Source of the DNA: an uncultured Bacilli bacterium
Lineage (GTDB): Bacteria; Bacillota_I; Bacilli_A; RF39; UBA660
Direction of reading: 5' to 3'
NCBI GenBank assembly: GCA_944358435.1
Contig: CALVRD010000006.1
Coordinates: 1 to 38,343 of the forward strand
DNA: 38,343 nt
Position 1 is the stretch's first letter, and each line of letters begins with the position of its first letter. The translations under genes and the position numbers were made by a program. The notes beneath the pieces were generated by a model, which saw only the letters and a program-made list of their open reading frames with translations, was not told where the DNA came from and did no database searches. Below, piece after piece: positions 1 to 38,343 of this stretch.

Positions 1-3
1 CAT
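1..3 (-). CDS. Start codon of a divergent gene (rest outside window)
   Basis: Read on the minus strand, the first three bases are an ATG preceded at 12-18 by AAGGAGG with 8 bases between, a strong ribosome binding site. The gene runs leftward out of the window, so its product cannot be named. It is divergent from smc. Confidence 0.5.
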
Positions 4-44
4 TTTCTATTCCTCCTTCAAAACTACAAAGAAACATAAGATAT

Positions 45-50
45 ATTATA
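45..50 (-). promoter_or_regulatory. -10 box of the leftward gene
   Basis: TATAAT on the minus strand lies about 42 bases upstream of the leftward ATG. No good -35 hexamer is seen at the usual distance; that position is occupied by the palindrome at 65-92. Confidence 0.45.
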
Positions 51-64
51 CTATAAACAAACTT

Positions 65-92
65 AATTCCGTTTTTTTTAAAAAACGGAATT
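65..92. repeat. 28-bp perfect palindrome between divergent genes
   Basis: AATTCCGTTTTTT and AAAAAACGGAATT form a 13-bp inverted repeat around a TT centre. It overlaps the expected -35 region of the leftward promoter, so an operator is the simplest reading. A bidirectional terminator is less likely because no gene ends here. Confidence 0.55.
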
Positions 93-135
93 CCAAATGA
101 AAATCTACGGATATCCTTTAATATCAAGAAATTTC

Positions 136-164
136 TTGTTTTAACCTTGCCTTTATAGTATACT
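136..164 (+). promoter_or_regulatory. smc promoter
   Basis: TTGTTT and TATACT are separated by 17 bases. Transcription would start near 171, which lies after the upstream in-frame ATG at 166 and so argues for the smc start at 184. Confidence 0.65.
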
Positions 165-183
165 TATGAGTAGGGTGAAGTGT

Positions 184-3138
184 ATGTACTTAAAGGAAAT
201 AGTTGCAATTGGGTTTAAGTCATTTGCAGATAAATTAGATATTAAATTAGATGATAAAACTACTTGTATTGTTGGACCTAATGGTTCTGGTAAAAGTAAT
301 GTAGTAGATGCTGTAAGATGGGTTTTAGGAGAGCAATCCGTTAAATCTCTTAGAGGTTCTGATTCGATGAGTGACATTATTTTTTCAGGTAGTAAAAGTC
401 GTAATCCTTTAAATGTAGCAAGTGTTGAATTAATTTTTGACAACTCTGATCATTTCCTAGCAGTTCCATACACGGAAATATCAATTAAACGACGAGTTTA
501 TCGAAGTGGTGAAAATGAATATTTTTTAAATGGTGAAAAATGTCGATTAAAAGATATTAATAATTTGTTATTAGATACTGGTATGGGTAAGGAGTCTTTT
601 AATATTATTTCACAGGGTGAAGTAGAAAAGATTTTAAGTAGTTCGGCAGTTGATCGACGAGTAATTTTTGAAGAAGCAGCTGGTATTTTAAAATATAAGA
701 AGAGAAAAGAAGAAGCTTTAAGAAAATTAGATCGAACACACAGTAATTTGGACCGAGTAAATGATATTATTGGTGAATTAGAGCTACAAGTTGGACCTTT
801 AAAAGAGCAGAGTGAAAAAGCAAAAGAATATTTAGAAAATAAAAAAGGTCTTGATACATATGAGGCAGCACTACTTGCTTATGATATTGAAACTAATAAT
901 CAAGAGTTAGAACAAGCTCAAGCTAAGAAAGAAAAACTAGATAAAGAGATTATTAATATTTCTAATGAGACTTCTAAAAATGATGCTGAGTATTTAGAAG
1001 ACAATACTAAATTAGATTGTTTGGAGAAAGAAAAAGCAGAGTTAAATAAAAAGTTACTGCAAATAACTGAAGAAGTTGAAAAAATAAATGGTGAAAAGAA
1101 TCTTTTAAGAGAACGTAGTAAAACTACTAAAGATGAGGATGAACTTAAAGAAGAAATTAGAACTTTATTAGATCAGAAGTCACGGAATGAAAGAAATATT
1201 ATTGTTTTAAATGAAGAACTTTTAGCAATTCTTGCAAGTTCTAAAATAGAAGAAGAAAAAGATCAAGAATTATTAAAGTCAATTGCAACTTTAAAGTCTA
1301 AGAAAAATATGCTTAATAATGATTATTCTAAACATGATCAAGAACTTGTTTCTATTTCTCATAAAATAGCTAGTCTAAGACAAGAAATAGAGCAGGGAGG
1401 AGATATTCCAAATAGTGTTCGAAGTGTTTTAAAATCCAATAGTTTAACTGGTATTCATAATACGATTGGTAATATTATTTCAATGGATGAAAAGTATACT
1501 AAGGCTTTAAATATTGCAATTTCGGCTAATAAAAATTTTGTAATTACAACTGATGATTCATCAGCAAAAGAGGCGATTAATTATTTAAAAGATAATCATT
1601 TAGGACGAGCAACATTTTTTCCATTATCAGTTATTAAAGGACGTTATATTGATTATGAAACGGAAAATATTTTGAAAGATAATTCAGAATTTATTGGAGT
1701 TTTAAGTGACTTAATTATCTATGATAAAAAATATAAAAATATAATTGAAAATCAATTTGGTAATGTTTTATTAACTACTAATATGGATGCCGCTTTAAGG
1801 ATTAGTAAATTAATTCGAAATAAGTATAAGATAATTACTTTAGATGGTGATGTTATTAACGTTGGTGGTTCTATGACTGGCGGATCTATTTCTTTTACTA
1901 AAAGTTTAATTATGACTAAGCAAGAATTAAAATATGCTTTGGAAAAAGAAAAATATTTACGTGAAGAACTAACAGAAATTTCACAAGAATTAGTTAAAGT
2001 TTCAATGGAAATTACTGGCTTGGAAGAGAAAAATTATGAGATAGCAAGAACTAAAGTAACTTTGAAGGAATCTTATGATAGTAAATTAGTAGAAATAAAA
2101 GATTTAAAAGAGAAACTTGATAGTCTTACAAAAGAGTGTGAAAGTTTAGAGTCAATTACTAATAATTCTATTAGCAAAAAGGAACAAGAGTTGATTAAAT
2201 TATTTCATGAGAAGAGTTCAGAAAAAGAACAGATTCAAATTAGAGTTTCATCTTTGAATAAAGAAATTGATACTTTAAAAGCTAAAATTGATGAGAGCCA
2301 GGCTCAAGCAAAACTAAAAAATTCTAACTTAAGAAATTTAGAGAAGGAGTCTCGAGAGTTAGAAGTTTTAATTAATCGTTTAGATGTTAAGATAAATAAT
2401 ATGTTGACAACTTTAAGTGAAGATCATGAATTAACATACGAGAGGGCTAAAAGTGAATATAAACTTGATATTGAGCCAGAAGAAGCGAGAATTAAAATAA
2501 ATAAGTACCGAGCAAATATTAAGCAAATTGGTATGGTAAATCTAGCAGCAATTGATGAGTATGAGAGAGTTAATACACGTTATGTTTTCTTAACTAATCA
2601 AAGAGAAGATCTTTATAATGCAGAAAATACTTTACTTGAAATAATGAATGATATGGATGATGTTATGAGAGAGGAGTTTAAGACAACATTTGATTCTATT
2701 CAAGTAGAGTTTCAAAAAGTCTTTAAAGAGTTGTTTAATGGAGGTAATGCTGATTTAAGACTTACTAATCCAGATGACATTTTAACAACAGGAGTAGAAA
2801 TTGTGGCATCTCCTCCAGGAAAAAAATTAACAACTATTTCGCTTTTATCAGGGGGAGAAAAAACACTTACGGCAATTTCCTTGTTATTTGCAATTCTTAA
2901 TGTACGTAATGTACCATTCTGTTTATTTGATGAAGTAGAAGCAGCTTTAGATGAAGCTAATGTTGAAGGATTTGGTAAATATTTAGATCATTATCGTAAT
3001 AAGACACAATTTTTAATAATTACGCATAAAAAGAAGACGATGGAATATGCTAATACGTTATATGGAATTACAATGCAAGAGTCAGGAGTTTCTAAATTAG
3101 TTAGTGTAAAACTTACTAATTATGATGAAGTATTATAA
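184..3138 (+). CDS. smc: Chromosome segregation protein SMC (short arms)
   Basis: This is an SMC ATPase that organises and segregates the chromosome with the ScpA/ScpB kleisin partners. Walker A GPNGSGKSN is at residues 31-39, the ABC signature LSGGE at about 888-892, and Walker B CLFDEVEAALDEAN at about 913-926. The hinge, with SMTGGS, spans roughly 405-570, and Lys/Glu-rich coiled coils lie on both sides. At 984 residues it is about 200 shorter than B. subtilis SMC (about 1,186), and the loss is in the coils, not the head or hinge. The start at 184 is preferred over 166 because the protein then begins MYLKEI, as SMC proteins do, AGGGTGAAG precedes it, and the promoter would start transcription after 166. 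No rnc or ftsY is adjacent. Confidence 0.95.
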   Translation: MYLKEIVAIGFKSFADKLDIKLDDKTTCIVGPNGSGKSNVVDAVRWVLGEQSVKSLRGSDSMSDIIFSGSKSRNPLNVASVELIFDNSDHFLAVPYTEISIKRRVYRSGENEYFLNGEKCRLKDINNLLLDTGMGKESFNIISQGEVEKILSSSAVDRRVIFEEAAGILKYKKRKEEALRKLDRTHSNLDRVNDIIGELELQVGPLKEQSEKAKEYLENKKGLDTYEAALLAYDIETNNQELEQAQAKKEKLDKEIINISNETSKNDAEYLEDNTKLDCLEKEKAELNKKLLQITEEVEKINGEKNLLRERSKTTKDEDELKEEIRTLLDQKSRNERNIIVLNEELLAILASSKIEEEKDQELLKSIATLKSKKNMLNNDYSKHDQELVSISHKIASLRQEIEQGGDIPNSVRSVLKSNSLTGIHNTIGNIISMDEKYTKALNIAISANKNFVITTDDSSAKEAINYLKDNHLGRATFFPLSVIKGRYIDYETENILKDNSEFIGVLSDLIIYDKKYKNIIENQFGNVLLTTNMDAALRISKLIRNKYKIITLDGDVINVGGSMTGGSISFTKSLIMTKQELKYALEKEKYLREELTEISQELVKVSMEITGLEEKNYEIARTKVTLKESYDSKLVEIKDLKEKLDSLTKECESLESITNNSISKKEQELIKLFHEKSSEKEQIQIRVSSLNKEIDTLKAKIDESQAQAKLKNSNLRNLEKESRELEVLINRLDVKINNMLTTLSEDHELTYERAKSEYKLDIEPEEARIKINKYRANIKQIGMVNLAAIDEYERVNTRYVFLTNQREDLYNAENTLLEIMNDMDDVMREEFKTTFDSIQVEFQKVFKELFNGGNADLRLTNPDDILTTGVEIVASPPGKKLTTISLLSGGEKTLTAISLLFAILNVRNVPFCLFDEVEAALDEANVEGFGKYLDHYRNKTQFLIITHKKKTMEYANTLYGITMQESGVSKLVSVKLTNYDEVL

Positions 3139-3149
3139 TATATTTAAGG

Positions 3150-3172
3150 AGATGATTTTATCATCTTTTTTT
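3150..3172 (+). terminator. Terminator after smc
   Basis: AGATGAT, a TTT loop and ATCATCT form a 7-bp hairpin that ends in a run of seven T, 11 bases after the smc stop. Confidence 0.75.
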
Positions 3173-3545
3173 GTTTATAACTATTTTCTTGATAAATGTA
3201 AAAATAGTGGTTATATTAAAGTATTTAATATGTGTAGTAAATAAAATAGTAAATGAAATAAGTCGAAATCATACTCAAGTAAAATCTATTCTTGATGTCA
3301 GTTTTAATAGAATCTATGAACTGCTAAAAAGGAAAACTAAACAACAAGGAAAAGATTATTATCAAATAGATACATATTATCCTAGTAGCAAGAAATGTAG
3401 TCATTGTGGAGAAATAACAAAAATAACAGATAATTTAAGCATAAGAAAAAGAAAATGCAAAGTTTGTGTAAATATAAATGACCAAGATATAAACGCTAGT
3501 ATAAATATTATGTTCGAAGGACTAAAATTACACTATCAAAGTTAA
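3171..3545 (+). pseudogene. tnpB: TnpB (IS200/IS605 or IS607 group) C-terminal relic
   Basis: Only the last ~95 residues of a TnpB RNA-guided nuclease remain; homology begins near 3250. The region keeps the pattern SKKCSHC...CKVC of the C-terminal zinc ribbon and DQDINAS, which matches the RuvC-III segment carrying the last catalytic aspartate (usually DRDxNA). The rest of the RuvC fold and the N-terminal half are gone, there is no credible start codon or ribosome binding site, and the open frame runs into the smc terminator. It cannot be a working nuclease. No TnpA is present. Confidence 0.8.
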
Positions 3546-3570
3546 AAGTTAAAATAGAAAATAAAAAAAA

Positions 3571-3656
3571 GATAAGTATGGCATCGACTGTCGGAGTTTA
3601 AGTCTATGGAGAATAGAGGCTACTCTATCTAAGAAGTAGGAAAACACTATGACGAC
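3571..3656 (+). ncRNA. omega-RNA-like tail of the TnpB relic
   Basis: Directly after the tnpB stop, the stretch containing ACTGTCGGAGTTTAAGTC and GAAGTAGGAAAACAC resembles the conserved 3' region of tnpB-bearing insertion sequences, from which the omega (guide) RNA is processed. A perfect ATAGAG/CTCTAT hairpin with a GCTA loop lies inside it. The assignment rests on remembered similarity and position; no covariance search was run. Confidence 0.45.
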
Positions 3657-3692
3657 TAGCAATTTAAATAAAAATTTAAATTGTAGTCTTTT
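3654..3692 (+). terminator. Long hairpin with T tail after the TnpB relic
   Basis: GACTA, one bulged G, then CAATTTAAAT pair with ATTTAAATTG and TAGTC across an AAAA loop, followed by TTTTG. It may be a terminator or the subterminal hairpin of the old insertion-sequence right end; both readings fit. Confidence 0.5.
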
Positions 3693-3709
3693 GTTCCAAA
3701 ATAAAAAGA

Positions 3710-4258
3710 CTAAATGGCACGCATTTCGTCTTTTCCTTTATATGGGTTTTTAGGATCAATATGATCTGTAAATAAAATACCATTTAAATGATCTAATTCA
3801 TGTTGCATAGCAATTGCTAATTCTTCGCGAGCTCTAACATGAATTTTACGTCCTTCCATATCATATGCTTCCATGGTAACTCTAGCATATCTTGGTATTA
3901 TTCCTTCGACTGGACGATTAACACTTAAACAACCTTCACCGGCTTCGACATAAATTTTTTCCACAGAATTACTAATAATTTTTGGATTAATTAAAATATA
4001 ATCATCAAGTTGTCCATCACCTAAATCATCTGTTACAACAAAATATCTTTTTGGAATACCAACTTGAACAGCTGCAAGTCCCATCCCTGGACGTAGATTA
4101 TACTTTTCAGCTAATTCTTCATTTTGGCTATCATGTAAATATTTAAGCATTTTTTTAATAGTTTCTTTATCTTTATTAGTTAATGGAAAAGTAACCTCTT
4201 TACTAATAATTCTTAATCTTTTATCTTTTTCATCTAATATATCTTTAGTGTACAACAT
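3710..4258 (-). CDS. def: Peptide deformylase
   Basis: This metalloenzyme removes the N-formyl group from nascent proteins at the ribosome. All three signature motifs are intact: GMGLAAVQ at residues 58-65, EGCLS at 108-112 with the metal-binding Cys110, and HELDH at 153-157 with both metal-binding histidines and the catalytic glutamate. The 182-residue length and the insertion before EGCLS fit the type 2 enzymes of Gram-positive bacteria. AGGTGG lies 6 bases before the ATG at 4258. It stands alone on the minus strand, facing the smc side, with its own promoter. Confidence 0.96.
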   Translation of the reverse strand: MLYTKDILDEKDKRLRIISKEVTFPLTNKDKETIKKMLKYLHDSQNEELAEKYNLRPGMGLAAVQVGIPKRYFVVTDDLGDGQLDDYILINPKIISNSVEKIYVEAGEGCLSVNRPVEGIIPRYARVTMEAYDMEGRKIHVRAREELAIAMQHELDHLNGILFTDHIDPKNPYKGKDEMRAI

Positions 4259-4318
4259 CTAACCACCTCATTGCTACTGCATACATTTTATCAGAAAATA
4301 GTCTAAAATAAAAGTATA

Positions 4319-4347
4319 ATTATATTATATTTATAATGTTTTAACAA
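4319..4347 (-). promoter_or_regulatory. def promoter
   Basis: On the minus strand TTGTTA (4347-4342) and TATAAT (4324-4319) are 17 bases apart, about 60 bases upstream of the def ATG. A 7-bp inverted repeat, CTTGTTT/AAACAAG (4355-4372), lies just upstream. Confidence 0.65.
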
Positions 4348-4404
4348 TATTTTTGCTTGTTTTTCTAAACAAGTCATATAATAGCATAAAAGATGGGTAA
4401 AGTC

Positions 4405-4434
4405 AAAAAACGTATAAGGGGTCTTATACGTTTT
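4405..4434 (-). terminator. Terminator of the YjcZ-like gene
   Basis: On the minus strand AAAACGTATAAG and CTTATACGTTTT form a perfect 12-bp stem with a 4-base loop (4407-4434), followed by a run of T. It begins 16 bases after the small gene's stop. Confidence 0.8.
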
Positions 4435-4450
4435 AGAAAAAATTAAATTT

Positions 4451-4612
4451 TTAAACATTCCAGCGAGAACTTAGAACAATTACTAATAAAATAAATAATA
4501 CTAAAATAATTGCATAGTTTGAATTGTTACCGCCGCAATTTGTTTGATAGTAAGGCATTTGATACATTTGATTGTTGCAACCACAACTAGAACCACCACC
4601 GTAGTAATACAT
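4451..4612 (-). CDS. YjcZ-like tiny membrane protein
   Basis: This 53-residue protein starts MYYYGGGSSCGC, has a Gly/Asn/Tyr/Gln-rich first half with three cysteines, and ends in one hydrophobic helix (YAIILVLFILLVIVLSS, about 33-49) and a short SSRWNV tail. That pattern matches the tiny YjcZ-type transmembrane proteins of Bacillota, many of which are linked to spores; their role is unknown. AGGAGG sits 7 bases before the ATG, and a strong terminator follows, so it is a genuine single-gene unit. Confidence 0.75.
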   Translation of the reverse strand: MYYYGGGSSCGCNNQMYQMPYYQTNCGGNNSNYAIILVLFILLVIVLSSRWNV

Positions 4613-4653
4613 AACATTGCCTCCTTTTCATAATCTACTATAAAATATGTAAA

Positions 4654-4682
4654 TTGACAGAAAATGTTAATAAAAATAATCT
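4654..4682 (+). promoter_or_regulatory. ftsW promoter
   Basis: TTGACA and TAATCT are 17 bases apart. A second possible start signal is the extended -10 TGGTATATT at 4718-4726, closer to the gene. Confidence 0.55.
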
Positions 4683-4744
4683 AAGTAATTTTTTTCTGAA
4701 ACTACTACTAAAATTTATGGTATATTATTATAAGGTGGAGTGAT

Positions 4745-5887
4745 ATGATGCGAAAGATAATTAAATATTTAGATAAACCATTATTAATTATATCAACAAT
4801 ATTATTTATATTTGGGCTTATAATGGTTTTTTCGGCTTCTAATGTAATTGCTTATATGTCACATGAAGTTAGTGCATCATATTATTTTTTAAAACAAGCG
4901 GCTTTTTTAATAGTTGGATTTATTTTATCATTAATAATGATTAGATTTTCAACTAAATCTTATGGTTTTTTTTCTTGGATATTACTAATAATTTTTTCAA
5001 TTAGTTTAGTAATATTACTTATTTTTATAGCTCCTAAAAATAAAGCCCAGAGTTGGTTTGAATTAGGACCTATTAGTATTCAACCGAGTGAATTTATTAA
5101 GATTATTGTTATTGTTTGGCTTGCTTGTTTTTATGAACAGAAACAGAAAAAGTTAAGTACTTATACGACTAGTTTATTTCCGATTTTTGTTTGTTTAGGA
5201 ATTGCTTTATTAATATTTCTTCAGCCAGATTTAGGTACAACAATTATTTTTGGTACTATTGTTGCTTCAATATTTTTTTCGGTACCAATATCGAAAGAGA
5301 TAAAAAGGCGAACAATATTTTTAGCTTTAGGTTTAGTTGTTTTTGCTGGGGTAATTTTACTTGGTACGGGTAGTCAATTACTTCAAGACCGGCAGAAAGA
5401 TCGATTTGATTTTTTAAGACCATGTGATAAATTATTAACTACTGGTAATCAAGTTTGTAATTGTTATATAGCAATTAATAATGGAGGATTAACTGGAACT
5501 GGTCTAGGAAATTCTACACAAAAATATTTATATTTACCGGAACCTTATACAGATTTTATTTTTGCTATTATAGTTGAAGAATTAGGAGTTTTAGTAGGTG
5601 TAGCTTTAATACTAGCTTATATATTTATTTTGTACCGAATTCTTTTAATTGGACGAGGTAGTCCAACTAATCGTGGTGCTACAATGTGTTATGGTATAGC
5701 AGTTTATTTATTTTTACATATAGCTGTAAATTTATTAGGAATTTTTGGTCTTATGCCAATGACAGGTGTACCATTACCATTTATGAGTTATGGTGGAAGT
5801 TTTACTATTTGTTTAATAGCTGCTTTAACTATAGTTCAACGAGTTAGTGTTGAAAATGGTCTTGCTAGAGAAAGGGAGAGTCACTAA
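4745..5887 (+). CDS. ftsW: FtsW, septal peptidoglycan polymerase (SEDS family)
   Basis: This is a multi-pass membrane protein (about ten helices) that polymerises lipid II at the septum together with a class B PBP. Family motifs are QPSEFIK near residue 114, QPDLGT near 161, and LPEPYTDFIFA near 264; the PYTDFIFA form is typical of FtsW/SpoVE rather than RodA. PLPFMSYGGS is near 342. The length of 380 is normal. AAGGTGGAG precedes two consecutive ATG codons (4745, 4748), either of which could start. The stop overlaps the next start by one base. SpoVE is the main alternative name. Confidence 0.9.
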   Translation: MMRKIIKYLDKPLLIISTILFIFGLIMVFSASNVIAYMSHEVSASYYFLKQAAFLIVGFILSLIMIRFSTKSYGFFSWILLIIFSISLVILLIFIAPKNKAQSWFELGPISIQPSEFIKIIVIVWLACFYEQKQKKLSTYTTSLFPIFVCLGIALLIFLQPDLGTTIIFGTIVASIFFSVPISKEIKRRTIFLALGLVVFAGVILLGTGSQLLQDRQKDRFDFLRPCDKLLTTGNQVCNCYIAINNGGLTGTGLGNSTQKYLYLPEPYTDFIFAIIVEELGVLVGVALILAYIFILYRILLIGRGSPTNRGATMCYGIAVYLFLHIAVNLLGIFGLMPMTGVPLPFMSYGGSFTICLIAALTIVQRVSVENGLARERESH

Positions 5888-6510
5888 TGCCTACTATATT
5901 TATTCATGAAGAAGTTGCTTATCAAATAGCTCAAAAGTATATTGAATTAGATAATAGTAATTTTTATCTTGGTGCTTTGGCTCCAGATGCAATTAATGTT
6001 GATGGTTTTGCGTGTAGAGAAGAGCGTTTTAATTCACATTTACGTAATATAGATTTAAATATTTGGCTAGATAATGTAGTAAAGTTTTATAAAGATAATA
6101 AGGATAAGTATAATAATAATTTTCTTTTGGGTTATCTTACTCATATAATAACTGATATTATATATGATAAATATTTTTATTGGAAAGTAAGAGGTAAAAT
6201 GAAAGAAGATGGAATCCTTGATGATGAACAACATGATTTACTAAGAATAAATATGTTAGAATATGGTTATCAAAATGAAAATAATGAGTTTTGGCTATAT
6301 GTTAAAGAAAAATTAAAAGATGTTTGTTCTTATGATATTCAGAATATTAAAAAAGAAAAATTGCTAACCTTTAAAAATAAATGTTTTTTGAAGCAACAAT
6401 CTTTTAAAAGTAAAAATAAATATATTACAAAGGGTCAAGTAAAAGAATTGGCTAATTTTGTTGAAGAAGAATTAATTAATTTAAATTTATTACTTAGTAT
6501 AAATGTATAA
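5887..6510 (+). CDS. Zinc-dependent phospholipase C-like protein
   Basis: The 207-residue protein resembles the zinc_dep_PLPC (PF00882-type) family, with HEEVA near the N-terminus, LGALAPDA at about 28-35, and a histidine/aspartate-bearing segment LLGYLTHIITDIIYD near 80-94. These residues would hold the metals of a phospholipase/nuclease P1 fold. No signal peptide is seen, so it appears cytosolic, and the substrate cannot be inferred. Its ATG overlaps the ftsW stop (TAATG), implying coupled translation. Confidence 0.7.
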   Translation: MPTIFIHEEVAYQIAQKYIELDNSNFYLGALAPDAINVDGFACREERFNSHLRNIDLNIWLDNVVKFYKDNKDKYNNNFLLGYLTHIITDIIYDKYFYWKVRGKMKEDGILDDEQHDLLRINMLEYGYQNENNEFWLYVKEKLKDVCSYDIQNIKKEKLLTFKNKCFLKQQSFKSKNKYITKGQVKELANFVEEELINLNLLLSINV

Positions 6511-6548
6511 ATAATTTTTAGTATAGATCAAAAAAATTATAATAATAG

Positions 6549-6580
6549 AGAAAAAGATAAGAAAATTTTTCTTTTTTTTT
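6549..6580 (+). terminator. Weak AT-only terminator
   Basis: AAGAA/TTCTT around AATTT is followed by at least seven T. The stem holds few G-C pairs, so efficiency is doubtful. Confidence 0.3.
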
Positions 6581-6606
6581 GAATAATAAAGTAGGAGGTG
6601 ATTTAA

Positions 6607-7293
6607 ATAACATTTCATTATCGATATCGGAAACAGATTATAATTGGATTAGTTGTTTTACTTTTAGCTATTATGGCAATTATTCTGGTGATAAATTATT
6701 ATTATAAAAAAAATAATAATAGTAAAAAGATTACTTCAACAATTTCAGGGATAACTAAGAAAACGCAAGAAAAAGAGATAAAGCAAGAAAATATGTATAA
6801 AGTAGATATAAAGGGGCAAGTTGTAACGCCAGGAATTTATACTATGAAGGAATCTTCCAGAGTAATTGATGTGATTGAGGCGGCTGGTGGGTTAACGGAT
6901 AATGCTAATACGACAGTTTTAAATTTGAGTAAAAAGATTACTGACGAGATGGTAATAATAGTCTATAGTAATGAAGAAGTGACTAATTTTGCTAAGACTA
7001 AGGAGATAGAAAAACAAGTCCAAGAACAATGCAATAAAAATGATGAAAATTCTCTTAAGAATGATGCTTGTATTTGTGATGATAATCAAATTACTAGTAC
7101 TATACTTGTATCTATTAATACAGCATCAGTAGAGGAGTTAATGACATTACCAGGGATAGGTGAAGCAAAAGCTCAAGATATTATTAATTATCGAAATGAT
7201 AATGGTCTTTTTCAAACTATTGAAGATATTAAAAATGTTTCGGGAGTAGGAGATAGTCTCTTTGCTAAAATTAAGGACTATATTACTATCTAA
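6607..7293 (+). CDS. comEA: ComEA, DNA-uptake receptor (apparent AUA start)
   Basis: ComEA is the membrane-anchored receptor that binds incoming DNA during transformation. An SLBB domain (YKVDIKGQVVTPGIY) begins near residue 63 and a helix-hairpin-helix DNA-binding domain (VSINTASVEELMTLPGIGEAKA) fills about 168-228. The first in-frame ATG is at 6673, but starting there would cut the membrane helix in half and leave no ribosome binding site. The open frame begins at an ATA (6607), exactly 8 bases after AGGAGG (6593-6598), and gives THFHYRYRK-like basic residues followed by a full helix. Initiation at AUA is rare, so either this is a regulated weak start or the original ATG was mutated. Confidence 0.85.
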   Translation: MTFHYRYRKQIIIGLVVLLLAIMAIILVINYYYKKNNNSKKITSTISGITKKTQEKEIKQENMYKVDIKGQVVTPGIYTMKESSRVIDVIEAAGGLTDNANTTVLNLSKKITDEMVIIVYSNEEVTNFAKTKEIEKQVQEQCNKNDENSLKNDACICDDNQITSTILVSINTASVEELMTLPGIGEAKAQDIINYRNDNGLFQTIEDIKNVSGVGDSLFAKIKDYITI

Positions 7294-9307
7294 TAAACTA
7301 TATTATCTAATACTTTTAATTACTGTTCTAATTGTTGGTATAAGACTGTTAGTTCCAAATAAAAGTCATTATGACATTAATACAAAAAATATAACTGGTA
7401 CTATAATTGATATTAAACAAAATAAGGAGCAAGTTAAATTAATGGTAAAAGCTAATGAAAAGATTTTAGCAATATACTATTTAAAAGAAAAAGAACAATT
7501 TTCTTATAAATTAGGAGATAAAGTAGAATTATTTGGAACACTTACTATTCCAAGTAAAAATACTACAGAATATATTTTTAATTATCAGAAGTACTTAGAA
7601 CATAAAAATATTTTTTATATTTTGGAAGTTGATAGGATAAAAATAATATCTAAGAATAGGAATATTTATTATTATTTAAAACAGAAAGTAATTAGTTCTT
7701 TAAAAAATGATGCTTATTTATATACTTTTATTATTGGTGAAAAATACAAACTATCTAAATTAGTATTAGAAAGTTATCAAAAAAACGGACTTAGTCATCT
7801 ATTTGCGATTAGTGGTATGCATATATCTTTGCTTTCTTCCATAATGTTAAAAATATTAAAAAAAATAAAAGTAGAAGAGACAAAACGCTATTTTATTACT
7901 TCAATCTTTTTACTTTTATATCTTTTGATTACAGGAATTTCACCATCCATTCTTAGAGGAGTATTATTTTTTATATTATTTTCAATTAATAAAGTTTATT
8001 ACTTTTATATTAAACCGATTAATATTTTTATTTTGACTTTAATAGTTTCTCTTTTAATTGATGAAAATTATCTTTATGATATAGCTTTTTGGTATTCTTA
8101 TTCTATAAGTTTTGCATTAATAATTATGAGTCCATATTTAAAATCTAAAAATTATTTTTTAAGTCTTTTAAAGACATCTTTTATTTCTTTTTTAGTTAGT
8201 TTACCGATTAGTTTATATAATTTTTATGAAGTGAATTTTTTAAGTATTATTTATAATCTATTTTTTGTACCATTTGTTAGTTTAATAGTTTTTCCTTTAT
8301 CTTTACTTACATTTATATGTCCAATGATATTACCAATTTTTAAATTTATAACTGTTATTTTAGAAAAAATATCTTTATTTTTAGGAAATATAACTATTTT
8401 TACTTTTAGTTTTCCTAGATTAAATATCTTAGTTTATGTTAGTTATATTGTATTTGTAATTATTTTTCTATGGGGATTAGTGATAAATAAAAAGAAGAAT
8501 ATATATCCTTTATTATTACTTTTAATTAGTCATTATTTATATCCATATTTTATTAGAGAAACTTATTTAAAGATGATTGATGTTGGACAAGGGGACTCTT
8601 TGCTTTTACATTCAAATAACCAAAGTATTTTAATTGATACAGGGGGAGTTATGTCTTATCAAGAAGAGACTAATTATTCAGTTGTTAAAAGTATTACAAT
8701 ACCTTTACTTAAAAGTTTAGGTATTAGGAAACTTGATTATTTAATTTTAACTCATGGAGATATGGATCATATGGGAGAAGCAAGAAAATTACTTGAAAAT
8801 TTTAAAGTAAAATATATTGTTTTAAATTTAGGTGAAAATAATTATTTGGAAAAAGAAATTATTAAAGATTATCCAGTTATTGTTGGTAAAGAAGGTTATC
8901 AGATTACTTGTGGAGATATTCAATTAATACAATTAAATGAAATGTTTTTAGATGAAAATAGTAGTAGTCAAATTTATTATGGACAATATAGAGATATTTC
9001 AATGTTATTTATGGGAGATGCTAGTAAAGAAAGTGAAAAAAATCTTTTAAAAAAATATGAAATTCCAGATATAGATATTTTAAAAGTTGGACATCATGGA
9101 TCAATAACTAGTAGTTCTAATGATTTTATTAAAAAAATAAATCCTAAGATTAGTTTAATTTCTGTTGGATTAAATAATAAATTTAATCATCCTACTCCTA
9201 AAGTAATAGATACACTTTTAGAAAGTGACTCTTTAGTTTATCAAACTAGTATTCATGGTACTACGACTATAGATTTAAAACGTCTACAAATTGAGGTAAC
9301 CAACTAG
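7262..9307 (+). CDS. comEC: ComEC, DNA-uptake channel
   Basis: ComEC moves single-stranded DNA across the membrane. The protein has N-terminal helices and an OB-like region, the competence domain with GLSHLFAISGMHISLL near 176-191, many membrane helices, and a C-terminal metallo-beta-lactamase domain: VGQGDS near 440, THGDMDHMG near 497-505, and VGHHGS near 608. The metal-binding histidines and aspartates are present, which fits the proposed nuclease role. At 681 residues it is slightly short. It begins at TTG, 32 bases inside comEA in another frame, so the two are translationally coupled. A later start cannot be excluded. Confidence 0.92.
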   Translation: MLKLRTILLSNKLYYLILLITVLIVGIRLLVPNKSHYDINTKNITGTIIDIKQNKEQVKLMVKANEKILAIYYLKEKEQFSYKLGDKVELFGTLTIPSKNTTEYIFNYQKYLEHKNIFYILEVDRIKIISKNRNIYYYLKQKVISSLKNDAYLYTFIIGEKYKLSKLVLESYQKNGLSHLFAISGMHISLLSSIMLKILKKIKVEETKRYFITSIFLLLYLLITGISPSILRGVLFFILFSINKVYYFYIKPINIFILTLIVSLLIDENYLYDIAFWYSYSISFALIIMSPYLKSKNYFLSLLKTSFISFLVSLPISLYNFYEVNFLSIIYNLFFVPFVSLIVFPLSLLTFICPMILPIFKFITVILEKISLFLGNITIFTFSFPRLNILVYVSYIVFVIIFLWGLVINKKKNIYPLLLLLISHYLYPYFIRETYLKMIDVGQGDSLLLHSNNQSILIDTGGVMSYQEETNYSVVKSITIPLLKSLGIRKLDYLILTHGDMDHMGEARKLLENFKVKYIVLNLGENNYLEKEIIKDYPVIVGKEGYQITCGDIQLIQLNEMFLDENSSSQIYYGQYRDISMLFMGDASKESEKNLLKKYEIPDIDILKVGHHGSITSSSNDFIKKINPKISLISVGLNNKFNHPTPKVIDTLLESDSLVYQTSIHGTTTIDLKRLQIEVTN

Positions 9308-9353
9308 ACAATTAGGGGTAATTTAGTTAAAATAACATTGTGGTGATAAGTAG

Positions 9354-10259
9354 ATGAAAAATGTTGATACTGTGATAGGTAAAGTTGATGAAGTAAAGCT
9401 AACGCAATCATTTATGGATGCTTGTAGTGATGAGAGTTTTAAAGATTATGTTTATAGTTTAAATATAAAAGAAGAAAGTTTAAAGAAATATACTTCAAGT
9501 TTAGAAGATGCTTATCTGGAACATAAAAATTGTTCTAAATGTAGTTCTTTAAGTAATTGTAAAAATAAAGTTTTTGGATATACTTATACGCCTGAGGCTG
9601 ATGGAGAATTAATCATGTTTTCTTATATAGCATGTCCAAAATATCAAGCAGAAATAAAGAAGAATCTTTATAAAGAAAATTTAGAATTATTTGATATGTC
9701 AAAAGACATTTTAGACGCATCTTTGACTAATCTTTATAAAGATGATAAATCTAGATTGCCAATATTTAAATATTTTAAAGAATTTATAGATAATTATAAT
9801 TCTAAAGATAAACCAAAGGGGTTATATTTAACTGGGTCATTTGGTTCGGGAAAAACTTATATGATAGCGGCATTATTTAATGAATTAGCTAAAAAAGGTA
9901 TTAGAAGTGTTCTTATATATTATCCGGAATTTTTAAGAAATTTAAAAGCTTCTTTTCAAACTAATTATAATGATAAATTTGATTATATTAAAAAAGTACC
10001 ATTACTTTTATTAGATGATATTGGGGCAGAAAACTGTAGTAGTTGGTCAAGGGATGAAGTCTTAGGACCAATTCTTCAATATCGTATGGAGAGTCATTTA
10101 CCAACATTTTTTACGTCAAACTTAACTTTAGAAGAATTAGAAACAGCTTTAGCAGTAACTTCTTCTAGTGCTGATAAAGTAAAAGCTAGACGAATAATAG
10201 AGAGAATTAAGCAATTAACTATAACTATTGAATTAGTAAGTAAAAATAGACGAAATTAG
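9354..10259 (+). CDS. dnaI: Primosomal protein DnaI (helicase loader)
   Basis: DnaI loads the replicative helicase DnaC onto DNA at origins and restarted forks. An N-terminal helicase-binding region has cysteines (CSKCSSLSNC near 60-69, and ACPKY near 94) that match the DnaI zinc site. The C-terminal AAA+ domain has Walker A GSFGSGKT near 161-168 and Walker B LLLLDDIGAE near 218-227. The length of 301 is standard. In Bacillus dnaI also lies close to thrS; here an M23 peptidase and an MBL-fold gene intervene. GGTGATAA precedes the ATG. Confidence 0.92.
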   Translation: MKNVDTVIGKVDEVKLTQSFMDACSDESFKDYVYSLNIKEESLKKYTSSLEDAYLEHKNCSKCSSLSNCKNKVFGYTYTPEADGELIMFSYIACPKYQAEIKKNLYKENLELFDMSKDILDASLTNLYKDDKSRLPIFKYFKEFIDNYNSKDKPKGLYLTGSFGSGKTYMIAALFNELAKKGIRSVLIYYPEFLRNLKASFQTNYNDKFDYIKKVPLLLLDDIGAENCSSWSRDEVLGPILQYRMESHLPTFFTSNLTLEELETALAVTSSSADKVKARRIIERIKQLTITIELVSKNRRN

Positions 10260-10282
10260 GACAAGCTTTGCTTGTCTTATTA
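10260..10282 (+). terminator. Terminator after dnaI
   Basis: GACAAGC, TTT and GCTTGTC form a 7-bp hairpin directly after the stop, followed by a T-rich but interrupted tail. Confidence 0.55.
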
Positions 10283-10284
10283 TA

Positions 10285-10312
10285 TTGACATACATTAAAA
10301 AATAAGTATAAT
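10285..10312 (+). promoter_or_regulatory. Consensus promoter of the M23 gene
   Basis: TTGACA and TATAAT, both exact consensus, are 16 bases apart. The start point near 10319 leaves a leader of about 15 bases holding the GGGGGAT ribosome binding site. Confidence 0.8.
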
Positions 10313-10333
10313 AAGCACTACTTGGGGGATAAT

Positions 10334-11089
10334 ATGCAAAAATATATGTCAATGAATGAAAAGATAATAATTACTTTATCAGTTATATTTACGTTTTTAG
10401 CTGTTTATTTTTTTATGTCAAAAGAATTAGCAATAGATGATACTATTGATGTTTTTTCTATTGAAACATTTAATATAAAAAATATGGCTACAACAAAAAT
10501 TGCTTATAAAAATGGTCTTAATAATACTTTAGGTAGTAATATAGAAGATAAGGTGATTACGTCTGGTGAAGATATAGGTATAGATAATTCACTTGCTAAA
10601 AAGTTGAATGCCATACCAGAAGTTAAATGGCAGTTACCAGTAAAAACTGGAAGAATTACTAATTGGTTGTCTTACTCTCATGTGGCAATAGATATTACTA
10701 GTCCAAATGGAGTATATGAGACAATATATCCAATAGCAGTAGGTACAATATCTGGAATTTATAAAGATAGAGCAGGGGCTAATGTTGTAACAGTTCATCA
10801 CTATATTGATGGAGTTAATTATACTTCACAGTATGTTCATCTATCTTCATATGCTCCTGGATTATATGTAGGTAAGAGTGTAACTATAAATGATTCACTT
10901 GGACAAATGGGAGCAACTGGTATTGCAACAGGGGTTCATTTGCATATTTCGGTTGTTGACTGTGTATTATTTGATCCTAATGATAGTAATTGTAAAAATT
11001 TAGGAGGCTATTTTAATTATTTAAGTAGGCGCTATAGTCAAGGTTTTAGAGGATTAAATGAATTAATTTATGTCCCTAATAGTTGGTAA
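10334..11089 (+). CDS. Membrane-anchored M23 metallopeptidase
   Basis: The 251-residue protein has one N-terminal membrane helix (about 11-28), a linker, and a LytM/peptidase M23 domain outside the cell that would cleave peptide cross-links in peptidoglycan. Zinc-site residues look complete: HVAID (His116, Asp120) and HLH (His202, His204), with an additional YVHLS. An SpoIIQ-like role is possible, but the B. subtilis SpoIIQ site lacks the first histidine and this one keeps it. The ATG at 10334 follows GGGGGAT; an upstream in-frame TTG overlaps that site and is rejected. Confidence 0.85.
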   Translation: MQKYMSMNEKIIITLSVIFTFLAVYFFMSKELAIDDTIDVFSIETFNIKNMATTKIAYKNGLNNTLGSNIEDKVITSGEDIGIDNSLAKKLNAIPEVKWQLPVKTGRITNWLSYSHVAIDITSPNGVYETIYPIAVGTISGIYKDRAGANVVTVHHYIDGVNYTSQYVHLSSYAPGLYVGKSVTINDSLGQMGATGIATGVHLHISVVDCVLFDPNDSNCKNLGGYFNYLSRRYSQGFRGLNELIYVPNSW

Positions 11090-11094
11090 AATAA

Positions 11095-11123
11095 TTGCAA
11101 ATGTTTCTAAAGTATGCTATATT
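11095..11123 (+). promoter_or_regulatory. Promoter of the T-box/thrS operon
   Basis: TTGCAA and TATATT are 17 bases apart, putting the transcript start near 11130, just before the T-box leader. Confidence 0.65.
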
Positions 11124-11129
11124 TAGTGT

Positions 11130-11340
11130 GTGTATTGGTAAATACAGTGACAAAGGACATGATAGATTATCTAAGTTTTTAAGAGAATTCGTGGTTGGTG
11201 TAAACGAATATACATTTAATTTATTACTACCTTTAGAGTAGAATTATCAAAGTAATTCCGGTATAGACCGTTAAAAAAAGTAAGAAAATAAAGGATGGTA
11301 CCGTGTATTTTGCACTCCTGTACTGTTCTTTTTATTTTTG
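11130..11340 (+). promoter_or_regulatory. T-box riboswitch (threonine type)
   Basis: The leader senses uncharged tRNA-Thr and lets transcription continue when it is bound. The T-box sequence AAGGATGGTACCGTG is at 11291-11305. The helix TTCGT/ACGAA (about 11188-11208) enclosing GGTTGGTG belongs to Stem I, and a probable specifier ACA (Thr) is at 11212-11214. The terminator pairs AAAGGATGGTAC (11290-11301) with GTACTGTTCTTT (11320-11331), including three G-U pairs, and continues into a T run, so it excludes the antiterminator. The first downstream ORF is the MBL-fold gene, then thrS. Confidence 0.88.
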
Positions 11341-11354
11341 AGAGAAGGTAAAAT

Positions 11355-11969
11355 ATGAATATAGAAGTTTTAAAACATTCATCTATTAAGCTAACTGGAA
11401 GTAAAATTATTTATTTTGATCCATTTCAAATAGAAACTAATTTAAATGATGCTGACTACATATTTATAACCCATGATCACTATGATCATTATGATGAGAA
11501 AGCAATTGAAATGGTAATGAATGGGAAGACTATTTTAATAGTCCCGACTTGTTTAGAAGAACGAGTACGGATGATTAGTGATAAAGTATTAGTAGTAGAA
11601 CCGCAAAATACTTATAACATTGATGATATAACTTTTACAACGATTCCGTCTTATAATATTAATTCTTCATATCATCCAAAGGAAAATGGTTATGTTGGAT
11701 ACAATGTTTTAATAGATGGCATAAGTTATTACATAATGGGAGATACTGATCATACTATTGAAAGTAATCAAGTAAAAACAGATATTTGTTTTGTACCAAT
11801 AGGTGGTACTTATACGATGAATGTAGAGGAAGCTGCGGCTTATATAAATTCATTAAAGGTAATAAAAGTTATTCCTATACACTATGGTAGTATTGTTGGA
11901 GATAGAAATTTGGCATTAAAATTTAGACAATTAGTAAATAAAGATATAGAAGTAGAAATACTTATTTAG
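11355..11969 (+). CDS. MBL-fold metallohydrolase (UlaG-like)
   Basis: The 204-residue protein has the metal-binding signature HDHYDHYD (His40, His42, Asp44, His45), GDTDHT near 132-137, and a late histidine (IHYG near 175), the layout of small UlaG/YtnP-type metallo-beta-lactamase-fold hydrolases. Its substrate is unknown. GAGAAGG precedes the ATG. It sits between the T-box and thrS with only 12 bases to the latter, so it should be induced by threonine starvation along with thrS. Confidence 0.82.
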   Translation: MNIEVLKHSSIKLTGSKIIYFDPFQIETNLNDADYIFITHDHYDHYDEKAIEMVMNGKTILIVPTCLEERVRMISDKVLVVEPQNTYNIDDITFTTIPSYNINSSYHPKENGYVGYNVLIDGISYYIMGDTDHTIESNQVKTDICFVPIGGTYTMNVEEAAAYINSLKVIKVIPIHYGSIVGDRNLALKFRQLVNKDIEVEILI

Positions 11970-11981
11970 GAGGAGAATAAA

Positions 11982-13745
11982 ATGATAAATATTAAAGAAG
12001 ATGAAAGATTAAGTGTATTAAACCACTCTTGTGCACATTTACTTGCACAAGCGGTAAAACATATTTATCCTGAAGCTATGTTTTGGGTAGGACCTGTTAT
12101 TGAAGATGGTTTCTATTATGATATAGATTTAGGAGATATTACTTTAACTGATGAAGATTTACAAAAAATTGAAAAAGAAATGAAGAAAATTTCTAAAGAT
12201 GGAAAAAGAATAGTTCGTCATGAATTAACTAAAGAAGAGGCTTTGGAAAAATTTAAAAATGACCCATATAAAATTGATTTAATATCTCGAATGGATGAAG
12301 AAGATACTACAATTAGTTGCTATGCACAAGGAGATTTTACTGATCTTTGTCGTGGCCCACATGTTGAATCAGTTAAAGAAATAAAGTATTTTAAGCTAAT
12401 TAAATTTAGTGGGGCTTATTGGAAGGGTGACTCTAAAAATAAAATGCTTCAAAGAATTTATGGTGTTTGCTTTGAAACAGAAGAAGATTTAGATAAATAT
12501 CTTCAAGAACTTGCTGAAGCTAGAGAACGTGATCATCGGAAAATTGGTAAAGAACAAGAACTATATATGAATCATGAATTAGTTGGAGCGGGTATGCCAT
12601 TATGGTTACCAAATGGGGCTTTAATTAGAAAGCAATTAGAAAATTATATTTATGAAAAAGAACGTAAATTAGGATATGAACATGTATATACACCATGTGT
12701 TGGAACTGTTAATTTATATAAGACATCTGGTCACTGGGATCACTATAAAGAAAATATGTTTCCAATGATGAAAGTTGATGATGAAGAATTTGTACTTCGT
12801 CCAATGAATTGTCCACATCATATGTTAATATTTAAGAATAAGATGCATTCATATCGTGATTTACCAGTTCGTATTGGTGAATTTGCAACTGATTTTCGAT
12901 ATGAGGCAAGTGGAGCTGTAAAGGGATTAGAACGTGTTCGTTGTATGTGTCAAAATGATGCTCATCTTTTTGTAACTCCAGAACAAATTGGTGAAGAATT
13001 TAAGAAAGTTGTTAGTCTAATTTTAGATGTTTATCATGATTTTGGCATTGAAAATTATAAATTCCGTTTATCATTAAGAGATCCAGAGGATAAAGAAAAG
13101 TATTTTGATGATGATAAGATGTGGAATGAAGCTGAAGCTAAATTAAGAGAAGTATTAAATGAATTAGGAGTTGAGTACTTTGAAGCCATTGGTGAAGCTG
13201 CTTTCTATGGTCCTAAGTTAGATGTTGAAGTAAAACCAGCTGTTGGTCCTGAAGTAACATTATCAACTTGTCAATTAGATTTCTTATTACCAAGAAGATT
13301 TGAATTATCATATATTAATAGTAGAGGTGAAAAAGAAACTCCAGTTGTTTTACATAGAGCAATATTTGGAACATTTGACCGTTTTACAGCCTTTATAATT
13401 GAAGAAACTAAAGGCCGTTTTCCAACTTGGTTAGCACCAGTTCAAGTAAAAGTAATTCCAGTAAATCCAGAATTCCAAGGTGATTATGGTAAAGAAATTA
13501 GAGATTACTTAGTTGCTAATGATATTCGAGCTGAACTTGATGATCGTAATGAAAAATTAGGTTATCGTCTAAGAGAAGCACAGACTGCAAAAGTTCCTTA
13601 CACTTTAATTTTAGGGGATAGTGAAAAGGAAAATAGCACAATAAGTTATAGACTTCATGGAGAAAAAGAGACAACTACGGTTTCTAAAGATGATTTCTTA
13701 AAAATGCTAAAAGAAGAAATTGAAACAAAAGCTATAAGACACTAA
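11982..13745 (+). CDS. thrS: Threonyl-tRNA synthetase lacking the TGS domain
   Basis: The enzyme attaches threonine to tRNA-Thr. The editing domain begins at residue 15 with HSCAH and continues to CRGPH near 123-127. The class II catalytic core follows, with RPMNCPHH near 273-280 (zinc Cys), motif 2 FRYEASG near 304, DAH near 326 and motif 3 HRAIFGTFDRF near 457, then the anticodon-binding domain. At 587 residues it lacks the ~60-residue N-terminal TGS domain of typical bacterial ThrRS. GGAGGAG precedes the ATG and no extra frame is hidden upstream, since the MBL gene ends 12 bases before. It is under T-box control. Confidence 0.95.
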   Translation: MINIKEDERLSVLNHSCAHLLAQAVKHIYPEAMFWVGPVIEDGFYYDIDLGDITLTDEDLQKIEKEMKKISKDGKRIVRHELTKEEALEKFKNDPYKIDLISRMDEEDTTISCYAQGDFTDLCRGPHVESVKEIKYFKLIKFSGAYWKGDSKNKMLQRIYGVCFETEEDLDKYLQELAEARERDHRKIGKEQELYMNHELVGAGMPLWLPNGALIRKQLENYIYEKERKLGYEHVYTPCVGTVNLYKTSGHWDHYKENMFPMMKVDDEEFVLRPMNCPHHMLIFKNKMHSYRDLPVRIGEFATDFRYEASGAVKGLERVRCMCQNDAHLFVTPEQIGEEFKKVVSLILDVYHDFGIENYKFRLSLRDPEDKEKYFDDDKMWNEAEAKLREVLNELGVEYFEAIGEAAFYGPKLDVEVKPAVGPEVTLSTCQLDFLLPRRFELSYINSRGEKETPVVLHRAIFGTFDRFTAFIIEETKGRFPTWLAPVQVKVIPVNPEFQGDYGKEIRDYLVANDIRAELDDRNEKLGYRLREAQTAKVPYTLILGDSEKENSTISYRLHGEKETTTVSKDDFLKMLKEEIETKAIRH

Positions 13746-13776
13746 TTTTAGTTATATTTTTGAATCAGATTAAATT

Positions 13777-13807
13777 AAATAAGTCAACAAAATTGACTTA
13801 TTTTTTT
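13777..13807 (+). terminator. Terminator after thrS
   Basis: AAATAAGTCAA and TTGACTTATTT form an 11-bp stem around CAAAA, ending in seven T. Confidence 0.85.
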
Positions 13808-13848
13808 GTCAATGTTTGTCAAGTAACAATTTTTTTCTTTTTTCGATA

Positions 13849-13877
13849 TTTACAATTTTAGGCTATTTAGGTAATAT
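13849..13877 (+). promoter_or_regulatory. mraZ (division cluster) promoter
   Basis: TTTACA and TAATAT are 17 bases apart; transcription would begin near 13884, immediately before the MraZ repeats. Confidence 0.7.
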
Positions 13878-13887
13878 ATAGTTAAGC

Positions 13888-13912
13888 AGTGGCTGATAGT
13901 GGGGAAAAGTGG
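13888..13912 (+). promoter_or_regulatory. MraZ operator (three AGTGG repeats)
   Basis: AGTGG occurs at 13888, 13898 and 13908, exactly 10 bp apart, so all copies face the same side of the helix. MraZ is known to bind such spaced GTGG repeats in front of its own gene. The third repeat overlaps the mraZ ribosome binding site. Confidence 0.85.
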
Positions 13913-13920
13913 GGGATTAT

Positions 13921-14358
13921 ATGTTTATAGGAGAATATCATCACTCCATTGATGATAAAGGAAGGTTGATAATTCCTTGTAGATTTCGTGAGAAATTAGG
14001 TGATAAGTTCATTGTAACTAGAGGAATTGAGAACTGTTTATTTGTCTATTCTTTAGAATCATGGAATAATATTGTAAATAAACTTGAGACTTTACCATTC
14101 ACCAAAAAAGATGCACGTCAATTTATCCGTTTCTTTTTATCAGGCGCTACGATAGCAGAATTTGATAATCAGGGCCGTATTAATATTTCTTCCCCATTAA
14201 TCTCTTATGCTGGTATTTACAAGGAATGTGTAATAATTGGTACAGGAGATCGTATAGAGATATGGTCAGAAGAGTCATGGAATGATTTCTTTACTTCTGC
14301 TAAAGACAGCATGTCAGACATAGCAGAAAATCTATTTAACGAAAGTGTGAATCTATAA
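13921..14358 (+). CDS. mraZ: MraZ transcriptional regulator
   Basis: MraZ is a DNA-binding ring protein of the SpoVT-AbrB type that controls the division-and-wall cluster. The 145-residue protein starts MFIGEYHHSIDDKGRLIIP and carries two AbrB-like halves; FDNQGRINIS marks the second. The ATG at 13921 follows GTGGGGGA, and a GTG at 13909 in frame lies inside that site and is rejected. Its operator is directly upstream. The stop overlaps the rsmH ATG by one base. Confidence 0.95.
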   Translation: MFIGEYHHSIDDKGRLIIPCRFREKLGDKFIVTRGIENCLFVYSLESWNNIVNKLETLPFTKKDARQFIRFFLSGATIAEFDNQGRINISSPLISYAGIYKECVIIGTGDRIEIWSEESWNDFFTSAKDSMSDIAENLFNESVNL

Positions 14359-15287
14359 TGGAAAAACATATTAGTGTATTACTAGAAGAATCAATTTCTT
14401 CCCTTAATTTAAATGAATCTAGTATTGTAGTAGATTGTACATTAGGCTATGGAGGACACAGTAGTAACATCTTGGCTAGAATAAAAAAGGGGTTTTTATT
14501 CGCCTTTGACCAAGATAGTGAAGCAATTCGGCATAGTACTGATCGATTGAATTCGATTGGTACTAACTTCACTATCATTAAAAGTAATTTTGTTAATTTG
14601 AGGGAAGAATTAGTAAAAAGGAATGTAGAAAAAGTAGATGGAGTATTATTTGATCTTGGAGTGTCTTCTCCGCAATTAGATGATGCTAGTAGAGGATTTT
14701 CTTATCATGAAGATGCACGACTTGATATGAGAATGGATAAAGATAATCCACTATCTGCTTATGAAGTTGTCAATGAATATAGTAGAGAAAAATTAGCGGA
14801 AATTTTTTATAAATATGGTGAAGATAAGTTTGCCAAAAATATTGCGAGAAAGATTGTGGAGTATCGAGAAAATAAGTCAATTGAGACAACATTAGAATTA
14901 GTTGAAATTATAAAATCAGCGGTTCCAATGAAATTTCGAAAGGATAAACATCCTGCTCGACAAATTTTTCAAGCAATACGAATTGAAGTAAATCATGAAT
15001 TAGATGTAATAGAGCCAGCAATAGAGCAAGCATTATCATTATTAAGTGTTGGTGGAAGAGTTGCGGTTATTACTTTTCATTCTCTAGAAGATAGAATTGT
15101 AAAAAATCTTTTCAAACAAAAGTGTGCAATTGATCCAAAGGTTCAGGGGTTGCCAAATATTCCAGATGAATATTTACCGGATTTTAGGTTAGTAGTGAAT
15201 AAGGCTATTGAACCAAGTGAGGAAGAACTTATAAAAAATCCCCGAGCAAGAAGTTCCAAGCTACGGGTCATTGAACGTATAAAATAA
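14358..15287 (+). CDS. rsmH: 16S rRNA m4C1402 methyltransferase RsmH
   Basis: RsmH (MraW) methylates the base nitrogen of C1402 in the decoding centre, using S-adenosylmethionine. Motif I DCTLGYGGHS (about 26-35), GVLFDLGVSSPQLDD (about 96-110), RGFSYHEDARLDMRMD (about 113-128) and VITFHSLEDRIVKNLF near 236-251 are all family signatures. The 309-residue length is normal. It is translationally coupled to mraZ. Confidence 0.96.
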   Translation: MEKHISVLLEESISSLNLNESSIVVDCTLGYGGHSSNILARIKKGFLFAFDQDSEAIRHSTDRLNSIGTNFTIIKSNFVNLREELVKRNVEKVDGVLFDLGVSSPQLDDASRGFSYHEDARLDMRMDKDNPLSAYEVVNEYSREKLAEIFYKYGEDKFAKNIARKIVEYRENKSIETTLELVEIIKSAVPMKFRKDKHPARQIFQAIRIEVNHELDVIEPAIEQALSLLSVGGRVAVITFHSLEDRIVKNLFKQKCAIDPKVQGLPNIPDEYLPDFRLVVNKAIEPSEEELIKNPRARSSKLRVIERIK

Positions 15288-15302
15288 AAGAAGGTGTCAG
15301 AA

Positions 15303-15605
15303 TTGAGGAAGAAAATTAGAAAAAAAATTAAGATTTCTAAATTTGAAAAATTACTTTATACACTTGCGGTAATTCTTGCTCTTATGGCGCCAATTTCAAT
15401 AGTGTTTTCTAAAGCTACATTATCAAAAATAAACTTTGAAGTAGAAAAGAAGAAAGATGCAATTGAAGAACAAGAAAAGACTAATGAAAGTATCTCGATG
15501 ACTATTAATGAACTAGCATCACTTACTAAAATTCAAGCTGTTGCAGAGGAACAGGGTTTGAGTTATAATAATGATAACATAAAAAGGGTATGCGAAGATA
15601 AATAG
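15303..15605 (+). CDS. ftsL: FtsL-like division protein
   Basis: The protein of about 100 residues has a basic N-terminus, one membrane helix (about 18-37) and an extracellular coiled coil, the layout of FtsL, which joins DivIC/FtsQ to activate septal FtsW and PBP. Sequence conservation in FtsL is low, so the name also rests on its position between rsmH and pbpB. The start is taken as TTG at 15303 after GAAGGTG (15290-15296); an in-frame GTG at 15294 lies within that binding site. Confidence 0.8.
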   Translation: MRKKIRKKIKISKFEKLLYTLAVILALMAPISIVFSKATLSKINFEVEKKKDAIEEQEKTNESISMTINELASLTKIQAVAEEQGLSYNNDNIKRVCEDK

Positions 15606-15621
15606 GAAGTGATTTAAAAAT

Positions 15622-17763
15622 ATGAAGAGAAATAATATAAGATATTCTAAATTTATTATAATTGTTTCTCTTCTTTTATTTGCCTTAATGATCTTAAGAG
15701 TAGTTCAACTAGGACTTTCTAAAGAAATAGATGGAGTTAATTTAAAAGAGTTGGCTAGTAAAAGAACTACGAAGACAGAAACTATAACTGCTAAAAGAGG
15801 TAATATTTATTCAGCAGATGGAGAAATTTTAGCCCAAAATGTTTCTTCTTATAAAATAATTGCTTATTTAGATGAAAAAAGAACTACAAATAAAGATAAT
15901 CCACAACATGTCGTTGATAAAGAAAAAACTGCTACAGAACTTGCTCCAATACTTGATATGGATAAAGAAACAATTTTAAAATATTTAAGTAAAGAGAATG
16001 TTTATCAAACTGAGTTTGGTACAAAAGGTAAAAATTTAAGTGAGTTAACTAAGCAAAAAATTGAGCTTTTACACTTACCAGGAATTGATTTTGTTGAAAG
16101 TTATAAGCGTTACTATCCAAAGGGAAACTTTGCCTCATATACTATTGGCTATGCTAAAAGCAATATATCAGAAGAAACAGGAGAAGAGGAAATTAAAGGA
16201 GAAATGGGTATTGAAAAGCAGTATGATAAACTTCTTCGAGGAGAAGATGGCTATATAAAATACCAAAAGGATTTAAGAGGATATCAAATCCCTGATACTG
16301 ATGTATGGAAAAATGATGCTGTTCAAGGTAAAGATGTATATTTAACTATTGAAAGCAATGTTCAGTTTTTTATTGAACAGGCTTTAGCTAAAGCGGATGT
16401 TGATTATGATTTTGAGTGGTTTACAATAACAATAATGGATGCTAAAAGTGGAGCTATTTTAGGAACTGCTACCTTACCATCATTTGACCCTAATACGAGA
16501 AATATAACTAATTATTTAGATTTACTTGTTGCAGCTCCATATGAGCCAGGTAGTACAATGAAAACATTTACGTATATGGCTGCTTTAGAGAACGGAGTTT
16601 ATGATGGCAATGATACTTATATGTCTGGTGTTTACTATACATCTGATGGTACGGAGATTGGAGATTGGAACCGCGCTGGTTGGGGAATGCTTACTTATGA
16701 TAAAGGTTATGCTATGAGTAGTAATGTTGCAATAATTAATCTTATTAATACAAGAATGGATAGTATGATGCTTCGGCAGTATTTTAAAAAGTTAGGTTTT
16801 GGCAAAAAGACGGGAATATCTTTACCAAATGAAAGTAGTGGTAAGATTGCCTTTAAATATGAGACAGAAATTTATAATGCAGGGTTTGGACAAGGAATAA
16901 CTACAACACCAATTCAAAATGTTCAAGCAATGACTCCTTTAACTAATGATGGTATTCTTCTAAAACCATATATTGTTTCAAAAATAGTTGATCCAGTAAC
17001 TAATGAAGTTATTTTAGAAAATTCGCGTAAAGAATCTGAAAGAGTAGCTTCAACTACAACTGTTCAAAAAATGTTACAATTAATGGATGATTGTGTAAAT
17101 GGAGAAGGTAATACAGGAAGTGGATATAAACTTGACTCTGGTGAATTAATTGGTAAAACAGGAACGGCTCAAATTGCTAATGAAAGTGGGGGAGGATATT
17201 TAAATGGAAAAGAAAATATTATTTCCTCATTTGCAGGAATCTATCCAAAAAGTGATCCACAATATATAATATATGCTTCCGTAAAAAAGCCAACAAATGG
17301 TAGTCAAAGACCAATATCAAATGCAATAAAAGAAATTATTGCTAATTTGTCTAAATATTATGGAACTGAGGAGAATAATTCAACAGGAATAGTTATAAAT
17401 GAATATAAATTACCAAGTTTTGTTAATAAGAAAGTAGATACGGTGATAACATCTTTAACTGCACAAGGTATAAAGTATAATGTAATTGGAACGGGAAGTA
17501 AAATTATTAAACAGTATCCAGAAAAAAATGATATAATAACTAGCAAAGATACAGTTTATTTAATTACTAATGCTTCTGATTTGGTAATTCCAAATGTTGT
17601 AGGTTTATCATCAAAAGTTGCGAGTAATTTGCTACAAAAGTTAGGAGTTAAAGTAATATTAGAAGGTGTTGGATATGTAACTAGTCAATCTATACCTGAA
17701 GGAATACCGATTACTGAAGGATTAGAAATAAATTTAACAGTAAATACTAAATTTACTACTTAA
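15622..17763 (+). CDS. pbpB: Class B penicillin-binding protein with two PASTA domains
   Basis: This is the division transpeptidase (PBP2B/FtsI type) that cross-links septal peptidoglycan made by FtsW. A membrane anchor (about 10-30) is followed by the pedestal domain (RGNIYSADGEILAQN) and the transpeptidase domain with intact motifs: STMK (Ser311, Lys314), SSN (366-368) and KTGT (512-515). Two PASTA domains close the protein (about 590-655 and 656-713), the second starting IPNVVGL. The length is 713. GGAAGTGAT precedes the ATG, 16 bases after ftsL. mraY, murD and ftsZ do not follow, so the cluster is cut short here. Confidence 0.94.
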   Translation: MKRNNIRYSKFIIIVSLLLFALMILRVVQLGLSKEIDGVNLKELASKRTTKTETITAKRGNIYSADGEILAQNVSSYKIIAYLDEKRTTNKDNPQHVVDKEKTATELAPILDMDKETILKYLSKENVYQTEFGTKGKNLSELTKQKIELLHLPGIDFVESYKRYYPKGNFASYTIGYAKSNISEETGEEEIKGEMGIEKQYDKLLRGEDGYIKYQKDLRGYQIPDTDVWKNDAVQGKDVYLTIESNVQFFIEQALAKADVDYDFEWFTITIMDAKSGAILGTATLPSFDPNTRNITNYLDLLVAAPYEPGSTMKTFTYMAALENGVYDGNDTYMSGVYYTSDGTEIGDWNRAGWGMLTYDKGYAMSSNVAIINLINTRMDSMMLRQYFKKLGFGKKTGISLPNESSGKIAFKYETEIYNAGFGQGITTTPIQNVQAMTPLTNDGILLKPYIVSKIVDPVTNEVILENSRKESERVASTTTVQKMLQLMDDCVNGEGNTGSGYKLDSGELIGKTGTAQIANESGGGYLNGKENIISSFAGIYPKSDPQYIIYASVKKPTNGSQRPISNAIKEIIANLSKYYGTEENNSTGIVINEYKLPSFVNKKVDTVITSLTAQGIKYNVIGTGSKIIKQYPEKNDIITSKDTVYLITNASDLVIPNVVGLSSKVASNLLQKLGVKVILEGVGYVTSQSIPEGIPITEGLEINLTVNTKFTT

Positions 17764-18028
17764 GAATATTAAGAAAGCTGATAATTAAAAAAATATATAG
17801 TATTTTAAGATGTTTATTAGTAATAGGTATTTTCATATATTATGGAATTGTTTTAATTATAGAATTAATTTAGTAATTTAGTTAATATGGGTAATATATA
17901 TATTTTAGTTGATAGTCGGTATTACATAGATGACTATAAAGCGTATGCATATATAGAATTTAAATATTAATTAGGAATATTCTTTCTGTTTACAATGGGT
18001 AAAAATTTATGAAAGGAAGGTAAATGTA
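17764..18028. other. AT-rich intergenic stretch
   Basis: No gene with a usual start codon and ribosome binding site is seen. An open frame ending near 17874 would encode a hydrophobic peptide of about 35 residues but has neither an ATG/GTG/TTG start with binding site nor known similarity. GGAAGG at 18014-18020 serves the next gene. Confidence 0.4.
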
Positions 18029-18565
18029 ATGAAAGATTCAGTTAAAACTAGAAACTTAATAATTATTACACTGTGTCTAACAATAATTTGTATGGGAGTA
18101 GGTTTTGCTATTCTTTCAATGAAGTTAGAAGAATTTCATAATAATAAGCCGAAGTTTGCAGTTGAATTTACTAAGGCTTCACCACGGACACCAGTTATGG
18201 GAGGAGAAAAAACTCCAACTGTTTTGTCCAATATAATTAATTCTAATCAAACAATTAATATGGAGTTTAATTTATATTCCCCATATGATGAAATAGGCTA
18301 TAAAGTTACTATTAAAAATACAGGTAATATTCCAGCTGAAATAGTTAATTTAATCGCAAAACCTGATTATCAAACTGATATTTTAGCAGCTAATAGTATT
18401 TTTCCAATTAAAATTACTCATAATGATATTACTGGTAGAATACTTAGACCAGGTGAGGAAATAGATTTAAATATTGTGGCGGTATTTGACTACAATTCCT
18501 TACCAAAGGATATGAAAGTTTCATATCAATTAAGCTTAATTACTAAAACTTCTAATATTTCGTAA
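18029..18565 (+). CDS. Membrane-anchored protein with Ig-like outer domain
   Basis: I do not recognise a named family. The 178-residue protein has one N-terminal membrane helix (about 10-30, IIITLCLTIICMGVGFAILSM) and an outer part rich in beta-strand patterns, including YKVTIKNTGNIPAEIVNL near 92-109, the kind of sentence found in Ig/CARDB-like or TasA-like domains. RPGEEIDLNIVAVFDY near 138-153 fits the same fold. It has its own terminator. The neighbours downstream share the one-helix, outer-domain design. Confidence 0.65.
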   Translation: MKDSVKTRNLIIITLCLTIICMGVGFAILSMKLEEFHNNKPKFAVEFTKASPRTPVMGGEKTPTVLSNIINSNQTINMEFNLYSPYDEIGYKVTIKNTGNIPAEIVNLIAKPDYQTDILAANSIFPIKITHNDITGRILRPGEEIDLNIVAVFDYNSLPKDMKVSYQLSLITKTSNIS

Positions 18566-18570
18566 ATAAA

Positions 18571-18599
18571 TTGGAACAAAATTGTTTCAATTTTTTTTT
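18571..18599 (+). terminator. Terminator
   Basis: TTGGAACA/TGTTTCAA (one G-U pair) forms an 8-bp hairpin followed by nine T. Confidence 0.8.
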
Positions 18600-18604
18600 A
18601 CTCC

Positions 18605-18633
18605 TTGTTCGACAAATAACAACATGCTATAAT
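18605..18633 (+). promoter_or_regulatory. Promoter with extended -10
   Basis: TTGTTC, 17 bases, then TATAAT preceded by TGC. The expected start near 18640 lies beyond an in-frame ATG at 18632, so translation must begin at a downstream GTG. Confidence 0.75.
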
Positions 18634-18655
18634 GAAGAAAATAGGGGTGATACGA

Positions 18656-20017
18656 GTGGTGAGAGTAAACAAAAGAAATTATCTTGTCTTACTATTATTA
18701 ATTGTTTCTTTGACATTAATTGGAACAGGTATATATATATATCATCTGTCTAGCCCTAAACGCATTATTACAAAGGCTATGAAAAATCTTTCAAATACTA
18801 TTTATCTTAGTAAAACTGAAGATAAAGATTTAAGTCAAGAAAATGTTCTTTTAAAAAAAGATGGCTTTACAATAAACTCTATGATATCATTAAAAACTAA
18901 TAGTCAATATCTAGTAGATAAGTCAGAAAGTAATCCAGAATATTTAAAATATGCTAATTTATTAAAAAATATTAGTAATACTGAAAATACTATTAATTTT
19001 GTTCAAGATAATAAAAATAAAAAATTATTACTTAATATAAATAGTAATCTTTATAATCAACCATTGATTAATATGAAATATTATATTCAAGATGCTACGG
19101 AATATTATTATATAGATGGATTTAAAGATACTTATATAAATAATGGAAATAATAATTATTTTGAAATACCATATAGTGATAATATTACAGGTACTGGTAT
19201 TAAGTATTTGTTTGATTTTATAAAAAAATCTTTTAAAGATAATTTTAGGGAAGAATACCTGAAAACGGAAAAAGAAGAGTTAACGATTGATAATGTTACA
19301 CAAGATTATTATAAAGTTTCTTTAATATTAAATAATAAAGTATTAAAAGAAATTATAAATTCACTACAAAAAGATTTAAAAAAAGATAAAATGACTGCAC
19401 AAATATTAATGATACTTAATTGTAATTTAAAAATAGATTCTAAGACTAGAATTATTCCTGATGATGAAAGTATTATTTTTAGTGTATATACTGATAAATT
19501 AACTTATAAAATACGAAGATATGAACTAATTTTTAAAAAAAATAATTCTAATATTAAAATAGTATATAGTTTAGATAATAAAGGTTATGTAATTAAAGAT
19601 AATGAGGTTATATATAATTATACAATTACTAAGAATGATTCTAGTACTAAAATAAATATTTTATCTAAAGAAAATATTAGTGTTGGAAGTATTACCTTTA
19701 ATAAAACTTCTGTTTCATATGAAATAGAACTTAGTTTTAATAATGATAATATAAATGCTATAGGTAATTATAAATTAGAGCATAAAACAAAAAAAGACAA
19801 TTATGCATATGAATTTTTAAATCAGCTTAATTTAAGAGTAGTAAATAAAAAAACAGAATTAATTAATTTGAATTATACAATTGATACTAATTTCTTATAT
19901 CAATCTGAGATATTTGAAGATGTATCTACATCAGTTTTTCAAAGTAGTATAACTGATTTGGAAAAGGAAATGTTAGTAAATTATAATTTAGAAAAAATAA
20001 ATAAATTGTATCAGTAG
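18656..20017 (+). CDS. Membrane-anchored protein of unknown function
   Basis: This protein of about 453 residues has one N-terminal membrane helix (YLVLLLLIVSLTLIGTGIYIY) and a long, Asn/Lys-rich outer domain with many short beta-strand patterns and no cysteine cluster or catalytic motif that I can name. Translation should begin at GTG 18656 or 18659, both in frame after AGGGGTGA (18643-18650); the ATG at 18632 is inside the promoter. It is 11 bases upstream of the next gene's ATG and shares its promoter. A lipoprotein-like or pilin-associated role is possible but unsupported. Confidence 0.7.
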   Translation: MVRVNKRNYLVLLLLIVSLTLIGTGIYIYHLSSPKRIITKAMKNLSNTIYLSKTEDKDLSQENVLLKKDGFTINSMISLKTNSQYLVDKSESNPEYLKYANLLKNISNTENTINFVQDNKNKKLLLNINSNLYNQPLINMKYYIQDATEYYYIDGFKDTYINNGNNNYFEIPYSDNITGTGIKYLFDFIKKSFKDNFREEYLKTEKEELTIDNVTQDYYKVSLILNNKVLKEIINSLQKDLKKDKMTAQILMILNCNLKIDSKTRIIPDDESIIFSVYTDKLTYKIRRYELIFKKNNSNIKIVYSLDNKGYVIKDNEVIYNYTITKNDSSTKINILSKENISVGSITFNKTSVSYEIELSFNNDNINAIGNYKLEHKTKKDNYAYEFLNQLNLRVVNKKTELINLNYTIDTNFLYQSEIFEDVSTSVFQSSITDLEKEMLVNYNLEKINKLYQ

Positions 20018-20028
20018 AGGTGAATAAA

Positions 20029-20613
20029 ATGGAAAAAGGAAATAATAAAAAGAGTGTAGTTAAGAAAGTAAAAAATGCAAGGAAGAAGTCTAAATTTAAA
20101 AATAAAATTATTAATAAATTAATTCCTAAAACTACAAGTGAAATTATATTATCAGTAACATTAATAGTATTTTTAATAATTGTTGTATTTTTAGTAATAA
20201 AGGCCATTAGTTTAAAACAAGAAATGTCAAATAAAAAAGATGCTGACTTTATAATACCTATAGTTGATAAAAGTACTAATAATGACTTTAAAGTTGATTT
20301 ATCAAATTTGGAAGTTGATGATATAAAAGAATATAAATTTATGGTAACTAATTATAATGATGAAAGGACTGCTAAGGAAGATATTAATTATCAGATTGAA
20401 TTAAGTAAGAATAGTGATGCTGTAGCAGTTAAATTATATAAAGGTAAAGAAGATAAAAACTTACTTACAGATAATCAAAAAACTTTTACAATAAAAGATA
20501 ATAGTTTATCTAAAGAAAAGAAGTCTAAAGATATGTATTATTTAATAGTTAGGGTAAAAGATGAAGTTCAAAAAAAAGATAATATTTTAATTAAAATTAG
20601 TTCTATAAATTGA
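20029..20613 (+). CDS. Membrane-anchored protein of unknown function
   Basis: The 194-residue protein starts with a strongly basic stretch (KKSVVKKVKNARKKSKFKNK), has one membrane helix (about 41-62) and an outer domain with alternating beta patterns (YKFMVTNYNDE, YYLIVRVKDEV) resembling the one at 18,029. I cannot assign a function. AGAGGTGA precedes the ATG at 20029; an in-frame GTG nine bases earlier lies in the binding site. Its stop codon overlaps the -35 box of the next promoter. Confidence 0.68.
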   Translation: MEKGNNKKSVVKKVKNARKKSKFKNKIINKLIPKTTSEIILSVTLIVFLIIVVFLVIKAISLKQEMSNKKDADFIIPIVDKSTNNDFKVDLSNLEVDDIKEYKFMVTNYNDERTAKEDINYQIELSKNSDAVAVKLYKGKEDKNLLTDNQKTFTIKDNSLSKEKKSKDMYYLIVRVKDEVQKKDNILIKISSIN

Positions 20614-20638
20614 CATTAAGTAAATTATAAATTATACT
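20610..20638 (+). promoter_or_regulatory. Promoter of the DUF1292 gene
   Basis: TTGACA (exact consensus) and TATACT are 17 bases apart; transcription should begin near 20645. Confidence 0.8.
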
Positions 20639-20649
20639 AAATTAGTATA
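20633..20649. promoter_or_regulatory. 17-bp dyad over the -10 box (operator candidate)
   Basis: TATACTA-AAT-TAGTATA is a perfect inverted repeat that covers the -10 box and the start point. A protein bound here would block transcription of the two genes that follow. Confidence 0.5.
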
Positions 20650-20685
20650 GAGTAGGTTACTATATTTGGAGGGTAAAGAATAAAA

Positions 20686-20955
20686 ATGGGAAATATTGCA
20701 GATAAGATTACGATTTTAAAAGATAACAAAGAAGTAGAATGTGAAGTGTTATTTGCATTTGATTGTGAAGAAAATAGTAAAAGTTATGTTGGATATACTG
20801 ACCATACGTTTGGGGCTAACGGACGTAAAAATATATATGTTTCTTCTTATGATCCAATTATTGGAACAGGTCAATTAAACGATGTTACAAATTCAAATGA
20901 ACTTACAATGATTCAAGAAGTTTTAGCACAAATTGATGAAGAAAGTAGAATATAA
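20686..20955 (+). CDS. DUF1292 (YrzB-like) family protein
   Basis: This small acidic protein of 89 residues has the YrzB/DUF1292 pattern: an early DKITILKDNKEVECEVLFAFDCEENSKSY and a closing IQEVLAQIDEE. In other Bacillota such genes often lie near the RNA-processing genes yrrK/yrzL; none is here. The biochemical role is unknown. GGAGGG lies 13 bases before the ATG, rather far, so translation may be modest. It is 14 bases upstream of the next gene and shares its promoter. Confidence 0.75.
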   Translation: MGNIADKITILKDNKEVECEVLFAFDCEENSKSYVGYTDHTFGANGRKNIYVSSYDPIIGTGQLNDVTNSNELTMIQEVLAQIDEESRI

Positions 20956-20969
20956 TTAGAGGTGATGGT

Positions 20970-22073
20970 ATGACAACATATTTAGAACAATTAAAAAATC
21001 GTACAGAAATTAATATTCATAAGTTAAAAAGTTTACACGAATATAAAGCATCTTTATTAGCAAGTAAAGATAAATTTGATTCTGATTTATTAGATGATCG
21101 ATTAAAACAAATAGATGTAGAAGATGCTAGACTAAAGAAAGCAATTCATGCTAACAGAAAGGCTGAAGCTCATTATAATGCAGCCTTTGGACATTTAGTT
21201 GATTTACGTAGCTTAGATAGTAAATTACAGCTTACAACTGATCCATTAGTAAAAGCTGAAATTGAAAAAGAAGTTTTAAAGCATACTAGTAAATTAGAAA
21301 AGCATTTAGCTATTTTACCTGAAAAGTTAGTTGTTGAATTACAAGAAAAATATCTTCAATATGCTGAAGCTAATCCAATAATTATAGAAGATAATATCCA
21401 AACTGAATCAAAAGCTGATGATGATGTAAATTATGAAATTTATGCTAATTTATTTGATATATATCAAAACGAGGTACAGGAACTAAATGAAATTAAGGTA
21501 TTTGAGACTGTTGAAGATTTAGAGGCATTTTTAGATAAGTATAAAGAAATGAAAATTGCTTGCTATAGACAATTAAAAGATGCAAAAGTAGAAGAGACAG
21601 CTACTGTAAGCCATAATGAGGCAGAAGTTAATCAACCTGTTGTTGAGTCTAATCATATAGAGGATAAATATGAAGATGAACCAAGTGTTTATAGTATAAT
21701 TGTTATGTTGTCATTAATTGACGGCTTAGAAGGAAAGAATGCAGCAGATGCTAAATTGCATGCAACTAATGTAAAGACATCTGCAGCATTTAAAGAAGAG
21801 TTAAGCTCATCAGGGTGGTTATATAATGTAGTTCGTTTTAGTGGAGATATTGCTAAAGTAGAGGAAGTTTCTTATTCAGAGTTTATTAAGTCTGTTTCAA
21901 CATCTAAGAAAAATATTGAGCGTATAGAAGTTTTGCGTGAGAGAATTAATAATTTATCTAAATCTAAATTAATGAATGTTTATAGAAAATATTATGGACC
22001 AAACAGTAAAGCTAGTTTAACTACTGCTTTAAAGGTATTAATTAGTGAAAGAGCTTTGGAGTTGATGCATTAA
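20970..22073 (+). CDS. Acidic helical protein of unknown function
   Basis: I do not recognise this 367-residue protein. It is soluble, rich in Glu, Lys, Leu and Ala, and likely helical or coiled-coil in the first 130 residues (YLEQLKNRTEINIHKLKSL; DARLKKAIHANRKAEAHY) and the last 60. A less regular middle section carries IEDKYEDEPSVYSIIVMLSL. There is no membrane helix or signal peptide. AGAGGTGAT precedes the ATG. It forms a two-gene unit with the DUF1292 gene and shares its dyad-controlled promoter; the terminator overlaps its last codons. Confidence 0.7.
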   Translation: MTTYLEQLKNRTEINIHKLKSLHEYKASLLASKDKFDSDLLDDRLKQIDVEDARLKKAIHANRKAEAHYNAAFGHLVDLRSLDSKLQLTTDPLVKAEIEKEVLKHTSKLEKHLAILPEKLVVELQEKYLQYAEANPIIIEDNIQTESKADDDVNYEIYANLFDIYQNEVQELNEIKVFETVEDLEAFLDKYKEMKIACYRQLKDAKVEETATVSHNEAEVNQPVVESNHIEDKYEDEPSVYSIIVMLSLIDGLEGKNAADAKLHATNVKTSAAFKEELSSSGWLYNVVRFSGDIAKVEEVSYSEFIKSVSTSKKNIERIEVLRERINNLSKSKLMNVYRKYYGPNSKASLTTALKVLISERALELMH

Positions 22074-22085
22074 AAGCTCTTTTTT
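22048..22085 (+). terminator. Terminator overlapping a gene end
   Basis: AAAGAGCTTT pairs with AAAGCTCTTT around a 15-base loop that includes the stop codon, ending in T's. Confidence 0.75.
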
Positions 22086-22132
22086 CTTACTATTTGCAAT
22101 TTAACTTTATTTTATTAGTAGAAAGGGATAAT

Positions 22133-22777
22133 ATGATTGAAAAACAAGTATTTAGAAATATTTCATATGGAATGTATTTAGTTACAACAAAAGGTGATAA
22201 AAATGGTGGATGTATAATTAACACACTAAGTCAAGTTACATCGGAAAACCCATTGGTTACGATTAGTTTAAATAAAAATAATTATACAAGTGAATTAGTA
22301 AAATTAAATAAACGATTTGCTGTATCAATAATTTCAGAAGAAACTGATAATAATATTATTACAACTTTTGGATATCAAACTGGGAAAACGATAAATAAAT
22401 TTGAAAATATTGCATATAATGAAATTTCAGATCTTCCAGTAGTAACTGATAAAATGTCTGCTTATTTGATATGTGAAGTTGTAAATATAGTTGATGCTGA
22501 AACACATTATATTTTTATTTCTAGAGTAGTAGAGGCAAAGATGTTAAATGATTTAACACCAATGACTTATAAATATTATCATGATGTAAGAAAGGGAACA
22601 TCGCCAAAAAATGCTCCAACTTTTGTTGAAGAAGAAAAAATAGATGGTTATCGTTGCCCAATTTGTGGCTATGTTTATGATAATTCTAAAGAAAGTATTA
22701 AATTTGAAGAATTACCTGAAGATTGGGTTTGCCCTATTTGTATGGCTCCTAAAAATAAATTTGTAAAATTAAATTAA
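22133..22777 (+). CDS. Flavin reductase-rubredoxin fusion (high-molecular-weight rubredoxin)
   Basis: Residues 1-150 form a flavin reductase-like FMN-binding domain (NISYGMYLVTTKGDKNGGCIINTLSQVTSENPLVTISL pattern) and the C-terminus is a rubredoxin with CPIC-GYVYD (Cys175, Cys178) and CPIC-MAPKNKF (Cys200, Cys203) holding one iron. Such fusions pass electrons from NAD(P)H to oxygen- or NO-reducing flavodiiron proteins in anaerobes, so a role in oxygen defence is likely. No flavodiiron partner is in the window. The ATG at 22133 follows GAAAGGGAT, giving 214 residues; earlier in-frame codons have no binding site. Confidence 0.88.
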   Translation: MIEKQVFRNISYGMYLVTTKGDKNGGCIINTLSQVTSENPLVTISLNKNNYTSELVKLNKRFAVSIISEETDNNIITTFGYQTGKTINKFENIAYNEISDLPVVTDKMSAYLICEVVNIVDAETHYIFISRVVEAKMLNDLTPMTYKYYHDVRKGTSPKNAPTFVEEEKIDGYRCPICGYVYDNSKESIKFEELPEDWVCPICMAPKNKFVKLN

Positions 22778-22805
22778 AATATGATGCTTAATTTTATTTT
22801 TTCTA

Positions 22806-22850
22806 TTCAAAGATTATGTTGTAATAAATAATCTATTTTGAAATTTTTTT
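22806..22850 (+). terminator. Terminator
   Basis: TTCAAA-GATTAT pairs with ATAATC and, after a short bulge, TTTGAA; seven T follow. Confidence 0.7.
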
Positions 22851-22871
22851 GGTCTTCTTTTTTCTTTCTTA

Positions 22872-22902
22872 TAGAAAATTTTTAGTAATTATGATATTAT
22901 TA
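22872..22902 (+). promoter_or_regulatory. Promoter of resident prepilin gene, shared 31-bp block
   Basis: TAGAAA and TATTAT are 17 bases apart, the latter with an extended-10 TG. The block matches 27 of 31 positions with 29020-29050 in front of the second prepilin-like gene, including the spacer, which promoters do not normally conserve. Confidence 0.6.
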
Positions 22903-22964
22903 ATTAGGGTAGATGGTAGTAAATTATTTAAATAGGCAAAAATAAAAATAGGAAGAGGTGTTTT

Positions 22965-25025
22965 ATGCATAATAGCAAAGGTTTTACTTTAATTGAATTG
23001 TTGGTAGCAATTACGATTATTGGTATTATTACTGTTTTAGCTTTACCTGGTGTTTCTCAATTACAGGCTCGAAATCGTGATAAGAAATTTGAATCTTATG
23101 CTGATAGATTAATGGATGCTGGTAAATTATATGTTGATGCTTATGCTGATGATTTATTTGGTACAGTTGGTGATGGCTGTGCAGATATTTCATATTTAGA
23201 ATTATCTAGTAAGTCATTAATAAAAAAATATGAAACAGATGGAATAAGCTGTGATAATGAAAATACTTTTGTTCAGGTTAATAGAAAGTCTGGAAAGTAT
23301 TCTTATGAAGTTTCATTGCTTTGTACTAAAGGTGATAAAAAAGTTTATGACAAGGTTATTCCAAAATGTGATCAAGAATCTTTAAGTGATGTTCCTACAA
23401 TAGCAGTTTCATATAAGAATATCGGTGGAACAGATAATTGGTCAAGTTCAAAAGAAGTAACGATTAAGGTAACTGCTAAGAATGGACTTAATCAGGGTGC
23501 AAGTATTTCTTATGGATGGAGTAAAGACAGAAATGTTTTCCCTACTTCTATGAAAACTTATAATTTTAGAAATAATCAGGGTGAAACTAGTCTTACTTAT
23601 AAATTTACAGAAAATGATGTATCTGGACAAAATTATTTATTTATTGATGGTGATTATGTTATTGACGTTGGGGGACTATTTGCAGAAGATGTTTGGACAG
23701 AAGAAAAATTGAAGTTTGACAAAATCCCACCAGTAAAACCAGTGTTAACGAATAATCAAAATGGTATTTGGACTGGTGCTGATTTTGTAAATGCAGGAAA
23801 GTATACTATTGTTGTTGAATCAAATGATCCGGAATATAATGCTGCTGATCTAAATAATTCTGATGGTTCAGGTATTCATGATTATCAATATAGATATCCT
23901 AATAGCGAAAATATTTGGCATACTTATTCAAATTCAAATACTAATAGATTTACAACTACACCATTTACAGCAAATAGAAATGAGATAGTTGAAATAAGAG
24001 CATGCGATTATTCAGGTAATTGTTCTGAACCGGCTTCAAGTAATATAATGATCGACAAAATTAAACCAGAAATAACTATAAATGGAGATTTAAGGAAAAT
24101 ATACGGACCAGTATTTGATTTATATGAGGGTGTAACATTTACTGATAATATTACTAGTAGTGATGATATAATTAAAAAGGTATATTTAAATGATAAGGAA
24201 ATTAGTAATTCAAGTGAATTGTCAATTGGTGAAAGTGTAGTTACATATAAGGGTATAGATATTGCTGGAAATGAAGCTACAGTTACGAGAAAAATTACTT
24301 TAGTAGTTGCTAGCACAGAATTTGATTATAAAGAAGAAGAACAAGTTTATACGGTTGAAGCTACAGGAACATATGTAATTGAAGCGTATGGTGCTCAAGG
24401 TGGAAATTCTGGTGGTAATGGAGGTTATCTTAAGGCTGAAGTATATTTAACCGCAGGAGAAAAATTGTATATTACAACCGGTGGTGTAAATGGATTTAAT
24501 GGTGGCGGAGGCTACGGAAACTCAAAATATTATCCAGGCGGTGGTGCTACTACCATTAAATATGACGGAAAAGTTATTGTAATTGCTGGTGGCGGTGGTG
24601 CTGCAGGTGCAACTGGTGAAGGCGGTGCTGGCGGAGCTAGTGATGGTAGCGGTGGTGCTAGTGTTGGAAGTGGTTCCGGCATCGATGGTACAAACGGTGG
24701 CGGTGGAAGTAATAGTCCGGATTCGACTAAAGTTTGCGGCTGTGATCGTTATGAACGTGTATGCGTTGGACATGCCCCAACATATAAATGTTGTTGCAGA
24801 GGTATAGTAATGCATGGTTCATGGACGTGTCTCGTATATGGTTGTACATGTGGTGGTGGATGTACAGGCTATTCTGAGAAGTGTGTTAAAGAAAAAAAAT
24901 GCCCAGTAAGTGGAAAAAGTGGTAAAGGTGGAGCAAGCAGTGTTGTATCACCTGCTACTAAAGTGACTCAAGAAAATGGAAACAGAGATGGCAATGGTTA
25001 TGTTAAAGTAAGTTATAAAATATAG
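22965..25025 (+). CDS. Large prepilin-like surface protein with ALK-type glycine-rich domain
   Basis: The 686-residue protein starts with a type IV prepilin signal, MHNSKG|FTLIELLVAI (cleavage after Gly6, Glu5 of the mature form present), and needs a prepilin peptidase for maturation. Outer domains follow: an unassigned part to ~150, Ig-like repeats (YQYRYPNS near 306; VEIRACDYSGNCSE near 342; DKIKPEITINGD onwards), then a glycine-rich domain at ~470-590 that begins YVIEAYGAQGG and contains GGGATTIKYDGKVIVIAGGGG. This is the pattern known in ALK/LTK receptors and some phage and bacterial surface proteins. A Cys-rich tail (12 Cys in 56 residues, ~591-646) follows. Local GC is clearly higher in the glycine-rich part. 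GGAAGAGGTG precedes the ATG. Confidence 0.85.
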   Translation: MHNSKGFTLIELLVAITIIGIITVLALPGVSQLQARNRDKKFESYADRLMDAGKLYVDAYADDLFGTVGDGCADISYLELSSKSLIKKYETDGISCDNENTFVQVNRKSGKYSYEVSLLCTKGDKKVYDKVIPKCDQESLSDVPTIAVSYKNIGGTDNWSSSKEVTIKVTAKNGLNQGASISYGWSKDRNVFPTSMKTYNFRNNQGETSLTYKFTENDVSGQNYLFIDGDYVIDVGGLFAEDVWTEEKLKFDKIPPVKPVLTNNQNGIWTGADFVNAGKYTIVVESNDPEYNAADLNNSDGSGIHDYQYRYPNSENIWHTYSNSNTNRFTTTPFTANRNEIVEIRACDYSGNCSEPASSNIMIDKIKPEITINGDLRKIYGPVFDLYEGVTFTDNITSSDDIIKKVYLNDKEISNSSELSIGESVVTYKGIDIAGNEATVTRKITLVVASTEFDYKEEEQVYTVEATGTYVIEAYGAQGGNSGGNGGYLKAEVYLTAGEKLYITTGGVNGFNGGGGYGNSKYYPGGGATTIKYDGKVIVIAGGGGAAGATGEGGAGGASDGSGGASVGSGSGIDGTNGGGGSNSPDSTKVCGCDRYERVCVGHAPTYKCCCRGIVMHGSWTCLVYGCTCGGGCTGYSEKCVKEKKCPVSGKSGKGGASSVVSPATKVTQENGNRDGNGYVKVSYKI

Positions 25026-25056
25026 AAAAATATGTTTTAAAGAAAGAGATAATATA

Positions 25057-25491
25057 ATGAAAAAGAAAAGTATATTAATTGGTTATATAATTTTAGTTGC
25101 TAGTGTGCTATTAATATGTTCTGGTATATTGTTTACTTTAAAAATTGATAATTCTGATCAAAATAAAAAACCTAATGAACATGAAAATAAAGTGCCTAAT
25201 AATTCTAATAAGGATTTTACGGAAAAATATGATGATTTATACACAGAATTAAGTGAAATGTATACATCTAATGCTTATTTGGAACTTCCTAAAGACGAAA
25301 CAGGTAATTTTTATTACTTAACACTTGCTGAATATAAAAGAAGAGGATATGATTTAACACTAGTTAATGCTGATTGTCCAGACTATTCTGAAGTCGCAAA
25401 CTTTGGAATAGAAGTTCCAGGTTATGATAAACCTTATCCTTTTATTGTAGAGCCCGAGACTTGTCGATGGGATGAATCACATCTTAAATAG
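25057..25491 (+). CDS. Small membrane-anchored protein, unknown
   Basis: The 144-residue protein has a basic start, one membrane helix (about 6-28), an Asn/Lys-rich linker and a small outer domain (about 50-144) holding two cysteines (NADCPDYS, PETCRWDE) that could pair. No family is recognised. It follows the prepilin-like gene after 31 bases with GAAAGAGAT before its ATG, so co-expression is likely and a partner role in the same surface structure is a reasonable guess only. Confidence 0.65.
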   Translation: MKKKSILIGYIILVASVLLICSGILFTLKIDNSDQNKKPNEHENKVPNNSNKDFTEKYDDLYTELSEMYTSNAYLELPKDETGNFYYLTLAEYKRRGYDLTLVNADCPDYSEVANFGIEVPGYDKPYPFIVEPETCRWDESHLK

Positions 25492-25874
25492 AAATTAATG
25501 GTAATAGCATTTTAATTTTTATATATTATGTTTGATGACTAGTATATTAGTATGAATGAATATAAAAGCATATTATAGGTAATTATAAGAAATTTTAATA
25601 CTTCTATATATTGAAATTTTAATCGCACCATATGGTGCGGCTTTTTGATACAATAAAAGAAGCCATATTTCGGCAATTAGGCTCCTATATGCAATAATTA
25701 TTCTAAGAACAGAAAGCTCAAATCGTTCATATATTAAAAATTAGTCATTTAACTATTTTCAGATATAAAACAAATGTCTTTAAGATGAGGCGAGGCCTAT
25801 TAATATTAATACAAAAATACAAAATGTTATATTCTTGTTAAATAATAATTTAAATTTTTATAGGGAGATATTAT
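25492..25874. other. 383-bp intergenic region, mostly unexplained
   Basis: It holds the palindromic terminator at 25624-25646 and the GGGAGA binding site of the next gene at 25862-25868. Between 25650 and 25850 the sequence is less AT-rich than its surroundings and includes GGCAATTAGGCTCC and GATGAGGCGAGGCC. I see no ORF, known riboswitch or tRNA in it; a small RNA is conceivable. Confidence 0.4.
25624..25646 (+). terminator. Terminator with perfect palindrome
   Basis: CGCACCATATGGTGCG is a perfect 16-bp palindrome followed by GCTTTTT. It is the most G+C-rich hairpin nearby, about 130 bases after the small anchored-protein gene. Confidence 0.7.
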
Positions 25875-26600
25875 ATGAATAAAAAGAAAAATATAAATAT
25901 TTTAGCAATTTGTTTGATTATTATTGGGGCTGTAATAGTTGCTTTTGGTCTAATTACTAATTTTATTAATAAAAATAAAACTCCAAATACAGAAAGTAAA
26001 AAGGATACAGCAGAGTCAATTTTAAGTAAATTAAGTATTGATAAGTATCTTAGTCTTGCATTAACTTCTTACATTGATCTTGATACCAATATACTAGATA
26101 TTAATTCTGATCAAAATATGATGCTTTATTTTTACAGTAATAGTGATATAAAACATTATAAAATAGAAATTTCCAGCGATTTGGGTGATAAAATTAAGTT
26201 TGTCTATGTAAGGTATGATGATTATATAAATCAACATAAGAAATTATTTGGTGTTGAGCCTACTTTAACTATTGAAACTACTGATGTAAGTTTTAGTAAT
26301 TTAGTTCATGTTAGTAAAGACGACTATAAAGTGGATTCTAGTAATTTGACTACTTGTGATGAAAATAAGCCTAATGAATGTTATATTATGCTTAACGAAT
26401 ATATTGATAATTCTAATAGTTTAGAGTTTTCAAATCTTACTATGAAAAATAATATTATTAATGGAAATATAAAATTACGTAAAAAAGGTGATATGTTTTT
26501 AGATGCTACATTTGAATTTGTGTATGAGAAAAATGGCGATAATTATATTATTAAAAGTCTTAAGATTAATTCAATTAGTAGTTTATTAAATAATTTTTAA
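25875..26600 (+). CDS. Membrane-anchored protein, unknown
   Basis: The 241-residue protein has one N-terminal membrane helix (about 8-29), a Lys/Thr linker and an outer domain rich in Asp, Asn and Ser with beta-strand patterns (IKFVYVRYDDY, MFLDATFEFVYEKNGDNYIIKSLKI). Two cysteines (TTCDENKPNECYIML) are close enough to pair. The topology resembles the proteins at 18-20.6 kb and 25.1 kb. No function can be named. GGGAGAT precedes the ATG; a clear terminator follows. Confidence 0.66.
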   Translation: MNKKKNINILAICLIIIGAVIVAFGLITNFINKNKTPNTESKKDTAESILSKLSIDKYLSLALTSYIDLDTNILDINSDQNMMLYFYSNSDIKHYKIEISSDLGDKIKFVYVRYDDYINQHKKLFGVEPTLTIETTDVSFSNLVHVSKDDYKVDSSNLTTCDENKPNECYIMLNEYIDNSNSLEFSNLTMKNNIINGNIKLRKKGDMFLDATFEFVYEKNGDNYIIKSLKINSISSLLNNF

Positions 26601-26617
26601 ATATTTAGAAATAGTTG

Positions 26618-26644
26618 GAAAGTATGAAATTACTTTCTTTTTTT
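26618..26644 (+). terminator. Terminator
   Basis: GAAAGTA/TACTTTC with a 6-base loop, followed by seven T. Confidence 0.8.
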
Positions 26645-26730
26645 GGACAATTTACAAATTTAATTATCTAAGAATAAACATATAAATTTTAGAAATTTAT
26701 GCTTTTATTCTGAACATTTCAAATATAATC

Positions 26731-26759
26731 TTGTTTTATTTGGTAAGAATTGATAAAAT
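26731..26759 (+). promoter_or_regulatory. ackA promoter
   Basis: TTGTTT and TAAAAT are 17 bases apart, about 33 bases upstream of the ackA ATG. Confidence 0.6.
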
Positions 26760-26792
26760 GAAAACATACCTTGTATTTTAGGAGGAGATAAT

Positions 26793-28004
26793 ATGGAAAA
26801 AGAAAAATACTTAGTAGTTAATGCAGGTAGTTCATCACTAAAAGTTTCGTTATATGAAATGCCTGATCAAGAAGAATTGGCTAATGTCTATGTTGAAAAA
26901 ATTGGTTCTAAAGATTGTTTTTGGACTTTAAAAATGAATGGAGAAAAAATAAAAAAATCTGCTCCACTAAAAGATCATTCAGAAGCAGTTGAAAAGATTC
27001 TTCAAGAATTAGTAGATTATAAATTAATTGCAGATATAAGTGATATTATGGGAGTTGGACATCGTGTTCTTCATGGAGGAGAATTTTATTCTGAATCAGT
27101 AAAAATTGATAAAGATGTTTTAAAAAATATTGAATCTATTATTGATTTAGGACCACTTCATTTACCACCAGCAATTAATGTTATTAAATATATGCAATCA
27201 ATAATGAAAGAGGATATCCCACAAGTTGCTGTATTTGATACCGCATTTCATCAAACTATGCCAAAAGTAAACTATTTATATCCAGTTCCATATGAGTGGT
27301 ATGAAAAGTATGGTGTAAGAAAGTATGGCTTTCATGGTACAAGTTATAGATATATAACAAAAACTATGGAGGAAAAGTTAGGAAAAGAAAATGTAAATTT
27401 AATTGTTTGCCACATTGGAAGTGGGGCATCAATTGCGGCAATAAAAGACAGTAAATGTTTAAATACTACTATGGGTTTAACTCCATTAGCAGGATTAATG
27501 ATGGGAACTCGATCTGGGGATATTGATCCTTCTATTCTTGAATTTATTTGTAAGAAAACTGATATGTCAGTTGGTGAAGTAACAAGTGCTTTAAATAAAA
27601 AAAGTGGTTTAAAGGGAGTTTCTGGTGAAAATGATTTCCGTGATGTAGAAGAATTAATGGGAAAAGGTGATGAAAAAGCAATATTGGCCTTTGAAATGAT
27701 AAAAAATACAATTGTTAAGTTTATTTCAGAATATTATGTTGAATTAGATGGAGATGTTGATGCGATTGTATTTACAGCTGGTGCTGGAGAAAATGATATT
27801 GATTTACGTCGTGAAGTAATGAAGAAACTAAAACCATTAGGAATTATTCTTGATGAACAAGCTAATGATAGTGTTGCTAAATTTAGAGCAAATAAGAGTG
27901 GAATTATATCTGATTCAACTTCAAAAGTAGAAGTATATGTAGAGCCAACAGATGAAGAATCAGTAATTTTAATGGATACATATACTATTGCTAAAAATGC
28001 TTAG
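26793..28004 (+). CDS. ackA: Acetate kinase
   Basis: Acetate kinase transfers phosphate between acetyl phosphate and ADP, yielding ATP and acetate at the end of fermentation. The ASKHA-fold signatures are clear: VVNAGSSSLK at the start, GHRVLHGG near 89-96, FDTAFHQTMP near 148-157, RKYGFHGTSY near 173-182, GSGASIAAI near 210-218, MGLTPLAGLMMGTRSGDIDP near 227-246 and FTAGAGEND near 328-336. The length of 403 is normal. AGGAGGAGAT precedes the ATG. It stands alone with its own promoter and terminator; pta is not adjacent. Confidence 0.97.
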   Translation: MEKEKYLVVNAGSSSLKVSLYEMPDQEELANVYVEKIGSKDCFWTLKMNGEKIKKSAPLKDHSEAVEKILQELVDYKLIADISDIMGVGHRVLHGGEFYSESVKIDKDVLKNIESIIDLGPLHLPPAINVIKYMQSIMKEDIPQVAVFDTAFHQTMPKVNYLYPVPYEWYEKYGVRKYGFHGTSYRYITKTMEEKLGKENVNLIVCHIGSGASIAAIKDSKCLNTTMGLTPLAGLMMGTRSGDIDPSILEFICKKTDMSVGEVTSALNKKSGLKGVSGENDFRDVEELMGKGDEKAILAFEMIKNTIVKFISEYYVELDGDVDAIVFTAGAGENDIDLRREVMKKLKPLGIILDEQANDSVAKFRANKSGIISDSTSKVEVYVEPTDEESVILMDTYTIAKNA

Positions 28005-28017
28005 TTAAAAAATAAAG

Positions 28018-28050
28018 TACGTATTATAAAATCAAATACGTATTTTTTTT
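28018..28050 (+). terminator. Terminator after ackA
   Basis: TACGTATT pairs with AATACGTA around a 9-base loop, then eight T. Confidence 0.85.
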
Positions 28051-28085
28051 ATTATAAAACATAAACCTTTACTAAGAGGTGGAAT

Positions 28086-28982
28086 ATGTTTTTTAAAAAA
28101 ATTGATGAACGTATAAAAGTAATATTTATAATTATTTTAATTCTTTTTTTATTTATAATTTTAAGAGTTTTTTATATTCAAGTAATTGATTATAAAAAAC
28201 TAAATAAGTATGCTTCTAATCTTTGGAGTAGGGATTTACCAATAGAAGCTAATAGGGGATTAATACTTGATAGAAATGGGACTGTTTTAGCTGATAATTT
28301 AACAACAACTAGTCTTGTTTTAATACCTAATCAGATAAAAGATAAAGAAAAAGCAACAAAAGAGTTGGCAAATATTTTAGGCGTTGATTATGATGAAATG
28401 AAAAAACATGTTTATAAAGAAACATCAATTGAGAGAGTTCATCCGGAAGGTAGAAGACTTTCATATGATATTGCGGAAAAAATATCGGCTTTAGAATTAG
28501 CTGGTGTTTATCTTGTGAAAGAGGCTAAGCGTTATTATCCTTATGGGGAACTTTTATCACATACACTTGGATATGTTGGAATTGATAATCAGGGATTATC
28601 AGGATTAGAGTTGCAGTATGATAAATATTTAACTGGTAAAAGTGGAGCAATTAAGTATTTTTCTGATGCTAAAGGAAATAAGTTAAATATTTCGGATATT
28701 TATCTTGAACCTCAAGATGGAATGAATTTAACTTTGACAATTGATATAAATATTCAAAAGTCTATTGAGCGGGAACTTGACAATATAGTTGATATGTTTA
28801 CTCCAGATATGGCTTTAGCAATTGCTATGGATCCAAAGACTGGTGAAATTTTAGGAATTGGATCAAGACCGGGTTATAATCCTAATTCTTATCAAAACTA
28901 CAGTCAGGAAGTTTTGAGTAGAAATTTACCGGTTTGGTCATCATATGAACCAGGTTCAACATTTAATATTGTAACTGCCTAA
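28086..28982 (+). pseudogene. SpoVD/PBP2-like class B PBP, N-terminal part (interrupted gene)
   Basis: The open frame encodes a membrane anchor (about 10-30), pedestal domain (EANRGLILDRNGTVLADN) and the start of a transpeptidase domain, and stops directly after SYEPGSTF-NIVTA. The wording matches the SpoVD/PBP2 group, where the next residues are KI(I/V)T. The serine of SxxK is encoded (28956-28958), but the lysine codon is split: its AA is followed by element DNA, giving Asn, three element-encoded residues and a stop. As it stands the product lacks Lys, SxN and KTG and cannot act as a transpeptidase. The continuation is at 33048. AGAGGTGG precedes the ATG. Confidence 0.9.
28953..28979 (+). 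other. attL of the serine-recombinase element
   Basis: Host GGTTCAACATTT is followed by AA and element arm TATTGTAACTGCC (28967-28979). The arm is the inverted counterpart (11 of 13) of the arm at 33035-33047. AA at 28965-28966 is the inferred crossover dinucleotide. Confidence 0.8.
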
Positions 28983-29019
28983 AATGATACAAAATTATAT
29001 GGAAAAATATTTTTAATAG

Positions 29020-29050
29020 TAGAAAAATTTTAGTAACTATGTTAATATTA
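29020..29050 (+). promoter_or_regulatory. Promoter of element-borne prepilin gene, shared 31-bp block
   Basis: TAGAAA and TAATAT are 17 bases apart with TG in the extended -10 position. The block equals 22872-22902 at 27 of 31 positions. Confidence 0.6.
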
Positions 29051-29093
29051 TATTGTCATGCTAGTGATGATAAGAATAGGAGGTATTATTTGT

Positions 29094-31226
29094 ATGAATG
29101 AATTTAGATATAATAATAAAGGCTTTTCTTTAGTTGAACTTTTAGCGGCAATTGTAATACTTGGATTGCTTAGTACTTTTGCAGTTGTTAGTATTGGAGC
29201 TATTTTAGATAGAGCAGAAAAAAATCATTATCAAACACAGCAAAAAGATATTGTAATGGCTGCTCAGAGCTATGCTCAAGATAATCGAAATATTTTACCA
29301 AAAGAAATTGGTGAGTCGAGAGAAATTACCCTTCAAGAGTTACAAAGTAGAAAGTATATTGGAGATATTCTTGATCGTAGTAAAAATAAATGTACTGTGG
29401 GCTCAGTTACTATTTTTAAATATGCAAAAGATGGATATAGTTATAGACCGTATTTAAAATGTCAAAAATATGAAACTAGTAAAGAAGATTATGGTGAAAA
29501 TGGACCAGAGATAACGTTATCATTAGATAAGAATTATGCTAAACCATCTTTTTCATATGAAATTACTTCAAGTGGTGATAGTAAGATAATTAGTTATAGT
29601 TATGTTATTTATAAACATGGAGTACTTGTTAGAGATAGTGGAAGCATTCCAGTAAGTAGAGTTAATAAAGTTGATAAGAAGGTTGTATCTTTAAAGGATT
29701 TAGTTCCAGGTGAATTTGAAATAATTTTAAGATCTACTAATGTTTATGGATATAGTAGTACAAGGACTGTAAGTGGAAATATTATTGATGAGGGAGCACC
29801 AGAGTGTTATAACATTACGCCAGTTTATACAGAGGCTGATTGGAGAAGATATACAGAACCAGTAGTTATTAATGTAAATTGTCGTGATACTGATGGAAGT
29901 GGTTGCGCGAAAGAGATATTTTCACAAAAATTTTATTATGATACTGGAAAAAATTTTATTGAGATGATTGATAATGCTGGTGTTAAAAGTAACTGTGAAG
30001 TAGGGGTATATATTGATAATACTCCTCCTAGTAAACCAGTAATTAGTAATCCGTATGAAAATGTTTGGATTAATAAAAGTTATACAATTCAAGTAAGTTC
30101 GGTAGATGAAACGTCAGGAATTAAATATTTTGAATATAGATATCCTAATTCTGTAGAAGCATCCGAAAGAGAGTGGACAAAGTATGAAAATTCTAACAAA
30201 GATCCTAAAGATACAACACCTTTTACGACAACACCTTTTTCTAAGGAAAGAAGTGAGTATGTTGAGATAAGAGCATGTGACTATGCAGGAAATTGTTCTG
30301 AATCTACTCAAAGTATGATTAAGTTAGATAAGACAGTTCCAACTTGTACAATTAGTAGAAGTATTACTTCGCCTAATGGTGCAAATGGTTGGTACGTATC
30401 GGATGTTACTATGAATATGTCACTAACTGATAATACTAGTGGTGTTGCTACTGCGGTTAAAAGTCCGATTGCTTATGAATTAACTACTAATAAGACACCT
30501 GTTTATTCAGCAATGAATTTATCAGCTGTTCAAAATGAAACCAAGGGTTTAACTTGGAACGGTTATATAAAGGATGAGGCTGGCAATGTTTCTTCTTGTA
30601 CAGATGAATCTGGAGATATTAAAATAGATACAACGCCACCAACGTGTAAGTTAAGTGTTAATACTTCACAAGTAACTTTTGCCAATCGTACAGAAAATAC
30701 ATCTGGTTTTGCGGGTTATAGTATTGATAGGTCATCTACTCCTAGTTATGATTCATCTACTAGTGCAAATTTTGATACTGGAACGTTTTATGGTCATTTA
30801 AAAGATAATGCTGGAAATACAAATACATGTAAAGCTACTGTTACAAATACAACTAAAACAACTGGTACTGAGAGATATTGTACTGCTAATGAAGATAGTG
30901 GCGGCTGCTATAAATATACTGGTGCTTCTGCACATACAACATATGAGGGTGTATGTAGTTGTAAAAAGCGTATACCAGGAAGTGGTGGTTGGTATCATAT
31001 TCAATCAACTTGTACTTCTAGTGGTGGATGTAGTTGCCCAGGTGATATGAGTACTGCTGATACATCTGGCTGTCGTAGAAAAACGACTTATAGTTGCTCA
31101 AGTGGATACCTAGTTGGTAGTTCTTGTAAAGTTTATATAGGTTATTCAACGAGACCTATTACTGTGTATGTGTGTGATTCAGGATATACTAAAATGAATA
31201 ATTCTTATTGTTATAAACTTGATTAG
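29094..31226 (+). CDS. Large prepilin-like surface protein (element cargo)
   Basis: The 710-residue protein starts with a prepilin signal, MNEFRYNNKG|FSLVELLAAI (cleavage after Gly10, Glu5 present), followed by a helix typical of pilins, then Ig-like repeats and a Cys-rich tail (12 Cys over about 115 residues, from ~595). FEYRYPNS near 345 and VEIRACDYAGNCSE near 389 are almost the same as in the protein at 22,965, so the two are paralogues over that part; the glycine-rich domain is absent here. Repeats with DEAGNVSSC and DNAGNTNTC mark further Ig-like units. AGGAGG lies 10 bases before the ATG. A strong terminator follows. It likely decorates the surface or a pilus; no assembly genes are nearby. 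Confidence 0.85.
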   Translation: MNEFRYNNKGFSLVELLAAIVILGLLSTFAVVSIGAILDRAEKNHYQTQQKDIVMAAQSYAQDNRNILPKEIGESREITLQELQSRKYIGDILDRSKNKCTVGSVTIFKYAKDGYSYRPYLKCQKYETSKEDYGENGPEITLSLDKNYAKPSFSYEITSSGDSKIISYSYVIYKHGVLVRDSGSIPVSRVNKVDKKVVSLKDLVPGEFEIILRSTNVYGYSSTRTVSGNIIDEGAPECYNITPVYTEADWRRYTEPVVINVNCRDTDGSGCAKEIFSQKFYYDTGKNFIEMIDNAGVKSNCEVGVYIDNTPPSKPVISNPYENVWINKSYTIQVSSVDETSGIKYFEYRYPNSVEASEREWTKYENSNKDPKDTTPFTTTPFSKERSEYVEIRACDYAGNCSESTQSMIKLDKTVPTCTISRSITSPNGANGWYVSDVTMNMSLTDNTSGVATAVKSPIAYELTTNKTPVYSAMNLSAVQNETKGLTWNGYIKDEAGNVSSCTDESGDIKIDTTPPTCKLSVNTSQVTFANRTENTSGFAGYSIDRSSTPSYDSSTSANFDTGTFYGHLKDNAGNTNTCKATVTNTTKTTGTERYCTANEDSGGCYKYTGASAHTTYEGVCSCKKRIPGSGGWYHIQSTCTSSGGCSCPGDMSTADTSGCRRKTTYSCSSGYLVGSSCKVYIGYSTRPITVYVCDSGYTKMNNSYCYKLD

Positions 31227-31242
31227 ATTTTCAATAAAAAGT

Positions 31243-31283
31243 AAAATAAGCTAATAGTAAGCAAACTATTGCTTATTTTTTTT
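31243..31283 (+). terminator. Terminator after cargo gene
   Basis: AAAATAAGC-AATAGT pairs with ACTATT-GCTTATTTT around a 6-base loop, with one unpaired T, then a T run. Confidence 0.85.
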
Positions 31284-31335
31284 CTTAAAAATGTTCTTAA
31301 ATGTTTTCTATTTAATATGATATACTGGAGGACTT

Positions 31336-31464
31336 ATGAAAATAGATGACTTTATAATTGAAGTTAAATTAGTTTTAAATAAAGAATTATATGAGGCAAA
31401 TCTAATTACTTATAATCAGTATATAATGGCTATTAAAGAAATAAGAAAGAGTAATTTATGTTGA
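31336..31464 (+). CDS. 42-residue SHOCT-like protein coupled to the recombinase
   Basis: The short protein starts MKIDDFIIEVKLVL and contains LYEANLITYNQYIMAIKEIRK, which resembles the short helical SHOCT pattern (L..G.IT..EY) found in many small mobile-element proteins. GGAGGA precedes the ATG with only 4 bases between. Its last seven bases overlap the recombinase start, implying translational coupling. It could be an accessory or directionality factor of the recombinase; that is a guess from position. Confidence 0.6.
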   Translation: MKIDDFIIEVKLVLNKELYEANLITYNQYIMAIKEIRKSNLC

Positions 31465-33011
31465 CAAGAGAAAAAATATTTTTAGGAGAAAATATTAATA
31501 ATATAAAGTTACGTGTAACTTATTATGCAAGGGTTTCTACTGATACTGATGAACAATTAAATTCATTAGAAAATCAAACTAACTACTTTGAAAATTATAT
31601 TAAAGAAAACAATAATTGGACATATATTCCAGGATATATTGATGAGGGGTTGAGTGGAAGTACAGTAAAAAATAGATATAATTTTTTAAGAATGATTGAA
31701 GATGCTAAAAGGGGACTTTTTGATTTAATTATTACAAAAGAAGTATCAAGATTTTCACGTAATCTATCAGATAGTATTAAATATACGCAAATGCTTCTTC
31801 AATATAATGTTGGTGTTTATTTTCAAACTAATGGTATAAATACATTTGATCCTAACTCAGAATTTATTTTAAACATGATGGGAAGTGTAGCTCAAGAAGA
31901 AGTAAAAAGATTGTCGCTTAGAGTTAAATGGGGACATAAAAACGCTATTAAAAGGGGAAGAATATTAGGTTCAAATAATATAACTGGTTATCAAAAAAAT
32001 AATGGTAAGTTAACAGTTGATGAGAATGAGGCCATAAAAGTAAGAAAAATATTTACTCTTTATGCTTCTGGTAAATATGGATTAAATAAATTAGCAAGAG
32101 AGTTATATAGACAGAATATCACTAATTCTAATAATAATATTTATGATAAAGAAACTTTAAAACGAATTTTAGAAAATCCAAAATATAAAGGTTATTATCG
32201 AGGGCATACAACTGAAATAATAGATTATCGATTGAAAAGGAGAATTATTATTCCTAAGAATGAACAATTAATTTATAAGGATGATAGTATTCCTCAAATA
32301 GTATCAGAAGAATTATGGGAAGAAGCTAATCAAATTTTAAGGAAAAGAAGTACACAGATAAAAGGAAAAAAGATAAAAATAACTACTTATCCATATACTA
32401 ATAAACTTTTTTGTAAGGAGCATAATAGTTCTTTTTATCGAAAGATATCAAGAAAAGAGAAGGTAACTTATTCTTGTAATTTATATTTAAAGAATGGGGT
32501 TAAGGCATGCTATAGTCCAATTATTAATGAAGATGATTTAAATAGTATTATTAGAATTATTTTAAATAATATTTTGTGGGATTATAGAGAAAAGATCGAA
32601 AAGTCACTTATAATTATGTATGAAGATATTATGAAATTAAATGATTGTAATCAAAAGTATTTAAAGGAACTTACCAGTCGAAAAAAGAAAATTTTGGAAT
32701 TATATATAAATAACAATTTAAGCCAAGAAGACTTTAAAATTTATAATGATGATTGTAATAAAAAAATTAATAACCTCAAAAGTGAAAACCATTATCAAGA
32801 TTTTAGAAAAATAAGAAATTATTTATCTAGCTTACTTTATTTTGAAGATATAAGTAAATATATTGATAAGCTTTTAAATAAAATTATAATTTCTTGTATT
32901 GATAAAAGACGTGAATGTATTAGGTTGGAGATTTATTTGAAAATTAAACAAACTGTACCGAATTTTTTATATAATTCAAAAAATAAGTCATATTATGTTG
33001 AATTTCTTTAA
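31458..33011 (+). CDS. Large serine recombinase (integrase)
   Basis: The 517-residue enzyme has the resolvase-like catalytic domain (YYARVSTD with Ser27; EVSRFSRN near 95-102; GSVAQEEVKRLSLRVKWG near 145-162), the recombinase domain (about 170-280) and a zinc-ribbon region with CKEH (near 319) and further cysteines (YSC, ACYSP), then a long coiled segment, as in phage and transposon large serine integrases. It cuts two short att sites at a central dinucleotide and rejoins them. Its stop is 24 bases from the right arm, the usual place for such a gene. No strong binding site of its own is seen; it overlaps the small upstream ORF. Confidence 0.93.
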   Translation: MLTREKIFLGENINNIKLRVTYYARVSTDTDEQLNSLENQTNYFENYIKENNNWTYIPGYIDEGLSGSTVKNRYNFLRMIEDAKRGLFDLIITKEVSRFSRNLSDSIKYTQMLLQYNVGVYFQTNGINTFDPNSEFILNMMGSVAQEEVKRLSLRVKWGHKNAIKRGRILGSNNITGYQKNNGKLTVDENEAIKVRKIFTLYASGKYGLNKLARELYRQNITNSNNNIYDKETLKRILENPKYKGYYRGHTTEIIDYRLKRRIIIPKNEQLIYKDDSIPQIVSEELWEEANQILRKRSTQIKGKKIKITTYPYTNKLFCKEHNSSFYRKISRKEKVTYSCNLYLKNGVKACYSPIINEDDLNSIIRIILNNILWDYREKIEKSLIIMYEDIMKLNDCNQKYLKELTSRKKKILELYINNNLSQEDFKIYNDDCNKKINNLKSENHYQDFRKIRNYLSSLLYFEDISKYIDKLLNKIIISCIDKRRECIRLEIYLKIKQTVPNFLYNSKNKSYYVEFL

Positions 33012-33034
33012 TATGGTATAGTTGTTTCTTTTCT

Positions 33035-33062
33035 GGCTGTTACAATTAAGATTGTCACGATG
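33035..33062 (+). other. attR of the serine-recombinase element
   Basis: Element arm GGCTGTTACAATT (33035-33047), the AA dinucleotide (33048-33049), then host GATTGTCACGATG. The host part begins with the rest of the lysine codon (AAG) and reads KIVTMATAV. Confidence 0.8.
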
Positions 33063-33215
33063 GCTACGGCAGTAGAAGAAAAGGTTGTTGACTTGGAGCA
33101 TGATCATTTTTATGATTCTGGTAAAGTAACTGTTGATGGAGCTACAATGCGCTGTTGGAAAGCTGGTGGACATGGAGATCAAACATTTCTTCAGGTATTG
33201 CAAAATTCTTGTAAC
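33048..33215 (+). pseudogene. SpoVD/PBP2-like PBP, middle part (interrupted gene)
   Basis: This continues the gene at 28086: KIVTMATAVEEKVVDLEHDHFYDSG, then VDGATMRCWKAGGHGDQTF and LQVLQNSCN. These match the stretch of SpoVD-type PBPs between SxxK and SxN; Ser-Cys-Asn at 33207-33215 is the second catalytic motif. Similarity stops immediately after the Asn codon, where PBPs continue PGF, and unrelated DNA follows. An ATG at 33060 within it is a methionine of the PBP, not a gene start. The KTG-bearing third part is not in the window. Confidence 0.88.
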
Positions 33216-33880
33216 CTAGTAGCCGAACAAGAGATACCAAACACATTGAAAAAAAGCCCGAAAATAAAGGAAAAATTAATGATTTAAAAAATATTAAACC
33301 AAGTGTTTTAGCAAGAGAGACTTATTCGTTTAAAGATGTATATCAAAGAAGTGATTTTAAAGTAGATTATGTTTATGAAGTGGAATTAATAGTTGTAAAA
33401 GATTTACATGGATATAATTCGGTAACAAAAACAGACGAATTTAAAGAATTTTTATCAAACGAATTAGAAAGTGAAAAATATATAAATTATGATCCAGATA
33501 TTAATATAAGAGATTTGTATCCATTAGAGATACATACAAAAGATAAAGATGAAACTCTTGTAAATTATTTTGACAAAATAAACGACTTAATTTTAAATTA
33601 TGATTCAAGAATAAATAGGAGAGTAACTAAAAGAGAAATTGTTTATAAAAAAGATAAAAGTAAGTCTATTGTTGCAATAAGAATTTCAAAAAAAGGATAT
33701 ATAAAATTATTTGTAAACGGAAACATTAATGAGTATGATAATCAAAATAAATTTGATACTGTTCCAGAAAAAACAAATAAACCATTAAATAAAGTATTAA
33801 AAATATATAATGATAGTGATTTTCATTATTTAGAAACAGTAATTTTTAAATACTTAAGTAAGGTACTACAAAAAAGGTAG
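33216..33880 (+). pseudogene. DUF5655-like protein, 5'-truncated
   Basis: One frame is open from the PBP junction to 33880 without a credible start or binding site, and a GTG at 33380 is the first usual start codon. From ~33290 it reads KPSVLARETYSFKDVYQRSDF and ends in LVNYFDKINDLILNYDSRINRR and REIVYKKDKS, resembling the DUF5655 domain, which closes some GmrSD-type restriction proteins and stands alone in others. The likely reading is a gene that lost its first part when the junction formed. The family call is from remembered pattern and only moderately sure. Confidence 0.5.
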
Positions 33881-33891
33881 TATCTTTTTTT
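33862..33891 (+). terminator. Terminator
   Basis: GGTACTAC pairs with GTAGTATC (one G-U pair) around an A-rich loop containing the end of the coding frame; seven T follow. Confidence 0.75.
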
Positions 33892-33904
33892 AGGAGGTGT
33901 AAAA

Positions 33905-34654
33905 ATGTCAGTATTTAAAATAGAAAAAACCAAAGATTTTACAGTAATGAGTAATCATCATTTACGAGATAAAAATTTAAGTTTAAAAGCTAGAGGACTT
34001 CTTTCTTATATGTTATCTTTACCAGATGATTGGGATTATTCATTAGCAGGTTTAGTAGCAAATTGTAAAGAAAGTGTAACATCAGTAAGATCAGCACTTG
34101 AAGAATTAAAACAATATCGGTATTTAATAATTGATAAATTATATCCAAATGTTACTGAAAGCAAAAAAATAGAGTATGTATATAATATTTATGAACAACC
34201 GAAATTACAAGAACTATATAATCAAGATACTGAAAACCTATATCTTGAAAATGATACACAACTAAATACTAATAAACAAATAACTAATAAACAAATAGAT
34301 AAAGATGATAAAACCAAAATATCATCTTTTTTTGCTAAAGAAGAACATAATAGATTAACATTAGAACTTATAGGTAGATATTTTATTAATGAAGATGATA
34401 TACAAATCTTCTATTATGATGATTTATTTGAAAAATTATTAGAAGAAAATTCATATCAAGATTTAATAAGAATAATACATTATATAGTTCCAAGAGTAAA
34501 AAATAGAAACTTTAAAGATGAAGATGGTAATCCTATTGAAAATAAATTTGGATATTTTAGAAATGCTATGTTAAGTAATATACATAAGTTAAATACAATA
34601 ATAGAAGATTTATGGGGAGATGACGATTTGTTTAGTGATATTTTTGAAAGATAA
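33905..34654 (+). CDS. HTH replication-type protein of mobile elements
   Basis: The 249-residue protein starts MSVFKIEKTKDFTVMSNHHLRD and LSLKARGLLSYMLSLPDDWDYSLAGL, the winged-helix opening seen in many replication-initiator or replisome-organiser proteins of Firmicutes plasmids, phages and integrative elements. The middle is polar, and the C-terminal part (about 150-240) is helical with ENKFGYFRNAML near 216-227, a pattern that recurs at the end of DnaD-like or DUF6017-like proteins. AGGAGGTG precedes the ATG. The hairpin cluster after it may be the target site. It marks this segment as accessory DNA. Confidence 0.75.
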   Translation: MSVFKIEKTKDFTVMSNHHLRDKNLSLKARGLLSYMLSLPDDWDYSLAGLVANCKESVTSVRSALEELKQYRYLIIDKLYPNVTESKKIEYVYNIYEQPKLQELYNQDTENLYLENDTQLNTNKQITNKQIDKDDKTKISSFFAKEEHNRLTLELIGRYFINEDDIQIFYYDDLFEKLLEENSYQDLIRIIHYIVPRVKNRNFKDEDGNPIENKFGYFRNAMLSNIHKLNTIIEDLWGDDDLFSDIFER

Positions 34655-34669
34655 ATTAATTCAAAAAAA

Positions 34670-34810
34670 AATTACCCCAATACTTGCAGGTAATTCTACT
34701 ACTCAACCGATATACTACATTACTGCATCGGTTGTTTACTGCTCAACTGAAATACTACATATTGCATCAATTGAATCAGATAAACACAATACTACTAACT
34801 ACTTTGTGTT
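34670..34810 (+). repeat. Cluster of four hairpins with TACTAC loops
   Basis: Hairpins are AATTACC/GGTAATT (34670-34695), CAACCGAT/ATCGGTTG (34704-34734), TCAACTGA/TCAATTGA (34743-34774, one mismatch) and AACACAA/TTGTGTT (34783-34810). Loops two to four contain TACTAC, and CTACTAC also lies just before hairpin two. Hairpins two and three are diverged copies of one unit. No protein frame explains this. An origin or nick site next to the HTH gene is the first guess. Confidence 0.6.
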
Positions 34811-34942
34811 CACTGACAAATTAATAATACAACACATTCTGCCATAAGTCAACAAATTTTGACATATTTAGTAAAAAATTCAGTGATGACAGTTCGTGTT
34901 TATTTTTTTGTATTTAGAATAAACTAGAATTGGTGGTGTTAG

Positions 34943-35200
34943 TTGAAAATATATAATATCCGTAAAGTGTTAGGAGATAATGTAAGGTATTATAGATATA
35001 AGATCGGCTATACACAAGAAGAACTTGCTGAAAAAACTGATATAAGTCCCAGATATATAAGTGATATAGAAAATGGTAGAGGAAATATTTCTTTAGATAC
35101 CTTAGAAATTTTAGGACAAGGATTGAAAGTGGAGCCATATATATTGTTAAAACTACAAAATCACCGAGCTTTACCAAAGAGAGTCAATATGAAAAAATAG
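34943..35200 (+). CDS. XRE-family transcriptional regulator
   Basis: The 85-residue protein has one Cro/C1-type helix-turn-helix: VLGDNVRYYRYKIGYTQEELAEKTDISPRYISDIENGRGNIS pattern at about 9-50, then LDTLEILGQGLKVEPYILL. It is a small repressor typical of mobile elements and would bind an operator near its own or a neighbouring promoter. TTG is the start, 6 bases after GGTGG. The dyads at 35214-35252 are possible binding sites. Confidence 0.85.
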   Translation: MKIYNIRKVLGDNVRYYRYKIGYTQEELAEKTDISPRYISDIENGRGNISLDTLEILGQGLKVEPYILLKLQNHRALPKRVNMKK

Positions 35201-35213
35201 ACTTTCTTTTTTT

Positions 35214-35252
35214 GAACAAAATTTATGTTCATAAGGTAGAACTAAGAGTTCT
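35214..35252. promoter_or_regulatory. Two short dyads downstream of the XRE gene
   Basis: GAACA/TGTTC (35214-35230, near-perfect 17-bp palindrome) and AGAACT-AAG-AGTTCT (35238-35252) lie between the XRE gene and the extended -10 TGCTATAAT at 35302-35310. They share the core GAAC. Operators for the XRE protein are plausible. Confidence 0.35.
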
Positions 35253-35326
35253 ATATATTTTAGAAAAAATGTAGAAAAATAGTAAAAAAAATCGTATTAT
35301 ATGCTATAATTAATGTGAGGGGTTGT

Positions 35327-35389
35327 ATGAAAGTAGTTCTTTATATGATGTGTTCTACATTAAAATGTGTAAATGTGCAAAAAAAGTGA
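35327..35389 (+). CDS. 20-residue ORF, possible leader peptide
   Basis: MKVVLYMMCSTLKCVNVQKK is preceded by GAGGGG and by the extended -10 TGCTATAAT at 35302-35310. It has the signals of a translated ORF but no homology that I can see. It lies 145 bases before the next gene. The rest of 35201-35533 holds no other gene; GGAAAGGAGTG at 35440-35450 is a good binding site with no suitable start after it. Confidence 0.35.
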   Translation: MKVVLYMMCSTLKCVNVQKK

Positions 35390-35533
35390 AAATTACTTTG
35401 TACAAAAAGAGGAATATTAAATTTCATATTACCGTTCAAGGAAAGGAGTGACTTAAGGATATTATAGATTTGTTTTTTATAAAAAATGGCAAAAGTATAA
35501 GTTTGCAAAAATATAAAAGAAAAGATAAAAAAA

Positions 35534-36613
35534 ATGAAAAAAAAAAATATTGCAATTATATGTTCTGTTGTAGTTGTAATAATCGGTATGATTGTATCAT
35601 TACTTTTGTTAAATAACAAAAAATATGAAGTGCAATTTGATAGTAATGGTGGAAGTTTAATAGAAACTCAAACAGTTAAAAAATCTGACACTGTAACAAA
35701 ACCAACTGATCCTACCAAATCTGGCTATGAATTTGATAATTGGTATTTGGATGATGAAATATTTGATTTTTCTACACCTATAACAAAGAATATAACATTA
35801 GTTGCAAAATGGTTAAAAAAATCTGATAAACCTTCAGATGAATCAGTTGAAGTAGAAAAGTATACTGTCAAATTTGATAGTAATGGTGGATCTGATGTTT
35901 CTTCAATTGAAGTTGAAGAAAATGAGTCAGTAACAAAACCAACAGTTCCTACAAGAAAAGGTTATAAGTTCGTTTCTTGGCAATTAAATGGAAAAGATTT
36001 TGATTTTTCAACAAAAATAACAAAAAATATTACATTAGTTGCAAAATGGGAAAAGGTTTCTTCAAAACCTAATACTGGTGGAAATACTGGTGGAAATACT
36101 GGCGGAAATACTGGCGGAAATACTGGTGAAAATACAGAAGATAAACCGACAATTGTTGAAGTAACTAGTGTAAGCATCTCTAAAACAACATTAAGCCTTA
36201 ACATTGGGGATAGTTCTACACTTTCAGCAACAGTAAATCCTAATAATGCTACTAATAAAACTATTACTTGGAGTAGTAGTAATTCATCAGTAGCAACAAT
36301 TGATAGTAATGGTAAAGTTACTGCAGTAGGTGCAGGTACAACAACAATTACTGCTAAAGTAGGTGGAAAAACTGCTACTTGTACAATTACTGTTATAAAA
36401 CCTATAACATATTCAATAAAATGGGAAAAAGTAGAAAATAGTTCTATCGGACAATATATGTTATATATAAGAAGTTCTGAAGGAAAAAATGTATCTGGTG
36501 TAGTTACTATAACTACAACTGCAGGAACATCTAGTGATGTTGAAATAACTTCTGCAGGAAAGATGTATATAAAATCTGCAGTACAGAATGCAGTTGTAAA
36601 ATCTGTAAATTAA
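35534..36613 (+). CDS. Surface protein with InlB B-repeats and a Big2 domain
   Basis: The 359-residue protein has one N-terminal membrane helix (about 5-26), two InlB/Listeria-Bacteroides-type repeats (YEVQFDSNGGS near 31 to LVAKW near 92; YTVKFDSNGGS near 109 to LVAKW near 171), a Gly/Asn linker (NTGG repeated), and a Big2-type Ig domain (VTSVSISKTTLSLNIGDSSTL near 211 to ATCTITV), then an ending of unknown type. Such proteins bind or display at the cell surface. The binding site before the ATG is poor (AAAAGA). No LPXTG is present, so the helix is the anchor. It follows the XRE gene and precedes a secreted protein. Confidence 0.8.
   Translation: MKKKNIAIICSVVVVIIGMIVSLLLLNNKKYEVQFDSNGGSLIETQTVKKSDTVTKPTDPTKSGYEFDNWYLDDEIFDFSTPITKNITLVAKWLKKSDKPSDESVEVEKYTVKFDSNGGSDVSSIEVEENESVTKPTVPTRKGYKFVSWQLNGKDFDFSTKITKNITLVAKWEKVSSKPNTGGNTGGNTGGNTGGNTGENTEDKPTIVEVTSVSISKTTLSLNIGDSSTLSATVNPNNATNKTITWSSSNSSVATIDSNGKVTAVGAGTTTITAKVGGKTATCTITVIKPITYSIKWEKVENSSIGQYMLYIRSSEGKNVSGVVTITTTAGTSSDVEITSAGKMYIKSAVQNAVVKSVN
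36071..36130 (+). repeat. 12-bp tandem repeat coding NTGG
   Basis: About five copies of AATACTGGTGGA (GGT/GGC variants) encode Asn-Thr-Gly-Gly. The unit is a multiple of three, so copy change alters linker length without shifting the frame. Confidence 0.85.
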
Positions 36614-36631
36614 AAAAGAAAGGAAGTAAAA

Positions 36632-38343
36632 ATGAAAAAGTGGATTAAAAAAACAATTTTTAGCACATTTTTATTTGTTGTAGCCATTTTATCTACTGTT
36701 ACAGTTTCTGCATTAACTATTACTGAAACTGTAGATGAAGATATTGCAGATGGCACAATTATAATGGGGATAACTAAATTCGAACCTAATGTTGTAATTA
36801 CTGCACTTCGTGCATCTGATGCAACATTTAATGATGTTATTTTTAATTATAATAAACCAAATTATAAAGGTGTAAATATTTATTATTTATTATCTGGATC
36901 TTGGTTTGAAATTGATGAAGAAAATAATGCTCATCCAATAGAAAATGAAGAGTTAATACAACAATTAAATGAAGTGGATATTTATTATGTAAATAATAAT
37001 GAAAAAATGTTAGAAATATCTTATTCAGAAAATGTACCAACAGGTTATGAATTGATATTTGAAACAAATAACTCTGCTAAAAATGATGAAATTAAATATG
37101 AAGCAGGAAAAATCAAAGTACCTGCAACAATAAATGAAGTAAAAGTTTTGTTACAAAATACTGAAACAAAAGAAAAAGAAATAATAGATGTATTTGAAAA
37201 AAATGCAAGAAATGATGTAACATTTGTTAATACTTCAACAATGGATGTAACTAATTTAGTTCAATTAAAAGATGCTTTAAACAATAAAGACATCAAAACA
37301 ATAAATATTACAAAAAATATTACTGATGTAGCTGAAAGAATTGTAATTGATAGAAAAGTGGAAGTTAATGGTAATGGAAACAAAATAACATTTACAAGTG
37401 CAGTTAATGAAGCGGCATATGGAAGTAGACATGGTATATTAGTAAATGCAGATGATGTAACAATAACAGATTTAGTTGTTGAAATGGATGCAAATACAAA
37501 CGATTTAACATGGACTGGAACATATGGAATTCAAGTGTTTGAATCAAAAGGTGTAATATTAAATAACATTACTGCAACAAAAGCAGATGGTGGATTATTT
37601 GCAAATGATAGTACAGTAACATTAACAGGAACAATCACTCTATCAGGAAATGAATTTGGTGGAATGGAAGTTTCAAATGGAACTGCAACATTAAATGCAA
37701 AAGGTGCAACAATTGTTAATACATCAGAAAGATATGCTCAACCAACAATTTGGACAGATAGTGAAAATGCTGTAGTAAATTCTAATTTAATAAGTGCAAA
37801 AATTAGAGATGGACAAAAACAATATTATTTAGAGGAAGCAAATACAACATTAAATAACATTGAAGATTTTAAAGTTGCTTTATCAATAAAAACAATCAAT
37901 ACATTAAATATAGGAGCAAATTTCACTGGATTAACTGAAAGAATTGTAATTGATAGAAAAGTGGAAGTTAATGGTAATGGAAACAAAATAACATTTACAA
38001 GTGCAGTTAATGAAGCGGCATATGGAAGTAGACATGGTATATTAGTAAATGCAGATGATGTAACAATAACAGATTTAGTTGTTGAAATGGATGCAAATAC
38101 AAACGATTTAACATGGACTGGAACATATGGAATTCAAGTTTATGATGCAACAGGAGTAGTAATTAATAATTATACAGGAACAAAAGCAGATGCTGCATTA
38201 ATGCTAAATGGATCAGAAGTAGAATTAACAGGGACTACAACAGTAACAGGAAACGAATTTGGAGGAATCGAAGTGTCAAAAGGAACTGCTCCAAATAATT
38301 CTAAATTAACAGTTGCAGGAACAGTAGTATCAACTGATGAAGA
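36632..38343 (+). CDS. Large secreted beta-helix-like protein (partial)
   Basis: The frame stays open to the window end (570 codons). It starts with a signal peptide, MKKWIKKTIFSTFLF then VVAILSTVTVSALTI, with cleavage probable after VSA. After a leader domain (about 30-190), repeats of right-handed beta-helix style (pectate-lyase-like: VTITDLVVEMD, GIQVFESKGVILNNITATKADGG, GNEFGGMEVSNGTATL) begin near 205. One long block is repeated with a 201-residue period. GGAAG precedes the ATG. The C-terminus and any anchor are outside, so its fate at the surface is unknown. Confidence 0.75.
   Translation, partial: MKKWIKKTIFSTFLFVVAILSTVTVSALTITETVDEDIADGTIIMGITKFEPNVVITALRASDATFNDVIFNYNKPNYKGVNIYYLLSGSWFEIDEENNAHPIENEELIQQLNEVDIYYVNNNEKMLEISYSENVPTGYELIFETNNSAKNDEIKYEAGKIKVPATINEVKVLLQNTETKEKEIIDVFEKNARNDVTFVNTSTMDVTNLVQLKDALNNKDIKTINITKNITDVAERIVIDRKVEVNGNGNKITFTSAVNEAAYGSRHGILVNADDVTITDLVVEMDANTNDLTWTGTYGIQVFESKGVILNNITATKADGGLFANDSTVTLTGTITLSGNEFGGMEVSNGTATLNAKGATIVNTSERYAQPTIWTDSENAVVNSNLISAKIRDGQKQYYLEEANTTLNNIEDFKVALSIKTINTLNIGANFTGLTERIVIDRKVEVNGNGNKITFTSAVNEAAYGSRHGILVNADDVTITDLVVEMDANTNDLTWTGTYGIQVYDATGVVINNYTGTKADAALMLNGSEVELTGTTTVTGNEFGGIEVSKGTAPNNSKLTVAGTVVSTDE
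37332..37536 (+). repeat. 205-bp direct repeat, copy 1
   Basis: This stretch is identical to 37935-38139, 603 bp later. Both copies lie in the same frame of the secreted protein. Confidence 0.92.
37935..38139 (+). repeat. 205-bp direct repeat, copy 2
   Basis: Identical to 37332-37536; the flanking 398 bp between the copies are diverged. Perfect identity in otherwise drifting repeats implies recent duplication or gene conversion. Confidence 0.92.

Follow-up and report, generated by a model that had tools for sequence, protein, structure and literature searches.

Genes and features of the locus

The window, a stretch of 38,343 nucleotides from an uncultured Bacilli bacterium of the order RF39, is contig C6 of the source genome (G000, 1.24 Mb), which was compared with 192 relatives in a family sample of 193 genomes. 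SpoVD is a sporulation-specific cell-wall transpeptidase and STFK is its active-site motif. We found that the spoVD gene stops at the STFK codons and restarts at position 33050. The intervening DNA holds a gene for a prepilin-signal protein (referred to as the cargo), followed by a 42-aa ORF and a large serine recombinase gene (Table 1). A sequence-only reading of this DNA had placed the cargo gene inside a mobile element, correctly, as a piece of the disrupted gene lies on either side. Another prepilin-signal gene, the resident, is located upstream of spoVD.

The resident gene is followed by two small membrane-type proteins (25057-25491 and 25875-26600); such a neighbor is present beside many chromosomal members of the family and absent beside the element cargo. 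A fragment with a Cas12f1-like TNB domain (TnpB-type zinc ribbon) was found at 3171-3545 of the window.

Table 1. Features of the interrupted spoVD locus (positions in the window, contig C6, unless another contig is given).
Feature	Position	Strand	Description
31-bp block, resident copy	22872..22902	+	sigma-A-type promoter core; 27/31 identical to 29020-29050
Resident prepilin-signal protein, 686 aa	22965..25025	+	signal, Ig-like module, HYR-like part, glycine-rich 12-Cys tail; Pfam N_methyl, ALK_LTK_GRD
spoVD piece 1	28086..28966 (to 28979 in the piece listing)	+	up to STFK codons; TIGR02214 positions 3-296
attL	28950..28985	+	inferred crossover AA at 28965-28966; compared with attR and eight other genomes
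Whole element, about 4.08 kb	28967..33049	+	spoVD pieces on both sides; palindromic attP on joining of the ends (fold z -7.9)
31-bp block, cargo copy	29020..29050	+	27/31 identical to 22872-22902
Cargo prepilin-signal protein, 710 aa	29094..31226	+	Ig-like module, 12-Cys tail; Pfam N_methyl; AGGAGG ribosome-binding site just 5' (by eye)
Terminator-like hairpin and T run, 3' of cargo	31243..31283	+	-13 kcal/mol, z -3.3
42-aa ORF	31336..31464	+	overlaps recombinase start; candidate directionality factor
Large serine recombinase, 517 aa	31458..33011	+	Pfam Resolvase, Recombinase, Zn_ribbon_recom
attR	33030..33065	+	inferred crossover AA at 33048-33049; compared with attL and eight other genomes
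spoVD piece 2	33050..33215 (33036-33218 in the piece listing)	+	KIVTM to SxN motif (SCN); TIGR02214 positions 290-346
Second element, left part	33217..38343 (contig end)	+	at SxN codons; far end and recombinase on C62
spoVD piece 3	C62:2823-3035		TIGR02214
spoVD piece 4	C52:127-792		TIGR02214

The element at the STFK codons

When the flanks were joined in silico at the AA crossover, which was placed by inspection, they read STFKIVTM in frame. The joined element ends form a palindrome and the joined attB has no such fold; the joins serve solely to display the unoccupied site. Related recombinases were found at the same STFK codons in eight other genomes, located at the right or the left end of the element; the cargo genes read in these and in additional records differ from the one here. 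A small ORF occupies the same position in the related elements inspected; the 42-aa protein itself matched no family in the Pfam search. At this site, 20 other elements could be bounded at both ends, and none of them contained a prepilin gene; the proteins they carry include AAA_14/DUF4143, Fic, RelB/ParE, NlpC/P60, LysM, UbiA and others.

A sigma-E promoter before the recombinase operon was not found in G000, and the elements of other genomes gave a mixed picture. In the elements with a left-end recombinase (L168-L178, L180, L194 and L231), the small ORF and then the recombinase come immediately after the spoVD stub and are read in its direction, and the promoter of spoVD could therefore drive both. 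In such elements spoVD may thereby drive the recombinase for its own repair.

The four pieces of spoVD

The four pieces of spoVD on contigs C6, C62 and C52 matched consecutive positions of the TIGR02214 model (stage V sporulation protein D), in frame and without stops. The gene is cut at STFK, at the SxN motif (between SCN and PGF) and after SVTPI (between SVTPI and Q); pieces 2-3 and 3-4 also abut when joined in silico. Two of the three cuts are tied to recombinase genes.

The second element appears to run from C6 to C62, where its recombinase (C62:1004-2551) lies just before the restart of spoVD. Genes in its left part encode an HTH_36 protein, an HTH_3 regulator, a protein (at 35534) that combines Listeria-Bacteroides repeats with an Ig-like domain, and a pectate-lyase-like adhesive-domain protein (at 36632) whose internal repeats are near-identical. 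No recombinase was seen at the third cut in G000. The third element is deduced from the break in spoVD and the adjoining kinase-like and AbiEi-like antitoxin genes, which directly follow the cut (L053:3036-5100) and with which it presumably starts. The second and third elements cross contigs, and no overlap was found between the contig ends of C6 and C62 or of C62 and C52.

By the Nei-Gojobori method, dN/dS of the spoVD pieces was 0.02-0.07, compared with 0.09-0.19 for ackA and 0.12 for ftsI; these ratios are rough, since dS of spoVD is above 1, and they include the time before insertion. By this rough measure, the interrupted spoVD is under purifying selection. The STFK site is occupied in G068 and in all of the three genus members sampled; dS exceeds 1 here too, and no piece contains a stop or frameshift in any of them. 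Counted by eye, 104 of the 193 family genomes contain one intact spoVD copy, and in about 40 of the 193 the match to spoVD breaks off at one of the three cut positions, in some cases where the contig ends. SpoIVA is present and intact in G000 and present in most relatives.

Relationships of the recombinases

In a tree of 50 rows, a fully supported branch has all the STFK recombinases to one side, and those of SxN, dacB and sigK were each on one branch. The target labels needed 8 changes on this tree against 31 in shuffles. Each target class corresponds to one clade, except for left and right subgroups.

The dacB group is composed of recombinases inserted in a D-Ala-D-Ala carboxypeptidase gene, in the SxxK region (by eye), followed by spmA/spmB-like genes; dacB-like cases are L051, L054, L055, L056, L222, L227, L228 and L233. 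In Clostridia, kin recombinases of about 38-41% identity lie beside sigK, and distant clostridial kin stand directly before a SigK-like coding piece in L188, L193, L195, L201, L220, L225 and L236. Seven relatives of the recombinase were found in viral contigs.

Cargo and resident prepilin-signal proteins

Both proteins passed the Pfam cut-off of N_methyl (class III signal), in agreement with the prepilin starts which the sequence-only reading had assigned at 22965 and 29094. BLASTP aligned the two with an E value of 3e-26 and 27% over the aligned length. The strong part of this alignment covers aa 244-397 / 301-449 with 44-49% identity, and it contains YRYPNS and VEIRACDY.GNCSE, the two stretches of Ig-like likeness already picked out in the sequence-only reading. 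This Ig-like module is common to at least 15 family proteins among those compared. The signal domains of the two are distant from each other. Twelve Cys were confirmed in each tail, but the tails are not homologous, that of the resident being a glycine-rich ALK/LTK-like domain.

Domain by domain, the closest relatives of the cargo are one gene of G056 and one of G189; with the former, identity was 84% in the signal domain, 69% in the middle, 73% in the Ig-like part and 33% in the tail. The resident is closest by its signal domain (65-67%) to other genes of these two genomes. The resident was rejected as the source of the cargo, as it is not the closest kin of the cargo in any domain. Since their closest kin are different genes, the tails are unrelated and the Ig-like module is widespread, cargo and resident are paralogues, but old ones. 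The earlier claim of paralogy held for membership of one family; the likeness is mainly that of one Ig-like module, which is largely the case that the same reading had named as contrary to its claim. Between the cargo and the G056 gene, dN/dS climbed from 0.07 in the signal domain to 0.23 in the middle and 0.54 in the tail, as expected for an exposed, changing tip.

A decayed copy of the cargo with five stops exists in the same genome (C1:18323-18949), and over 758 bp its DNA is 86% identical. Next in likeness to the cargo comes a gene on the chromosome of a congener. No cargo homologues were found in viral contigs. The decayed copy supports capture of the cargo from the chromosome, and the comparison supports viewing the cargo as a captured member of a large modular prepilin-signal family, in line with the captured cassette proposed before. 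The other family genes are single, lie amid housekeeping genes and have no recombinase nearby in the stretches read.

A prepilin peptidase and an assembly platform are also present in the genome, as Peptidase_A24 and T2SSF (PilC) were found over the cut-off on contig C9. In this, and in the GFxxxE class III signal, the two proteins resemble type IV pilin systems, including the competence minor pilins (ComGE, GspH-type signal). They differ in their size of about 700 aa, their Ig-like module and their Cys-rich tail, and only the signal region matches.

The 31-bp promoter block

The 27 of 31 matching positions reported between the blocks before the resident and the cargo were correct in coordinates, and the match exceeds the best 31-mer match (24) among 528 other upstream-region pairs of the same genome. 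The two leaders gave a local-alignment score of 23, against a null of 250 pairs with mean 10.2, sd 2.3 and maximum 20. By eye, the core consists of TAGAAA, a 17 bp spacer and an extended -10 with TGn, and is of sigma-A type.

The merged block pattern, with up to 3 mismatches, occurs at only two places in the genome, before the resident and the cargo. Over the 193 family genomes one extra match with 3 mismatches was detected, and the reversed-pattern control gave equally many. Through this search, the block proved unique to the two genes of G000, and no convincing match exists in the 192 relatives. It is absent upstream of the orthologues of resident and cargo and of other family members; therefore it is not the marker of an exchange family, and we rejected it as a family-wide signal of prepilin genes. 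The regions upstream of the resident orthologues share 19-22 of 31 positions with the block, inside the null range, so the block is not a long-conserved regulatory site either. For the decayed copy on C1, the blastn match begins upstream, but closer reading showed convincing likeness in the coding part only, and we do not propose a promoter shared with the cargo.

Comparison with known intervening elements

Elements of this kind are known from gerE (PMC5595907), sigK (PMC5025042), spsM (PMC4191935) and yabG (PMC10747680). The gin element in gerE of Bacillus cereus ATCC 10987 is 28.6 kb long and has three recombinases and a 42-aa directionality factor, GirX (PMC5595907). Like gin, the spoVD element is a non-phage element with a serine recombinase that interrupts a sporulation gene, and going by its description GirX resembles in length the 42-aa ORF beside the recombinase here; the spoVD element differs in its 4.1 kb size, single recombinase, spoVD target and pilin-like cargo. 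The skin element in sigK of Clostridioides difficile, with CD1234 (PMC5025042), also has a large serine recombinase and interrupts a sporulation gene of the mother cell, and kin of our recombinase lie beside sigK in the Clostridia surveyed, but skin is prophage-like and has sigK as its target. SP-beta in spsM (PMC4191935) has a sporulation-associated target that is restored by excision at the time of sporulation, and yin in yabG (PMC10747680) also lies in a sporulation-associated gene; these differ in being prophage or prophage-like and in having other targets.

Our literature search found no paper linking spoVD with a serine-recombinase intervening element. In a survey, spoVD and spmB were reduced or absent in RF39 genomes (PMC10868615), and interruption by elements could be one cause of this absence.

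Proposed role of the element

Although split three times, spoVD still looks as conserved as a working gene, which makes it probable that the elements are removed at spore formation. The STFK element lies inside a sporulation-specific gene, brings its own recombinase, leaves a restored frame when removed in silico, and interrupts a gene with signs, by the rough dN/dS, of purifying selection. As far as the sequence tells, it belongs with the sporulation gene-intervening elements, with a target that we have not found described before. We consider it likely that it is a gin/skin-like element which is excised in the mother cell and carries a captured pilin-like gene.

Recombining attP with attB, the recombinase would place the element in the STFK codons of spoVD, and growing cells, where SpoVD should not be needed, would tolerate this. 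During sporulation, the recombinase of the mother cell, probably together with the 42-aa protein as directionality factor, would excise the element and restore spoVD; the two further cuts in the same genome would also need undoing. The forespore would keep the element, which would thereby be inherited. The cargo would be a chromosomal prepilin-signal Ig-like surface protein that was picked up by the element together with, or before gaining, a promoter and a terminator of its own. As long as the element remains inserted, the cargo would be transcribed from the one to the other, and its product is probably processed by the A24 peptidase and the PilC/pilus machinery encoded on C9. From sequence features we infer that and when the element is excised, what the 42-aa protein does, and that the cargo is expressed and located at the surface.

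The same arrangement could result if an ordinary mobile element had killed spoVD, with insertions so recent that the pieces still look conserved, and sporulation had been lost or reduced. Excision is deduced from sequence, three cuts in one gene could mean that the gene no longer matters, and spoVD is reported as reduced or absent in the order RF39 (PMC10868615). However, the site is filled in the three sampled genus members and G068 at dS above 1, free of stops and frameshifts and with dN/dS of 0.02-0.07, SpoIVA is intact, and the recombinase clade also includes the sigK and dacB elements. We therefore regard a dead spoVD as unlikely.

The sequence-only reading had seen the element as part of an exchange system that shuttles one family of surface proteins, with the common promoter block as its mark. 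Cargo and resident do have the family, the Ig-like module and the block in common, but no block precedes the orthologues or the other family members, and these other genes stand alone among housekeeping genes with no recombinase nearby in the stretches read. The 20 other bounded elements at the STFK site carry other cargo, so nothing shows that this type of element feeds the prepilin family. Such an exchange system is very improbable, and this part of the reading was given up. The block match might reflect co-regulation, in which the cargo gained, or kept by selection, a resident-like promoter for joint production. Identity beyond the null, spacer included, and a block not common to the nearest relatives of the cargo would fit this; on the other side, the resident orthologues have not kept the block, their likeness to it being within the null, and two AT-rich sigma-A promoters could still nearly match in a pair chosen for its likeness. 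We put co-regulation forward tentatively, with chances clearly below even.

Returning to the intervening element excised in the mother cell, we might extend it, with slightly better than even confidence, to spoVD of the whole family as a standing landing strip. There would be three attachment sites at or near the transpeptidase motifs (STFK, SxN, and between SVTPI and Q), the first two with recombinase lineages of their own; one cell could carry three elements, all excised in the mother cell for SpoVD; dacB and sigK would be used likewise by kin recombinases; and the cargo of the small elements would be swappable, here a pilin-like surface gene. This would account for the apparent lack of spoVD in many draft genomes.

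Sporulation-gene intervening elements are known so far from a handful of cases. Here, a single group of related recombinases has its targets in spoVD and dacB of gut Bacilli and in sigK of Clostridia, and one gene remains conserved despite three cuts. If excision does take place, these uncultured bacteria need several programmed DNA rearrangements to form spores, and a draft genome in which spoVD is called absent can owe this to an artefact. The cargo shows that ordinary chromosomal surface genes can travel on elements of this type. Its counterpart in G056 is broken between contigs C12 and C13 (end of L119, start of L115) with an overlap of exactly 141 bases, which suggests strain variants or repeated copies of this gene.
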